In this document: positions 1-46,946 of the stretch, in pieces
Numbering within the stretch: position 1 is the first letter of the stretch
Layout of the letters: every line of letters starts with the position of its first letter
Assembly (NCBI GenBank): GCA_025362555.1
Contig: JANYFP010000380.1
Location: 1-46,946 of the forward strand
Direction: 5' to 3'
Length of the DNA: 46,946 bases
Source: Verrucomicrobiota bacterium
GTDB lineage: Bacteria > Verrucomicrobiota > Verrucomicrobiia > Opitutales > Opitutaceae
The notes under the pieces: model-generated
What the model was told of the DNA's origin: nothing
The model's database searches: none
Seen by the model: only the letters and a program-made list of their open reading frames with translations
Program-made: the position numbers and the translations under genes

Positions 1-39
1 TGCCCTCTACTAATCGGTTCACCGACTCGTTACGCAATT

Positions 40-1890
40 ATGAATTCTGAATCTATCTCCGCGATCATTGCCAAACACCCCGCCCTAAAGGCGTCCAAAG
101 CCAAGTTGGAGACCATGGAGCCCGGATCCTACGTCGTCCACCGCAGCTGGGGCTTTGGCCAAATCAAGTCGTACAGCGAGTCCGAGCAGAAGCTGATAAT
201 CGATTTTAAGGGCAAGAAGGCTCACCCGATGGACCCTGTGTTCTGCGTCACCAGCATGGAGATCCTTCCGGCCAAACATATTTTGGCCCGCAAGGAGAGC
301 GAACCCGCCCGCATCAAGGAACTGATCGAAGATGATCCCGTACAGTTGGTCATCGATACCCTTTCCCCTTATCCGAACAAGGCCGCCAGCGCCATCGAGC
401 TCGAAATCGTCCTCACCCAGGTTGTCGGCGAAGATAAATTCAAACGTTGGTTCTCGAACGTTAAGAAACAGCTCGTGAAAGACCCGCGCGTCAGCGTGCC
501 GGCCAAGAAAATCGAGTGCTACATCGTCCGCGATGTTCCCGTTTCCGCCGAAACCGAGATCATGGAGGAGTTCGTCAACACCCGCTCCGCCCGCCGCCGT
601 ATCTCGCTCGCCGAAGATTTGCTCGCTGCTTCTATTAAAGAAGAGTCCAAGCCATCCCTCGCTCAGGTCTTGAGCGGAATCACCGACGCGGTACGTGACA
701 GCAATCAGCTGGATGCCGCCGAGCGCCTCTACGGCGCATTCGTCCGCGATGAGCTCTCGAAGATCTTGGGTCACGAAGCCACCAATGTTGCGCCAACCCA
801 GACGGATTTGATCAAAGAAGTCCGTGGCCTCACCGCCATCGCCGAAAAAATTCCGGTCCACTTCCAATCCCGCTTCCTCGACCTCGTCAAGGAGACGCAT
901 CCCCTCGAGTGGCGCGAAATCGTTTTCGCCCTCCTCAAGACTTCGCAGGGCAAGTTCACGACCGAGTGCATTAATTTCCTCATGGAAAACGGCCAGGCCG
1001 ACGAATTGGCCGCCGCCCTCAAGCGCTGGAAGACCGAGCAAAATCTCCGCGCTCCGGTGCTCCTCTGGGTGATCAAGAACCGTCACTCCAAGAAATTCTC
1101 CAAGCTCCTCAACGAGCTCGTCACGCCCCGCCTGCTGGGTGCAATTTTCTTCGCCATCGATTACGAAGCACTGCAATCGGCCGGTACCCGCCGCATTCCC
1201 TTGGGCGAAGTGTTGAGCGATGATCCGGACCTGATCTCCGATCTCCTCTCGACCGCCGACACCGAAACCGCCCGCGATCTCGCGAACAGCCTGCTCCTCA
1301 ATCAAGGTTTCGAAGAGCTCACCAAGAAATCACTGCTCGCACGTTTCATCAAACTTTTCCCCTCGCTCCAAAGCCTCGTTTCCGGCGAAGCCGAAACGAA
1401 GGACGAACAGTTCCTCGTTTCCCGCGAGAGCTACGAACGCAAGCGCATCGAGTACGAAGAGATCGTCTCCAAGCGTATTCCCGACAACTCCAAAGCCATC
1501 TCGGTGGCTCGCGAGCACGGCGACCTCAAGGAAAACTCCGAATTCAAGATGGCCAAGCAGGACCAGTCCGTCCTCATGGGCCAGAAGGTGCAACTCGAGC
1601 GCGATCTCGCCCGGGCCCGCATCACTGATTTTTCCGAGGCCAGCACCGATGTTGTCAGCGTCGGAACCATCGTGGATCTTCGCGATGTCGCCAACGGCAA
1701 AGCCATCCGCTACTCAGTGCTCGGCGCGTGGGACAGCGATCCGGACAAACATGTCCTCGCCTACAAGACCCCACTCGGCCAAGCCGTCATGGGTAAGAAG
1801 GTCGGCGAACACGTAAAACTCAAGATCGGTACCTCCAGCCACGAGTACCAGATCGCCGGTATCAGCCGCTACATCGACAGCAAAAAGTAA
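40..1890 (+). CDS. greA: GreA-type transcription elongation factor with long N-terminal extension
   Basis: GreA rescues backtracked RNA polymerase by inserting a coiled-coil finger into the secondary channel and stimulating transcript cleavage. The last ~165 of 616 residues are a complete GreA: the finger-tip motif AREHGDLKENSEF at about residue 490 keeps the two acidic tip residues (D495, E498), and a C-terminal FKBP-like domain follows (GTIVDLRD to VKLKIG). The first ~450 residues are a mostly helical extension of no domain I recognise. Ordinary GreA is about 160 residues; chlamydial GreA proteins are also very long (about 700 residues), so the extension may be a shared PVC trait. The ATG at 40 has no obvious Shine-Dalgarno. 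A strong terminator follows the stop. The GreA assignment is secure; the role of the extension is unknown. Confidence 0.93.
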   Translation: MNSESISAIIAKHPALKASKAKLETMEPGSYVVHRSWGFGQIKSYSESEQKLIIDFKGKKAHPMDPVFCVTSMEILPAKHILARKESEPARIKELIEDDPVQLVIDTLSPYPNKAASAIELEIVLTQVVGEDKFKRWFSNVKKQLVKDPRVSVPAKKIECYIVRDVPVSAETEIMEEFVNTRSARRRISLAEDLLAASIKEESKPSLAQVLSGITDAVRDSNQLDAAERLYGAFVRDELSKILGHEATNVAPTQTDLIKEVRGLTAIAEKIPVHFQSRFLDLVKETHPLEWREIVFALLKTSQGKFTTECINFLMENGQADELAAALKRWKTEQNLRAPVLLWVIKNRHSKKFSKLLNELVTPRLLGAIFFAIDYEALQSAGTRRIPLGEVLSDDPDLISDLLSTADTETARDLANSLLLNQGFEELTKKSLLARFIKLFPSLQSLVSGEAETKDEQFLVSRESYERKRIEYEEIVSKRIPDNSKAISVAREHGDLKENSEFKMAKQDQSVLMGQKVQLERDLARARITDFSEASTDVVSVGTIVDLRDVANGKAIRYSVLGAWDSDPDKHVLAYKTPLGQAVMGKKVGEHVKLKIGTSSHEYQIAGISRYIDSKK

Positions 1891-1930
1891 CGCCTGGCCC
1901 GCCCTAAGCGGGCCAACGTCCCTCCTCCTC

Positions 1931-1957
1931 AAGCCGCGCCTCCAGCGCGGCTTTTTT
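1931..1957 (+). terminator. Rho-independent terminator after greA
   Basis: A perfect 9-bp stem (AAGCCGCGC at 1931-1939 pairing with GCGCGGCTT at 1945-1953) with a 5-nt loop runs into a six-T tract at 1952-1957. It lies 40 bases after the greA stop and separates greA from the next gene. Confidence 0.85.
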
Positions 1958-2064
1958 CTTGGCTGGTGAAACCTGGAATCCGACGCGCCCAAACCTGCGC
2001 AACCACACGACGAACTAAGATTGCACGCGCTTCACCCGCCATCTACACGTTTGCGCACTTCACC

Positions 2065-3006
2065 GTGAATTCTTCCTGGGACACCCTTAAAATCATTTCC
2101 GATTCCACGCGTCTTCGCGTGCTCGCACTGCTTCTCACCGAAGAACTCTCTGTTGCAGAGCTCCAGGAAATCCTGGGCATGGCCCAATCGCGGATCTCTT
2201 CCCAGTTGGCGCTGCTCCGCCAAGCCGGATTTGTCTCCGACCGGCGCGAGGGCAAGAAAGCTTTTTATTCCCTCAAATCGACCCTGGCTCCTCGACAACT
2301 CACTCTGCTCAAGGCCGCCTGCGAATCCGTCACCGAACTACCGGAATCCACGGAAGATCGCGCCAATCTCGATCGTGTTCTCCAAAAACGCCGCAAACTT
2401 TCCGAACAATATTTCAACCTGATCGCCGGCCGCCTCGGGAAAAATCATTGCCCTGGCCGTTCATGGGAAGCGATTGGCCACCTCGCGCTTCGACTCGTGC
2501 CCGCTATCACAGTGGCCGATCTGGGCGCCGGCGAAGGCCTCCTCTCCCAACTCATTGCGAACCGCGCCGAGCGCGTCTGGTGCATCGACAATTCGCCGCG
2601 CATGGTCGAAGTCGGCACCGAACTGGCCAAGAAAAACGGCCTCGCCAATCTCACCTACAAATTAGGCGACATCGAACTCGTGCCTCTGCCTGATCATTCC
2701 GTGGACCTCGCGATTCTTTCGCAAGCACTCCACCACGCCAGCCATCCACAGACCGCCGTCAACGAGGCCTTCCGCATCCTCAAACCCGGCGGCCAGCTCC
2801 TCGTTCTCGACTTAAAAGAGCACAACTTTGAAAAGGCCCACGACCTTTACGGTGACCTCTGGCTGGGCTTCAAAGAAAGCGCCCTCCATGGTTTTTTAAA
2901 AAATGCCGGTTTCCACAAAGTCGAAGTCACCGCAGTCTCCCGCGAGGAAGCCGAGCCTCACTTCGAGACACTGCTGGCGAGCGGAATAAAAGCCGCACGT
3001 TCGTAG
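2065..3006 (+). CDS. ArsR-family regulator fused to a SAM-dependent methyltransferase
   Basis: Two-domain protein of about 313 residues. Residues ~5-75 are an ArsR-type winged helix (DSTRLRVLALL, then the recognition region QSRISSQLALLRQAG). Residues ~145-250 are a class I methyltransferase with motif I DLGAGEGLLSQL and an acidic motif II (CIDNSPRM). ArsR-methyltransferase fusions are widespread and often lie beside methionine/SAM-cycle genes, but none is seen here, so the signal sensed is unknown. The open frame extends up to 1966, but that part is basic and low-quality and reads into the terminator region; GTG at 2065 gives an N-terminus that begins directly with the HTH domain, so I chose it. 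No metal-binding CxC pair is visible in the HTH. Confidence 0.85.
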   Translation: MNSSWDTLKIISDSTRLRVLALLLTEELSVAELQEILGMAQSRISSQLALLRQAGFVSDRREGKKAFYSLKSTLAPRQLTLLKAACESVTELPESTEDRANLDRVLQKRRKLSEQYFNLIAGRLGKNHCPGRSWEAIGHLALRLVPAITVADLGAGEGLLSQLIANRAERVWCIDNSPRMVEVGTELAKKNGLANLTYKLGDIELVPLPDHSVDLAILSQALHHASHPQTAVNEAFRILKPGGQLLVLDLKEHNFEKAHDLYGDLWLGFKESALHGFLKNAGFHKVEVTAVSREEAEPHFETLLASGIKAARS

Positions 3007-3147
3007 CGGCGACTACTCACCGCTCGAACAAATACCGCCCCGGACAGTCATCCTGCCCTAAACGACCAACCGTTCATCGCAACACCCCTTCAAAGTGAAC
3101 GTGTTTCAGCCGTGATTATCACCGCCAATCGTGGCTAACTATTTTCC

Positions 3148-3936
3148 ATGACCATCAAAGATAACGAGCACGTCGATCTCGCCACGCCGTCCGGTCCGAT
3201 GCGGACTTATATCTTTCGCCCGACTGCACCGGGGAAATATCCGGGCCTGCTCCTCTACTCGGAAATCTTTCAAGTCACCGGCCCCATCCGACGCGCGGCC
3301 GCGATGCTCGCCGGCCACGGATTCGTCGTCGCCGTGCCGGAAATTTATCACGAATTCGAACCCGCCGGCACCGTGCTCGCCTACGATCAAGCCGGCGCTG
3401 ATCGCGGCAACACCCTCAAGACCACGAAGGAACTGGCCGGCTACGATGACGACGCTCGTGCGGTACTCGCCTTTCTAAAAACCCACGAAGCTTGCACCGG
3501 CCGCCTCGGCACCGTCGGCATTTGCATTGGCGGCCATCTCGCTTTCCGCGCCGCGATGAATCCGGAAGTGCTCGCCGCCACTTGTTTCTACGCGACCGAC
3601 GTCCACAAACGCGGACTCGGAAAAGGCATGAACGACAATTCGCTCGATCGCATCCCGGAAATCAAAGGCGAATTGCTCATGCTCTGGGGCCGGCAAGACC
3701 CGCACGTGCCACTCGAAGGCCGCCAGAAATTCCATGCCGCCCTCAACGCCGCCGGCACGAACTTCACCTGGCACGAATTCAACGGCGCCCACGCTTTCAT
3801 GCGTGACGAAGGCGCCCGCTACGACCCCGAACTCGCACTCCAATGCTACGCGCTGACGCTCGCGTTATTCCGCCGCAAACTCGGCGAGGGTGACTTACGC
3901 GCCACGGCCACCGGATCGGCCAAAACGAAGCACTGA
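3148..3936 (+). CDS. Dienelactone hydrolase family protein
   Basis: A 262-residue alpha/beta hydrolase of the dienelactone hydrolase family, likely cytoplasmic as no signal peptide is seen. The nucleophile elbow is GICIGG with Cys126, the hallmark cysteine of this family rather than serine. The rest of the triad fits Asp184 (GRQDPHVP) and His215 (GAHAFM). The family hydrolyses lactones and related esters, classically dienelactone in chlorocatechol breakdown; many members have unknown substrates and no catechol genes are nearby. The gene stands alone, convergent with the DUF1080 gene that follows, with 23 bases between stops. Confidence 0.88.
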   Translation: MTIKDNEHVDLATPSGPMRTYIFRPTAPGKYPGLLLYSEIFQVTGPIRRAAAMLAGHGFVVAVPEIYHEFEPAGTVLAYDQAGADRGNTLKTTKELAGYDDDARAVLAFLKTHEACTGRLGTVGICIGGHLAFRAAMNPEVLAATCFYATDVHKRGLGKGMNDNSLDRIPEIKGELLMLWGRQDPHVPLEGRQKFHAALNAAGTNFTWHEFNGAHAFMRDEGARYDPELALQCYALTLALFRRKLGEGDLRATATGSAKTKH

Positions 3937-3959
3937 TTCGGGACAGGACTCGCGCGATT

Positions 3960-4844
3960 TTATTTTTCCACCCACTCGGCGGGCACAGCGGTGATCGGCT
4001 TGATTTCAACGTCCCGATAAAAAACCTCCGCGCCCTCCGTTTGCAGACTAATCTTCCCCGAGGTAAGTGGCGCAGGGGACGGACCATCGAGCCGTTCGGC
4101 GTGATGCAGACGCATGACAACCTTACCGTTCACGATATGGATGCTGTCGCTGTTGAAGCAGATCAAATCAAGGGTGTTCCATTCGCCGTTCGGCTTCTCC
4201 GCGTCCTCCCGCCGCACAGCGCGATTGCCGACGGGCGGGCGCTGAGTGAAGAGGATCTTAGTCCCCACCGGATCGTACTGGTACAAGGTGCGACCGTTCG
4301 CACCAGTAACGGTGCGCGCCGTTACGGTAATCTGCGCCCCAAGCGCATACAGGTCGCCCATGTCGTGTTCCTGAATTTGAAACTCAATGGAACGCGGCCA
4401 AGTCTCGTGATCAAAGCCGGGCTCACCGTGGACAAAATAGAGCAACCCGCAGTCGCGCGGCGAGTTGAGCTTGGAGCCCCATTTCTTATCGCCCCATTTC
4501 ACTTGGAGGCGCAGGTGAAAATTCCCGAATGATTCCCGTGTGGTCATCACCCCAAAACCCTGGCCGGAAACATGAATCGCCGGGCGCCCCTCCACGCTGT
4601 CGATGGCGAATACTTTCAGCGGATCGTAATTCTTTCCGATCGGTTCAAGGTAGTTTCCAGCGGCATCGCGTGGCAGACCGGGTACCTCCCACGAGGGATC
4701 GGGTTTGGTCATGAAGGTTTCCCAACCAGTGAGATCGCGCCCGTTGAAAAGCGGGTGCCAAACCGGTTCTGCGGCCGACAACTCAGCGGTCGAGCAAAGA
4801 GCGAACGTGAGCCACGCCAGTGCAATTTTTGAAATGACAACCAT
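3960..4844 (-). CDS. Secreted DUF1080 protein (3-keto-disaccharide hydrolase family)
   Basis: A 294-residue exported protein with one DUF1080 domain, a concanavalin-like beta-sandwich abundant in Planctomycetes and Verrucomicrobia; characterised members act on 3-keto-glycosides. Visible hallmarks are LFNGRDLTGWE near the N-terminus, the central GDKKWGSKLNSPRDCGLLY strand and the closing ISLQTEGAEVFYRDVEIKPI. The chosen ATG at 4844 gives a signal peptide (MVVISKIALAWLTFALCS, then ELSAAEP). The frame is open upstream to 5009, but that stretch looks like untranslated sequence. It is divergent from the small gene at 5015. A second, tandem DUF1080 protein lies at the right end of the window. Confidence 0.9.
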   Translation of the reverse strand: MVVISKIALAWLTFALCSTAELSAAEPVWHPLFNGRDLTGWETFMTKPDPSWEVPGLPRDAAGNYLEPIGKNYDPLKVFAIDSVEGRPAIHVSGQGFGVMTTRESFGNFHLRLQVKWGDKKWGSKLNSPRDCGLLYFVHGEPGFDHETWPRSIEFQIQEHDMGDLYALGAQITVTARTVTGANGRTLYQYDPVGTKILFTQRPPVGNRAVRREDAEKPNGEWNTLDLICFNSDSIHIVNGKVVMRLHHAERLDGPSPAPLTSGKISLQTEGAEVFYRDVEIKPITAVPAEWVEK

Positions 4845-5014
4845 GACCGCAGTAAAATCGCGCTGATCGCACCCGGTCGCAACGAATGTTTCTGCGGACA
4901 GTCCTCTTGGCGCACGAGGGTCATTCGTGAGCGACCCGTAAAACCCCCGATCCTGGCACAATCTGCTGGCCTCGCCCTGTGCCTTGTCGCAAAAATGCGA
5001 CCACCTCACCCACC

Positions 5015-5431
5015 ATGAATCTCGCTGACGCCCGCTCCGCCATCACCCTCGCCCTCGGGCGTATGACCGTGCTCTATGCCAAGCCGGTTTTCGACGAATG
5101 GATTTTGGTCAAAATCTCCAAAGAACAAAACGCCATTTTGGCGTACGACGGTCCGCGGGCGGAATCTTACCAGAAGAAATTCAAGGAAGACATTCTCCCC
5201 CTGCGGGCGGAACTGGATCAGCGCCCAATGGCCGTGGGTGACTTTGCCTTTGCCCCCGGTGCCGCGGGCACCGGCTTTGACGCGTGCATCCGGCTTGGAC
5301 CGGCGAGCTATCTTTTTTGCAATAACATCGCGAAATCCATCGAGGATATTCGGCAGAGTCCGCTGTGGCTCGAAGCCCAAAAACCGTTTGCGGCTTTGAG
5401 TGGAAAATTCCGGGACGACCCGCTGGTTTAA
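5015..5431 (+). CDS. Conserved-looking hypothetical protein
   Basis: A 138-residue soluble protein with no signal peptide or membrane segment and no domain I recognise. It begins MNLADARSAITLALG and continues with an alternating alpha/beta pattern, for example DEWILVKISKEQ and a C-terminal RQSPLWLEAQKPFAAL. The frame opens earlier at 4979, but ATG at 5015 starts directly before a regular helix and is preferred. It is convergent with the membrane protein gene at 5462, 30 bases away. Coding character is good. Function is not inferred. Confidence 0.7.
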   Translation: MNLADARSAITLALGRMTVLYAKPVFDEWILVKISKEQNAILAYDGPRAESYQKKFKEDILPLRAELDQRPMAVGDFAFAPGAAGTGFDACIRLGPASYLFCNNIAKSIEDIRQSPLWLEAQKPFAALSGKFRDDPLV

Positions 5432-5461
5432 ACCAAAATAATCCCGTCGGCACCGGGCGGT

Positions 5462-6487
5462 TCAGGCCAGCAAACCCTGCCATACGAACCAGCCGTACGC
5501 GCCAACCAACAGCGCCCCCGCCCAACGCTGCAAGCCTCCGGTTAACAATAGCAGTACTCCGTGAATCACGGCGGAACCGAGCAGAATAATCAGGCCGGTT
5601 TGGAAAAACGGCGTCACGGGCAACGGTTTCACCAGAGCGAACAGACCGAGACAAAGTGGAATGCAAATATGGCCGTCGCCTACTTGCGAAGTATAGACGA
5701 CATCAGCGCGGCGTTTCCAACCCCAGTAGAGTGCTAGCATGGCGTTGGGCAGCACCATCAGCCAACCCGTCAGCCAACCGAGATTGTCCCGGCTGACAAA
5801 TCCATGTTTTTGCGCCGATAACCAGGTAACAAGCCAGTCAATGGTTTCGTACATCACGTACGCGCAGGCGAGTACGACCATCAAATCAACGTAGAACATG
5901 AACCCGAGAGAAACCCGCTGGCGGACGTTGTGCTTGAGCACGTCAAACACCTGGAAACACTGCCAAAAGAGGAACAGCCCGATAAGAATCAGTCCATCTG
6001 TTTGATCGAGTTTCCCATCGCGCCCCAGCGTCCAGACCGCGCCGGTAAAAAACACCACGGCCGCGAGCGTGAGTAACAGCGAGAGACGATTGAGCTGACT
6101 CTCCGTCCCGCCGCCTTTGGCCGATTTTGCCGGACGCGCCGGCTTTTTCCCTTTGCCTCCGGCTGCGGCTGCAGCGGGAATGACCGCCAAGCCCCAAAAT
6201 AGAGCAGGCAGGCCAAGCAAAAGGGTCAGGTTGGTGACATTGTTGACCAAGCAATTCGTCAGCACCTCGCGCGGCGATCCGTGGCGTGAAATCATGATCG
6301 CAACGAAAATTAAATTACCGAGCCCCGAACAATACGGCATGATGAGGGTGCCCAACGCCGTGCCCTCGAGACCATGCGCCAACATCGCTTCCAATCGCCA
6401 CATCATCAGCAGCGAAATGGCCAGGAACACGACCAAGTAGGTCCATGGATTAGCCAGGCCAATTGAATTGAGCAGATCGAAAAGCAC
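5462..6487 (-). CDS. Sodium/calcium-exchanger-like membrane protein
   Basis: A 341-residue protein with about nine to ten hydrophobic segments. Residues ~40-95 resemble the first alpha-repeat of the cation/Ca2+ antiporter superfamily: a GTALGTLIMPYCSGLGN helix, a short positive turn (SRHGSPREV), then LVNNVTNLTLLLGLPAL, matching the family's G-N-x-x-G-S-N-x-x-N-x-x-x-x-x-G pattern only loosely. A basic Ala/Lys/Gly-rich loop follows at ~105-130. A second similar half is at ~235-300 (WLMVLPNAMLALYWGWKRR, then QVGDGHICIPLCLGL). The two-repeat layout supports an exchanger fold, but the usual acidic residues of the repeats are weak or missing, so ion and activity are uncertain. Confidence 0.65.
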   Translation of the reverse strand: MLFDLLNSIGLANPWTYLVVFLAISLLMMWRLEAMLAHGLEGTALGTLIMPYCSGLGNLIFVAIMISRHGSPREVLTNCLVNNVTNLTLLLGLPALFWGLAVIPAAAAAGGKGKKPARPAKSAKGGGTESQLNRLSLLLTLAAVVFFTGAVWTLGRDGKLDQTDGLILIGLFLFWQCFQVFDVLKHNVRQRVSLGFMFYVDLMVVLACAYVMYETIDWLVTWLSAQKHGFVSRDNLGWLTGWLMVLPNAMLALYWGWKRRADVVYTSQVGDGHICIPLCLGLFALVKPLPVTPFFQTGLIILLGSAVIHGVLLLLTGGLQRWAGALLVGAYGWFVWQGLLA

Positions 6488-6684
6488 GCGGATCAGTCAG
6501 GCGGCCAAACGCACCGCTGTAAACACCGCCGTGCGTCACTCCGCAATCAAGCCCAGTGAAGCGCACCCAATTACTTCGAGGTGCTGGCTGGCAGACACCT
6601 CGATCCAACAAAATCAGCGACTCGCGGGCGGGATCAGGTTTTCAATTCCCCCGATTGAAAACCCTCACGACCGCCCAATCAGCC

Positions 6685-8073
6685 TTATTGATACTTGAAC
6701 GGCAGGCGCTGCAAGCGGGTGTAAACTTCAGAAAGTATCCCACTCGTCTTGGGCTCGGGATTATCACCCGTCTTAAGCGTATTAGCTGCGGCGAAATTTC
6801 CGAGCACCGCGCAGTAATCGCTATTTACCATAATACCGATGATCTCGCCGGTCTTGCTAAATACAAGGTCGCCACGCTTGGGCGCAATCTCCCCAAACAG
6901 TCGTGTGGAAATTCGATTGTCGAGTTTCACGTAGCTCGCGTTGGTCGCATCGATGCGAAACGGAGTTTCGCCGTAGCGGCCATCATCAGCGCGCACGAGC
7001 ACGGCATCGGGAAACTTGAATGGCTCCTTCGCCAGTTGATAAATATTAGCCCCCAATTGCGCGGCGAGCGCGGCATCCACCGGAACGACCACGACGCGGG
7101 GATCCAGTCGGAGAAACTGCAACTCTGGCATCGGCACACTGGCCGATCCATGGGCCATCGTACCGACAACCTGGTCGTAGTCGACCGGCACTTCACCGAT
7201 CGTAAACGGCGTGTCGCTCACGTGCATCAAGGCGTAAATCTTGTTTCCGTCACTCACGAGCACGGTCTGGGTTTCCTTTTCTTTGATCGTGGGACTGAAG
7301 ATGCCGGGCCGGCGGGTGGTCATTTTCGTTTGCACCCGGCTGGTGAGAAATTCATTAAAAATAATATTGGGGTTGATCGGCCGGTTGTCGCGGATCTCCT
7401 TGCTGAGCTCGCCGGATTTCTGCGCCAGCTGGCCGACGCCTTGAGTGAGCTGCGTAGTTTGTTCCTGCACCTTGAATCGCTCCAACCGCTCGACCTCCAC
7501 CTGCTGTTTCGCCTCGGTGAGATTTTTGCTCAACAGTCCTTTTTCCTGCTCCGCCACCTGGACCTTGACGTTAAGATTCTGAATGCTCTGCAGCGCATCG
7601 GCATTTTGCCGTTCCATGCGGGCGAGTTCCGATTTTTGGCGCTCGGCCTCGGCGCGGCGCTCCTCGAGTTCGCGCTGCAGCTTGGCGAGTTGTTCTTTCG
7701 ACATCGAGGCTTCCTGCACCGTGGCAGAATAGCGCTGCTCAAGTTCCTTGGCACTCGATTGAGTAGCGGAAAGTGCGCTCTCCAACTGCCCTTTTTGTTG
7801 CTGCAGCGCGGCGAGATTTTTCTCCCGCTCCGACAGGGAGCCTTGGCTGGCGGAAAGCTGGGCCGCGAGTTGTTCGCGCGAAGCCTTCTCATCCTCGAGG
7901 GAAATGCGCATCAGCTCCACCATGTCGGCGTTGACGGCGGGAGCGTTGACCGCGGCCCGGGGCGCGGCCGTCTCCAACTGGGTGTGTTGCGGCTCGGCCT
8001 TCTCCCAGCGGGTGAGCGCCAGCAGATTGAGCAGCATGAAATCACACATGATTAATAGCAGGGTCTTATTCAT
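6685..8073 (-). CDS. Membrane-anchored coiled-coil protein with a C-terminal beta-rich domain
   Basis: A 462-residue protein. Residues 4-21 are one hydrophobic segment (LLLIMCDFMLLNLLAL), probably an anchor. Residues ~45-235 are a continuous coiled coil rich in Glu, Gln and Lys (LAALQQQKGQLESAL, ELEERRAEAERQKSELA). Residues ~250-460 are beta-rich; the stretch GDLVFSKTGEIIGIMVN recalls the region around the active serine in trypsin-like proteases, but the GDSG motif is absent, so any such domain is degenerate. It lies 12 bases after the stop of the upstream membrane protein gene and is surely co-transcribed with it. Function is unknown; a scaffold or envelope role is possible. Confidence 0.75.
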   Translation of the reverse strand: MNKTLLLIMCDFMLLNLLALTRWEKAEPQHTQLETAAPRAAVNAPAVNADMVELMRISLEDEKASREQLAAQLSASQGSLSEREKNLAALQQQKGQLESALSATQSSAKELEQRYSATVQEASMSKEQLAKLQRELEERRAEAERQKSELARMERQNADALQSIQNLNVKVQVAEQEKGLLSKNLTEAKQQVEVERLERFKVQEQTTQLTQGVGQLAQKSGELSKEIRDNRPINPNIIFNEFLTSRVQTKMTTRRPGIFSPTIKEKETQTVLVSDGNKIYALMHVSDTPFTIGEVPVDYDQVVGTMAHGSASVPMPELQFLRLDPRVVVVPVDAALAAQLGANIYQLAKEPFKFPDAVLVRADDGRYGETPFRIDATNASYVKLDNRISTRLFGEIAPKRGDLVFSKTGEIIGIMVNSDYCAVLGNFAAANTLKTGDNPEPKTSGILSEVYTRLQRLPFKYQ

Positions 8074-8085
8074 GGTGCCGGCGGA

Positions 8086-9741
8086 TTAAGCCACCTTGGC
8101 CTGGACGGATTCGAGGATCAGCTTGCGCTTGTAGGGACGGACGTGGCGGATCTTGACGAGCGCGACGCACACGATGCCAAAAAGATTGGACGAATAGGCC
8201 GCGAGCAAATTGGCGTCGATAAAATGGAGCACCTGAAGCACCAGTGCGGTGGCGGTGCCGGCGATGCCGAGGTAGAGGCCACCGTCAAAAAGATTCTCTT
8301 CATTCTCTACGAGCCGGAGCTTGCTGGCTGCGGCCAGCGGCTGGCGGTCGACTTCGGAGATTTTCAGCAAGCAGATAACATACATCCCGACCTGCAAGCA
8401 GGCGAAGATCGTGATGGAGAGGATGGTCGTGATGTCCATAGTATTGGGGGTAAGTGAAGTGGTCGCCGCCGGCGCGGAGAGGGAGCCGATGATCGGGATA
8501 GTGAGCTTGATTTTATAATCGGATACGGGAGCTGCCTTCAACAGGAACGGCTCGGAAAAGATAAAGAAAATAAAAGTGAGGATGGCCGCGATCACTCCGC
8601 TCCCCATCCGGGGAAACGCCCCGCGCAACGCAAATTCCACTGAGCGAAACAGCTTCGTGTCCACCGAACGCATCAAGAGAAAAATACCGGCCAGAAATGC
8701 CGCGTATTTCCCGATTAAGGCCACCTCCGGATGGCGCAGAGTAAATCCCGCACCGAACTCAAACTCGGGACCGGCCGCGCGCGTGATCGGAACCTGCCGC
8801 TGGACGAGTTGGTCGACTGCTCCCTGGCCAAAAGTCATAGCCAGTTGCAAATGTTCCGCTCCGGGCTGGCCAAAAGCGATGAGGTAATGAGCCACGGAAT
8901 CGGCGGATTTCGTCATGAGTGCCGCCGTATAAATGACCGGCAAATGCTCCGGAGCAACGCGGGTCAAATGCGCGAATTGCCCGACCGTCCCAAGACTGTT
9001 GGTGGTCCGCAGCAATTCGGAGAGCTGAACCCAGTTCAGGCGTTTTCCGAGTGTCAGAATATCGAGATAGAAATCCTCCAGTTCACCCATCTTGCCCGAG
9101 GCCACCGCAGTTTCCGCGAGGGTCCGCACTTCGCGCTGGAGCGGTGCCGACAAGCGTTCGGTCTGCCAAAGATACGCCGTCAGTAAAATCACCGCCTCCA
9201 AAGGCTGACCACCCGGGCGATTGGCGGGTACAAAACGCTGAGTCGTGGTCAGCTCGCCCGTCTTGATTACCGTCTGCACTGCCGGCAACCGCGACACCGC
9301 CAGATAGCGGCGAAGATTATCGCGCGCCTGCTGCGTCACCATAAATCTGAGCACCGGTTGGGACTCAGAGGGAGCCGCGGCATTCCGTCCAATCAGGAGA
9401 GGTTCAAGCGCGACATCCCATCCGCCCCAAGGCAACATTTCGCGATGGTTTTGAGCGAATGAATCGTAGCTCACACCAAACGATGCGGCCCCCGGATCAC
9501 CAATTTTCCGTGCGGCTTCGAGTACCAGCGCGGCCGGGCCGGGTTTGTCGATTTCCAACAAATCACGACCGAAACGGGAGACGGAAGGCGAGCCGCGCCC
9601 GGCTTCACGCAGCAGCGCCGTGTTGAGCGACTTCACATTAACCGGCATCAACCACGCCGTCGCCAACAAGCCCAGACCAAGCACCAGCCACAACTGCCAG
9701 AGAGCAGAACGGGGACCGGAAGAGGAGTCGGACGAAGGCAT
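8086..9741 (-). CDS. Multi-pass membrane protein of unknown function
   Basis: A 551-residue protein. One N-terminal hydrophobic helix (residues ~14-32) is followed by a ~300-residue soluble, mostly helical part. Several membrane segments follow, at about 338-357, 380-400, 437-459, 487-505 and 512-529, and the protein ends in a basic tail (VRPYKRKLILE). The soluble part would lie outside the cytoplasm if the first helix inserts with its N-terminus inside. No known family is recognised. It is the first gene of a two-gene operon with the coiled-coil protein (12-base gap), suggesting that the two products work together. It is divergent from def. Confidence 0.75.
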   Translation of the reverse strand: MPSSDSSSGPRSALWQLWLVLGLGLLATAWLMPVNVKSLNTALLREAGRGSPSVSRFGRDLLEIDKPGPAALVLEAARKIGDPGAASFGVSYDSFAQNHREMLPWGGWDVALEPLLIGRNAAAPSESQPVLRFMVTQQARDNLRRYLAVSRLPAVQTVIKTGELTTTQRFVPANRPGGQPLEAVILLTAYLWQTERLSAPLQREVRTLAETAVASGKMGELEDFYLDILTLGKRLNWVQLSELLRTTNSLGTVGQFAHLTRVAPEHLPVIYTAALMTKSADSVAHYLIAFGQPGAEHLQLAMTFGQGAVDQLVQRQVPITRAAGPEFEFGAGFTLRHPEVALIGKYAAFLAGIFLLMRSVDTKLFRSVEFALRGAFPRMGSGVIAAILTFIFFIFSEPFLLKAAPVSDYKIKLTIPIIGSLSAPAATTSLTPNTMDITTILSITIFACLQVGMYVICLLKISEVDRQPLAAASKLRLVENEENLFDGGLYLGIAGTATALVLQVLHFIDANLLAAYSSNLFGIVCVALVKIRHVRPYKRKLILESVQAKVA

Positions 9742-9831
9742 GGGTGGAGCGATAGCAGTTTAGTGGAAGGAAACAAATTTATTTGCCGCAGTTACGCGCG
9801 GGCATAATACCCTCTGACTAATACGAGACCC

Positions 9832-10401
9832 ATGTCCCTGAAAATTGTTCAGTTCAACGAACCGATTCTCCGCAAAAAAGGCAGCAAAATCACGGCCTTC
9901 AACGCGACCCTGCGCAAGCTGGCGGACGCCATGATCGAAACCATGCACGACGCCGAGGGCATCGGCCTCGCCGCCCAGCAAATCGACCAAGCAATCCAGC
10001 TCTGCGTCGTGGATCTTCGCCCGGTGGATAATAAATTTGATTGGGAATACAATGGAACCCGGCCCCCGCTGGATCTTTTCATGCCGCTGGTGTTGGTGAA
10101 CCCGGAAATCACCATTCTCCCCGGCAAGGAAACCGTCTACGAAGAAGGCTGTCTCTCGTTCCCGCAAATTCGTGGCGATGTGGTGCGACCCGACAAGATC
10201 GCCGTCAAATTCAAGGACACCAGTGGCCACGCCCATGAATTGATCTGCACCGGCCTGCTTTCCCGCTGCATTCAACACGAGACCGATCACCTCAACGGTA
10301 TTCTCTACATCGACCACATGGACAAAGACACCCTCTTGTCGATCGATCCGGAATTAAAGGCACTTAAGAAACTCACGCGCGAAGCCGCAAAAAAAACCTG
10401 A
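9832..10401 (+). CDS. def: Peptide deformylase
   Basis: Removes the N-formyl group from the starting methionine of nascent proteins; an essential metalloenzyme. All three family motifs are intact in 189 residues: GIGLAAQQ (43-50), EEGCLSFP (104-111, metal-ligand Cys107) and QHETDHLNG (148-156, HExxH metal site). A short insertion (residues ~66-88, NKFDWEYNGTRPPLD) lies between motifs I and II. The ATG at 9832 gives the usual short N-terminus (MSLKIVQFNEPILR). The next gene starts one base after the stop, so the two are co-transcribed. Confidence 0.96.
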   Translation: MSLKIVQFNEPILRKKGSKITAFNATLRKLADAMIETMHDAEGIGLAAQQIDQAIQLCVVDLRPVDNKFDWEYNGTRPPLDLFMPLVLVNPEITILPGKETVYEEGCLSFPQIRGDVVRPDKIAVKFKDTSGHAHELICTGLLSRCIQHETDHLNGILYIDHMDKDTLLSIDPELKALKKLTREAAKKT

Positions 10402-10402
10402 G

Positions 10403-10966
10403 ATGTCCGACGCCCGACCGCGCAACCCCCGCTCGATCGCCACCCGAACTGGCGATTTGGGCACGACCAGCCTCCTCTTTGGCCAGCGGGTCGCCAAGGA
10501 CCACCCGCAAATCGAAGCTGTTGGCACACTCGACGAATTGAATGTGGCGATTGGGTTCGCAAAAACCACGCGACCACCTGGCGCCAGCGCGGAGGCATTT
10601 GAGCGGATCCAGAAAGAATTGATCACACTCATGGGAGAGATCACCTGCGCCGAGAGTGATACTGACCGTTACTTGAATTCCAAATTCGCGAAGCTCGACG
10701 AGGCCGAACTCAACGTCATCGACGACGCCGTGGCCGTTATCGAAGCGCGCCAGCCCAAGTTCGACGGCTGGGCGACGCCGGGCGCTACACTGCACTCCGC
10801 CGCCCTTGAACTCGCCCGCACGACTGCCCGCCGCGCCGAGCGTCGTCTCGTCGGTCTCGCCGCGCACGGTAAGACCGTGCGTCCGGTCCTAATGCAATAT
10901 ATCAACCGCGTTTCCGACCTGCTCTGGCTGCTGGCCCGCGAAGCGGAGCAACTTAAGACGGAATAA
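10403..10966 (+). CDS. PduO-type cob(I)alamin adenosyltransferase
   Basis: Transfers the adenosyl group of ATP to cob(I)alamin, giving coenzyme B12. The 187-residue protein carries the N-terminal signature TRTGDLGTTSL (residues 14-24), the helix VGTLDELNVAIGFA, and the C-terminal helix with ARTTARRAERRL and INRVSDLLWLLARE, all typical of PduO-type (MMAB-like) trimers. It starts one base after the def stop. No B12-dependent enzyme or other cobalamin gene is in the window, so it probably serves salvage of imported corrinoid. Confidence 0.92.
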   Translation: MSDARPRNPRSIATRTGDLGTTSLLFGQRVAKDHPQIEAVGTLDELNVAIGFAKTTRPPGASAEAFERIQKELITLMGEITCAESDTDRYLNSKFAKLDEAELNVIDDAVAVIEARQPKFDGWATPGATLHSAALELARTTARRAERRLVGLAAHGKTVRPVLMQYINRVSDLLWLLAREAEQLKTE

Positions 10967-11030
10967 AGGCATAAAACGCGTGAGGAAAATCCTGTGCATT
11001 TCCCGAATTTCATCTAAGTATTTTCCCGTT

Positions 11031-11648
11031 ATGCCAGTTGCGATTTCTCTCATCCTTCTCGCCGTCCTTTGCCGGGTGCTGCCGACCATGGACCTGTCAC
11101 TCTCCAACCTCTCGCCTTTCACCGCGATTGCGTTTTGCGGGGCCGTTTACTTCCGCAAGCCCTGGTTCTGGGCGGTCTCATTCCTCGCGCTCGAGTTGTC
11201 GGATCTCTACGTGAATTATTTCCACGCCCGGGAATACGGTTTCACTTGGTCTGCCAGCGGCTTCATTCTCCGCAGCGCCTGTTTCGGGGCCGCCCTGTTC
11301 ATCGGTACCCGCGTGGCAAAAAACAAATCATGGCTGAGCCTCTTGAATGGTTCACTGCTCAGCGCGGTCATTTTTTATCTCGTGACCAACACCCAATCGT
11401 GGGCCGCCGATGCGTTCTACGCGAAAACGCTCGCGGGCTGGTGGCAGGCGCTGACGGTGGGGCACCCGGAATATCCGCCGACCATATTTTTCTTTCGCAA
11501 CACCTTGTTCGGCGACCTGATGTTCACCGGTTTGTTCAGCGGCATCTTGGAATGGGTGGCGCATCGGAAATCTGAGCCGAGCCTGCTCGACGAAACGGAA
11601 GACACCGAGCCGGCCGCCGTTCCTGCGGAAGCCGAAGTCGACGAGTGA
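11031..11648 (+). CDS. DUF6580-type integral membrane protein
   Basis: A 205-residue protein with about five to six hydrophobic segments. The N-terminal pattern NLSPFTAIAFCGAVYF, followed by FLALELSDLYVNY and later RNTLFGDLMFTGLFSG, matches what I recall of the DUF6580 family. The compact all-helical layout resembles small S-components of vitamin transporters, but no transport function is established. It ends in an acidic tail. ATG at 11031 is preferred over the upstream opening at 10980 because the first membrane helix starts there. It follows the cobalamin adenosyltransferase by 64 bases and may be co-transcribed; a link to corrinoid uptake is only a guess. Confidence 0.7.
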   Translation: MPVAISLILLAVLCRVLPTMDLSLSNLSPFTAIAFCGAVYFRKPWFWAVSFLALELSDLYVNYFHAREYGFTWSASGFILRSACFGAALFIGTRVAKNKSWLSLLNGSLLSAVIFYLVTNTQSWAADAFYAKTLAGWWQALTVGHPEYPPTIFFFRNTLFGDLMFTGLFSGILEWVAHRKSEPSLLDETEDTEPAAVPAEAEVDE

Positions 11649-11787
11649 TCCGTGATCGGGCATAAGCTGACCCGGCTCTTTGCTGAAGTAGTTCACTCCG
11701 CGCAGAAGCCTGCCGCGATCCACTGACTTCGGTCGCTATGTCAGGAGAAGAAGTTGCGGGGATACCTCTGTCGCGATCTATTTTGTA

Positions 11788-11809
11788 GGCGGGGTGAGCG
11801 CCCCCCGCC
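11788..11809. repeat. Short GC-rich inverted repeat
   Basis: GGCGGGG (11788-11794) pairs with CCCCGCC (11803-11809) around an 8-nt loop in the convergent gap between the DUF6580 and phoH genes. There is no T-tract on either strand directly after it, so it is not a typical terminator. It may be a REP-like element or an atypical terminator. Confidence 0.35.
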
Positions 11810-11877
11810 GCATCAAAAAAACACTGAGCAGTCGAAGCGCGAAATCCACGCGCACTCCGATTCCGCACAGCTATGTC

Positions 11878-13413
11878 TTACAAAAGATCTGCCGCGAGTT
11901 CAGCGAGTTTGGAGCGTTCTCCTTTCGTCAGCTTCACGTGTGCGGCGAGCGCGAGGCCCTTCATGCGGTTATGGCAATAGACCAAACCGTTGCTGCGTGA
12001 ATCCACATAAGGATTATCGATCTGCGCCGGATCGCCAATCAGCACGAGTTTCGAGCTCTCGGAAATACGAGTGATTACAGTCTTCACCTCATGCGGCGTC
12101 AGTTGCTGAGCTTCGTCGAGGATGAAAAAACGCCGCGCGATCGAACGACCCCGGATAAAGCAAAGCGCCTCAATTTCGACCACGCCGCTGCTGATTAAAC
12201 GCTCGTAAGGCTTGAGTGGCGGATGCCCGCCATGACTGCCACCTCCGCCGTGTGACGGCTGCGGCGCGGACATCATCGACACAGCATCGTCGTGCTTGTT
12301 TTTCTTTTTGCCGGTCTTCTTGCTGGCAAACTGCGGCTCCTTCGCCGGCTTCGACGGCATCAGGACCTCCAGAGCGTCGTGGTAGGGTTGCAGCCACGGT
12401 TTCATCTTTTCCTCCAACGTACCGGGCAAAAATCCAATATCCTTACCGAGCGCAATCACCGGGCGCGAAATCGAAAGACCATCATAACGCGATTTTTCAT
12501 CGGTTGTCTGAAACAACGCGCACGCTGTGGAAAGCAGCGTCTTGCCCGTGCCGGCTTTGCCAAAACACGTGACGAGCGAAATGGAATCGTCCATCAGAGC
12601 ATCGACAAAAAATTGCTGCTCGAGATTCCGTGGCCGGATCGGAATTCCGCCGGGAGCCTTGACGAAATCGGGCAATTGCAGTCGGCGCACCACGCCTTCG
12701 CCATAGTAGCGACCGGGCATGGTTTTGCCTTCCGGAGTCATGAGCAGAACGTATTCGTTCAGATAAAGCCTGGCCACCTCTTCAGGCGCCAACTCGAGTT
12801 CGCCTTCAGAACAGAAACGCTGCATCTCATAGACATCGAGGGTGAGGGTCTGGTAACCGTCATCATCCGCCAGCGCCTCGGGAACTTTGTCGTTCAGATA
12901 ATCCTCGGCTTCGAGTCCCACGGCCCGCGCCTTGAGCTGCACGTTGACATCCTTGGTGACGAGAATGGTCGGCGGCTGGTGCGTCTCTTGGACGAAAAGC
13001 GCACTGGCGATAATGCGATTATCCTTCTTGGTGAAATCGGAGAGTACCGCGCGCAGACGCTGCATGGCCGGCGACGACCAGTTGTTTTCAACCAAGTAGC
13101 GGTTGATTACCACGGAAAGCGTGCCGCCATTGGGGAGCTTGACCCCCTCATGCATGGAGCGCGAGTCGGGCAGGAGCTCCTGCAGGATGCGGTGCACGCG
13201 ACGGGCGTTGCGACCACGCTCGGTGGACTGCTCGCCTTTGATCGCATCGAGTTCCTCAAGAACCTCGACGGGAATCGCCAGGTTATTGTCCTCGAATTTG
13301 TAGATCGACTGTGGGTCGTGCAGCAAGACGTTCGTGTCCAGAACGTAGGTCTTAGCCCTTTTTTCAACCTGATGCGGCAGTGAATTTTTAACAGCGCTTT
13401 TTGTGTTTTCCAT
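11878..13413 (-). CDS. PIN domain - PhoH ATPase fusion protein
   Basis: A 511-residue PhoH2-type protein. Residues ~20-160 are a PIN nuclease domain (YVLDTNVLLHDP with the first catalytic Asp, then EVLEELDAIK and the DNRIIASAL region). The PhoH P-loop ATPase follows, with Walker A GKAGTGKT (285-292), Walker B FFILDEAQ (D433, E434) and the sensor region LIGDPAQID. PIN-PhoH proteins are RNA-acting: mycobacterial PhoH2 has RNA helicase and RNase activities and sits in a toxin-antitoxin-like pair. No antitoxin-like gene directly precedes this one. A Lys-rich insertion and a Gly/His-rich segment (SHGGGGSHGGHPP, ~residues 385-400) sit between the ATPase motifs. Confidence 0.92.
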   Translation of the reverse strand: MENTKSAVKNSLPHQVEKRAKTYVLDTNVLLHDPQSIYKFEDNNLAIPVEVLEELDAIKGEQSTERGRNARRVHRILQELLPDSRSMHEGVKLPNGGTLSVVINRYLVENNWSSPAMQRLRAVLSDFTKKDNRIIASALFVQETHQPPTILVTKDVNVQLKARAVGLEAEDYLNDKVPEALADDDGYQTLTLDVYEMQRFCSEGELELAPEEVARLYLNEYVLLMTPEGKTMPGRYYGEGVVRRLQLPDFVKAPGGIPIRPRNLEQQFFVDALMDDSISLVTCFGKAGTGKTLLSTACALFQTTDEKSRYDGLSISRPVIALGKDIGFLPGTLEEKMKPWLQPYHDALEVLMPSKPAKEPQFASKKTGKKKNKHDDAVSMMSAPQPSHGGGGSHGGHPPLKPYERLISSGVVEIEALCFIRGRSIARRFFILDEAQQLTPHEVKTVITRISESSKLVLIGDPAQIDNPYVDSRSNGLVYCHNRMKGLALAAHVKLTKGERSKLAELAADLL

Positions 13414-13516
13414 CGCGTGGATGACTGACGAATTACCGATGCAGCCTCCAATCGGATTTGTAAATGGAGTAATTGCAAATTATTGAAAATCTCCTGTTAC
13501 AAATCAACGACCGTAC

Positions 13517-13825
13517 TCAAGGCACCTGACCGGAACGGGGTTTCTTTGGTTTAGGTGGTGGCCCCCAGAGACGAATGACATATTCTGCGAGATTCAAAAG
13601 GCTCACCCGTTGGACGCCGCCCGGACTGAGCTCCCGAAAAATCGCCACATGTTCGCTTCGGTCCACAAAATACTCCCAAAGCTCTCGCTCTAAGCTCCGC
13701 GCCACCTCACCCGGCCCAGCAGTAATCAGAGCCGCCGCCACTACCTTGGCTTGCCAATGCCTGAGCTCGTCAGGCTGCTTTTGCCAGTAATTGAACATTG
13801 TTTGCTCGTAGCGATTTAAACTCAT
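13517..13825 (-). CDS. Small hypothetical protein
   Basis: A 102-residue soluble protein from the ATG at 13825 (MSLNRYEQTMFNYWQKQ); the frame opens ten codons earlier. It is helical and charged, with no membrane segment, and ends in a Pro/Lys-rich tail (PPPKPKKPRSG). No family is recognised. It lies about 100 bases upstream of phoH on the same strand, so it could share that transcript. It is divergent from the gene at 13922. Confidence 0.65.
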   Translation of the reverse strand: MSLNRYEQTMFNYWQKQPDELRHWQAKVVAAALITAGPGEVARSLERELWEYFVDRSEHVAIFRELSPGGVQRVSLLNLAEYVIRLWGPPPKPKKPRSGQVP

Positions 13826-13921
13826 TCGAATAACTTTTTCTGCATAAGGCGGCATTGCAATTGAACATCAACCTATTATCGATGTCCAAGTCTGACACAC
13901 ACCCTTAACCAGACACTTACC

Positions 13922-14737
13922 ATGTGGCAAAAGTTTAAAGAACAACTCCCCGCGGTCATCCTTACCGCTATTTTGGCAATCGGCGCAGCATTTTGGTTTT
14001 ACCAACAAACTGTGGCGGAACTAGCAGCAAAACAGCAGTCGGAAATCGCGGCTCTGCGTGAGCAGACCAATGCGGAAATGAAAGCCTCCGCCGAGGAAAC
14101 GCGGCGGCATATCGAGTCCGTCAATCAACTGCTCAAGGACGCTATTTCCAAGCGTCAGGCAGATGCCCTCATGACCGATGAGGAATTCGCCAAGATCAAC
14201 GCCGAGAAAGTAAATCAGCTCGCCGAAGCGATCGCGCATAAGATCCAGCCAAACAGTCCGCTGCCAAAAACACCCGAAGAAGCAGAGAAGCTCCAGAACG
14301 AGCAAGTCGACAAAGTGTCGACCCGCATGGTTGATAAAATTTCACCCATCCTGGCTGAAATGTCGAAAGATCAAAGCCTCACCCGCGAGTCCATCAACAG
14401 TTACAGTCAGCGTATCTCCGATCAAATCAGCGGTGTGCTGACCTCGGAAATGTCCCGCAATCAAGAGCTCAACTCGCAACTGCTCGCGTCACAATCGGTG
14501 GCCCAGGATTCCATGAAGCTCTCCCACGAAATCACCGCACTTTATCTGAGCAGCTTTAAGGATCAGGGCTTGATCACTCGCTTGCTCTCGCTCCCCGCTA
14601 ATGTCGTACGCGACGCCGCGAGCCTGAGTATTGTCACAAGTTCTGATCGCAAGAAAATGGAAGAGCGCCTGATCACCGAAATGAATGCGCTGGAGAAGCG
14701 TTTGGCTCAGGTGCAGGCCACCGCGCCAAAAAAGTAA
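13922..14737 (+). CDS. Single-pass membrane protein with long coiled coil
   Basis: A 271-residue protein. Residues ~10-28 are one membrane helix (LPAVILTAILAIGAAFWFY). Almost all the rest is helical and coiled-coil-like, with many Glu, Gln, Lys and Ser residues, ending in MNALEKRLAQVQATAPKK. It probably projects from the inner membrane into the periplasm or cytoplasm as a rod. No known family is recognised. A good terminator follows directly, so it is a single-gene unit or the end of one. Confidence 0.72.
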   Translation: MWQKFKEQLPAVILTAILAIGAAFWFYQQTVAELAAKQQSEIAALREQTNAEMKASAEETRRHIESVNQLLKDAISKRQADALMTDEEFAKINAEKVNQLAEAIAHKIQPNSPLPKTPEEAEKLQNEQVDKVSTRMVDKISPILAEMSKDQSLTRESINSYSQRISDQISGVLTSEMSRNQELNSQLLASQSVAQDSMKLSHEITALYLSSFKDQGLITRLLSLPANVVRDAASLSIVTSSDRKKMEERLITEMNALEKRLAQVQATAPKK

Positions 14738-14760
14738 TCCACTTTCAAAACCTCTGCCTC

Positions 14761-14789
14761 AAGGCCGTGCTGATCGCACGGCCTTTTTT
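14761..14789 (+). terminator. Rho-independent terminator
   Basis: A perfect 10-bp stem AAGGCCGTGC (14761-14770) with GCACGGCCTT (14776-14785), 5-nt loop, followed by a T-run. It ends the coiled-coil membrane protein gene. Confidence 0.85.
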
Positions 14790-14880
14790 ATGCCATCACA
14801 CCAACGCGTGAATCCACACGGTTGGTCTTACTCGCGGTGCCGCCACACCAGGAACGAACGCTGCGCCAAGCAACTCAGAC

Positions 14881-15726
14881 TCATGCATTCACCAAGGGTC
14901 GCACCGCCTCGACGCCCACGATTACCGGTTTGGCGGAGGATAGCCCAAAAGCCGGCAGATAAATCCGGAAAGAGGAACCCTGTCCTACGACCGTGTGCAA
15001 TTGAATGAACCCTTGATGATGAGTAACGATCGCCCGAATCGTCGAAAGACCCAGACCAGACCCCTTTCCTGCTTTCTTCGTCGTAATAAACGGCTCCCAC
15101 ATTTTTGCCAGCACCGCCGGCGAAAAACCCGTCCCCGTATCATCGACCTGCAAAACCAGAAATGATCCGGCGCGAGCCGTGGGGATTTTCGCCGCCGCCG
15201 CTCCATCAAGCACACAATTTTCCGCCCGTAAACTGAGCGTCCCGCCCTGCGCCATGGCATCGCGGGCGTTCACACAAAGATTGAGCAGCACTTGGTGGAT
15301 CTGGCTGAGATTTGCATTCACCTGCCATAGATCCACCGGGAAATTTTCTTTGACGCGAATATTTCGGGGAAAAGATTCCGCAGCAAAATGCGCCACCTCC
15401 TCCAGCAACTGCTGCATCGGCACCACTTGCAACTGCCCGCCAGCACCGTCGGCATACTCGAGAATTTGCCGCACCAAGGCAGTGGCACGACCCACCGTGG
15501 TCTCGAATGAATCCAATAAATTACGCGCCGATGCATCGGTCACCGACGGTCGAAGCAGCGGGATCGCCATCTTCATCGGCGAAAGCATATTGTTCAAATC
15601 GTGAGCCACTCGGGTGGCGAGCAAGCCCATGTTTTCCAATCGTTCCAATCGGAGCAGCTCCTCGTCCGTACGCTCGGCAACCTTGGATTTACGCCGGTCC
15701 TTCGGATTATCGTCCGGATGTGACAT
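14881..15726 (-). CDS. Soluble sensor histidine kinase
   Basis: A 281-residue kinase without membrane segments or a recognisable sensor domain; only a ~25-residue charged N-terminus precedes the catalytic core. The H-box is ATRVAHDLNNMLSPM (His42), followed by the N-box LNLCVNARDAM, G1 VDDTGTGFSP, an F-box-like WEPFITTKKAG and G2 GSGLGLSTIRAI. This is the HisKA/HATPase_c type often found in NtrB-like kinases. The ATG at 15726 is four codons inside the open frame at 15738. It follows the YcaO gene by about 60 bases on the same strand and is probably in its operon. No response regulator is adjacent on its own strand, so its partner may be one of the receiver proteins encoded at 16993-21487. Confidence 0.88.
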   Translation of the reverse strand: MSHPDDNPKDRRKSKVAERTDEELLRLERLENMGLLATRVAHDLNNMLSPMKMAIPLLRPSVTDASARNLLDSFETTVGRATALVRQILEYADGAGGQLQVVPMQQLLEEVAHFAAESFPRNIRVKENFPVDLWQVNANLSQIHQVLLNLCVNARDAMAQGGTLSLRAENCVLDGAAAAKIPTARAGSFLVLQVDDTGTGFSPAVLAKMWEPFITTKKAGKGSGLGLSTIRAIVTHHQGFIQLHTVVGQGSSFRIYLPAFGLSSAKPVIVGVEAVRPLVNA

Positions 15727-15786
15727 GGAAAATTTCAATGGGAGTGGATCGGTAATTTTGTTCGGGGTGATTTAATAAAATTGCTC

Positions 15787-16674
15787 TCACCAAAAAAAAT
15801 AATCTTCCCCGCCATTAAGATAACCTTCGGACGAGGGCTTCAAGGCGAAGCGCCAAACCGTCGTGTAATCCGACCAAGGCCCCGTAACTTCCCGGTCACA
15901 GAGAAGTGAAGCCGCCGGCATCTCAGCCTGACCACCATCCTGAACCCGACGAAGAAAGAGCTCGTGCCCCGCCTGCGTCGCAAAGAATAGACTCCTTCGC
16001 TCAAAACGCTCAACCGGCTGACGATACTCTCCGACCAGCGCCGACAGCCACCAAGCGTGCAACACCCGCTCATGGCGCGCCAACTCGACCATTGCCCGCT
16101 CACAAGCCGCACCAAATGATTCTTCGGCCGCATGCCCGTAGGCATACATCCCGAAGGTGGTTCGTGAATAGGCGATCACCGTGACACCACCGAACGGGCC
16201 ATCAATCGCCACTGCGGAAACTCCCGGCCAATCCGTATCAAACAAGCGCCATCGGGCGCGGCCTTCCCACCACGATGCGAGACTAAAACGTTCCACCGCC
16301 GCCAGCATCGCGCTCCGTCGGGCTCTTCTCGCCGTCAACCCACACGCCGCCGCCATGCCCGTGGACGAAGGATCGACATCAAAAGCGAATTCATCAGCCC
16401 GGTCTGACTGCACGACCGCATCAAACGCCCAACGCTTGAGCGCTTCCGAGACCGCCTGCTGTCGGGCTACGCTGGTGACGCGATGAGTCCCTGTGCCGTC
16501 AGCATCCCCATAAAGATACTGACCACGCGGCCTCGTTAAGCCAGCGGACAAACATGCATTAACTTGAACCATTGGAAGGCCACCCACGGAGACGGTCCGG
16601 GATTCAATCGAATCCACCGGTCCACCATCCGCCGCAAGCACCTTTCGATAGCGAAAAGTAGAGAGGCTGAACAT
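15787..16674 (-). CDS. Stand-alone YcaO-like protein
   Basis: A 295-residue protein that reads as a divergent YcaO domain. YcaO enzymes use ATP to activate peptide backbone amides, making azolines, thioamides or amidines in RiPP peptides. Family landmarks can be followed in order: a GTGTHRVTSVARQQAVSEAL segment, the STGMAAACGLTARRA turn, AVERFSLASWW (family ELxERDA-like helix) and a late acidic helix ACERAMVELARHERV. Some acidic ATP-site positions differ from the usual pattern (EALKRW where E-A-I-E-R is usual; AAVERFS for ELIERDA). The C-terminus ends DYFFW and lacks the PxPxP tail of azoline-forming YcaOs. No E1-like, TfuA or dehydrogenase partner is nearby. Its start lies one base after the stop of a 66-residue peptide gene, so translation is probably coupled. 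Confidence 0.72.
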   Translation of the reverse strand: MFSLSTFRYRKVLAADGGPVDSIESRTVSVGGLPMVQVNACLSAGLTRPRGQYLYGDADGTGTHRVTSVARQQAVSEALKRWAFDAVVQSDRADEFAFDVDPSSTGMAAACGLTARRARRSAMLAAVERFSLASWWEGRARWRLFDTDWPGVSAVAIDGPFGGVTVIAYSRTTFGMYAYGHAAEESFGAACERAMVELARHERVLHAWWLSALVGEYRQPVERFERRSLFFATQAGHELFLRRVQDGGQAEMPAASLLCDREVTGPWSDYTTVWRFALKPSSEGYLNGGEDYFFW

Positions 16675-16675
16675 A

Positions 16676-16876
16676 TTACGCTAAAATAGCAGCACACGCA
16701 GGAGGGCCATCGCCAGGAGCAACTGTCGGATTACGTGCAACCCCACCCTGAATAGTCTCCTTGGCCGCAGAAGACCGGACCGTGGAAGCAACCCCACCCG
16801 CTACCACGCAAGCGAAAACTACAACAAATAGGAGGCGTAAAAGCGCTCCGAAACCGAGATGTTTTTCTTTTTTCAT
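16676..16876 (-). CDS. Small hydrophobic peptide, candidate YcaO substrate
   Basis: A 66-residue ORF encoded directly ahead of the YcaO gene (stop TAA, one base, then the YcaO ATG). It has a basic N-terminus (MKKEKHLG), a hydrophobic segment at ~11-30 (ALLRLLFVVVFACVVAGG), a polar linker, and a short tail after a Gly-Gly pair at 44-45: VARNPTVAPGDGPPACAAILA, with a single tail cysteine (Cys61). A Shine-Dalgarno-like AGGGG lies four bases before this ATG, which supports this start rather than the longer frame reaching to 17230. The layout (leader-like or signal-like front, Gly-Gly, short Pro/Gly/Cys tail, adjacent YcaO) suggests a precursor peptide. It could instead be a small membrane protein. 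No family is recognised. Confidence 0.6.
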   Translation of the reverse strand: MKKEKHLGFGALLRLLFVVVFACVVAGGVASTVRSSAAKETIQGGVARNPTVAPGDGPPACAAILA

Positions 16877-16921
16877 AGCACCCCTAGTTTCACCCAGACC
16901 TGCCAACTGACGATAGCGCTG

Positions 16922-16941
16922 ACTACCGGATTTCCGGTAGT
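16922..16941. promoter_or_regulatory. Perfect 20-bp palindrome, candidate operator
   Basis: ACTACCGGATTTCCGGTAGT: two perfect 9-bp arms around a 2-base centre. It sits in the 116-base divergent gap, centred about 55 bases before the peptide ATG and 61 bases before the hybrid-kinase ATG, so one dimeric regulator could control both sides. Length and symmetry fit LuxR/NarL-type or TetR-type sites; the NarL-type regulator at 20825-21487 is an obvious candidate. No second copy was seen in the window. Confidence 0.6.
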
Positions 16942-16951
16942 TTACGCGAAA

Positions 16952-16980
16952 TTGAAATCGCCTTTGAATTCTTCCATATT
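16952..16980 (+). promoter_or_regulatory. Possible sigma-70 promoter of the hybrid kinase gene
   Basis: TTGAAA (16952-16957), a 17-base spacer, then CATATT (16975-16980). It would start transcription only a few bases before the ATG at 16993, implying a nearly leaderless mRNA or a start codon further in. The palindrome just upstream would be positioned for activation. Confidence 0.3.
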
Positions 16981-16992
16981 CATCATTTTTGC

Positions 16993-19900
16993 ATGGGAGG
17001 GTTCGCATCTTGGCACATTCGGCACGGCCTGATTGGAAGGACTTTATTGTGTCTTTCCGGTGTTGCCGCTTTTGCTCCGCTGCTATTGGCCCAAGCTGTA
17101 CAAAAACCGCTAGTTCAATCCTTTTCAGTGGCCCAGATTGGCTCTGATGCGACGAGTTGGGTGACACGACAGGGGCCCGATGGCGTCCTTTATTTCGGAG
17201 CCGATTCATTGCTTCGTTTCGACGGTGCAACGTGGCGCCAGACGCCTATTAATGGTGCCTACGCTATGCGTGGCCTTGAGTTTGGAAAAAATGGAAAACT
17301 ATGGGCCTCGGCCATCAACGAGGTCGGTTGGTATGATCAGGAACCCTCGGGTACATGGACCTATCACTCACTCGTTTCAAAACTACCGGCCGAACACGCC
17401 AAGCTCGGTGATACTTGGAATGCCTTCGCTGAAGAAAACGGCGGGCTTTTCATTGGCGCCGAAAAAATCCTGCGCTGGAACGGAACCAAATTTCAAATCT
17501 GGTCGTTCCCGGGCGGGCGTCATTTGCAGGCGACGCGATCGGGTGAAGCTATTTACGTGCACCACTCCCCGACCGGACTCTACCTTATGACGCCGGATGG
17601 CCCACGACTAGTCATACCACAATCCGTCTTGGGCCAGCACATGGTGGTTTGGTTGGAACACACCGACCAAGGATTTTTGCTAGCGACGTCACAGGGATTG
17701 TTCAGCTTTCACGATGATCAGCTGATTCCGTACGCGCCAGAAATCGCCAATTATATCCGACAAAATGTCCTCACCTCAGCGGTGAGACTATTTGATGGTC
17801 GACTCGCCCTCGGGACTTATCGCGGAGGGGTCGTGATACTAAATGCCGCTGGGGGCGTGGACCAATTCTTAACCGAAAAAGAAGGTCTCCCAACTAATTC
17901 TGTTTTTTCCCTATTCGAAGACCAAGAGCACGGACTCTGGGCGACGTCCGATTTCACTATTTTCCGCCTGACGATTGACCCGGCCTCCCTCGTCTTCAGT
18001 CACACTATCGGACTGCCAAATCAGCCGATTATCAAAATCGCTCGCAATCACGACCGAATCACTTTTGCAACCGGGCATAGCCTTTCCGAACTGGCCTCAC
18101 CGGTAGGGGATTTCCATGCGGTTGAATCACCCGCCATGGATATAATGGATCTCCAAGCCACCCCTCAAGGCATGCTGGTCGCTGCCGCGGGAGGCATCAC
18201 GAAAATCTCCGAGGGGAAATCGACCTCGTTTCTTTCCGGGCTAAAAAACGCGTTCCTCGTTAAAGCCTCACGAAATTGGCCGGACAAAATACTAGTCTCC
18301 GATGGTTCCAGCGTTTCACTCGCGGATTCGACCGGTCACTTGAGACTTCTCGTCCAGCATCTCCCCGACATAATTAATTCCATCGCGGAAGACGACCAAG
18401 GTCGACTTTGGATGGGAACTGCGGCCAGCGCGATTTTACTGGCGACCCCGACCGACACCGCGCCAGTCGAAGCAATTTTCGCAGGTCCAAACTTCGGTCT
18501 GCCAGACAACTCCGGACTTGGCCGGGTCGCACCAGGAGCTAACGGAGAAGTCTTCGCAATCACGTCAACCGGCGGTTGGTTACTCAGCCCCAAGACAACT
18601 CAGTTTGTCGCGATTGAGAATTTCCCCGCATGGAGCGTCAACGCGGTGTCGGACGTTCTCCCGGACGGAAGCTTCTGGATCGTTCATCCCGGCACCGAAA
18701 CGCGCGCCGCAAGTGTCGCGCGCATCTCGGTTCAAGGCGGTCACGCCATCTGGCAGCCCCACTCCGTTGACGGACTGTGGGAAATCGGTTTGCCGCAGTG
18801 CATCTTCGCCGAAACCGCAGCCAACTCCGAGACGCACCTCTGGATTGGCGGCACGAGCGGTCTGTTACGCAACATCGTCGCCCACGGACCGCTCGCGCCC
18901 CCTCCCCGCGCCCCTCTCTTGCGCACGCTGGCCCGCAGCGCCAAACTCGAAACCCTGCAAGCGGTCACTCTACCACTGCCGTATTCAACCCGCGCTATCG
19001 TCTTTGATTTTGCCGCGCCTGAATTCGCGCACCGCCCCGCCCTTCACCTTGAAACCATGCTTGATGGCGTGGACCAATCGTGGATGCCGACCAGCACATC
19101 AACCCGCCGCGAACTCACCGCTCTCCGCGACGGCCGCTACACCTTCCGTGTCCGCGTCGTCGCCGAAACGGGCGTCAGCAGTCCGGCCAGCGTCAGTCAT
19201 TTTGAAATCAATCCGCCTTGGTGGCGAACCGGCACCGCCATCCTCGCCGCACTGCTCGCGCTCATTCCCTCCGGCTACGGACTCTATCGCTGGCGCGTCC
19301 GCCTCCTCCGCCAACACAACGCTGCGCTCGAACAAAAAGTGCTGGAACGCACCGCCCAGTTGGAACGGGCCAGCGCCGCCAAGACGCAGTTCGTCGCCAA
19401 CATGAGCCACGATATTCGCAATCCGCTCAACGGCATTGTGGGTCTGGCCCTCGCCCTCGAAGACACGTGGCTTGACGCCAAACAACGCGAGCTGGTCTTC
19501 ACGCTGCGCGAATGCACCACGTACCTCTCAACCCTCGTGGATGACGTCCTCGATTTTGCGACCATCGAAGCCGGCCGCGTGGAGTTGAGACCTGGCCCCT
19601 TTTCTCCCGCGGAACTGCTGCGCTCCATCGCCGCCATGTTCAAAATGGACGCCATCGCAAGCGGTGCCGTTCTCCACGTCGAGGCTGATTCAAAATTGCC
19701 TGCGGCCTACATCGGCGACGCCGGAAGGATTCAACAGATTCTGGTCAACTACGTCAGTAACGCCCTGAAATATTCCGGCGGCCCGGTTACCCTCACCGCC
19801 AGCATTCCCGCTGATGCGCCCGAAGAAATTGAATTCTCCGTGGCAGATGAGGGCCCGGGCATCAGCGAGGAAGGTCAGCGAGCACTCTTCACCAAATTTT

Positions 19901-20871
19901 CCCGCCTCACTGATGCCCAATCCAAGGAAATAACCGGCACCGGCCTGGGCCTCGCCTCCTGCCGCTTACTCGCCGGATTGATGTGCGGCTCGGTCGGCGT
20001 GCGCAGCAGTCCCGGTCATGGTGCCCGGTTTTTCCTGCGCCTGCCCCTTGACGTATTCCCCATCCCGACCGCGGACTCAGCGACCACGTCCGGCAAAGTT
20101 CCGATCGTGCCAGACTGTACTGTGCTGCTGGTCGAGGACACCAACTACAATGCGATGGCCGCCACGGCGGTCTTGAACAAATTCGGCCTCCCCTGCGAAC
20201 GCGCCTGCACCGGCGCCGAAGCCGTGCGCCTCTTCACGGCAAAACGCCACAACCTCATTTTACTCGATCGCAACTTGCCGGACATGGACGGAACCGAAGT
20301 GGCCCGTCAGATCCGCGCCCTCGAAGCCAACGGCCCGCGCACCATCATTCTCGCCGTCACCGCGTTCTGCACCCTGGAGGACCGCGCGCTTTGCCTGAAC
20401 GCCGGAATGGATGCGTTTGTCGGCAAGCCGCTCACTCCGCAAAAACTGCGGCGCGTGCTGACCGCTGCGGGGCGGCGCCATCTCGCCGCTGCCTCCATGC
20501 ACCTCTCGCCGGAAGCTCCCTCGGCCGGAGTTGATGTGTCACTCCTCGAATACCTTTCAGACGGTACCGACCAAGGGCTGAACCGGCAAATCGAACTGTT
20601 CCTCGCCGCTCTCGGTGAAGCCGAAAAACAACTTGAACGGGCCGCTCAAACCACCGACTTCAAACTTCTGGGCGACGCTGCCCATGGCGTCCTTTCCCAC
20701 GCTCGCCTGGTCGGCAGCGCTTCGCTCGCGACCGCCGCCGCCGGACTCCAGGACGCCGCACTCGCGAAAGACCAAGAGGCCTTTAACAGCCACCTCGCCC
20801 GGGCTCGCCGTGAAATCGAATCCCTCACGGCAATAGTTCGCCGCCATCCTGGCGCAGAGCGGACAGCGTAA
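16993..20871 (+). CDS. Hybrid sensor kinase: propeller sensor, Y_Y_Y, HisKA, HATPase, receiver, HPt
   Basis: A 1292-residue one-protein phosphorelay. A signal peptide or anchor (RTLLCLSGVAAFAPLLLAQA) is followed by a ~600-residue periplasmic sensor built of two-component-regulator propeller repeats (for example DGVLYFGADSLLRFDG, LWATSDFTIFRL, DQGRLWMGT). Then come a Y_Y_Y-like beta domain (TALRDGRYTFRVRV), a membrane helix (~750-770, AILAALLALIPSGYGLY), HisKA with FVANMSHDIRNPLNG (His806), HATPase_c (NYVSNALKYS, DEGPGIS, GTGLGLASC), a receiver (LLDRNLPDMDG, Asp1092) and a C-terminal HPt domain (AHGVLSHARLVGSASL, probable His1231). Such proteins often sense glycans, but this one is divergent from the peptide-YcaO genes. 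The sensor half looks less GC-rich than the kinase half. Its last 47 bases overlap the 3' end of the opposing response regulator gene. Confidence 0.93.
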   Translation: MGGFASWHIRHGLIGRTLLCLSGVAAFAPLLLAQAVQKPLVQSFSVAQIGSDATSWVTRQGPDGVLYFGADSLLRFDGATWRQTPINGAYAMRGLEFGKNGKLWASAINEVGWYDQEPSGTWTYHSLVSKLPAEHAKLGDTWNAFAEENGGLFIGAEKILRWNGTKFQIWSFPGGRHLQATRSGEAIYVHHSPTGLYLMTPDGPRLVIPQSVLGQHMVVWLEHTDQGFLLATSQGLFSFHDDQLIPYAPEIANYIRQNVLTSAVRLFDGRLALGTYRGGVVILNAAGGVDQFLTEKEGLPTNSVFSLFEDQEHGLWATSDFTIFRLTIDPASLVFSHTIGLPNQPIIKIARNHDRITFATGHSLSELASPVGDFHAVESPAMDIMDLQATPQGMLVAAAGGITKISEGKSTSFLSGLKNAFLVKASRNWPDKILVSDGSSVSLADSTGHLRLLVQHLPDIINSIAEDDQGRLWMGTAASAILLATPTDTAPVEAIFAGPNFGLPDNSGLGRVAPGANGEVFAITSTGGWLLSPKTTQFVAIENFPAWSVNAVSDVLPDGSFWIVHPGTETRAASVARISVQGGHAIWQPHSVDGLWEIGLPQCIFAETAANSETHLWIGGTSGLLRNIVAHGPLAPPPRAPLLRTLARSAKLETLQAVTLPLPYSTRAIVFDFAAPEFAHRPALHLETMLDGVDQSWMPTSTSTRRELTALRDGRYTFRVRVVAETGVSSPASVSHFEINPPWWRTGTAILAALLALIPSGYGLYRWRVRLLRQHNAALEQKVLERTAQLERASAAKTQFVANMSHDIRNPLNGIVGLALALEDTWLDAKQRELVFTLRECTTYLSTLVDDVLDFATIEAGRVELRPGPFSPAELLRSIAAMFKMDAIASGAVLHVEADSKLPAAYIGDAGRIQQILVNYVSNALKYSGGPVTLTASIPADAPEEIEFSVADEGPGISEEGQRALFTKFSRLTDAQSKEITGTGLGLASCRLLAGLMCGSVGVRSSPGHGARFFLRLPLDVFPIPTADSATTSGKVPIVPDCTVLLVEDTNYNAMAATAVLNKFGLPCERACTGAEAVRLFTAKRHNLILLDRNLPDMDGTEVARQIRALEANGPRTIILAVTAFCTLEDRALCLNAGMDAFVGKPLTPQKLRRVLTAAGRRHLAAASMHLSPEAPSAGVDVSLLEYLSDGTDQGLNRQIELFLAALGEAEKQLERAAQTTDFKLLGDAAHGVLSHARLVGSASLATAAAGLQDAALAKDQEAFNSHLARARREIESLTAIVRRHPGAERTA

Positions 20872-21487
20872 ATCCGTGGTCGCGGGCATACCGCACCAAC
20901 TCAAGCGTACCATTCAAATCCAATTTCTTCAGAATATTAAACCGGTGTTTCGCCACCGTGGGCTCGGCTAATTCCAAGCGCTTCGCAATTTCCCAGTCCT
21001 GCAACGGCTCACCAATCAAAGCGAGAATCGTCCGCTCCCGGTTGGTCAGCAGCTTGTCGAATGAAACGGGGTCACCTTGCCGGTTTTTTTTCAGCCGGAG
21101 AAATTCCTCCGAGAAATACGTCAGGCCTTGACTCACAGCCGTGATGGCCTTCCTCAACACCGCCACGGTGTTCGTGTTTTTATCCACGAACCCATGGACC
21201 CGGGCCTTTTCCGCCCGGAAAACCGTATAGTCGTCACAATGCGAAGAGAGCACCAAAACTCGAATCTCCGGTGCAGCCAGACGCACCGCGTCCACCACCC
21301 CGAAACCGTCCAGTTTCGGCAAGTGCAAATCGAGCAACACCAAATCCGGCTGCGTCCGTAAAACCAATTGCACCGCCGCCAGTCCATCGGTCGCCTCGCC
21401 CACGATTTCATGCCGCAAGTCTCTCGCGCACACCTTGCGCAGAACTTCGCGAAACATCGCGTGATCTTCAACGATGACGATCTTCAC
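20825..21487 (-). CDS. NarL/LuxR-family response regulator
   Basis: A 220-residue DNA-binding regulator: receiver domain (acidic pair E7-D8, phospho-acceptor Asp53 in LLDLHLPKLDG, conserved Lys in GFVDKNT) and a C-terminal LuxR-type helix-turn-helix (LTNRERTILALIGEPLQDWEIAKRLELAEPTVAKHR pattern, positions ~140-175). GTG at 21487 gives the canonical receiver start VKIVIVEDHAMF; the longer frame to 21649 adds an implausible 54-residue extension. It is convergent with, and overlaps by 47 bases, the hybrid kinase gene, so it is a likely phosphotransfer partner of that kinase's HPt or of the soluble kinase at 14881. It is a candidate binder of the palindrome at 16922. Confidence 0.9.
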   Translation of the reverse strand: MKIVIVEDHAMFREVLRKVCARDLRHEIVGEATDGLAAVQLVLRTQPDLVLLDLHLPKLDGFGVVDAVRLAAPEIRVLVLSSHCDDYTVFRAEKARVHGFVDKNTNTVAVLRKAITAVSQGLTYFSEEFLRLKKNRQGDPVSFDKLLTNRERTILALIGEPLQDWEIAKRLELAEPTVAKHRFNILKKLDLNGTLELVRYARDHGFTLSALRQDGGELLP

Positions 21488-21630
21488 CTCTGCTACGAAA
21501 CGGAAATCCTGTCGCGGTGCAAGCCTCGTGCGACTCACGGGCCAGCAGCCGACAAAAAAATTGGCCATAATCCATTTTGTTTTGTCCCCACCCGCTTTGC
21601 CGGACCACACTTTCCCTACCCCGCCCACCG

Positions 21631-22749
21631 ATGACCGCCGCCATCGCAATTTCGCCTACTAGCGCCCGCCGCTTTATGCGGCGCGCCTTGCTACTCGACC
21701 AGCCGGCACCCGATATCGCCACGGCCCTCGCGCATCACGCCTACATTCAAATCGATCCGATCAACATCACCGGGCGCATGCATGATCTTATCCTGCGCAA
21801 CCGGGTAATTAGTTATCGCGAAGGCGATCTGATGCGGCATCTGCACGGTCACGACCAACCCCTGCTCGCCGCCCAACGCACCGCCTTCGAACATCACCTG
21901 CCCTCCACTGGAATCCTCGTCGCCTTCCCGCTCGCCGCCTGGCCGCACCTCCTCACCGCCAACGCCGCGCGCAGTCGCCGCACGGGAGCGTGGTCAGGCC
22001 AACTAACCGCCCGTGAACGTAAACTTTCCCAACACGTCCTGAAAGAAATCGCCTCCCGCGGCCCGCTGCGCTCCGCCGACTTCCAAGACGAACGCCGCGC
22101 CTCCCAACAAGTCTGGGGCACCATGCGACTCGTCAAATCCGCGATGCAAAAACTTTTCTTTCACGGCCAACTCCTGATTGCCGGCCGTACTGCGGACAAC
22201 CACCGGCTCTACGATCTCCCCGAACGGGTTCTACCCAAAGCCATCCTTCGCCTGGCCGCGCCACCCGCAGACGAAACCACGCGTTGGCTCATTCTAACCT
22301 CCCTGCGCCAACGCCGCCTCGTGCCCCTCAAAAAGAAGGAGCTGCCACTCGTCGAGGATCTCGTCCAAGCGGTAAAAATCGACGGCTGCTCAACTCTGTA
22401 CTGCCTGCGCGACGATCTGCCACTATTCGAATTGCCGCCGACTATCCCTGAACGAACCGCGCCCCTTCACCTCCTTGCGCCCCTCGACCCGCTCATCTAT
22501 GATCGTCGCGTTACCTCCGCCCTGTGGGATTTCGACTACACTTGGGAAGTATACACCCCACCCGCCAAACGTCAGCGCGGTTATTATGCGCTGCCCGTTC
22601 TCGTCGACACCGAGCTCATCGGCCACATCGACCCCAAAGCAGATCGGACGAAGAAAAAACTCCACATCGTATCCCGCCGCATCCGTCGTGGCCACAAAGT
22701 ATCCCCCGCCGTGAAAGCGCTCGCACTCTGGCTCGGACTCAAGCCGTAA
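21631..22749 (+). CDS. YcaQ/AlkX-like winged-helix DNA glycosylase family protein
   Basis: A 372-residue protein of the winged-helix (HTH_42) family whose Escherichia coli member YcaQ unhooks DNA interstrand crosslinks. The family signature QxD is present as IQIDPINITGRMHDLILRNR near residue 45, where Gln and Asp are the catalytic pair. Later segments also fit: ERTAPLHLLAPLDPLIYDRR, FDYTWEVYTPPAKRQRGYYALPVL and IGHIDPKADR. ATG at 21631 is chosen over the upstream opening at 21577 because the conserved ISPTSARRFMRRALLLD helix follows closely. It is divergent from the response regulator and has no operon partner. Confidence 0.87.
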   Translation: MTAAIAISPTSARRFMRRALLLDQPAPDIATALAHHAYIQIDPINITGRMHDLILRNRVISYREGDLMRHLHGHDQPLLAAQRTAFEHHLPSTGILVAFPLAAWPHLLTANAARSRRTGAWSGQLTARERKLSQHVLKEIASRGPLRSADFQDERRASQQVWGTMRLVKSAMQKLFFHGQLLIAGRTADNHRLYDLPERVLPKAILRLAAPPADETTRWLILTSLRQRRLVPLKKKELPLVEDLVQAVKIDGCSTLYCLRDDLPLFELPPTIPERTAPLHLLAPLDPLIYDRRVTSALWDFDYTWEVYTPPAKRQRGYYALPVLVDTELIGHIDPKADRTKKKLHIVSRRIRRGHKVSPAVKALALWLGLKP

Positions 22750-23040
22750 CTCAACCCACGCAAAAACACCGAGCGCGTTGACTGCGCTAGGCCTTTGAAG
22801 CTAGGACTCCGTCCATCCCACTCCCCCCAATCTCCTCGCTTGATTTTCGCGCCGGCGAAATATTCTATTCCAGCATGAGCTCTGCCGATGGCCGGGCCCT
22901 GAGTTGGCATGACGCATTTGAAACAATGGGAGTAAGCTTGCTCGCGACACCGCACACCCTAAGTCGCGAGTAAACTCGATCCTACCATCAAGCCACGCCC
23001 ACCGAACCTTTCCCCACCAAAACTCTAACAAGGAAATCCC

Positions 23041-23580
23041 ATGCTCATCAAAATCCTCATCGGCCTCGCCGTCATCCTTGCTCTCGTCGCCATCGTTGCA
23101 GCCCTGCAACCCGCCGCCTTCCGCGTCGAGCGGAGCACCACCATCTCAGCCCCAATCGCAAGCGTCTTTGCCCGAGTAAACGACCTGCACCAATTCAAAA
23201 CCTGGTCCCCGTGGGAGAAACTCGATCCCGCCATGACCACATCCTTTGAAGGTCCGCCGGCCGGCCCCGGCGCCAGCTACACCTGGGCCGGCAACGCCAA
23301 AGCCGGCGAAGGCCGCATGTCCATCATCACCACTCAACCCAACGCTCTCATTCAAATGAAACTGGAATTCCTAAAGCCGTTCAAAGCTACAAATACAGTA
23401 GAGTTTTCCTTCAAATCAGTCGGCGATAAAACCTCCGTCGTCTGGAGCATGTCGGGAGTCAACGGATTCATGTTCAAGGTCGTTGGCCTTTTCATGAACA
23501 TGGACAAAATGGTTGGAGGTGATTTCGAGCAAGGCCTGGCCAATCTGAAATCTCTCTCCGAAGCCGGCGCAGTGAAATGA
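23041..23580 (+). CDS. SRPBCC (polyketide cyclase-like) family protein with N-terminal membrane helix
   Basis: A 179-residue protein: one hydrophobic helix (residues ~4-22, ILIGLAVILALVAIVAAL), then an SRPBCC ligand-binding fold beginning RVERSTTISAPIASVFARV, with the typical FKTWSPWEKLDPAM segment. The family binds hydrophobic ligands in a deep pocket; the ligand here is unknown. A clear AAGGAA ribosome site lies a few bases before the ATG. It stands alone; a REP-like repeat and then the ars operon follow. Confidence 0.85.
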   Translation: MLIKILIGLAVILALVAIVAALQPAAFRVERSTTISAPIASVFARVNDLHQFKTWSPWEKLDPAMTTSFEGPPAGPGASYTWAGNAKAGEGRMSIITTQPNALIQMKLEFLKPFKATNTVEFSFKSVGDKTSVVWSMSGVNGFMFKVVGLFMNMDKMVGGDFEQGLANLKSLSEAGAVK

Positions 23581-23689
23581 TCCTCCGCCCGCGCCCGATC
23601 CGAGGGTAGCGCGCGGATGCCGCTCCGTTTACACCGAGCTCTAGCTCCGGTGAATACGCCACTGGCGATTGGAAAAGAGGCTCTCTGTC

Positions 23690-23754
23690 GGTAGAGGCCG
23701 TTGCCCTCAACGGCCTTCGTTCGTACAAGGCGATTGAGGGCCATCGCCCCTACC
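23690..23754. repeat. REP-like inverted repeat
   Basis: Arms of 21 bases at 23690-23710 and 23734-23754 match at 17 of 21 positions when one is reverse-complemented (core GGTAG.GGC and GCCCTCAA). They form a hairpin in the noncoding stretch 23581-23874 before arsR. The size and composition resemble dispersed extragenic palindromes; only one copy is seen here. Confidence 0.55.
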
Positions 23755-23838
23755 ATCCGCTGGCCAATTCTTAACCGCTCTTGGTATTGGCCGGGATTTC
23801 TCGCGCCCCCGCGCCACCAAAATGTCACACAATCCCGA

Positions 23839-23867
23839 TTGACCTATATTCCTTCGATCGCATACAG
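23839..23867 (+). promoter_or_regulatory. Possible arsR operon promoter
   Basis: TTGACC (23839-23844), a 17-base spacer, then ATACAG (23862-23867), just before the arsR ATG at 23875. If real, the mRNA would be almost leaderless. ArsR repressors normally bind over such promoters. Confidence 0.3.
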
Positions 23868-23874
23868 GTTCGTA

Positions 23875-24243
23875 ATGGATTTGATCAACATCTATGAATG
23901 CCTTTGCGACCGCACCCGACTGCGGATCGTGAACTTGCTGCAGCAAGGTCCGCTCTGTGTCTGCCACCTGCAAGCCGTACTCGGCGAACCGCAGGTGAAG
24001 GTTTCCAAGCATTTGGGTTACCTGAAAAATCACGGCATGGTCAGCGTCAGCCGTGAGGGCAACTGGCGAATCTACCGGATAGCCGCCAAACCAACCCCGG
24101 CCCTCACCGCCAACCTCGCCTGCCTGCAGGACTGCGCGACCGAGAACCCCATTTTTCAACGCGATCTCGCCCGACTCCGCAAACTCGATCTCACCTGCGC
24201 TCCGGTTGCCGCGAAGCGTGGCTCAACCAAGCGCTGCTGCTAA
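23875..24243 (+). CDS. arsR: ArsR-family arsenic-responsive repressor
   Basis: A 122-residue winged-helix repressor, first gene of an arsenic operon. The HTH region (DRTRLRIVNLLQQG, QVKVSKHLGYLKNHG) is typical. The arsenite-binding motif of classic ArsR (ELCVCDL) appears as PLCVCHL with Cys28 and Cys30. Further cysteines are at 9 and 11 and near the C-terminus (LQDC, LTCA, and a final KRCC). ATG at 23875 is used; the open frame continues upstream to 23701 across the REP-like repeat and is not believable there. It should repress its own operon until As(III) binds. Confidence 0.92.
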   Translation: MDLINIYECLCDRTRLRIVNLLQQGPLCVCHLQAVLGEPQVKVSKHLGYLKNHGMVSVSREGNWRIYRIAAKPTPALTANLACLQDCATENPIFQRDLARLRKLDLTCAPVAAKRGSTKRCC

Positions 24244-24255
24244 TTTAATCTGACC

Positions 24256-24732
24256 ATGAATAATCTCCCCAACGAAAAAACTTTAATGACCGTTTCTTCT
24301 TTGCGCTCGGTTTTGGCTGCGACGCCGGATTTGCCGATCATGGTGATCTGGCCGGACGGGGAACCAATCGAAGCGCATTTTCACGTGACCGAGGTCGGTC
24401 GCGTGCAGCGTGATTTCGTGGATTGCGGCGGGACGGTGCGCCAGAGTGTGACCTGCTTGCTGCAATCGTGGGTGGGGGACGATGTCGACCACCGCATCAC
24501 GGGTGGCAAATTGCTGAAAGCCTTCATCCACGCGGAACCAATTTTGCGCGGAGAGGATCTGCTGGTGGAGTTTGAATACGACGCGTGCAATGTCGTGCAG
24601 TTAAAAGTCCTATCGGCAGTGGTGGAATCCAGCCGATTAGTGATTCGGCTTGGCCAGAAGCAAACCGACTGCCTGGCCAGGGAACTTTGCATTCCCTCAT
24701 CATGCGCCACCACCGCCGCCGGTTGCTGCTGA
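24256..24732 (+). CDS. DUF6428-type protein of arsenic operons
   Basis: A 158-residue protein 12 bases after arsR. Its centre has the DUF6428 signature as I recall it: AHFHVTEVGRVQRDFVDCGG, then VTCLLQSW and DVDHRITGGKL. The family is repeatedly found in ars operons of Verrucomicrobiota and Bacteroidota; its biochemical role is unknown. It is unusually cysteine-rich at the C-terminus (CLARELCIPSSCATTAAGCC) and ends in a vicinal Cys pair, as ArsR does, which would suit thiol-type binding of As(III). ATG at 24286 is an alternative start. Confidence 0.82.
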   Translation: MNNLPNEKTLMTVSSLRSVLAATPDLPIMVIWPDGEPIEAHFHVTEVGRVQRDFVDCGGTVRQSVTCLLQSWVGDDVDHRITGGKLLKAFIHAEPILRGEDLLVEFEYDACNVVQLKVLSAVVESSRLVIRLGQKQTDCLARELCIPSSCATTAAGCC

Positions 24733-24753
24733 GCGCGAAACGATCATTCTTTT

Positions 24754-25191
24754 ATGAGCTCACCTAAACCAACTGTCCTCATTCTTTGCACCGGCAACTC
24801 CTGTCGCAGTCATCTGGCCGAAGGGATTCTTCGAGCGGCGGCTGGTGACAGCCTGATCGTCGCCAGTGCCGGTTCAAAACCGGCGGGCTACGTGCACCCG
24901 CTCGCGATCCGCGTGATGCAGGAAATCGGCATCGATATTTCCGCGCACCGCTCGAAACACATGAATGATTTCCTCACGGGAACGGTCGAGACCGTGATCA
25001 CCGTGTGCGGCAACGCCGATCAAGCGTGTCCGATTTTCCCCGGCCAGGTGAACCGGCATCATTGGCCCTTCGATGATCCCGCGCATGCCACCGGCACCGA
25101 GGAACAACAACTCACGGTGTTTCGTCGCGTCCGAGACGAGATTCGGCGGGCTTTCGAATGTTATGCCGATGGCCGACGGGACGCGCAGTAA
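24754..25191 (+). CDS. arsC: Arsenate reductase, low-molecular-weight phosphatase type
   Basis: Reduces arsenate to arsenite with thioredoxin-type reductant. The 145-residue protein has the phosphatase P-loop CTGNSCRS (Cys12 to Arg18), the second conserved loop HHWPFDDPA with the catalytic Asp, and the redox pair Cys85 and Cys92 ([10 protein letters not shown]), which match the shuttle cysteines of Staphylococcus-type ArsC. It lies 21 bases after the DUF6428 gene and 43 before the efflux gene. Confidence 0.94.
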
Positions 25192-25234
25192 AATGGTTTG
25201 GCAGGCAATAGCCTAACCCTCGTCGTTATAACTT

Positions 25235-26299
25235 ATGCCCGATTCGCTTACTAAAAAACTGTCCTTTCTCGACCGTTATCTGACGGTGTGGATTTTTTCC
25301 GCCATGGGAATTGGTGTGGCGCTCGGTCATTTTATCATCACCGATCCCGCCGCGTTTTTCGCGCCATTCACGATGGGGACAACCAATCTGCCCATCGCCA
25401 TCGGTCTCATTTTGATGATGTATCCACCGCTCGCAAAGGTAAAATACTCCCAGCTCCCCAAAGTATTCGCCGACGCCCGCATCCTCGGTTTCTCGTTGGT
25501 GCAAAACTGGCTGGTCGGTCCCGTGCTCATGTTTCTTCTCGCGATCATCTTCCTGCGTGATCACCCGGACTACATGGTCGGTCTTATTTTGGTCGGCATC
25601 GCCCGCTGTATCGCGATGGTGCTCGTGTGGAACGAACTCGCGAAAGGCAGCCGCGAATACGCCGCCGCACTCGTGGCACTCAACAGTATCGCTCAGATTC
25701 TTTTCTACAGCGCGTTCGCCTGGCTCTTTCTGACGGTGCTGCCGCCCTACTTCGGACTCGAAGGTCACATCGTGAAGCTCGCGATGAGCGAGATATTTTG
25801 GAGCGTCATGATCTATCTCGGCATTCCATTCGCCGCTGGCGCACTGAGCCGGGTGCTCTTGGTCCGCCTCAAGGGTGAGACGTGGTACGAACAGAAATTC
25901 ATCCCGCGCGTATCGCCCATCACCCTCATCGCGCTGCTATTCACCATCGTGATGATGTTCACGTTCAAAGGGAATGCCATCGTCGAGCTCCCGCTCGACG
26001 TGCTGCGCATCGCGCTGCCGCTCGTGATCTATTTCGCGCTGATGTTTTTCGTCAGCTTCTTCATGGCGAAGAAACTCGGGGCGGATTACGAACGCTCCAC
26101 CACGCTCGCGTTCACTTCAGCCGGCAACAATTTCGAACTGGCGATAGCCGTGTCGATCGCGGTTTTTGGCCTGAACTCCGGCGTGGCCTTCGCTGCCGTC
26201 GTGGGCCCGCTGGTGGAGGTACCGGCCTTGATCGGGCTGGTACACGTCGCCTTGCGGTTCCGCGTGAAGTTCAATCCAATGCCATCTGCTCAGCCGTAA
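25235..26299 (+). CDS. acr3: ACR3-family arsenite efflux permease
   Basis: Exports As(III) from the cytoplasm using the proton gradient. The 354-residue protein has about ten membrane helices. Family hallmarks are visible: [20 protein letters not shown] at the start, the catalytic cysteine segment [13 protein letters not shown] in the fourth helix, and [20 protein letters not shown] with conserved Asn and Glu in a later helix. It is the last gene of the arsR-DUF6428-arsC-acr3 operon and completes the reduction-efflux route. Confidence 0.95.
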
Positions 26300-26510
26300 C
26301 AATTCTGTTGATCAAGGTGAAGTGCGGCATCCGACCGCGTTTCCTGCAGTCGGCCGCGTGCTGGATGTCATCGATGGAACAAAGCGGTGAGAGATGGCAA
26401 GTGGCGAAGCGACATGTCAGAAGAATGCGACTGGAAGGGCGCATTAAATATAATCGCCGAAGACCGCCAGCTTCTTGGCGTCCGTCTTCTAAAAGGGCGT
26501 GCCGGTGAAG

Positions 26511-27893
26511 CTATTTCATCAAACGCCAGGCCGCTGCGGACCCATCCAAATTGGGAACGCGCTCGATCAGCTTTTCGTCGCGAAGCCTATAGAAAACGTT
26601 CTTCACGGAATTTTCAGAACGAATCCCAGTGAGATCGCGCGCTTGCCCGTTTTTGATCGTTGGATTGTTACGCAGGAATTCGAGGATTGCGTCCTCCGGC
26701 GATGCAAGAGGTGTGTGAGGGATAATTGCTCGGACGGTATTTCCGTCCTCGGAAATTTCGGGCGGCCGAAGTTTGAAATCCTTCATTTTCTGGAACGCAG
26801 TGTTGAGCCCTTCGCCCATATCGCGATTTGGCGCATCTTTGTATCGGTTCAATGTTCGAACTATTCGCGGATTTCTTGAAAACCGGGCGTCGAGAATATT
26901 GTCCTTCGTGATGAAGGCCGGAAACTTACCGGGGCTAATAATCTCAATTCGATTGTCGAAGATTAGCACCTGGATATTGTCGGAGACTGAGTAGTCACGG
27001 TGAACAACCGCATTGACAAGAATCTCCCAGATCGTCTCCGGAGGATATTCCACCGGCTTGAGCCCATTAATCGTCCACACAGAAATACCAGCCATTACTT
27101 TTTTGACCATGGCGACGACGTCGTGAATGAGAGGATAAAGCGCGCCTTCGACCGTATGCGTATCCTTAAAGATGGTCTCGCTCCGGTTCATCCTCACGGG
27201 TGACATATCGCGCTATCTTCACGGCACACTGGCGAGGCATATTTGCCGAAGGCTGATCTGAAAAAAGAAGAATGCCTGCAACGGTTGGTTCCCAAGTTTT
27301 GAAATCAACCAGTTGCTGGTTGACGACAAATTCGACTGGGTCGCTTTTCGGAGAGTAATCAGCAAGAAACCTTCGAATTTCCTTTGAATCGACGACCAAT
27401 TCCATTCGCGATGAGGGGACGACGTAATCCTCAAAGGATTTCGCGCCTTTAGTGAAAGCGAGCGCAGTGATTTGATCTGCACTATTCAACGGAAGGCTCT
27501 GGGCTCCACTCCGCACATATACTGTTTTATCGGCAGCGGAATGAACCTGACTGCTTTTCTCAACTTGGACTTGGAGCACCAAGCCAGGGCGCAACGGGCA
27601 GGCTAGAAATTGGAACCTGAAAGGAAGTGTTGGCGTGATTTCCATCAGCGCCTGAATATGCTGATTGAAATCCTCTTGTTTAGCGAGACCTGCCCAGCGC
27701 TTCGCCGGGTCCAGCACATCACTAGAATCAGCAATTCCAACGACAAACTCCCCGCCATCAGCATTGGCGAATGCCACAGCAATCTTCTGCATCTTAGCCG
27801 GTTTTAACCCAACTGCTTTCCGGTCAAAAAATGGCCTTCGTCCCGCGTGCAGAAGGTAAGAGCGTCTTTATCGTCAAGTGTTTGGATTTGCAT
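26511..27893 (-). pseudogene. AlbA_2 (Schlafen-type) / HATPase_c_4 protein, broken by two frameshifts
   Basis: Reading leftwards, three pieces join into one gene of about 460 codons. ATG at 27893 starts MQIQTLDDKDALTFCTRDEG. At a six-base homopolymer (27826-27831) one base is missing; restoring it continues as FFDRKAVGLKPAKMQKIAVA, the AlbA_2 pattern, then FANADGGEFVVGI. Near 27174-27175 one extra base ends the frame at DEPERDHL; removing it continues as ERDIFKDTHTVEG into ETIWEILVNAVVHRDYS and NRIEIISPGKFP, the HATPase_c_4 hallmark. The last part has a winged-helix-like end. Such proteins are nucleic-acid- and ATP-binding regulators or defence components. Either the gene is dead or the assembly has two indels. 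Confidence 0.8.
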
Positions 27894-27921
27894 CGAATTG
27901 TCGTTTTGGGAGGAGGTCGGT

Positions 27922-28542
27922 TCAGTGTTTGATAATTGGCATCACGTCAGGATACGGCCCGAGGAATCTCTCTCCGTTAAAGTGGATCATATGGTCGGGG
28001 TCTTCGGCGATCCACACTTCGGATTCCCAGGCGATGTGCGAAACGAAGGTCTGCATCGTGCGGCGGCTCTCGAAAGCCGTTACGAATACTAACCCCGCTT
28101 TGCAGCCAGCAAACAGGTCTTTGAGTTCCTTGCGGCGCTTGCCGTCCACCGGCCCTGCGCTTGTTACGGCTTCAATTAACAAGAGCCAATTTCTCTTGGT
28201 ATCGTGAACGATGACATCAGGAATTTTGGCGGCGGAATCCAAGGTGACGCCGAGCGCGGCCAAGCCTGCGGTTTCCAGATGGACGAACTTGTATTCGGTA
28301 TCGCCAATGTAGAGCACCACCCCGCTGGGGGCGAAGGTGGGGCAAAAGCGTTCGATCACGGCCTTTATAAGCAGGCACCAGCGGTAACGGGGATGATAGA
28401 AAAAGGTCCCGTTTGGGAGGCGCCACCTTTGGGTCTTAACCGCATGGGAGGGTACGCCCAACGAGTAAGCAAGTTTATCGACATTTAACGACGATGAATG
28501 GAAGACCGATGGAGTCGAAACTTGGTGCTTTGACCGGCGCAT
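27922..28542 (-). CDS. BsuBI/PstI-family type II restriction endonuclease, short form
   Basis: A 206-residue protein carrying the C-terminal catalytic domain of the BsuBI/PstI endonuclease family: VVLYIGDTEYK, IPDVIVHD (Pro108-Asp109), WLLLIEAVTSAGPV (Glu124), LVFVTAFESRRT and a highly typical end, IAWESEVWIAEDPDHMIHFNG. Full-length family members are about 300 residues or more; the N-terminal DNA-contact domain is missing or replaced by ~50 unrelated-looking residues (DKLAYSLGVPSHAVK may be a short HTH). An in-frame stop lies six codons before the ATG. It is divergent from an XRE regulator with a 45-base gap. The cognate methyltransferase survives only as a stub at 29317-29544. Confidence 0.82.
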   Translation of the reverse strand: MRRSKHQVSTPSVFHSSSLNVDKLAYSLGVPSHAVKTQRWRLPNGTFFYHPRYRWCLLIKAVIERFCPTFAPSGVVLYIGDTEYKFVHLETAGLAALGVTLDSAAKIPDVIVHDTKRNWLLLIEAVTSAGPVDGKRRKELKDLFAGCKAGLVFVTAFESRRTMQTFVSHIAWESEVWIAEDPDHMIHFNGERFLGPYPDVMPIIKH

Positions 28543-28543
28543 A

Positions 28544-28565
28544 TATCCTATTTTGGGTTATCCTA
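28544..28565. promoter_or_regulatory. Direct repeat TATCCTA, possible regulator site
   Basis: TATCCTA occurs at 28544-28550 and 28559-28565, 15 bases apart, inside the 45-base divergent gap between the endonuclease and the XRE regulator gene. Controller proteins of restriction systems bind paired sites in this position. Weak evidence. Confidence 0.3.
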
Positions 28566-28587
28566 AGATCGGTTGTAATCTCCGGAG

Positions 28588-28854
28588 ATGTCAAAGTCTA
28601 TCTTCACATCGGAGTATGCCGTTTTCAGAGACTCATTGCGCGAACTCCGCACCGAAAAAGGGCTAACCCAGAGTCAATTGTCTGAGACCTTGGGGATGCC
28701 CCAAAGCTTCGTGAGCAAGTATGAAATAGGTGAGCGACGGCTCGACATGATTGAAGTCCGCGCGATTTGCCAATCTTTGGGCACTCCTCTTTCGGTCTTC
28801 GTTAAGAAATTGGAAACAAGTATCTCCGCATCGAAAAAAGGAGCCCGAACGTGA
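28588..28854 (+). CDS. XRE-family regulator, controller-like
   Basis: An 88-residue protein that is essentially one Cro/CI-type helix-turn-helix: RDSLRELRTEKGLTQSQLS, ETLGMPQSFVSKYEIGERR, then LDMIEVRAICQSLGTPL. Its size and position, divergent from a restriction endonuclease, recall controller (C) proteins that delay endonuclease expression. GGAG is immediately before the ATG, closer than normal. Its stop overlaps the start of the next gene by four bases, so the two are coupled. Confidence 0.85.
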   Translation: MSKSIFTSEYAVFRDSLRELRTEKGLTQSQLSETLGMPQSFVSKYEIGERRLDMIEVRAICQSLGTPLSVFVKKLETSISASKKGART

Positions 28855-29300
28855 GCAATATGGACTCAGGAAGCGCCACAGCGGGTAAAGCCGCCTTGCT
28901 GTTGGTTTCGAAAAAGCTCGGTTATATTGTCCCCACTGCGCAGCAGAAAAAGAATCTCGTCGTCGCCTTCGCGAAGCGCGATATGATCGTCTATGGAAAA
29001 GCATTCGATGTGGTTCGTCTATCGAACACCTTTAATTTGGATTCATTGGAGGAAGTTGAAGCCAATTTGAGCAAGATCTTGGTTTGTGAAATCAAGTCCA
29101 CCAAGAAGGATGTAGCCGCAGATTTCCGGGGCTATTTCTTTGGATTGACCGCAGCTGAGGTGCTGGTCGCACAGAGCCTGAAAGAGCAATTTCGTTTTAT
29201 TTTTGTTAACACCGTCTCTGGCGCTCACATGGAGCTGCAACTCAACGAAATCTTCGCAAAGGCACGGGGCATTTATCCGACATGGAGCATTTCGTTTTGA
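28851..29300 (+). CDS. Small PD-(D/E)xK nuclease-like protein coupled to the XRE regulator
   Basis: A 149-residue protein starting at GTG 28851 within the XRE stop (four-base overlap); ATG at 28860 is an alternative. The order AFDVVRLS (Asp53), then ILVCEIKSTKKD (Glu80-x-Lys82), then a helix DFRGYFFGLTAAEV and a strand FRFIFVN fits the PD-(D/E)xK nuclease core, where Asp and the E-x-K pair bind metal. The N-terminus (TAGKAALLLVSKKLGY) is helical. No named family is recognised. It could be an endonuclease, a nickase or a nuclease-fold accessory protein. It is convergent with the methyltransferase stub, 16 bases apart. Confidence 0.65.
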   Translation: MSNMDSGSATAGKAALLLVSKKLGYIVPTAQQKKNLVVAFAKRDMIVYGKAFDVVRLSNTFNLDSLEEVEANLSKILVCEIKSTKKDVAADFRGYFFGLTAAEVLVAQSLKEQFRFIFVNTVSGAHMELQLNEIFAKARGIYPTWSISF

Positions 29301-29316
29301 CGTCGGCTTTCACCAT

Positions 29317-29544
29317 CTAACGTAAAGTGCTTCGTGAGAAACGAACGCCTTCATTTTTGTCGCACAAGCGTGAAACGAATGCGGCGGTAAGTGAGCCGGC
29401 CCCCGCACCAGCATCCAACAACCGCACCGCCCGAGGGAGAGACTCAAACATTGAAGCCATAAAGTCAGCCACAGGCGTCGCGGTGAGGAACTGTCCAAGT
29501 TCTTCCTGGCGACTTCTGGGATTTTCGATCGTTTCAATTTTCAT
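29317..29544 (-). pseudogene. N-terminal stub of a BsuBI/PstI-type adenine methyltransferase
   Basis: About 75 residues remain: MKIETIENPRSRQEELGQFL, TATPVADFMASMF and the SAM-binding motif I LLDAGAGAGSLTAAFV, the normal start of M.PstI/M.BsuBI-like N6-adenine methyltransferases (about 500 residues). The frame then ends after SRLCDKNEGVRFSRSTL. No other methyltransferase motif (such as NPPY) is found on this strand between here and the endonuclease, so the rest is deleted, not frameshifted. A TTG at 29577 could extend the start by 11 codons. Confidence 0.75.
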
Positions 29545-29583
29545 ACACTTAGGCTGCAAGACAACGGATGGGCGCAAAGGATT

Positions 29584-29682
29584 TCATGACTTCGACGGTT
29601 TAGGTTTCTTCGGTCTCAGCGACTTCTGCAATGCTTTCGTGGCTTTTTCGAAAGCGGCGAACAGGGTTAAATTTGTCTTCAT
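29584..29682 (-). CDS. Possible 32-residue basic peptide upstream of the methyltransferase stub
   Basis: A short ORF with a good AGGA site four bases before its ATG. It starts MKTNLTLFAAFEKATKAL and ends in a Lys/Pro-rich tail (RPKKPKPSKS). It ends 39 bases before the stub ATG on the same strand. It could be a leader peptide, a small protein of the restriction locus, or chance. Confidence 0.35.
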   Translation of the reverse strand: MKTNLTLFAAFEKATKALQKSLRPKKPKPSKS

Positions 29683-29841
29683 TGTCCTGAAGCGATTCGA
29701 CCGCAGAAGGGCGGAACACCCCCATCCGGTGCGGCTCAAACCAGCCAAAACCGGGTAGTTCCCCTATCGCCCGCCCCGCCCTTAGAACCTCGAAACACAA
29801 AGCTTGATTGCTTGGCCTTCGTGCGCGTGAATTGGGGTGCA

Positions 29842-30843
29842 TTGAACACCTCTACTCAGACCGTTTGCATCGCAGGTATCGGACACGCCGTCCCCCCCCA
29901 TATTCGCGCCAATAGCGAGATCCTCAAGGCCTTCCCTGATCGAACGGAGGAGCAAATGGTGCACCTCACCGGCATTAAAGAGCGCCGCTACGCCGCCGAA
30001 GGCGACAGCGCCACCGCCCTCGCCGCCATCGCCGTGCAGCACGCCCTGAAACAGGCCGGCATGACCGCCGACCAGATCGACGGCATTATCATGGCCACGC
30101 TGATCCCCGATCAACCCGTACCCTCCATGGCCAGCGCCCTCGCCAAGGAACTCGGCATTCCCCGCGTCCTCGCCTTCGACCTGAACGCCGCCTGCTCCGG
30201 TTGGCTCTACGCCCTCGAAGTCGGTCGCGCCTTCATTTTGGCCGGCACCGCCAAAAACTTGATCGTGGTCACCGCTGAACTTCTCTCGCGCATCACGAAC
30301 CCCCAGGATCATCGCACCGCATTTCTTTTTGGTGATGGCGCCGGCGCCGCCATCCTCACCGCCCAACCCGGCGGCCACCGCTTGCACCGCCTCAGTCTCT
30401 CGGGTGATGCGACCCAATTTGAAGCGATCCAACGTCCCGGCGGCGGCGCGCGCATGCCGTGGCCCGAGACCGGCGCGAGCGCGGACCTCGAACACTTCTA
30501 CCTTCAAATGGACGGAGCCGCCGTCTTCAAACACGCCGTCATCGGCTTCGCGGAACAGATCGAACAAACCCTCGCACGCGAAAATTTAAAACCCGAAGAC
30601 ATCGCGTGGATCGTGCCGCATCAAGCCAACGAGCGCATCCTCAAAGCCGTGAGCCGCCGCGTCGGCATTCCCTACGATAAATTCGTGGTGACGATCCACC
30701 GTTACGGCAACACGAGCGCGGCCAGCGTCTCGATGGCCCTGGGCTGGGCCGCAGAAGAAGGCATCTTCACCGACGGTGAGAAAATTATTTTCTGCAGCGT
30801 TGGCGCAGGTCTGACCTTCGCCGGCGGTCTGCTGGTGTGGTAA
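29842..30843 (+). CDS. fabH: 3-oxoacyl-ACP synthase III (KAS III, FabH-like)
   Basis: Condenses acyl-CoA with malonyl-ACP to start fatty-acid synthesis. The triad is intact: Cys118 (NAACSGW), His260 (PHQANERI) and Asn290 (YGNTSAAS), with GDGAGAAIL and a closing VGAGLTFAGGLLVW. The start is uncertain: TTG at 29842 gives the family-like NTSTQTVCIAGIGHAVPP with GGGG five bases upstream, while TTG 29812, GTG 29821 and GTG 29827 extend it by 5-10 residues. No other fab genes are adjacent, so a dedicated FabH-like enzyme for another pathway is possible. A CheY-like gene follows by 18 bases. Confidence 0.93.
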   Translation: MNTSTQTVCIAGIGHAVPPHIRANSEILKAFPDRTEEQMVHLTGIKERRYAAEGDSATALAAIAVQHALKQAGMTADQIDGIIMATLIPDQPVPSMASALAKELGIPRVLAFDLNAACSGWLYALEVGRAFILAGTAKNLIVVTAELLSRITNPQDHRTAFLFGDGAGAAILTAQPGGHRLHRLSLSGDATQFEAIQRPGGGARMPWPETGASADLEHFYLQMDGAAVFKHAVIGFAEQIEQTLARENLKPEDIAWIVPHQANERILKAVSRRVGIPYDKFVVTIHRYGNTSAASVSMALGWAAEEGIFTDGEKIIFCSVGAGLTFAGGLLVW

Positions 30844-30861
30844 CGCTGTTCGACCTCCCCG

Positions 30862-31254
30862 ATGCGCCCTAATATTCTCACCGTGGATGATGCGCGAGCC
30901 GTCCGCATGCTCGCACAATCGGCGCTTAGCGCCTTCGACTGCGATACGACCGACGCCACCAACGGTTACAACGCATTCTTCGCGATCGAGAGCGCCCGAC
31001 CCGATCTCATTCTGCTCGATATCAGCATGCCGATCATGGACGGAGTGGAGACCCTCACCCGCTTGAAAGCCGCCCCCGAGCTGCGAGCGATCCCGGTGAT
31101 CATGCTCACCTCGCGCGCTGATCACGCCGTCCTTCCCCAACTCACCGCGCTTGGTGCGGTCGGCACCCTGTTGAAGCCGTTTAACGAAGCCGCGCTCCTC
31201 GAAAAAATCCGCAGCGTGCTCGAGTTAAAACCGCGCGTCACAAAAAAAAGCTGA
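30862..31254 (+). CDS. Single-domain response regulator (CheY-like)
   Basis: A 130-residue receiver domain with no output domain: acidic pair in ILTVDDARAVR, phospho-acceptor Asp53 in LLDISMPIMDG, Thr83 (MLTSRAD) and Lys105 (LLKPF). It would act by protein contact, for example in chemotaxis-like control or as a phosphate shuttle. It follows the KAS III gene by 18 bases and may share its transcript. No kinase is adjacent. The following 291 bases (31255-31545) hold no gene I can support. Confidence 0.9.
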   Translation: MRPNILTVDDARAVRMLAQSALSAFDCDTTDATNGYNAFFAIESARPDLILLDISMPIMDGVETLTRLKAAPELRAIPVIMLTSRADHAVLPQLTALGAVGTLLKPFNEAALLEKIRSVLELKPRVTKKS

Positions 31255-31545
31255 GCGCGCAGTTATTCTTTTTTTCGGGCGGAGTCAGGGAGGTGCCCAC
31301 AACTTCGAATCTGCAGACTCGTGGTTCCGGGAATTTGAACTCTCTTCGATGAAGAGGAGCAGCGTGAATAAAAAATGGCATGATTATCCGAGTTCGGCAG
31401 GCTGCGAATCAGGATCATCCCTCCCCTCGAATTTTTAAGCGGACTTTTGCCGATAATCGGGCTATTTAAAAATCACTCGATCGTATCCGCGCCCCACCCC
31501 GACTCGCGCCACTCCCTTCGTCAGTCTGACTCCATCCCCGTCCCC

Positions 31546-32487
31546 ATGCATTCCCCGATCCACTCGCTTAAACTCACCGCGCTGACCCTGCTGCTTTCGA
31601 TCGCCGGACTTGCCGCCACTCCCATGCCCAAGCTCATGCTTCTCACCGGCCAATCCAACAAATACCACGATTGGACCAAAAGCGCGCCGCTCGTAAAAAG
31701 CTACCTTGAACAAACCGGTCTCTTCACGGTGGACGTCGTCACCTCTCCTCCTGCCGGAGCGGACATGACAAAGTTCAGCCCGAAATTCTCCGACTACGCC
31801 GCCATCGTCATCGTGTACGAAGGCGACGAATGGCCCGCAGCGACGAAAGCGGCTTTCGTCACGTACATGAAAAATGGCGGTGGTCTCGTTTCAATCCACG
31901 ATACCGACAACGCCTTCCCCTACTGGAAAGAATGGAATGAGATGATCGCCGTCGGCGGTTGGGGCTTCAAAGCCGACGGCAATATCGGCGCACGCGACGT
32001 CACCGCCGGGCCAATGATCCGCTGGCGAGACGGGAAAATGGTGCTCGATGAAATCACTCCCGGCACGGCCACCCATCCCGCCCGGCACGATTTTCCCATC
32101 GTCACCCGCGCCCCTGAACACCCAATCATGCAGGGGTTGCCCGCCTCGTGGATTCACGCCAGTGACGAAATTTATAGTCAGCTCCGTGGGCCGGCAAAAA
32201 ATGTGACGGTGCTCGCGACCGCCCTCGCCGACAAAACCACGCATCCCACCGCCACGGGAGAAAACGAGCCGATGCTCATGACCATCACCTACGGGAAAGG
32301 TCGAATCTTCCACACCACGCTCGGTCATGTCAGTCCGAATGAGAAACCACCCTTCACTTCGCTCGCCTGCGCCGGCTTCATCACGACCCTCCAGCGTGGC
32401 ACCGAGTGGGCCGCGACCGGCAACGTCACTCAAAAAATCCCGGCCGATTTTCCTACCGCGGAAAAAATTTCGGTACGAAATCAGTGA
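31546..32487 (+). CDS. Secreted ThuA-domain protein
   Basis: A 313-residue exported protein. A signal peptide is clear from ATG 31546 (SLKLTALTLLLSIAGLAATP). The ThuA (trehalose-utilisation, class I glutamine amidotransferase-like) fold follows: KLMLLTGQSNKYHDW, YAAIVIVYEGDEWP, KNGGGLVSIHDTDNAFP and the typical late TYGKGRIFHTTLGHV. In Planctomycetes and Verrucomicrobia such proteins accompany sugar oxidation and 3-keto-sugar genes; the exact reaction is not settled. The frame extends to 31447 but lacks sense before the signal peptide. A NIPSNAP protein gene follows. Confidence 0.9.
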   Translation: MHSPIHSLKLTALTLLLSIAGLAATPMPKLMLLTGQSNKYHDWTKSAPLVKSYLEQTGLFTVDVVTSPPAGADMTKFSPKFSDYAAIVIVYEGDEWPAATKAAFVTYMKNGGGLVSIHDTDNAFPYWKEWNEMIAVGGWGFKADGNIGARDVTAGPMIRWRDGKMVLDEITPGTATHPARHDFPIVTRAPEHPIMQGLPASWIHASDEIYSQLRGPAKNVTVLATALADKTTHPTATGENEPMLMTITYGKGRIFHTTLGHVSPNEKPPFTSLACAGFITTLQRGTEWAATGNVTQKIPADFPTAEKISVRNQ

Positions 32488-32567
32488 AGCATCCCCACAC
32501 ACTAAGGAAGCAGGCCCCCACTTAAATTAATCATGCGCTTTGTTGTTACTCGTACTTTCCGCCAAAC

Positions 32568-33425
32568 ATGAACCTTCCCCGCCGCACTTTCTTGAAAAGC
32601 ACCCTCGCCCTGTCCGCGACCGCCGCTTCAGCGACGCTCGCCTCCCGCCTCGCGGCCCAGCCCCAAACGCCTGGACCCGGCCGAGAATTCTACGAACTGC
32701 GCTGCTACCGTCTCCAGGCCGGCACCCGACTAAAAACCGACGCGAACCCCGCGCTGCTCGATGCGTACCTCGAACACGCCTTGCTCCCCGCCCTCGATTC
32801 TTTCGGAGTGAAGAACGTCGGAGTATTTACTGAACTCGACGTGAACAAAGAAAATGCCACTGCCACTGCGAAACCCGGCTCGCCGGTCTGGGTGCTCATG
32901 ACGCACCCCACGATCAAATCGTTCATCCACGTCAGCGCTTCGCTCAACTCCGACGCAACCGTTCAGCGCGCAGGAGCAGACTACCTCCAAGTTCCAAAAG
33001 CCAGTCCCGCGTTCGAGCGGATCGACAGCTGGCTGCTCCTCGCTTTCGCGGGCATGCCCAAACTCGAATTGCCCGAGTTCTCCCGTAATCGCACGCCGTC
33101 ACGCATCTTTGAAATGCGCGATTACGAAAGCCACAGTGAGCTGAAAGCGCTGAGTAAAATGGCGATGTTCAATGACGGCGAAATTGCCCTCATGAAAGAT
33201 CTGGGCATGTCTCCACTCTTTTTTGGCCAAGCTCTGTCCGGTCCTGATCTGCCCCATCTGCGCTACATCACCGGCGCGTCCGATCTCGCAACGCACCTTG
33301 GAAATTGGAAAAAATTCGGCCCCGACCCGCGTTGGACCGCAATGAAAGATCTCCCGCAATACGCCGACAACACGTCGAAAAACACCTCGAGGTTTCTCGG
33401 ACCCAAGCCGTATTCGCAGCTTTGA
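32568..33425 (+). CDS. NIPSNAP family protein with Tat signal
   Basis: A 285-residue protein with a twin-arginine signal (PRRTFLKSTLALSATAASATLASRL is its region; key residues Arg5-Arg6, Phe8-Leu9-Lys10). It has two NIPSNAP-type ferredoxin-like repeats: the first begins FYELRCYRLQAGTR, the second IFEMRDYESHSELK. The family is common in PVC bacteria next to sugar-degradation proteins and has no firm enzymatic role. It follows the ThuA gene by 80 bases on the same strand. Confidence 0.87.
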   Translation: MNLPRRTFLKSTLALSATAASATLASRLAAQPQTPGPGREFYELRCYRLQAGTRLKTDANPALLDAYLEHALLPALDSFGVKNVGVFTELDVNKENATATAKPGSPVWVLMTHPTIKSFIHVSASLNSDATVQRAGADYLQVPKASPAFERIDSWLLLAFAGMPKLELPEFSRNRTPSRIFEMRDYESHSELKALSKMAMFNDGEIALMKDLGMSPLFFGQALSGPDLPHLRYITGASDLATHLGNWKKFGPDPRWTAMKDLPQYADNTSKNTSRFLGPKPYSQL

Positions 33426-33490
33426 TTCCCTCGAACTGTCCGCGTCGGATCAGCCGTAGGCCACGTGCAAGCAGCGTGTTTTTATCAGTC

Positions 33491-33545
33491 GCAGGTCAGC
33501 GAGCTTGCTCGCGCTCCGGACGCGCAGGCGAGCACGCTGACCTAC
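33491..33545. repeat. REP-like inverted repeat
   Basis: GCAGGTCAGCG...TGCTCGC (33491-33512) pairs with GCGAGCACGCTGACCTAC (33528-33545), apart from a 4-base bulge. It lies in the convergent gap 33426-33609 after the NIPSNAP gene and may act as a bidirectional terminator or belong to a dispersed repeat family. It differs in sequence from the repeat at 23690. Confidence 0.5.
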
Positions 33546-33609
33546 TCCGAAAAACGATTGCGCGCTCGCCGCGCAACGCTCGAACCGCGCTGCGGCAGGC
33601 GGATTAAAA

Positions 33610-33807
33610 TCATTTCACCACCGGCAGATGAATATCTCCACCATTGTTGATGACGCCGAAGCCGTACAACAACCACAGGACCACGACAATCACGACCACG
33701 ATGTTAAGGATCTTTTTGATCGTTCCCTGCATCGGAATATAAGTATTGATCAGCCAAAGGACGACGCCGACGACGATCAAGGTGAGAACTACATTTATAA
33801 GGGGCAT
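33610..33807 (-). CDS. Thivi_2564-type small membrane protein
   Basis: A 65-residue protein with two hydrophobic helices (INVVLTLIVVGVVLWLINTYI and ILNIVVVIVVVLWLLYGFG) joined by the short basic turn MQGTIKKI. This helix-turn-helix layout and the start MPLINVVLTLIVVG match the Thivi_2564 membrane protein family, of unknown role. ATG at 33807 is chosen; the open frame to 33864 adds only polar sequence. Confidence 0.82.
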   Translation of the reverse strand: MPLINVVLTLIVVGVVLWLINTYIPMQGTIKKILNIVVVIVVVLWLLYGFGVINNGGDIHLPVVK

Positions 33808-33933
33808 GTCGAAAGATACCGAAATGCGCGGCCCATTGATATGGGGTCTAAACCCCTGCGCCAATCGGCAGAAACAATTTCAATCAGGCCGAAAATCGCC
33901 GCTTCTCCGCAATGAAAATGACGTGACCCCACC

Positions 33934-34509
33934 TCACGGTCCCGTTGATTTTCCGGCCGGTTGATTCTGCCAATCCGCATTAGTTCGCTGGATCGCTTTC
34001 TTCAGAATTTTCCGGACTTCTTTTGCCTCGGCCCCATCATTACTCGTAGTCCGCTCCACCAGATCGGTGAGCCCGTCTTTTGCGTTCAACTCCCGCTCCT
34101 CCATTTGCATGAATAATGCGATCCCCTGATTTGATCCAAAAAGATTTCCGATGCGCAGCCCCCGATGGGCTTTCATCGCGAGATCGATGCGCGCCTTCGG
34201 CGTAAGAAAGACGGCGTCGGTCGTAGGCCCGGCCTGCGTCGGACGAACGGTAATTTTCGGGAGCTTCATCGTTCCCTCCGATCCTTCGTCCGGCCCGGAC
34301 GAAGATTTTGAGTCGGTATCGCTGACCGGCTTCGGTGCCACATATTTGGGGAGTTTTTCCGTGACCGCATCGAAGATCTTGGTCGAAACCAGACGAGGCG
34401 CACTGAAGGTCGCCGCTCCTTCCGCGATGTCACCCGCGAAGGTTTCCACTCCCATTGAAAACATTAGGACAACCAGCGCCTTCCGCGCGAACTGACCACG
34501 AGACCCCAT
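33934..34509 (-). CDS. Secreted hypothetical protein
   Basis: A 191-residue protein from ATG 34509 with a signal peptide (RKALVVLMFSMGVETFAGD). A low-complexity Ser/Asp/Glu region (~65-80, SDTDSKSSSGPDEGSEG) follows, then a helical charged C-terminus (MQMEERELNAKDGLTDL, EAKEVRKILKKAI). The frame continues upstream to 34707 but there reads as basic low-quality sequence. No family is recognised. It lies 230 bases downstream of the haem lipoprotein gene on the same strand. Confidence 0.6.
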   Translation of the reverse strand: MGSRGQFARKALVVLMFSMGVETFAGDIAEGAATFSAPRLVSTKIFDAVTEKLPKYVAPKPVSDTDSKSSSGPDEGSEGTMKLPKITVRPTQAGPTTDAVFLTPKARIDLAMKAHRGLRIGNLFGSNQGIALFMQMEERELNAKDGLTDLVERTTSNDGAEAKEVRKILKKAIQRTNADWQNQPAGKSTGP

Positions 34510-34739
34510 CGGACAAAAACGAGCAGTGCTTACCTTCGGCACCCACGCGTAGCCGCGACGGCCGCGCGCAGCCGCAAAGGGATTTTTTACCGGGAGCCCG
34601 AGCCGGTTATTCTTCGAAAGCGCTTTCCCCATGCGTTTAAACCGGACCGCTAGATCCGGCCTCGGTTCCGCAACTTCTCGCGCGTAATCCCCCTCCTTCG
34701 TCGACAACGAGCAACGGAGAGGATCACGCGATCCGGCGC

Positions 34740-37448
34740 TCAGTTTTCTTCTCCAAAAAAGTCGAGATTATGAATGGCCCACTTTTGCCAACCGTCTTTC
34801 TCGGTGATGGTAATACGGACAAACTTCGCCCAGACTTCACCCGTCAGATGAATCTGCGTCGTGGTTTCGCCGTGACCAGCAGCCACCGGAGCGCCCCAAT
34901 TTTGCCCGTCATCCGAGACCCGCACCTCATAGCTGAGTGGATAGGATTCCGCGGTGCCGGCGGAATCCATCACGATGGTTCTAATCGCACTACGCTGCGG
35001 TAGCTCAACCTGAAACCACAGTCCGGGATAGGGCGTGCTGCCCGTCAAATAACAGGTCTCCGCGCGATCATCAACCGCAAGCGCCGCCGTCTCGGGTGCG
35101 TGGCTGGCGGAAAGCTTCCACGCACTGCGATGCTCAAACCGCTTCGCCGGTATTTTCAGTTCAGGGTGCAACGCCTCCAGCTCCGCCATTGTCCAGAATC
35201 GCTTCCGATCCTGGAAACGTTCGCGCGATTGCGCGACATCCGACGCACGCACTTCGTCACTGCGATTGCCAAAACTATTGCGAATATAAGTCAGCACATT
35301 CGCGAGCTGCTCATCCGAATAACTCGCCATCGATATCATGGGCGCACCGTAATCCGTGTCGTTCACCATTCCCTCCAGGCCATGCAGCACGATTTCAATC
35401 ACCACTTCTTTTCCGCCTAAGATTTGCTCCGCGTGACTCAGCGGGGGCGCCAGGGTTTTCCCCAGACCATTCGGCGTGCCTTTGCCGTCGGCGCCGTGAC
35501 AGGCGAAACAAAGTGAATTATAGAATGGGCGCCCTGCCCGATATGATTTCAAACCCACGGGACCCAACAGCGCCGGCAAAAAGGGATCCTCCGGCTGATC
35601 CTCTTTCCACAATTGTTCGTTGATCGCGTACACCCCCGTCGAGGCAGATGCGGCCGCCGTGGTCTTCGCCAGTTCGCGCGCCTCTGGCACCTCACCGCGT
35701 TTCAGCGACAGCATCGCCTGAATTACCACGCCCGGATCATTGTCCTGTAATTGCGCTTTGAGCTCCACCAAAAGCGGCTCGTCCCCTCGCTTCATTTCCT
35801 TGAGCAGAGGCTCGGACAAACGGATGCCGGCTTTCTTAACCTCATTGTCAAGATCGTGGAGCGCGGCAGTCACGAGCGGCTCCGTCATTTCCCCCAGACC
35901 TTCCAGCGTCCAAAGCGCGTGTAGCCGGGCTTTCGGATCTGGCGACGTTGCGGCCAGGGCGGTCAGCGCCGGCACCACGGACTTGTCGCCTTTGAGGATG
36001 AGTAATTTTTGGGCGGTGTCGCGCCACCACCCATTCGGATGCGAGAGGTGCTGCACCCATTGCGCAGGAGTTTCATCCAACATTCTTGGCTGAGGACCAG
36101 GCTTGAAATCGTCGTGCACCAGTCGATAAATCCGCCCCCGGCCGATTTCCTTGGCCAGATCGAGTTTCTCAATTTGCTCTCTCAAGTAGGACCCTTCGCG
36201 GGTCCACTGCCCCTCCTGGATGATCCCGCGATACATATCCACAATATACAGGGTGCCGTCCGGCGCGGTGACCATATTCACCGGACGAAAAAGCGGATCC
36301 TTCGTGCGCAGAAATTCCGATTGATCGTACGCGTTTGCCAGGTGAGTGATGCCGTCATTGACGGTGATTTTTGTCCGCCGAATCAAACGGCCGACCGGTT
36401 CGGCGAAAAGCAGGTCGCCTCTCAAATCCACCGGCAAACGGTCACCCCGAAAGATATCCTGCCCGCACGTTGAGGTAAAATGATTCAAGGTGCCGTTCTC
36501 GCGGAGCTGAAATTTTCCGCCCTGAATGTCCGGACTGCTTAACAGCGGCCACACCTCCTTGTAGTCGCCAGACCTTTCTCCGGGAATCGAAAATTTTCCA
36601 TACAGAATGTGCTGCTGAAAATGCACCGGACCGATCTCCTGGCCCGCATTCACGAACCAGACCTTGCCGAAATCATCCTGCGTCAGACCCCATTGCCCTT
36701 GGTTCTCCGGAATTTCTTCCTTCACCACTTTTCCGTCTGTGAAACGCAGCCGGTACGGATCGTAGGTGGAATAAAGTCCATTGTCCAAAGCCCAGAGCAA
36801 ACCGTTCGGCTGATGCTCAAGATTTCCACCCTGCACGCCACCCGCAAACCACAAAGTTTTTTCATCGGCGACGCCGTCGCCATTGGTATCACGGTAGCAG
36901 TAAAGATCGTTCGAGTTGGTTTCACCAATGATCACGCGATCATCAAGCGTGAGCAGCGTGCGGGGCAGCAGTAGATGATCCGCAAAAATCGTATGCCGAT
37001 CCATGATCCCATCGCCATCCGTGTCCTCGTGCATCGAAACCCGGCTCGTGCGTTCCATCTCATTTTTTCCATCGATATTTTGCATGTAGGTTCGCATCTC
37101 CGCGACATACATCCGGCCGTTGCCGTCAAAGGCGACCATCACCGGCTCCGCAATATCCGGCTCCGATAGGACCAATTCCAAGCGATATCCCGGCGGAAGG
37201 GTGAAGTTCTTTATCGCCTCAATTGCGGCGATACTGATCGACGTCACCGGCTTCACCACTGGAACGACGGTTGCGACCGGAGCCGGGGTCGCTACCACCG
37301 TCGTTGGACCAGCCATCGGAACGGTCGCATTCGCCGTCGGCCCTGGCGCAGCAGTCTCATGCGGAATTTTATTCGGCGCCACGCAGGCAGCCATGCAAAG
37401 AATTACCGAGAAAGAAAGCAGAACGCTAAACCGTGTCGTGAGTTTCAA
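34740..37448 (-). CDS. PVC-type haem-binding CxxCH lipoprotein with propeller dehydrogenase domain
   Basis: A 902-residue exported protein. A lipobox-like ILCMAAC (Cys22) ends the signal peptide, then a Pro/Thr/Val-rich linker leads into a six-bladed propeller of the membrane-bound dehydrogenase / sorbosone-dehydrogenase type (LPPGYRLELVLSEPDIAEP, VAFDGNGRMYVAEMRTY, EDTDGDGIMDRHTIF). Helical HEAT-like repeats follow (~470-600). A cytochrome c domain has the haem motif CFACH (Cys647, Cys650, His651) with a likely Met ligand in GAPMISM. The C-terminus (~770-902) is a discoidin-like binding domain. Such proteins are greatly expanded in Planctomycetes and Verrucomicrobia and probably oxidise sugars or alcohols outside the inner membrane. 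Confidence 0.92.
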   Translation of the reverse strand: MKLTTRFSVLLSFSVILCMAACVAPNKIPHETAAPGPTANATVPMAGPTTVVATPAPVATVVPVVKPVTSISIAAIEAIKNFTLPPGYRLELVLSEPDIAEPVMVAFDGNGRMYVAEMRTYMQNIDGKNEMERTSRVSMHEDTDGDGIMDRHTIFADHLLLPRTLLTLDDRVIIGETNSNDLYCYRDTNGDGVADEKTLWFAGGVQGGNLEHQPNGLLWALDNGLYSTYDPYRLRFTDGKVVKEEIPENQGQWGLTQDDFGKVWFVNAGQEIGPVHFQQHILYGKFSIPGERSGDYKEVWPLLSSPDIQGGKFQLRENGTLNHFTSTCGQDIFRGDRLPVDLRGDLLFAEPVGRLIRRTKITVNDGITHLANAYDQSEFLRTKDPLFRPVNMVTAPDGTLYIVDMYRGIIQEGQWTREGSYLREQIEKLDLAKEIGRGRIYRLVHDDFKPGPQPRMLDETPAQWVQHLSHPNGWWRDTAQKLLILKGDKSVVPALTALAATSPDPKARLHALWTLEGLGEMTEPLVTAALHDLDNEVKKAGIRLSEPLLKEMKRGDEPLLVELKAQLQDNDPGVVIQAMLSLKRGEVPEARELAKTTAAASASTGVYAINEQLWKEDQPEDPFLPALLGPVGLKSYRAGRPFYNSLCFACHGADGKGTPNGLGKTLAPPLSHAEQILGGKEVVIEIVLHGLEGMVNDTDYGAPMISMASYSDEQLANVLTYIRNSFGNRSDEVRASDVAQSRERFQDRKRFWTMAELEALHPELKIPAKRFEHRSAWKLSASHAPETAALAVDDRAETCYLTGSTPYPGLWFQVELPQRSAIRTIVMDSAGTAESYPLSYEVRVSDDGQNWGAPVAAGHGETTTQIHLTGEVWAKFVRITITEKDGWQKWAIHNLDFFGEEN

Positions 37449-37526
37449 GGTGATGAGAAGAAGGATGGTTCCACCGCTAAGTTCATTTGTTTCAAATCAC
37501 GCGAATCAAGAAAACCAGTAACGTGT

Positions 37527-38477
37527 TCAGGCTTTCTGCTGACGAAATGTTTTCCAATTAGTGAAGCAGCGCTGGGCGGTTTCAAATTCCGAGAAGCGAC
37601 TGCCTTCCTGTTCCATCAAATAATGATCCACGCCACCGGTTGACTCCACCGCAGCGATAATTTCTCCCCACGGCGAGATGCCTTCGCCAAATAAAACGCG
37701 ATAGCCTTTTTCGTCCGACGCTTTGCCCGGAGCCCAGTCTTTGAGGTGGACGCTCCTGATTCGGCCGGGATTCGCTTTGATCCACGCAATCGGATCTGCA
37801 CCCGCTTCCATGCAAGTGCCGACGTCGAACTGCAGCACAAACTCCCGGGGCGTGTGGCCCGCGATGACGTCGATGATGCGTTGCCCGCCATCCAACGAAA
37901 CCCACTCCACCTGATGATTATGAAAACCCGCCGCCAGCCCGTGTGGTTTGAGTTGATCAACCGCCGCACTGAGTCGGCCGCAAAGATTTTTCCACGCCTC
38001 CACCCCTTCCGTTCCCTTGGGCGCCATGGAAAGAATAAGCTGTCGGGCGCCGATAATCTGATTCAGTTCGATCGCCTTGGCCATGCCCTCTCCGGGCGTG
38101 AATGATTCGATGTGATTGTGAGTCGAATGGCATCGCAGACCAAGGTCATCCATCAGGCTTCGCACGTCCTTGGCGTACGGCGGTGTCCAATCGTAATAGG
38201 GCGCGTAGAATTCAACTGAATCGTAACCGATTCGCGCCACTTCCCGGAGCGTGCCCGGCAGATCTCGCGCGAGCTCAGTCCGCACTGAGTAGAGCTCAAG
38301 CCCGAGGGGAATCTTCTTCGTTTCTTTCGCGGCGGATACTGGCAAAGCGCTGGGGGTTGCCGCAGCATACGCCCGGTTGCCGATGAACTGGGCCAGGAGG
38401 ACGGCGGGCAACATTCCGGAGAGTGCGAGAAACCGGCGACGCGAGAATGCTTCGTTATCAGCAATGGGGTGGGGCAT
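37527..38477 (-). CDS. Sugar phosphate isomerase/epimerase family TIM-barrel protein, Tat-exported
   Basis: A 316-residue protein with a twin-arginine signal (SRRRFLALSG, then hydrophobic and AYAAATP). The xylose-isomerase-like TIM barrel follows: LGLELYSVRTELARD, GYDSVEFYAPYYDW, CHSTHNHIE, AAGFHNHQVEW, LQFDVGTCMEAGADP and IRSVHLKDWAP. The His, Asp and Glu metal ligands usual for the family are visible in these strands. Exported members occur beside DUF1080 and ThuA genes in PVC bacteria and probably act on oxidised sugars. ATG at 38477 is chosen 12 codons inside the open frame. It lies upstream of the haem lipoprotein on the same strand. Confidence 0.9.
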   Translation of the reverse strand: MPHPIADNEAFSRRRFLALSGMLPAVLLAQFIGNRAYAAATPSALPVSAAKETKKIPLGLELYSVRTELARDLPGTLREVARIGYDSVEFYAPYYDWTPPYAKDVRSLMDDLGLRCHSTHNHIESFTPGEGMAKAIELNQIIGARQLILSMAPKGTEGVEAWKNLCGRLSAAVDQLKPHGLAAGFHNHQVEWVSLDGGQRIIDVIAGHTPREFVLQFDVGTCMEAGADPIAWIKANPGRIRSVHLKDWAPGKASDEKGYRVLFGEGISPWGEIIAAVESTGGVDHYLMEQEGSRFSEFETAQRCFTNWKTFRQQKA

Positions 38478-38580
38478 AAAATTGAAACTAAACGATCGCC
38501 ATTTCACTGGCAAGGCGCAGTGGAAATTTAATCAGCAAAAAAATACCGCCCAGAGCCGGGCACCCCACGCGCCCCGCACT

Positions 38581-39570
38581 CTACGATTTTCCCGGAAGTG
38601 GATTTGCCACTTTTTCTTTGGGTGGAAGCCTCAACTTCCGATAGACCTTACGGAAATAGGAACTCTCAAAAAATGTGCTGGTGTCGACCTTGTCAGCCCA
38701 AAGAGGCCGGACCATATTCATGCCCTCGCCATCGCCGTTCCATGCCCAAGCGAGCAACGTCCAACCCTTCGATCGCGCGTGATCCACGAGCGACGACCAA
38801 TCCGCGCCACCTTTCCGAGCGCCGCCATATTCACCGACTAAAATCGGTCGCCCGCAATCGGTGAGGACATCGAGATCCTGTTTTTTCATCCAGTGATTCG
38901 GTCCCTGCTGAACCCACGCACCGCCGTAAATGTGGACAGAGTAGACCAAATTTTTATCCGCCAGCAGAGGCGAGGCATCACGCGCGACATACGTCTCCTG
39001 TCCCCAACCCGGCACATCCACGACAATCGGACCGTCGTACACGCCGCGCACCAGCGCCAACGCCTCGTTGTAGGCGGTGGAAAAAGTCACGGCGGTTTGA
39101 TGATGACTCCCCCACTCGTTCATCAAATTGATCACGAACGGCCCCTCCTCACGCAGGGTCGCATAATTAGCCTGCCACCAACGCGCCGCCTTCAGCAACT
39201 CCTGCACATCATCGGACCCATTGGCCGGAAAAAAATGATACGTCGCGATCACCGCGTAGCCGTGCTCATGCGCTTCGCGCAACCAGCGTTTCACCGTGAC
39301 CAGCGGGACACTCGGCTCGATCTCAATCCGCACCGTTTTAATCGCACCGTATTTCGCCATCAACTCCCAACCAAAATTCACCTCGCCGGCATTAAAGTAT
39401 GAAGGCTGCAGATTCACGCCATCGGCCCAATCCAAAGTTGCCCCGGTCAAGGAAGAACCAATCACCAACCCCGCCGCCAATCCGAAAATACGCAAAAAAA
39501 CCTGCCCTGATTTTAACCGGACAAACCGGGCAGCAGCGCATGAAAATCGGCAACGAAAAATGGCGGACAT
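38581..39570 (-). CDS. Glycoside hydrolase family 5-like cellulase
   Basis: A 329-residue exported (beta/alpha)8 hydrolase. A hydrophobic signal or anchor lies at ~25-43 (FLRIFGLAAGLVIGSSLTGA). GH5 landmarks: acid/base Glu152 in VINLMNEWGSH (the Asn-Glu pair), VYSVHIYGG with the conserved His-Tyr, nucleophile Glu247 in ILVGEYGG and the late WTLLAWAWNGD Trp. Clan GH-A folds vary in substrate, so cellulase or mannanase cannot be told apart. ATG at 39570 is used in place of the opening at 39624. Confidence 0.88.
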   Translation of the reverse strand: MSAIFRCRFSCAAARFVRLKSGQVFLRIFGLAAGLVIGSSLTGATLDWADGVNLQPSYFNAGEVNFGWELMAKYGAIKTVRIEIEPSVPLVTVKRWLREAHEHGYAVIATYHFFPANGSDDVQELLKAARWWQANYATLREEGPFVINLMNEWGSHHQTAVTFSTAYNEALALVRGVYDGPIVVDVPGWGQETYVARDASPLLADKNLVYSVHIYGGAWVQQGPNHWMKKQDLDVLTDCGRPILVGEYGGARKGGADWSSLVDHARSKGWTLLAWAWNGDGEGMNMVRPLWADKVDTSTFFESSYFRKVYRKLRLPPKEKVANPLPGKS

Positions 39571-39837
39571 ACAAAAATGAAATGGGGCGAAACCGAGGGA
39601 GGCGCTGGATGAATCGACTGTCAATATCGTGTGTCCACGTCGATTTTCGGACGAATTTGAGACGCATCAAGGCCGTCCGCCTGAGTGCGTTGCCAATGCT
39701 CCGCGCCTCGCGTCAGCAAGCCCAACCGGCACCCATAAAACCGTGATCTGGAACGCTATCGTGAAATCTTAATTCTTCCACGAAACCAACCGCCGGCTGC
39801 CACGTTTAAGAGAGTGTACCGTCAACTCATCCTCACC

Positions 39838-40371
39838 ATGATCAACAAAACTTCCTTCCGCTTTCTCCCAACCGCCGCCGTCGCCCTGCTCGCCCTGAGC
39901 TCGCTCACGCCCCTCCGGGCCAGCGCGCATCCAGCGGCGAAACACCCGCGCAACGGCACCACCGTTCGCGAGGTTACCCGCTCACCCGGCCAAGTCGATG
40001 TGTCCAGCACCCACACCAGCCCCACCGGCAAAATCAGCACCAAGGAGTCTTCCCGCACCGTCGACCCGACGACCCACGACGTTTCCGCCTCATCGACCAC
40101 GACGCTGGCCAACGGCAAGACTGCCAGCAGTACATTGACCAGTGAAAAAACCGACACCGGCCGCACCACCGAGGCGGAAAGAACCGGCTTCAACGGGAAA
40201 ACATCGACCTACGACTCCACCAAAACCAACACGGAAAACGGCTTCACCCGCGAAGCCACCAAGACCGGACCAAACGGCGGCACGACCGAGAAAGACATCG
40301 TAGTAACCAAACAAGACGGCACCACCTCTCGCACGGTCACCACGACGACCACGCCTCCCCCGAAACCCTGA
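39838..40371 (+). CDS. Secreted Thr/Ser-rich low-complexity protein
   Basis: A 177-residue protein. A signal peptide (FLPTAAVALLALSSLTPLRASAHP) is followed by repetitive Thr-, Ser- and Lys-rich sequence with a loose repeat around TxxGKxST (SPTGKISTKES, LANGKTASSTL, GFNGKTSTYDS), ending TTTTTPPPKP. No catalytic domain is visible. It is probably an extracellular or outer-surface protein. The start at ATG 39838 is chosen over 39814. Confidence 0.7.
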   Translation: MINKTSFRFLPTAAVALLALSSLTPLRASAHPAAKHPRNGTTVREVTRSPGQVDVSSTHTSPTGKISTKESSRTVDPTTHDVSASSTTTLANGKTASSTLTSEKTDTGRTTEAERTGFNGKTSTYDSTKTNTENGFTREATKTGPNGGTTEKDIVVTKQDGTTSRTVTTTTTPPPKP

Positions 40372-40543
40372 GGTCCACTCAATCCACCCCGCCTCATTCT
40401 GCCTGCGCTCCGATGTTCCGCCCCTCAATGCGCCCTCGCGTTAAATCCCGAAAGGCGCAGCTTGACCGCACGAACCATCGCTCCGCTTGAAAGTTGAACC
40501 CGCACATGCACCGGCTGGCTCACAAAAATCGGCCGACTCCCCG

Positions 40544-41119
40544 ATGGTCGCCCCCGCGTCGCTCGATCTCGATGCCGACTGCGCTGCGCGCGCCAAACAG
40601 GGCGACCGCGCCGCGACGGAAATCCTCGTCGAGCGACATCAAGCCGCCGTGGCGCGTTTGCTCTGGCGCTTTGTTCGCTCCCAGGCCGACCTCGATGATC
40701 TCGTCCAAGACACCTTTCTCCGCATGGTGCGCGGCCTGCCAAATTGGCGTGGGGACCAACCCTTCATTCATTGGCTGCTCCGCATTGCCACCAATACCGG
40801 TCGCGATTACTTCCGCCGACAATCCGTGCGCAGCCGCTGGATGGTCGAACCCACCGCATCGCCAACCGACCCCCCTCAACCCGAAGCCATCGACCCAGCA
40901 GGCGATCCCGCTGCGCGCGCCGCCGCCGGCGAAGTCAAATCACTGCTCGCCCAACTCTCACCGGATGAACGCACGCTGCTCACGCTCCATCACCTTGAAG
41001 GTTGGGGCCTCGCGCAGATCGCCGCGCAATTCGGTTGGACGCTCACCGCGACCAAACTTCGCGCGTGGCGCGCACGCCGACGATTACGAGCCCTCCTTCA
41101 AGCCAAAGACTACTCATGA
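40544..41119 (+). CDS. ECF-family RNA polymerase sigma factor
   Basis: A 191-residue sigma factor: region 2 (ALVERHQAAVARLLWRFV-like start, DLDDLVQDTFLRMVRGL, and WLLRIATNTGRDYFRR) and region 4 (LSPDERTLLTLHHLEGWGLAQIAAQFGWT with the HTH). An acidic/proline linker joins them. It is the first of three genes overlapping by four bases each (ATGA), the classic layout of a sigma factor with its membrane-bound regulators. ATG at 40544 is chosen; the frame extends to a TTG at 40487. Confidence 0.92.
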   Translation: MVAPASLDLDADCAARAKQGDRAATEILVERHQAAVARLLWRFVRSQADLDDLVQDTFLRMVRGLPNWRGDQPFIHWLLRIATNTGRDYFRRQSVRSRWMVEPTASPTDPPQPEAIDPAGDPAARAAAGEVKSLLAQLSPDERTLLTLHHLEGWGLAQIAAQFGWTLTATKLRAWRARRRLRALLQAKDYS

Positions 41120-41418
41120 AAACGCCTCCCGATAATTCCGACCCCCAGTGGGAAAACTTGCTCCAGCAAGCCAAAGCCGACCTCGCTCCACCGGTCGATT
41201 TGCCCGCTCTCTTGCGCGCCGTGCGTCAAGCGCCAGTCGCAAGACGCGAAAGTTGGGGCGAAGAATTCTCCGCCCTCTTTTCATCGGGCCGAATCATTCC
41301 CGCCTGCTTCGCCGGTGCCGCCGCCTTTGCCCTGATTGCTACGTGGCAGGCTTGGGATGCCTGGCAGGCGTTGCCCTGGGTGCAATTGCTCGATGGTTCA
41401 CTCGGAGGTGCATCATGA
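41116..41418 (+). CDS. Small membrane protein, probable anti-sigma-like partner
   Basis: A 100-residue protein translationally coupled to the sigma factor (ATGA overlap at 41116-41119). It has a polar N-terminal half (DPQWENLLQQAKAD, LPALLRAVRQAPV) and one membrane helix (~60-77, IPACFAGAAAFALIATW). Sigma-binding N-terminus plus one helix is the usual anti-sigma layout, but no zinc-binding HxxxCxxC motif is seen, so the role rests on context. Confidence 0.7.
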   Translation: MKTPPDNSDPQWENLLQQAKADLAPPVDLPALLRAVRQAPVARRESWGEEFSALFSSGRIIPACFAGAAAFALIATWQAWDAWQALPWVQLLDGSLGGAS

Positions 41419-41840
41419 ACGATCCCCGCTGGCGCGGCTGGATTATCGCCGTCGCAATTTTTATTCTCGGCGTCGGCGCCGGCGGCGCGGGCATGGCCTG
41501 GGCCGGCATCCGCGTTTTTCGTCACGTGCTCCAAAACCCGGCCAACTCCCGCGGCTTGGCTGATCGGGCGGCGGAGCGCATCGGTACAGACCTGACCCAA
41601 AAACTTCAGCTGACGCCCGACGAATCGGCCCAGGTGCACGCGATTCTCGCCCAGTCGGCCGTCGCTTTAAAAAACATCCGGACGCAGGCGTCCACCCAGG
41701 CAACCGCCGAATTACGCGCCGCCGTTCAACGCATCGCGGAAACCTTGCCTCGCGAAAAACGCGCCGAGCTCTATCGCGTGATCGCCCAACGCTACAAACG
41801 GCTCGGACTCGCCGTGCCGCCGCCGGATCAGACTCCGTAA
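41415..41840 (+). CDS. Periplasmic Spy/CpxP-like (heavy-metal sensor-type) protein
   Basis: A 141-residue protein overlapping the preceding gene by four bases. One N-terminal membrane helix (WIIAVAIFILGVGAGGAGMAW) is followed by a helical periplasmic domain with LTQKLQLTPDESAQVHAIL and LPREKRAELYRVI, the pattern of Spy/CpxP-type LTxxQ proteins (periplasmic heavy-metal sensors). It probably senses envelope stress and controls the sigma factor through the membrane partner between them. Confidence 0.78.
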   Translation: MNDPRWRGWIIAVAIFILGVGAGGAGMAWAGIRVFRHVLQNPANSRGLADRAAERIGTDLTQKLQLTPDESAQVHAILAQSAVALKNIRTQASTQATAELRAAVQRIAETLPREKRAELYRVIAQRYKRLGLAVPPPDQTP

Positions 41841-41855
41841 GGCGGAAAAACCCGA

Positions 41856-42740
41856 TTAGGATTTCTTCACCGGCTCCGGTGGCGGAGTAAAATCCAGCGG
41901 CATACTGGCCACGGCCTCAATGGCGTGCCCATCCTTCACGCGGGGCAGAAATCGCCACAACCTCACAGCGGTAAGCGCCGCTTCCCCAAAGGCCGGATCC
42001 GTCGCACTCATCACGGCCGGATCATAGACCCGGCCATTGGCCCCGATCCGGATCGAAACCACGACCTTGCCGCTGGTTTTCGATTTCCATAAAGCCGCCG
42101 GATAGTCCGGGGCGGGGCCAAAAAACAGTTTGGGCGCAGCATCCTTGACCGCCGCGATCCGCTTCTCCGTCATGCGATCCACCACTGCTTCACGGTACAT
42201 GGGATCGATGTTGCTATTCAAAACCTCCGAGCCGTTGGAAAAGAGATGAATCAAATAGTGCCCTGCACCCATGGCTGACTGCATCGGCACCCGCAGCGAC
42301 AAATATTTTATTTCACGCGACTTGAGTTGCCCCACCTCCGTCATGAAAATCACTTTCCCGGCTGATTCCGTATCCAACTCAAGCACGATGAAAACATTTT
42401 CGAGACTGTAGGGCGTTTCCAATTTCGCCTTCATCTTAAATTCGTGATTAATCGCGGCCCCACCCATTTCCACATAAGTGGAGCCGACATCGATATCCCG
42501 CACGGAAATAAAAACGGGCAGATATTCTTCGACTTTATAGAGCGCAAACCGCCGCCCCTCGGCGGGAACTTGCTTCCCATCCACCTCCACAAAAGGCTGC
42601 GTGTCGCGAGCGCGGATCACGGGGAGGAGTTTCCCTTTGTACTCAGTCAGGAGCAAACTTTGCGCCACGAGCGAAACCGCCGAAAGTGCAAGCAAGGCCG
42701 ATAGCTGTATCGCAACACGAAACACCGGAGGCAGGTTCAT
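41856..42740 (-). CDS. Secreted protein with TonB C-terminal domain
   Basis: A 294-residue protein with a hydrophobic N-terminal signal (VAIQLSALLALSAVSLVAQ). A ~190-residue beta-rich middle part of unknown family follows. The last ~90 residues are a TonB-C domain (DYPAALWKSKTSGKVVVSIR, GANGRVYDPAVM, EAALTAVRLWRFLPRVKDG). There is no long Pro-Lys spacer and no ExbB/ExbD gene nearby, so it is more likely a TonB-C-domain envelope protein than a classical energy transducer. It is convergent with the Spy-like gene, 15 bases apart. ATG at 42740 replaces the open frame start at 42959. Confidence 0.82.
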   Translation of the reverse strand: MNLPPVFRVAIQLSALLALSAVSLVAQSLLLTEYKGKLLPVIRARDTQPFVEVDGKQVPAEGRRFALYKVEEYLPVFISVRDIDVGSTYVEMGGAAINHEFKMKAKLETPYSLENVFIVLELDTESAGKVIFMTEVGQLKSREIKYLSLRVPMQSAMGAGHYLIHLFSNGSEVLNSNIDPMYREAVVDRMTEKRIAAVKDAAPKLFFGPAPDYPAALWKSKTSGKVVVSIRIGANGRVYDPAVMSATDPAFGEAALTAVRLWRFLPRVKDGHAIEAVASMPLDFTPPPEPVKKS

Positions 42741-42927
42741 CCACACACGCTTAAAGAACCAATCGCTTGACTCAAGCTTCCTCGGCCGCCGATTGAAATC
42801 CCTCGCGCCAATTGACGCCGCCAACCGCACCGACCGTTTCACGCAGGGTAAAACACCTACAAAGTTGGCTTGCTGCTCGGGAGTTTCGCGACGGGGTTTC
42901 CCGGTGTGATACGGTTTGAGCCTGATA

Positions 42928-43122
42928 TCACTCCACCGACGAACCCGTGTCCGCCCCACTTAGTTCGTCGCAAAGTTCGCGGAGCCTCGCGGCCGTCGCC
43001 ATAGCCACATCCGAGGCCTCGGGGCGTTGGCGTCGATCAAAGTCGACGGCGAGATCAATCAACTCATTCCGCAATGCGTCGAGTTTAATGCTGACCAAGT
43101 TTGCGACGGAATTATTCATCAA
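42928..43122 (-). CDS. Small hypothetical protein
   Basis: A 64-residue soluble helical protein (MMNNSVANLVSIKLDALRNE, then DVAMATAARLRELCDEL). It starts 10 bases after the DoxX stop on the same strand, so the two are likely co-transcribed. The regular charged-helix pattern supports coding. No family is recognised. Confidence 0.55.
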   Translation of the reverse strand: MMNNSVANLVSIKLDALRNELIDLAVDFDRRQRPEASDVAMATAARLRELCDELSGADTGSSVE

Positions 43123-43132
43123 AGCATTCCAC

Positions 43133-43582
43133 TCACGCCGGAGTCACCCGCGCGGCCAACATGGATCGATACGCGTGGCGATAGACCCACGCCAGATAGA
43201 GTTCCAATCCTAAAAAAATCACCGCCATGATCAACCCCGAGCGTTCAAGAAAAAGATGAAAGGCAACGCTGTTGACCATGAAGGGCGCAAACAAGGCGAG
43301 TGCGAGCGGCACAAAACGATTCGCGACGAGAAATGCGCCAACCACCAACTGGGTCACGCCGATGAGTTGCATCATGTAGCCACTTTTGGCCAACGCACCG
43401 GCAAACGCGGCGGCGGCTTCCGGCAGTGGCATCGTCGGCTGAGGAATGAAATTCAGGAAAGCGTTGAGTCCGAAAATAAACAGCGGGAAGCCTAATAAAA
43501 TCCGCGCGATGGCTGGAAAATAGCGGGCGAATGGTTTCTTTGTCGGCGTTCCGGGTTCTTCGGTACTGGAATCAGTTTTCAT
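43133..43582 (-). CDS. DoxX-like membrane protein
   Basis: A 149-residue protein with four membrane helices: YFPAIARILLGFPLFIFGLN, SGYMMQLIGVTQLVVGAFLV, FVPLALALFAPFMVNSVAF and LIMAVIFLGLELYLAWVY. The start of the first helix, followed by a small periplasmic loop with a FAGALAKSGYM stretch, is typical of the DoxX family. These often accompany SRPBCC, YCII and ECF42-type sigma genes, as here. The substrate or role is unclear. Confidence 0.8.
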   Translation of the reverse strand: MKTDSSTEEPGTPTKKPFARYFPAIARILLGFPLFIFGLNAFLNFIPQPTMPLPEAAAAFAGALAKSGYMMQLIGVTQLVVGAFLVANRFVPLALALFAPFMVNSVAFHLFLERSGLIMAVIFLGLELYLAWVYRHAYRSMLAARVTPA

Positions 43583-43613
43583 AGGTTCCTTTAAACATTT
43601 CCCGCTGGTGCAA

Positions 43614-43823
43614 TCAAGCGATCAAGACGTTCAGTTCGCCGGTGGTGGAATCTCCGCTGCTCGGGTCTTCACAATTTTCCCCCGCTGCGAGATAAATTTC
43701 CTCGGTCGGATAATAGGCTGTGCGGTTCCGAGGCGCGTCGATGACTCGAGTAACGACGAGTTCGGATTCGGATAGCGGAGATTCAATCGGACGAGTCACA
43801 ATATCTTGTTGGGTTAGCAGCAT
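43614..43823 (-). pseudogene. Probable AHSA1/SRPBCC remnant
   Basis: A 69-codon ORF. Its segment SELVVTRVIDAPRNR (positions ~18-32) closely matches the start of AHSA1-type SRPBCC proteins (ELVITRxFDAPR), which run to about 150 residues. The rest (TAYYPTEEIYLAAGE onwards) is unrelated and polar, so the fold cannot be complete. DoxX, YCII and ECF42 neighbours are typical company for an AHSA1 gene, which supports decay of a once-intact member. The frame opens earlier at 43856. Confidence 0.5.
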
Positions 43824-44074
43824 ATGAATTAACCGTGCCGGTTTTAATCCGGCCATTGGCTGCCGTTCGGCGTCGGGGAATCCGTCGCCACGAGAGTGAC
43901 CAGGAGCGCAAGGATGAGGGTCGCGGATAGCATTGTCATTCGGTTCACTGTCTCAACGAACGAAGCGATCAACTTTGGACATCGCCCATTGTTTTTTTGG
44001 CAAAATGTCCTTTTGGGCAGCCCTGCTTCGTTGTAAAAGATGACGGCAATCGAACCCAATCCACTCCCGCTCTC

Positions 44075-44494
44075 ATGGAAACCAATCCCGCCCCCTCACC
44101 TTACATGCTGTTTTTCCGCAATACCGGCCCGGAAACCCACCAGCATCTCTCACCCGAGGAACGGCAACAACTCGTGATTCGCTGGAACAGTTGGTTTGAA
44201 GGCCTCTTGAACGCTGGGAAAGCGGTCGAGGGTCAGCCCTTGGAAAGGGAAACCCGGGTCATTTCTGGTCCCGGTGGCGCGCGAGTCGTGGACGGGCCGT
44301 TCGCTGAAGCCAAAGAGGCGATCGGCGGTTACGTTAAATTAATGGTCAGCGGGCTCGACGAAGCCACCGCAATTGCCGTGCGTCATCCCGGGCTCGCTTA
44401 CGGTTTGATCATCGAAATCCGCCAAATGACGCCCGATTGCCATCTCGGGGTTGTTACCAAATCAGTGATCTCGCGTCCTGCCCCTGCGGTATAA
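44075..44494 (+). CDS. YCII-related (DGPF-type) protein
   Basis: A 139-residue protein with the YCII-related signature: YMLFFRNTGPE, a central RETRVISGPGGARVVDGPFAEAKE region (hallmark DGPFAEAKE) and GGYVKLMVSGLDEATAIAV. The family has a ferredoxin-like fold. DGPF proteins are encoded beside ECF42 sigma factors; their role with them is not firmly known. ATG at 44075 is preferred over the opening at 43997. The sigma gene starts 6 bases after its stop. Confidence 0.88.
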   Translation: METNPAPSPYMLFFRNTGPETHQHLSPEERQQLVIRWNSWFEGLLNAGKAVEGQPLERETRVISGPGGARVVDGPFAEAKEAIGGYVKLMVSGLDEATAIAVRHPGLAYGLIIEIRQMTPDCHLGVVTKSVISRPAPAV

Positions 44495-44500
44495 TTTCTC

Positions 44501-45808
44501 GTGGGATCGTATGATCCAGTCCCGCCACCACCACCGTTGGCCAAGCCGGCTCAGTTGGTGGAACATTTTTTTCGACATGAGACCGGGCGCTTGCATGGCG
44601 CGCTCATTCGTCTGCTTGGAGTGCAAAATTTAACGCTCGCCGAGGACCTGGCGCAAGAGGCCCTCCTCAAGGCGCTGCACTCCTGGTCCATGGGCGGAGT
44701 GCCGGCCAACCCGGCCGCTTGGATCACCCGCGTGGCGATGAACCTCGCCAAAGATGCGCTGCGTCACCAGCGCATGTCCGTCACGAAGGAAGCCGCCATC
44801 ATCACCCACCTCGAACAAACCTTCTCACCTCCTGGGATCGTCTTGGAAAATGCCCACGAAATCCGGGACGATGCATTGCGCCTGCTTTTCGTCTGCTGCC
44901 ACCCGTCGCTCGCCCCGGATGCCCAGGTCGTACTTGCCCTCAAAGTGCTGTGCGGTTTCAGCACCGGTGAAATCGCCCGCGCTTTTCTCACCAGTGAAGC
45001 GGCGATCGAGAAGCAGCTCACCCGAACGAAACAACGCATTCGCGACAGCAATATCGGTTTCGTCATTCCTGAAGGGACGGAATTATCGGCCCGACTCGAT
45101 GGAGTTTTGGCGGCACTCTATTTATTATTCAACGAAGGCTACAAAGCCTCGGCTGGCGAACACCTGCTGCGCGAGGCGCTTTGCCAGGAAGCGGTGCGCC
45201 TAACCTCGCTTCTCACCGTGCACCCCGCCGGACGGACTCCAAGAACTCACGCGTTGCTCGCACTCATGTTGCTAACCGCGGCCCGCTTCCCATCTCGCGT
45301 CGATGAACAGGGCGATTTGCTACGGCTCAATGACCAGGATCGCTCCAAGTGGGATCGCTCGCTCATCGAACGTGGCCTGACCGAACTGACCGACGCCGCT
45401 CAAGGCCACGAGCTGAGCGAGTATCACCTCCAAGCCGGCATTGCCGCCATCCATTGCACGGCGACGGACCACGCGTCGACGGACTGGGGTCGCATTTTGC
45501 GCCATTACGACGAACTTTACCGGCTCAAACCGTCCCCGGTGGTCGCGTTGAACCGGGCCGTGGCGGTGGCTTACTGTCGGGGACCTCAGGCCGGACTACA
45601 GGCCATCGCGGAAATCGCCCAACTCGACCGGCTCAAGTCTCACTATTTGTTACACGCGGTGACTGGCGAGTTACACTGGCGGTTAAACGAACATCGTGCC
45701 GCCGCAGAAAGCTACCGTCGCGCCCTGCAACTTGCCCAAGTCGGCCCCGAGCAACTTTACCTGACCCGTATGCTGGAACGATCGACCGAGATTTCCAATG
45801 TCCGGTAA
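44501..45808 (+). CDS. ECF42-type sigma factor with C-terminal extension
   Basis: A 435-residue sigma factor. Regions 2 and 4 (LAEDLAQEALLKALHSW, PAAWITRVAMNLAKDALR, and LKVLCGFSTGEIARAFLTSEAAIEKQLTRTK) are followed by a long helical, TPR-like C-terminal domain (~200-435: LYLLFNEGYKAS, PSPVVALNRAVAVAYC, AAESYRRALQLA). This extension, LFNEGY and the adjacent DGPF gene define the ECF42 group, which is thought to be controlled through its own C-terminus, not by an anti-sigma. GTG at 44501 starts the protein. Confidence 0.92.
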   Translation: MGSYDPVPPPPPLAKPAQLVEHFFRHETGRLHGALIRLLGVQNLTLAEDLAQEALLKALHSWSMGGVPANPAAWITRVAMNLAKDALRHQRMSVTKEAAIITHLEQTFSPPGIVLENAHEIRDDALRLLFVCCHPSLAPDAQVVLALKVLCGFSTGEIARAFLTSEAAIEKQLTRTKQRIRDSNIGFVIPEGTELSARLDGVLAALYLLFNEGYKASAGEHLLREALCQEAVRLTSLLTVHPAGRTPRTHALLALMLLTAARFPSRVDEQGDLLRLNDQDRSKWDRSLIERGLTELTDAAQGHELSEYHLQAGIAAIHCTATDHASTDWGRILRHYDELYRLKPSPVVALNRAVAVAYCRGPQAGLQAIAEIAQLDRLKSHYLLHAVTGELHWRLNEHRAAAESYRRALQLAQVGPEQLYLTRMLERSTEISNVR

Positions 45809-45971
45809 TTACTTTGCGCGGCGCCCTGAAAAATAGCGTTGATGATCGCTGCGCGATCTCCGACGCACGGCTGCACCTCGCGCGTTGACAGCCCTCTTCA
45901 CTGTCCGAGATAAATAACGCGCCGAAAAAATGCCCCCCCCGGCGCATCGCCTCCCCAACACTCCCGCCCCC

Positions 45972-46946
45972 ATGAAAAAGTTCCTGCTCTTGCTTTGCGT
46001 CGCCAGCACTGTCCTCCGCGCGGAAGACGATCCTAAACTCACGGAAGTGTGGACTCCGGTCCCGCCAGTGGTCACGCCCGGGCTCAACCAGGCACCACCC
46101 TCCGACGCCATTGTATTATTTAACGGCACGAATCTCGACTCGTGGGTCACGGTGAAAGGTGGCGCGCCCGGCTGGACCGTTGAAAATGGCGAACTCACCA
46201 TCAAGCCCGGCAGCGGTGCGATCGCGACGAAGCAATCGTTCGCTGATTGCCAGCTTCACCTTGAATGGCGCACGCCCGCCGTCGTCACTGGCGAGAGCCA
46301 AGGCCGCGGCAACAGCGGCGTCTTTCTGCAGAGCCGCTACGAGGTACAAATCCTCGACAGCTACAACAACCCCACCTACGTCAACGGCCAGGCGGGCTCG
46401 ATCTACAAACAGCACATTCCCCAAGTGAACGTCTCGCGCCCGCCGGGCGAGTGGCAGACCTACGACATCATCTACACTGCGCCACGCTTCAACAACGACG
46501 GCACCCTGAAATCCCCCGCCTTCGCCACCGTCCTCCAGAACGGCGTGCTGGTGCAGGATCACGTTGAGATCAAAGGTCTAACCAGTCATCGCGGCCAACC
46601 CAAATACGAGAAGCACGCTTTCCAGCAGCCCCTCATGCTGCAGGAGCATAAAAACCCTGTTTCATTCCGCAACATCTGGATCCGCGAGCTCGGGGTAAAC
46701 CGCCTGCTCAATGGCACCGATACCCGCGGCTGGTATTCCTTTCTCGATAAACTCGGAAAAAATAACGACCCCGAGGGCAATTTCAAAGTCGAGGGCGGCC
46801 TCCTCCACATTGAGGGCAAAAACTTCGGCTACCTCGCGACCGAGCAGCCTTACGAAAACTATTACCTCAAAGTCGTCTTCAAATGGGGCCATCATCAATA
46901 TGCTCCCCGCGCAACCGGGAAACGCGACAGCGGCATTCTCTATCAC
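45972..46946 (+). CDS. Secreted tandem DUF1080 protein, cut by the window end
   Basis: An open frame of 325 codons with no stop before the window edge. A signal peptide (MKKFLLLLCVASTVLRAE) leads to a first DUF1080 domain: IVLFNGTNLDSWVTV, RGNSGVFLQSRYEVQILDSY, GSIYKQHIPQVNVSRPPGEW and NPVSFRNIWIRELG. A second domain then begins with LLNGTDTRGWYSFLDKLG and continues to the edge (GKRDSGILYH). The family includes 3-keto-disaccharide hydrolases. The single-domain relative at 3960 is distinct. The double-domain form is known in Planctomycetes and Verrucomicrobia. Confidence 0.9.
   Translation, partial: MKKFLLLLCVASTVLRAEDDPKLTEVWTPVPPVVTPGLNQAPPSDAIVLFNGTNLDSWVTVKGGAPGWTVENGELTIKPGSGAIATKQSFADCQLHLEWRTPAVVTGESQGRGNSGVFLQSRYEVQILDSYNNPTYVNGQAGSIYKQHIPQVNVSRPPGEWQTYDIIYTAPRFNNDGTLKSPAFATVLQNGVLVQDHVEIKGLTSHRGQPKYEKHAFQQPLMLQEHKNPVSFRNIWIRELGVNRLLNGTDTRGWYSFLDKLGKNNDPEGNFKVEGGLLHIEGKNFGYLATEQPYENYYLKVVFKWGHHQYAPRATGKRDSGILYH

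Follow-up and report, generated by a model that had tools for sequence, protein, structure and literature searches.

A YcaO-linked precursor peptide locus facing a propeller hybrid kinase in Opitutales: a candidate RiPP system and its probably altered copy in one genome

Peptide autoinduction through two-component systems is well known from nisin and Agr. The hybrid two-component systems of Bacteroidetes gather propeller, HisKA, HATPase and receiver domains in a single protein, which in classical HTCS also includes an AraC DNA-binding domain, and propeller hybrid kinases are known elsewhere from glycan sensing. Bufferins, the MNIO RiPPs, have a precursor with a Sec-type signal peptide and a Cys core. 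Bottromycin and streptamidine, RiPPs of the standalone-YcaO type, combine an unfused YcaO with a short precursor nearby, as does the locus described here, and precursors of the streptamidine family carry one to three motifs (PMC8442711 and PMC6511847).

The window, a stretch of 46,946 nucleotides from a member of the Opitutaceae (contig JANYFP010000380.1), holds the following features:

14881..15738, minus strand: soluble histidine kinase (HisKA/HATPase), 285 aa; accessory, not conserved
15787..16674, minus strand: minimal YcaO-domain protein, 295 aa; E80K, E125A and P111C relative to the family, from fold and alignment
16676..16876, minus strand: precursor-like peptide gene, 66 aa; ORFs of the same kind lie at the matching place in relatives
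16924..16939, no strand: palindrome TACCGGATTTCCGGTA, an operator-like ACC-N8-GGT site about 62 bases 5' of the peptide ATG
16993..20871, plus strand: divergent hybrid histidine kinase, 1292 aa, from Pfam domains and conservation
20825..21649, minus strand: response regulator, receiver plus GerE/LuxR HTH; faces the hybrid kinase gene tail to tail, start uncertain

The sequence-only reading had described the three minus-strand genes as one module, in which a small ORF with a ribosome site ends one base before the YcaO-like gene and a soluble kinase follows about 60 bases later. This layout agrees with the coordinates: AGGGG precedes the peptide ATG, the YcaO ATG is at 16674 with the peptide stop ending 1 base ahead, and the soluble kinase ORF starts with TTG and has an ATG 4 codons further in, 60 bases past the YcaO stop. 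The Gly-Gly pair at 44-45 and the single tail Cys (C61) are read in the translation as reported, together with a second Gly-Gly at 27-28 and a second Cys, C23, located in the hydrophobic front. The tail is GDGPPACAAILA, and the Asp-Pro motif that follows the leader in the nearest relatives is missing. The hybrid kinase, the response regulator and the palindrome had been left out of that module.

Relatives have a comparable ORF in the matching position, which shows the peptide-YcaO arrangement to be more than chance. A precursor-like ORF lies 5' of YcaO in 56 Opitutales loci (L034 and L044 being damaged or doubtful), one ORF per locus having been chosen by eye among all those upstream, as were the start positions; the distance to YcaO is 50 bases or less in 36 of the 56, 51-110 bases in 9 and larger in 11. 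The absence of the small ORF next to close YcaO homologues, which had been named as the outcome against the pairing, did not occur. The leader is hydrophobic and often signal-like, with a cleavage motif of that type in only 37/56 precursors, and the core usually contains Cys. Core statistics cover 51 of the 56 loci, excluding the window, L041 and L106 (changed glutamates, see below), the broken locus L044, and L034, which lies at a contig edge and has no Cys in its reading frame. Cys was found in 48 of these 51 cores, although its presence alone is weak evidence because the other two reading frames of the same tails contain Cys in 37 and 30 cases. A paired Cys, at -4, occurs in 15 of the 48, and among the five precursors of 39-40 aa, two have Cys and three have Thr at one shared position. 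Six loci present tandem cores of 3-5 copies, identical in amino acids and with nearly all changes synonymous (pS 0.71-0.96 versus pN 0.00-0.04); repeat units were picked by exact amino-acid pattern, which biases towards low pN, and imperfect copies were not seen there. Purifying selection, expected earlier for the peptide, is thus observed in the precursors of relatives. Neither Pfam nor NCBIfam gave an above-cut-off match for the six precursors tested, that of L115 scoring 19.8 bits against TIGR04114 (Cys-rich repeat, cut-off 20), and Rfam gave zero matches at gathering thresholds. Judged from sequence, the family has what defines a RiPP precursor, a leader and a conserved core beside a modifying enzyme, the window peptide being atypical. 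The upstream ORF is thus very probably a RiPP precursor and the substrate of YcaO, in which a hydrophobic and often signal-like leader precedes a short core.

Profile support for the window enzyme is weak, with 19.2 bits against PF02624 (cut-off 25.7) and, as best NCBIfam match, the SagD family at E 0.073; 50 of the 55 aligned family members (L044 absent) match Pfam YcaO at E<=0.01, the best at 9e-10. The AF2 model (pLDDT 93, pTM 0.90) clearly has the predicted YcaO fold. Foldseek retrieved 6ci7 at E 4.6e-7, and VIA gave Z scores of 18.2 for McbD, 17.1 for M. kandleri YcaO and 16.5 for the heterocyclase 4v1t; the 14 best VIA rows were all YcaO, heterocyclase or McbD chains (Z 9.8-18.2), the first non-YcaO chain appearing at Z 6.2. 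A sequence-profile search of the PDB was discarded as a source of enzyme identity, since it returned no YcaO and two weak unrelated matches (E 0.15 and 0.97). No second YcaO was found in the genome by PF02624, a profile blind to this divergent kind, given that it also missed the window's own copy; the window protein, searched against its genome, matched only itself. TfuA (PF07812) was found in 0/40 of the YcaO-bearing genomes searched, of 49 found, and in 1/14 control genomes. Among neighbours within 4.5 kb at 23 loci no E1/ThiF partner or dehydrogenase gene was seen to recur beyond close relatives, and there was no immunity, transport, catabolic or maturation gene that was widely common. Most YcaO members end in a C-terminal YFFW-like motif, absent in the rows examined of the L117-L122 group; L024, apparently the same contig as L002/L025, was counted once.

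The window copy departs from its family at near-invariant positions. E80 and E125, substituted here, are each kept in 53 of the 54 other members, and the glutamate motif (ExxER, twice), presumably providing ATP/Mg ligands as in E. coli YcaO, is present in the family and broken in the window copy; the ligands were mapped onto the family by a weak hhalign match plus the motif. Loss of any of E77, E80, E125, E128 or E197 is restricted to the window, L041 and L106, and the peptides of these three loci are unusual, two of them still having the tail Cys. Substitutions at the conserved R129 and R200, by comparison, also occur where the peptide is an ordinary Cys one. As the window enzyme lacks near-invariant glutamates, the window peptide may not be modified. 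The system looks altered or worn out in this genome: its enzyme has probably lost the ancestral ATP-dependent reaction and its peptide is probably no typical substrate. The substrate-enzyme pair proposed by the sequence-only reading gains support across the family.

The soluble kinase looks accessory to the module, its type lying downstream of YcaO in only 9/56 loci. The divergent propeller hybrid kinase (about 1290 aa) is present in 54/56, the two remaining loci ending at contig edges, and on these counts it is the more likely kinase to be related to the product, which it could plausibly read. In the window protein, Reg_prop, HisKA, HATPase_c and receiver score above the Pfam cut-off and Y_Y_Y and Hpt below it, and there is no HTH among Pfam matches up to E 1. 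The locus hybrid kinases form a cluster separate from their paralogues, and their distances correlate with those of YcaO (r 0.69), which may reflect vertical descent alone. A LuxR-type regulator adjoins the hybrid kinase in 40/56 loci and stands on the opposite side in 5; none was found in 6 loci with enough flank. The ACC-N8-GGT site precedes the precursor in 27/56 loci, compared with 0.9 in random windows, and was not found there in 29; the excess is clear for spacer 8 alone, and positions cluster near -62, -85 and -106. Random windows and full shuffles served as background, replacing a simple shuffle that mixed too little (10.5 expected for spacer 8). We infer that the locus regulator binds this putative operator.

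The system spans many genera, 26 of 100 in the Opitutales order sample. Six genomes have neither precursor nor YcaO at the corresponding site, representing 3 or 4 events by the tree, and two of these lineages have, in addition, a kinase without the propeller. G008 and G003 keep a full propeller kinase without precursor and YcaO; together with short kinase forms they rule out a kinase clade tied strictly to YcaO. The 11 YcaO-free genomes of the genus include full kinases in 2 and short ones in 3, and six had no kinase match that strong among the candidates scored, at most 25 per genome; L197, the kinase of G025, was left uncounted because of its large distance.

These features make it somewhat probable that a new YcaO RiPP operates under its own two-component system, conserved in Opitutales, with the LuxR-type regulator and propeller hybrid kinase opposite the precursor peptide and YcaO. 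The core Cys, in some lineages Thr, often within x-P-C, would stand an even chance of being cyclodehydrated to an azoline without TfuA. Position and conservation argue that hybrid kinase and regulator are likely to control the operon via ACC-N8-GGT. The matured peptide might, more tentatively, be exported and sensed by the propeller, which is periplasmic by apparent topology, producing positive feedback or cell-cell signalling. In its most complete and speculative form, the proposal is a new class of exported YcaO-modified peptide pheromones in Opitutales, with 1-5 short x-P-C type cores, that the periplasmic propeller of a dedicated hybrid kinase reads. This kinase would in turn switch on the precursor via ACC-N8-GGT, and some lineages would have moved to a peptide left unmodified beside a pseudoenzyme YcaO.

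There is a lesser though real chance that the RiPP is an antimicrobial, metal-binding or other effector, its output merely regulated by the kinase pair on another cue such as a glycan. The glycan-sensing role of propeller hybrid kinases elsewhere and the retention of such a kinase in G008 and G003 would fit, and paired core Cys would suit a metal ligand, but neighbourhoods with no widely common immunity, transport or catabolic gene, and the two lineages that lack the propeller as well as precursor and YcaO, speak against it. That YcaO acts on another cellular protein, the small ORF being only an accessory secreted peptide, is very improbable. Annotation gives E. coli YcaO an accessory role to the ribosomal protein S12 methylthiotransferase and the enzyme here has no conserved partner gene; tandem conserved cores, the Cys/Thr exchange, the genomes in which precursor and YcaO are missing together and the unusual peptides where glutamates changed are nevertheless hard to accommodate. 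Non-RiPP roles of YcaO, which would favour a cellular target, are indicated in archaea and Proteobacteria (PMC8442711).

As for the window itself, it is rather unlikely that the module is a live variant that still acts in signalling, with YcaO as a pseudoenzyme and the peptide unmodified. All window ORFs are intact, the YcaO of window and L025 differ by pN 0.20 versus a saturated pS of 0.75, and L041, whose enzyme is similarly altered, keeps two near-synonymous peptide repeats (10 synonymous differences and 1 nonsynonymous, Cys to Arg). However, the terminal branches of the window are long relative to its sister, 0.358 versus 0.073 for YcaO and 0.259 versus 0.153 for the kinase, as under relaxed constraint.

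No description of this system was found among the matches listed from open-licence PMC literature, judged by title and start of abstract, and it is apparently undescribed so far. A minimal two-gene RiPP pathway would here be linked to one sensor-regulator pair in a phylum that has received little study, and its tandem cores give a lead to the product; if the signalling proposal is true, Verrucomicrobiota would gain their first known quorum-type peptide signal. The locus allows peptide reading by kinases known as glycan sensors to be tested, and lineages without the glutamates, without precursor and YcaO, or without the propeller offer natural knock-outs.

Compared with the described systems, the locus combines familiar elements in another arrangement. 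Bottromycin and streptamidine differ from it in that here no maturation or transport gene within 4.5 kb is widely conserved, the leader is signal-like, a propeller hybrid kinase faces the pair, the phylum is another one and the core is unrelated to theirs. The thioamide RiPPs (YcaO-TfuA) have a partner that was not found in the 40 genomes searched here. The TOMMs of microcin B17 type include the closest fold to the window YcaO, McbD, and the Cys/Thr core would suit an azoline, whereas here no conserved partner or dehydrogenase gene was seen beside YcaO in the 23 loci and most members have the YFFW-like end. Bufferins share the Sec-type signal and Cys core with these precursors, but YcaO replaces MNIO here, a two-component pairing is added, and a metal link would be conjectural. 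The hybrid kinase has the domain set of the Bacteroidetes hybrids, with a separate LuxR-type regulator, and it neighbours a pair of RiPP genes rather than glycan genes; unlike classical HTCS, the window kinase has at its end a receiver, together with a weak match to Hpt, and no AraC domain. In contrast to nisin and Agr, the chemistry is that of YcaO and the sensor is a propeller whose sensing is putative, and yet, as in those systems, precursor, modifying enzyme, sensor kinase and regulator share one locus.

The 66-residue ORF, the YcaO-like gene and the soluble histidine kinase, which the sequence-only reading had proposed as a RiPP-like operon, were all recovered in place on the minus strand, opposite a propeller hybrid kinase:

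16676-16876, minus strand: 66-aa ORF, precursor-like peptide
15787-16674, minus strand: YcaO-like protein, 295 aa
14881-15738, minus strand: soluble kinase
16924-16939: palindrome TACCGGATTTCCGGTA
from 16993, plus strand: hybrid kinase, 1292 aa, opposite the peptide gene, with Reg_prop, HisKA, HATPase and receiver domains
20825-21649: receiver-LuxR regulator, convergent with the hybrid kinase
contig C55 of the same genome (locus L156), 4767-6596: propeller-less kinase of the same clade as the locus kinases

The Y_Y_Y and Hpt matches of the hybrid kinase stay below cut-off, and its 3' end overlaps the regulator gene. At 13922-14737 lies the gene for a protein of 271 aa that looks helical and has a single membrane-like segment at the N terminus; Pfam gave no match over cut-off for it, and it adjoins the same locus in three close relatives too.

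Sequence alone assigns the 295-aa protein to YcaO only weakly: it scores 19.2 bits with the Pfam YcaO profile, which 50 of 55 family members match at E<=0.01. It is by its predicted structure (pLDDT 93) that the protein is a YcaO. Foldseek returned the M. kandleri YcaO as best match (E 4.6e-7) and as the only one at E<=0.001, and the VIA Z values were 18.2 for McbD, 17.1 for M. kandleri YcaO, 16.5 for the heterocyclase 4v1t and 13.1 for E. coli YcaO, with the best chain outside the YcaO group at 6.2. A search of its own genome with the window protein returned only itself, and TfuA was not found in the 40 YcaO-bearing genomes searched. The protein was matched in 19 of 57 related genomes, its own included. 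Among 372 genomes from the order, 41 carry a match (26 of 100 genera), and among 288 in the phylum sample 11 do, all of them listed as of the same order or closer; YcaO-bearing genomes number 49 over the three samples. The comparison covered 56 loci (the window, L022, L023, L025-L044 and L090-L122), three extra matches being taken from named contigs, one of them apparently the same contig as that of L002.

Precursor-like ORFs 5' of YcaO were chosen by eye in all 56 loci, and lie within 50 bases of it in 36, at 51-110 bases in nine and further away in 11; the locus L044 is broken. Their typical order is a hydrophobic leader (mean Kyte-Doolittle >=1.6 across 12 residues; 43/56), an AxA-like motif (37/56), an Asp-Pro/Ser motif (following the leader in 28/56) and a short Cys-bearing tail. 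A core Cys occurs in 48 of 51 retained precursors, with Pro directly ahead of the last Cys in 25/48 and Cys at -4 in 15/48; its presence alone says little, because tails in the two other frames hold Cys in 37/51 and 30/51. Tandem cores were found in six loci, L030 (five), L039 (four), L037, L043, L101 and L115 (three each), and their copies diverge at synonymous sites (pS 0.71-0.96) vs pN 0.00-0.04, while whole-precursor dN/dS is 0.08-0.52 in nine pairs of relatives. Five short precursors, aligned by eye without gaps, share one position that is Cys in L110 and L116 and Thr in L107, L111 and L114. Core conservation, tandem copies, dN/dS and the Cys/Thr exchange therefore argue for a translated peptide with a conserved core and Cys/Thr chemistry; which modification YcaO would make is inferred. 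The multi-core precursors of L043, L101 and L115 lie 174-256 bases 5' of YcaO, not adjacent to it.

The divergent hybrid kinase was detected by tblastn in 54 of 56 loci, the other two (L034, L121) having only 282 and 523 bases of 5' flank. It was recovered as an ORF >700 aa in 49; in L092, L093 and L112 it is divided over two frames, in L100 it matches in a single frame but was passed over when ORFs were filtered, and in L022 the contig stops inside the gene. In a FastTree phylogeny of 48 locus kinases and 28 paralogues from four genomes, the locus kinases group together (2 changes vs 22.8 in shuffles, 0/500) with one paralogue within, the short form on C55. The regulator adjoins the kinase in 40/56 loci, sits on the YcaO side in five and was not found in six (L041, L044, L102, L111, L114, L116), the flank being too short in five. 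The soluble kinase type lies 3' of YcaO in nine of the 56; in L031, L032, L036, L038 and L039, from the window's genus, a gene cluster lies there, with a T2SSF/pilC-like member in L038.

The window's genome contains four exact copies of the motif TACCGGAWWTCCGGTA and ten with <=2 mismatches, vs one for the backward control. At -112 to -45 from the precursor start, ACC-N8-GGT occurs in 27 of 56 loci and is absent from 29. Windows drawn at random from these loci gave a mean of 0.91 and at most 6, and shuffling gave 1.25; with any other spacer from 4 to 12 the count was 1-3. Positions concentrate near -62, -85 and -106, with 21-22 bases between clusters. The neighbouring regulator is presumed to bind this site, through which hybrid kinase and regulator would probably control the operon. 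Similar palindromes lie in the same genome on contigs C258 (L056, exact), C270 (L057, exact) and C204 (L058, one mismatch), 83-164 bases 5' of three paralogous-looking genes, possible further targets of the window regulator or a sister regulator; the one after the C258 palindrome, the only one scanned, had no Pfam match at E 0.01. Contig C53 (L055) has sites at 1967 (exact) and 3662 (one mismatch), in the vicinity of a gene of GH20 type, an ORF resembling a lipoprotein and a small ORF of membrane type.

Matching places were defined from ORF lists by common neighbours on one or both sides. Genomes G008 and G003 keep the full kinase there without precursor and YcaO; G005, G007 (both close to contig starts), G002 and C55 hold only a kinase of 594-609 aa without propeller, whereas the 49 long kinase ORFs found beside YcaO all exceed that length (951-1408 aa). 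Two of these lineages without YcaO are thus without the propeller as well. The six genomes with precursor and YcaO absent at this place represent three or four events, because a quick tree, with weak forks and with loss and gain indistinguishable, requires four changes when the distant G025 kinase is included. These joint absences and kinase lengths indicate that precursor and YcaO are tightly coupled and the propeller loosely. C55 is the pilC-like locus, where other members of the genus have RiPP genes, and an ACC-N8-GGT site still adjoins its kinase.

The window copy itself deviates. Its YcaO carries E80->K, E125->A and P111->C, in alignment columns where at least 53 of the 54 relatives have the same residue. 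E80 corresponds by motif to E78 of E. coli YcaO, and hhalign places E125 opposite its E199, though the match is weak (probability 21%, E 0.0011); both are presumably ligand residues. Losses at E77, E80, E125, E128 or E197 occur elsewhere only in L041 (genome G030; E80A, E128K, E197A) and L106 (G201; E125A), and these three loci are all ones with unusual peptides: the window peptide has no Asp-Pro motif where its nearest relatives do, although half of all precursors miss it; that of L106 has no Cys and a GDIIIR tail; and that of L041 repeats PPGVPP(C/R)PGGGIIIK, two copies being conserved and one Cys replaced by Arg, although the tail Cys is still present there and in the window. Conserved R129 varies in L117-L122 and R200 in L043 (labelled L019 in the YcaO alignment), L101 and L113 with no such peptide change. 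The YcaO terminal branch is 0.358 in the window vs 0.073 in its sister, and 0.88 in L041 and 0.69 in L106 vs about 0.1 in L040, L099 and L100; the kinase branch is 0.259 vs 0.153, and those of L041 and L106 are long as well. Lost glutamates, odd peptide and long branch together suggest that the window copy has departed from the ancestral chemistry and probably no longer performs it, through decay or through conversion to an unmodified peptide. An altered system, its enzyme without the ancestral reaction and its peptide not a typical substrate, is quite likely here.

For the family as a whole we lean, by a modest degree, towards a YcaO RiPP under its own two-component system, perhaps self-sensed; export of the matured peptide and its sensing by the kinase propeller would be the more doubtful step. 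Among the titles and abstract openings of our literature search, no YcaO peptides were described in Opitutales and no YcaO was paired with propeller kinases. The YcaO RiPP is an already known kind, and the composition, the minimal gene set and the regulatory pairing of the Opitutales system appear to be new.
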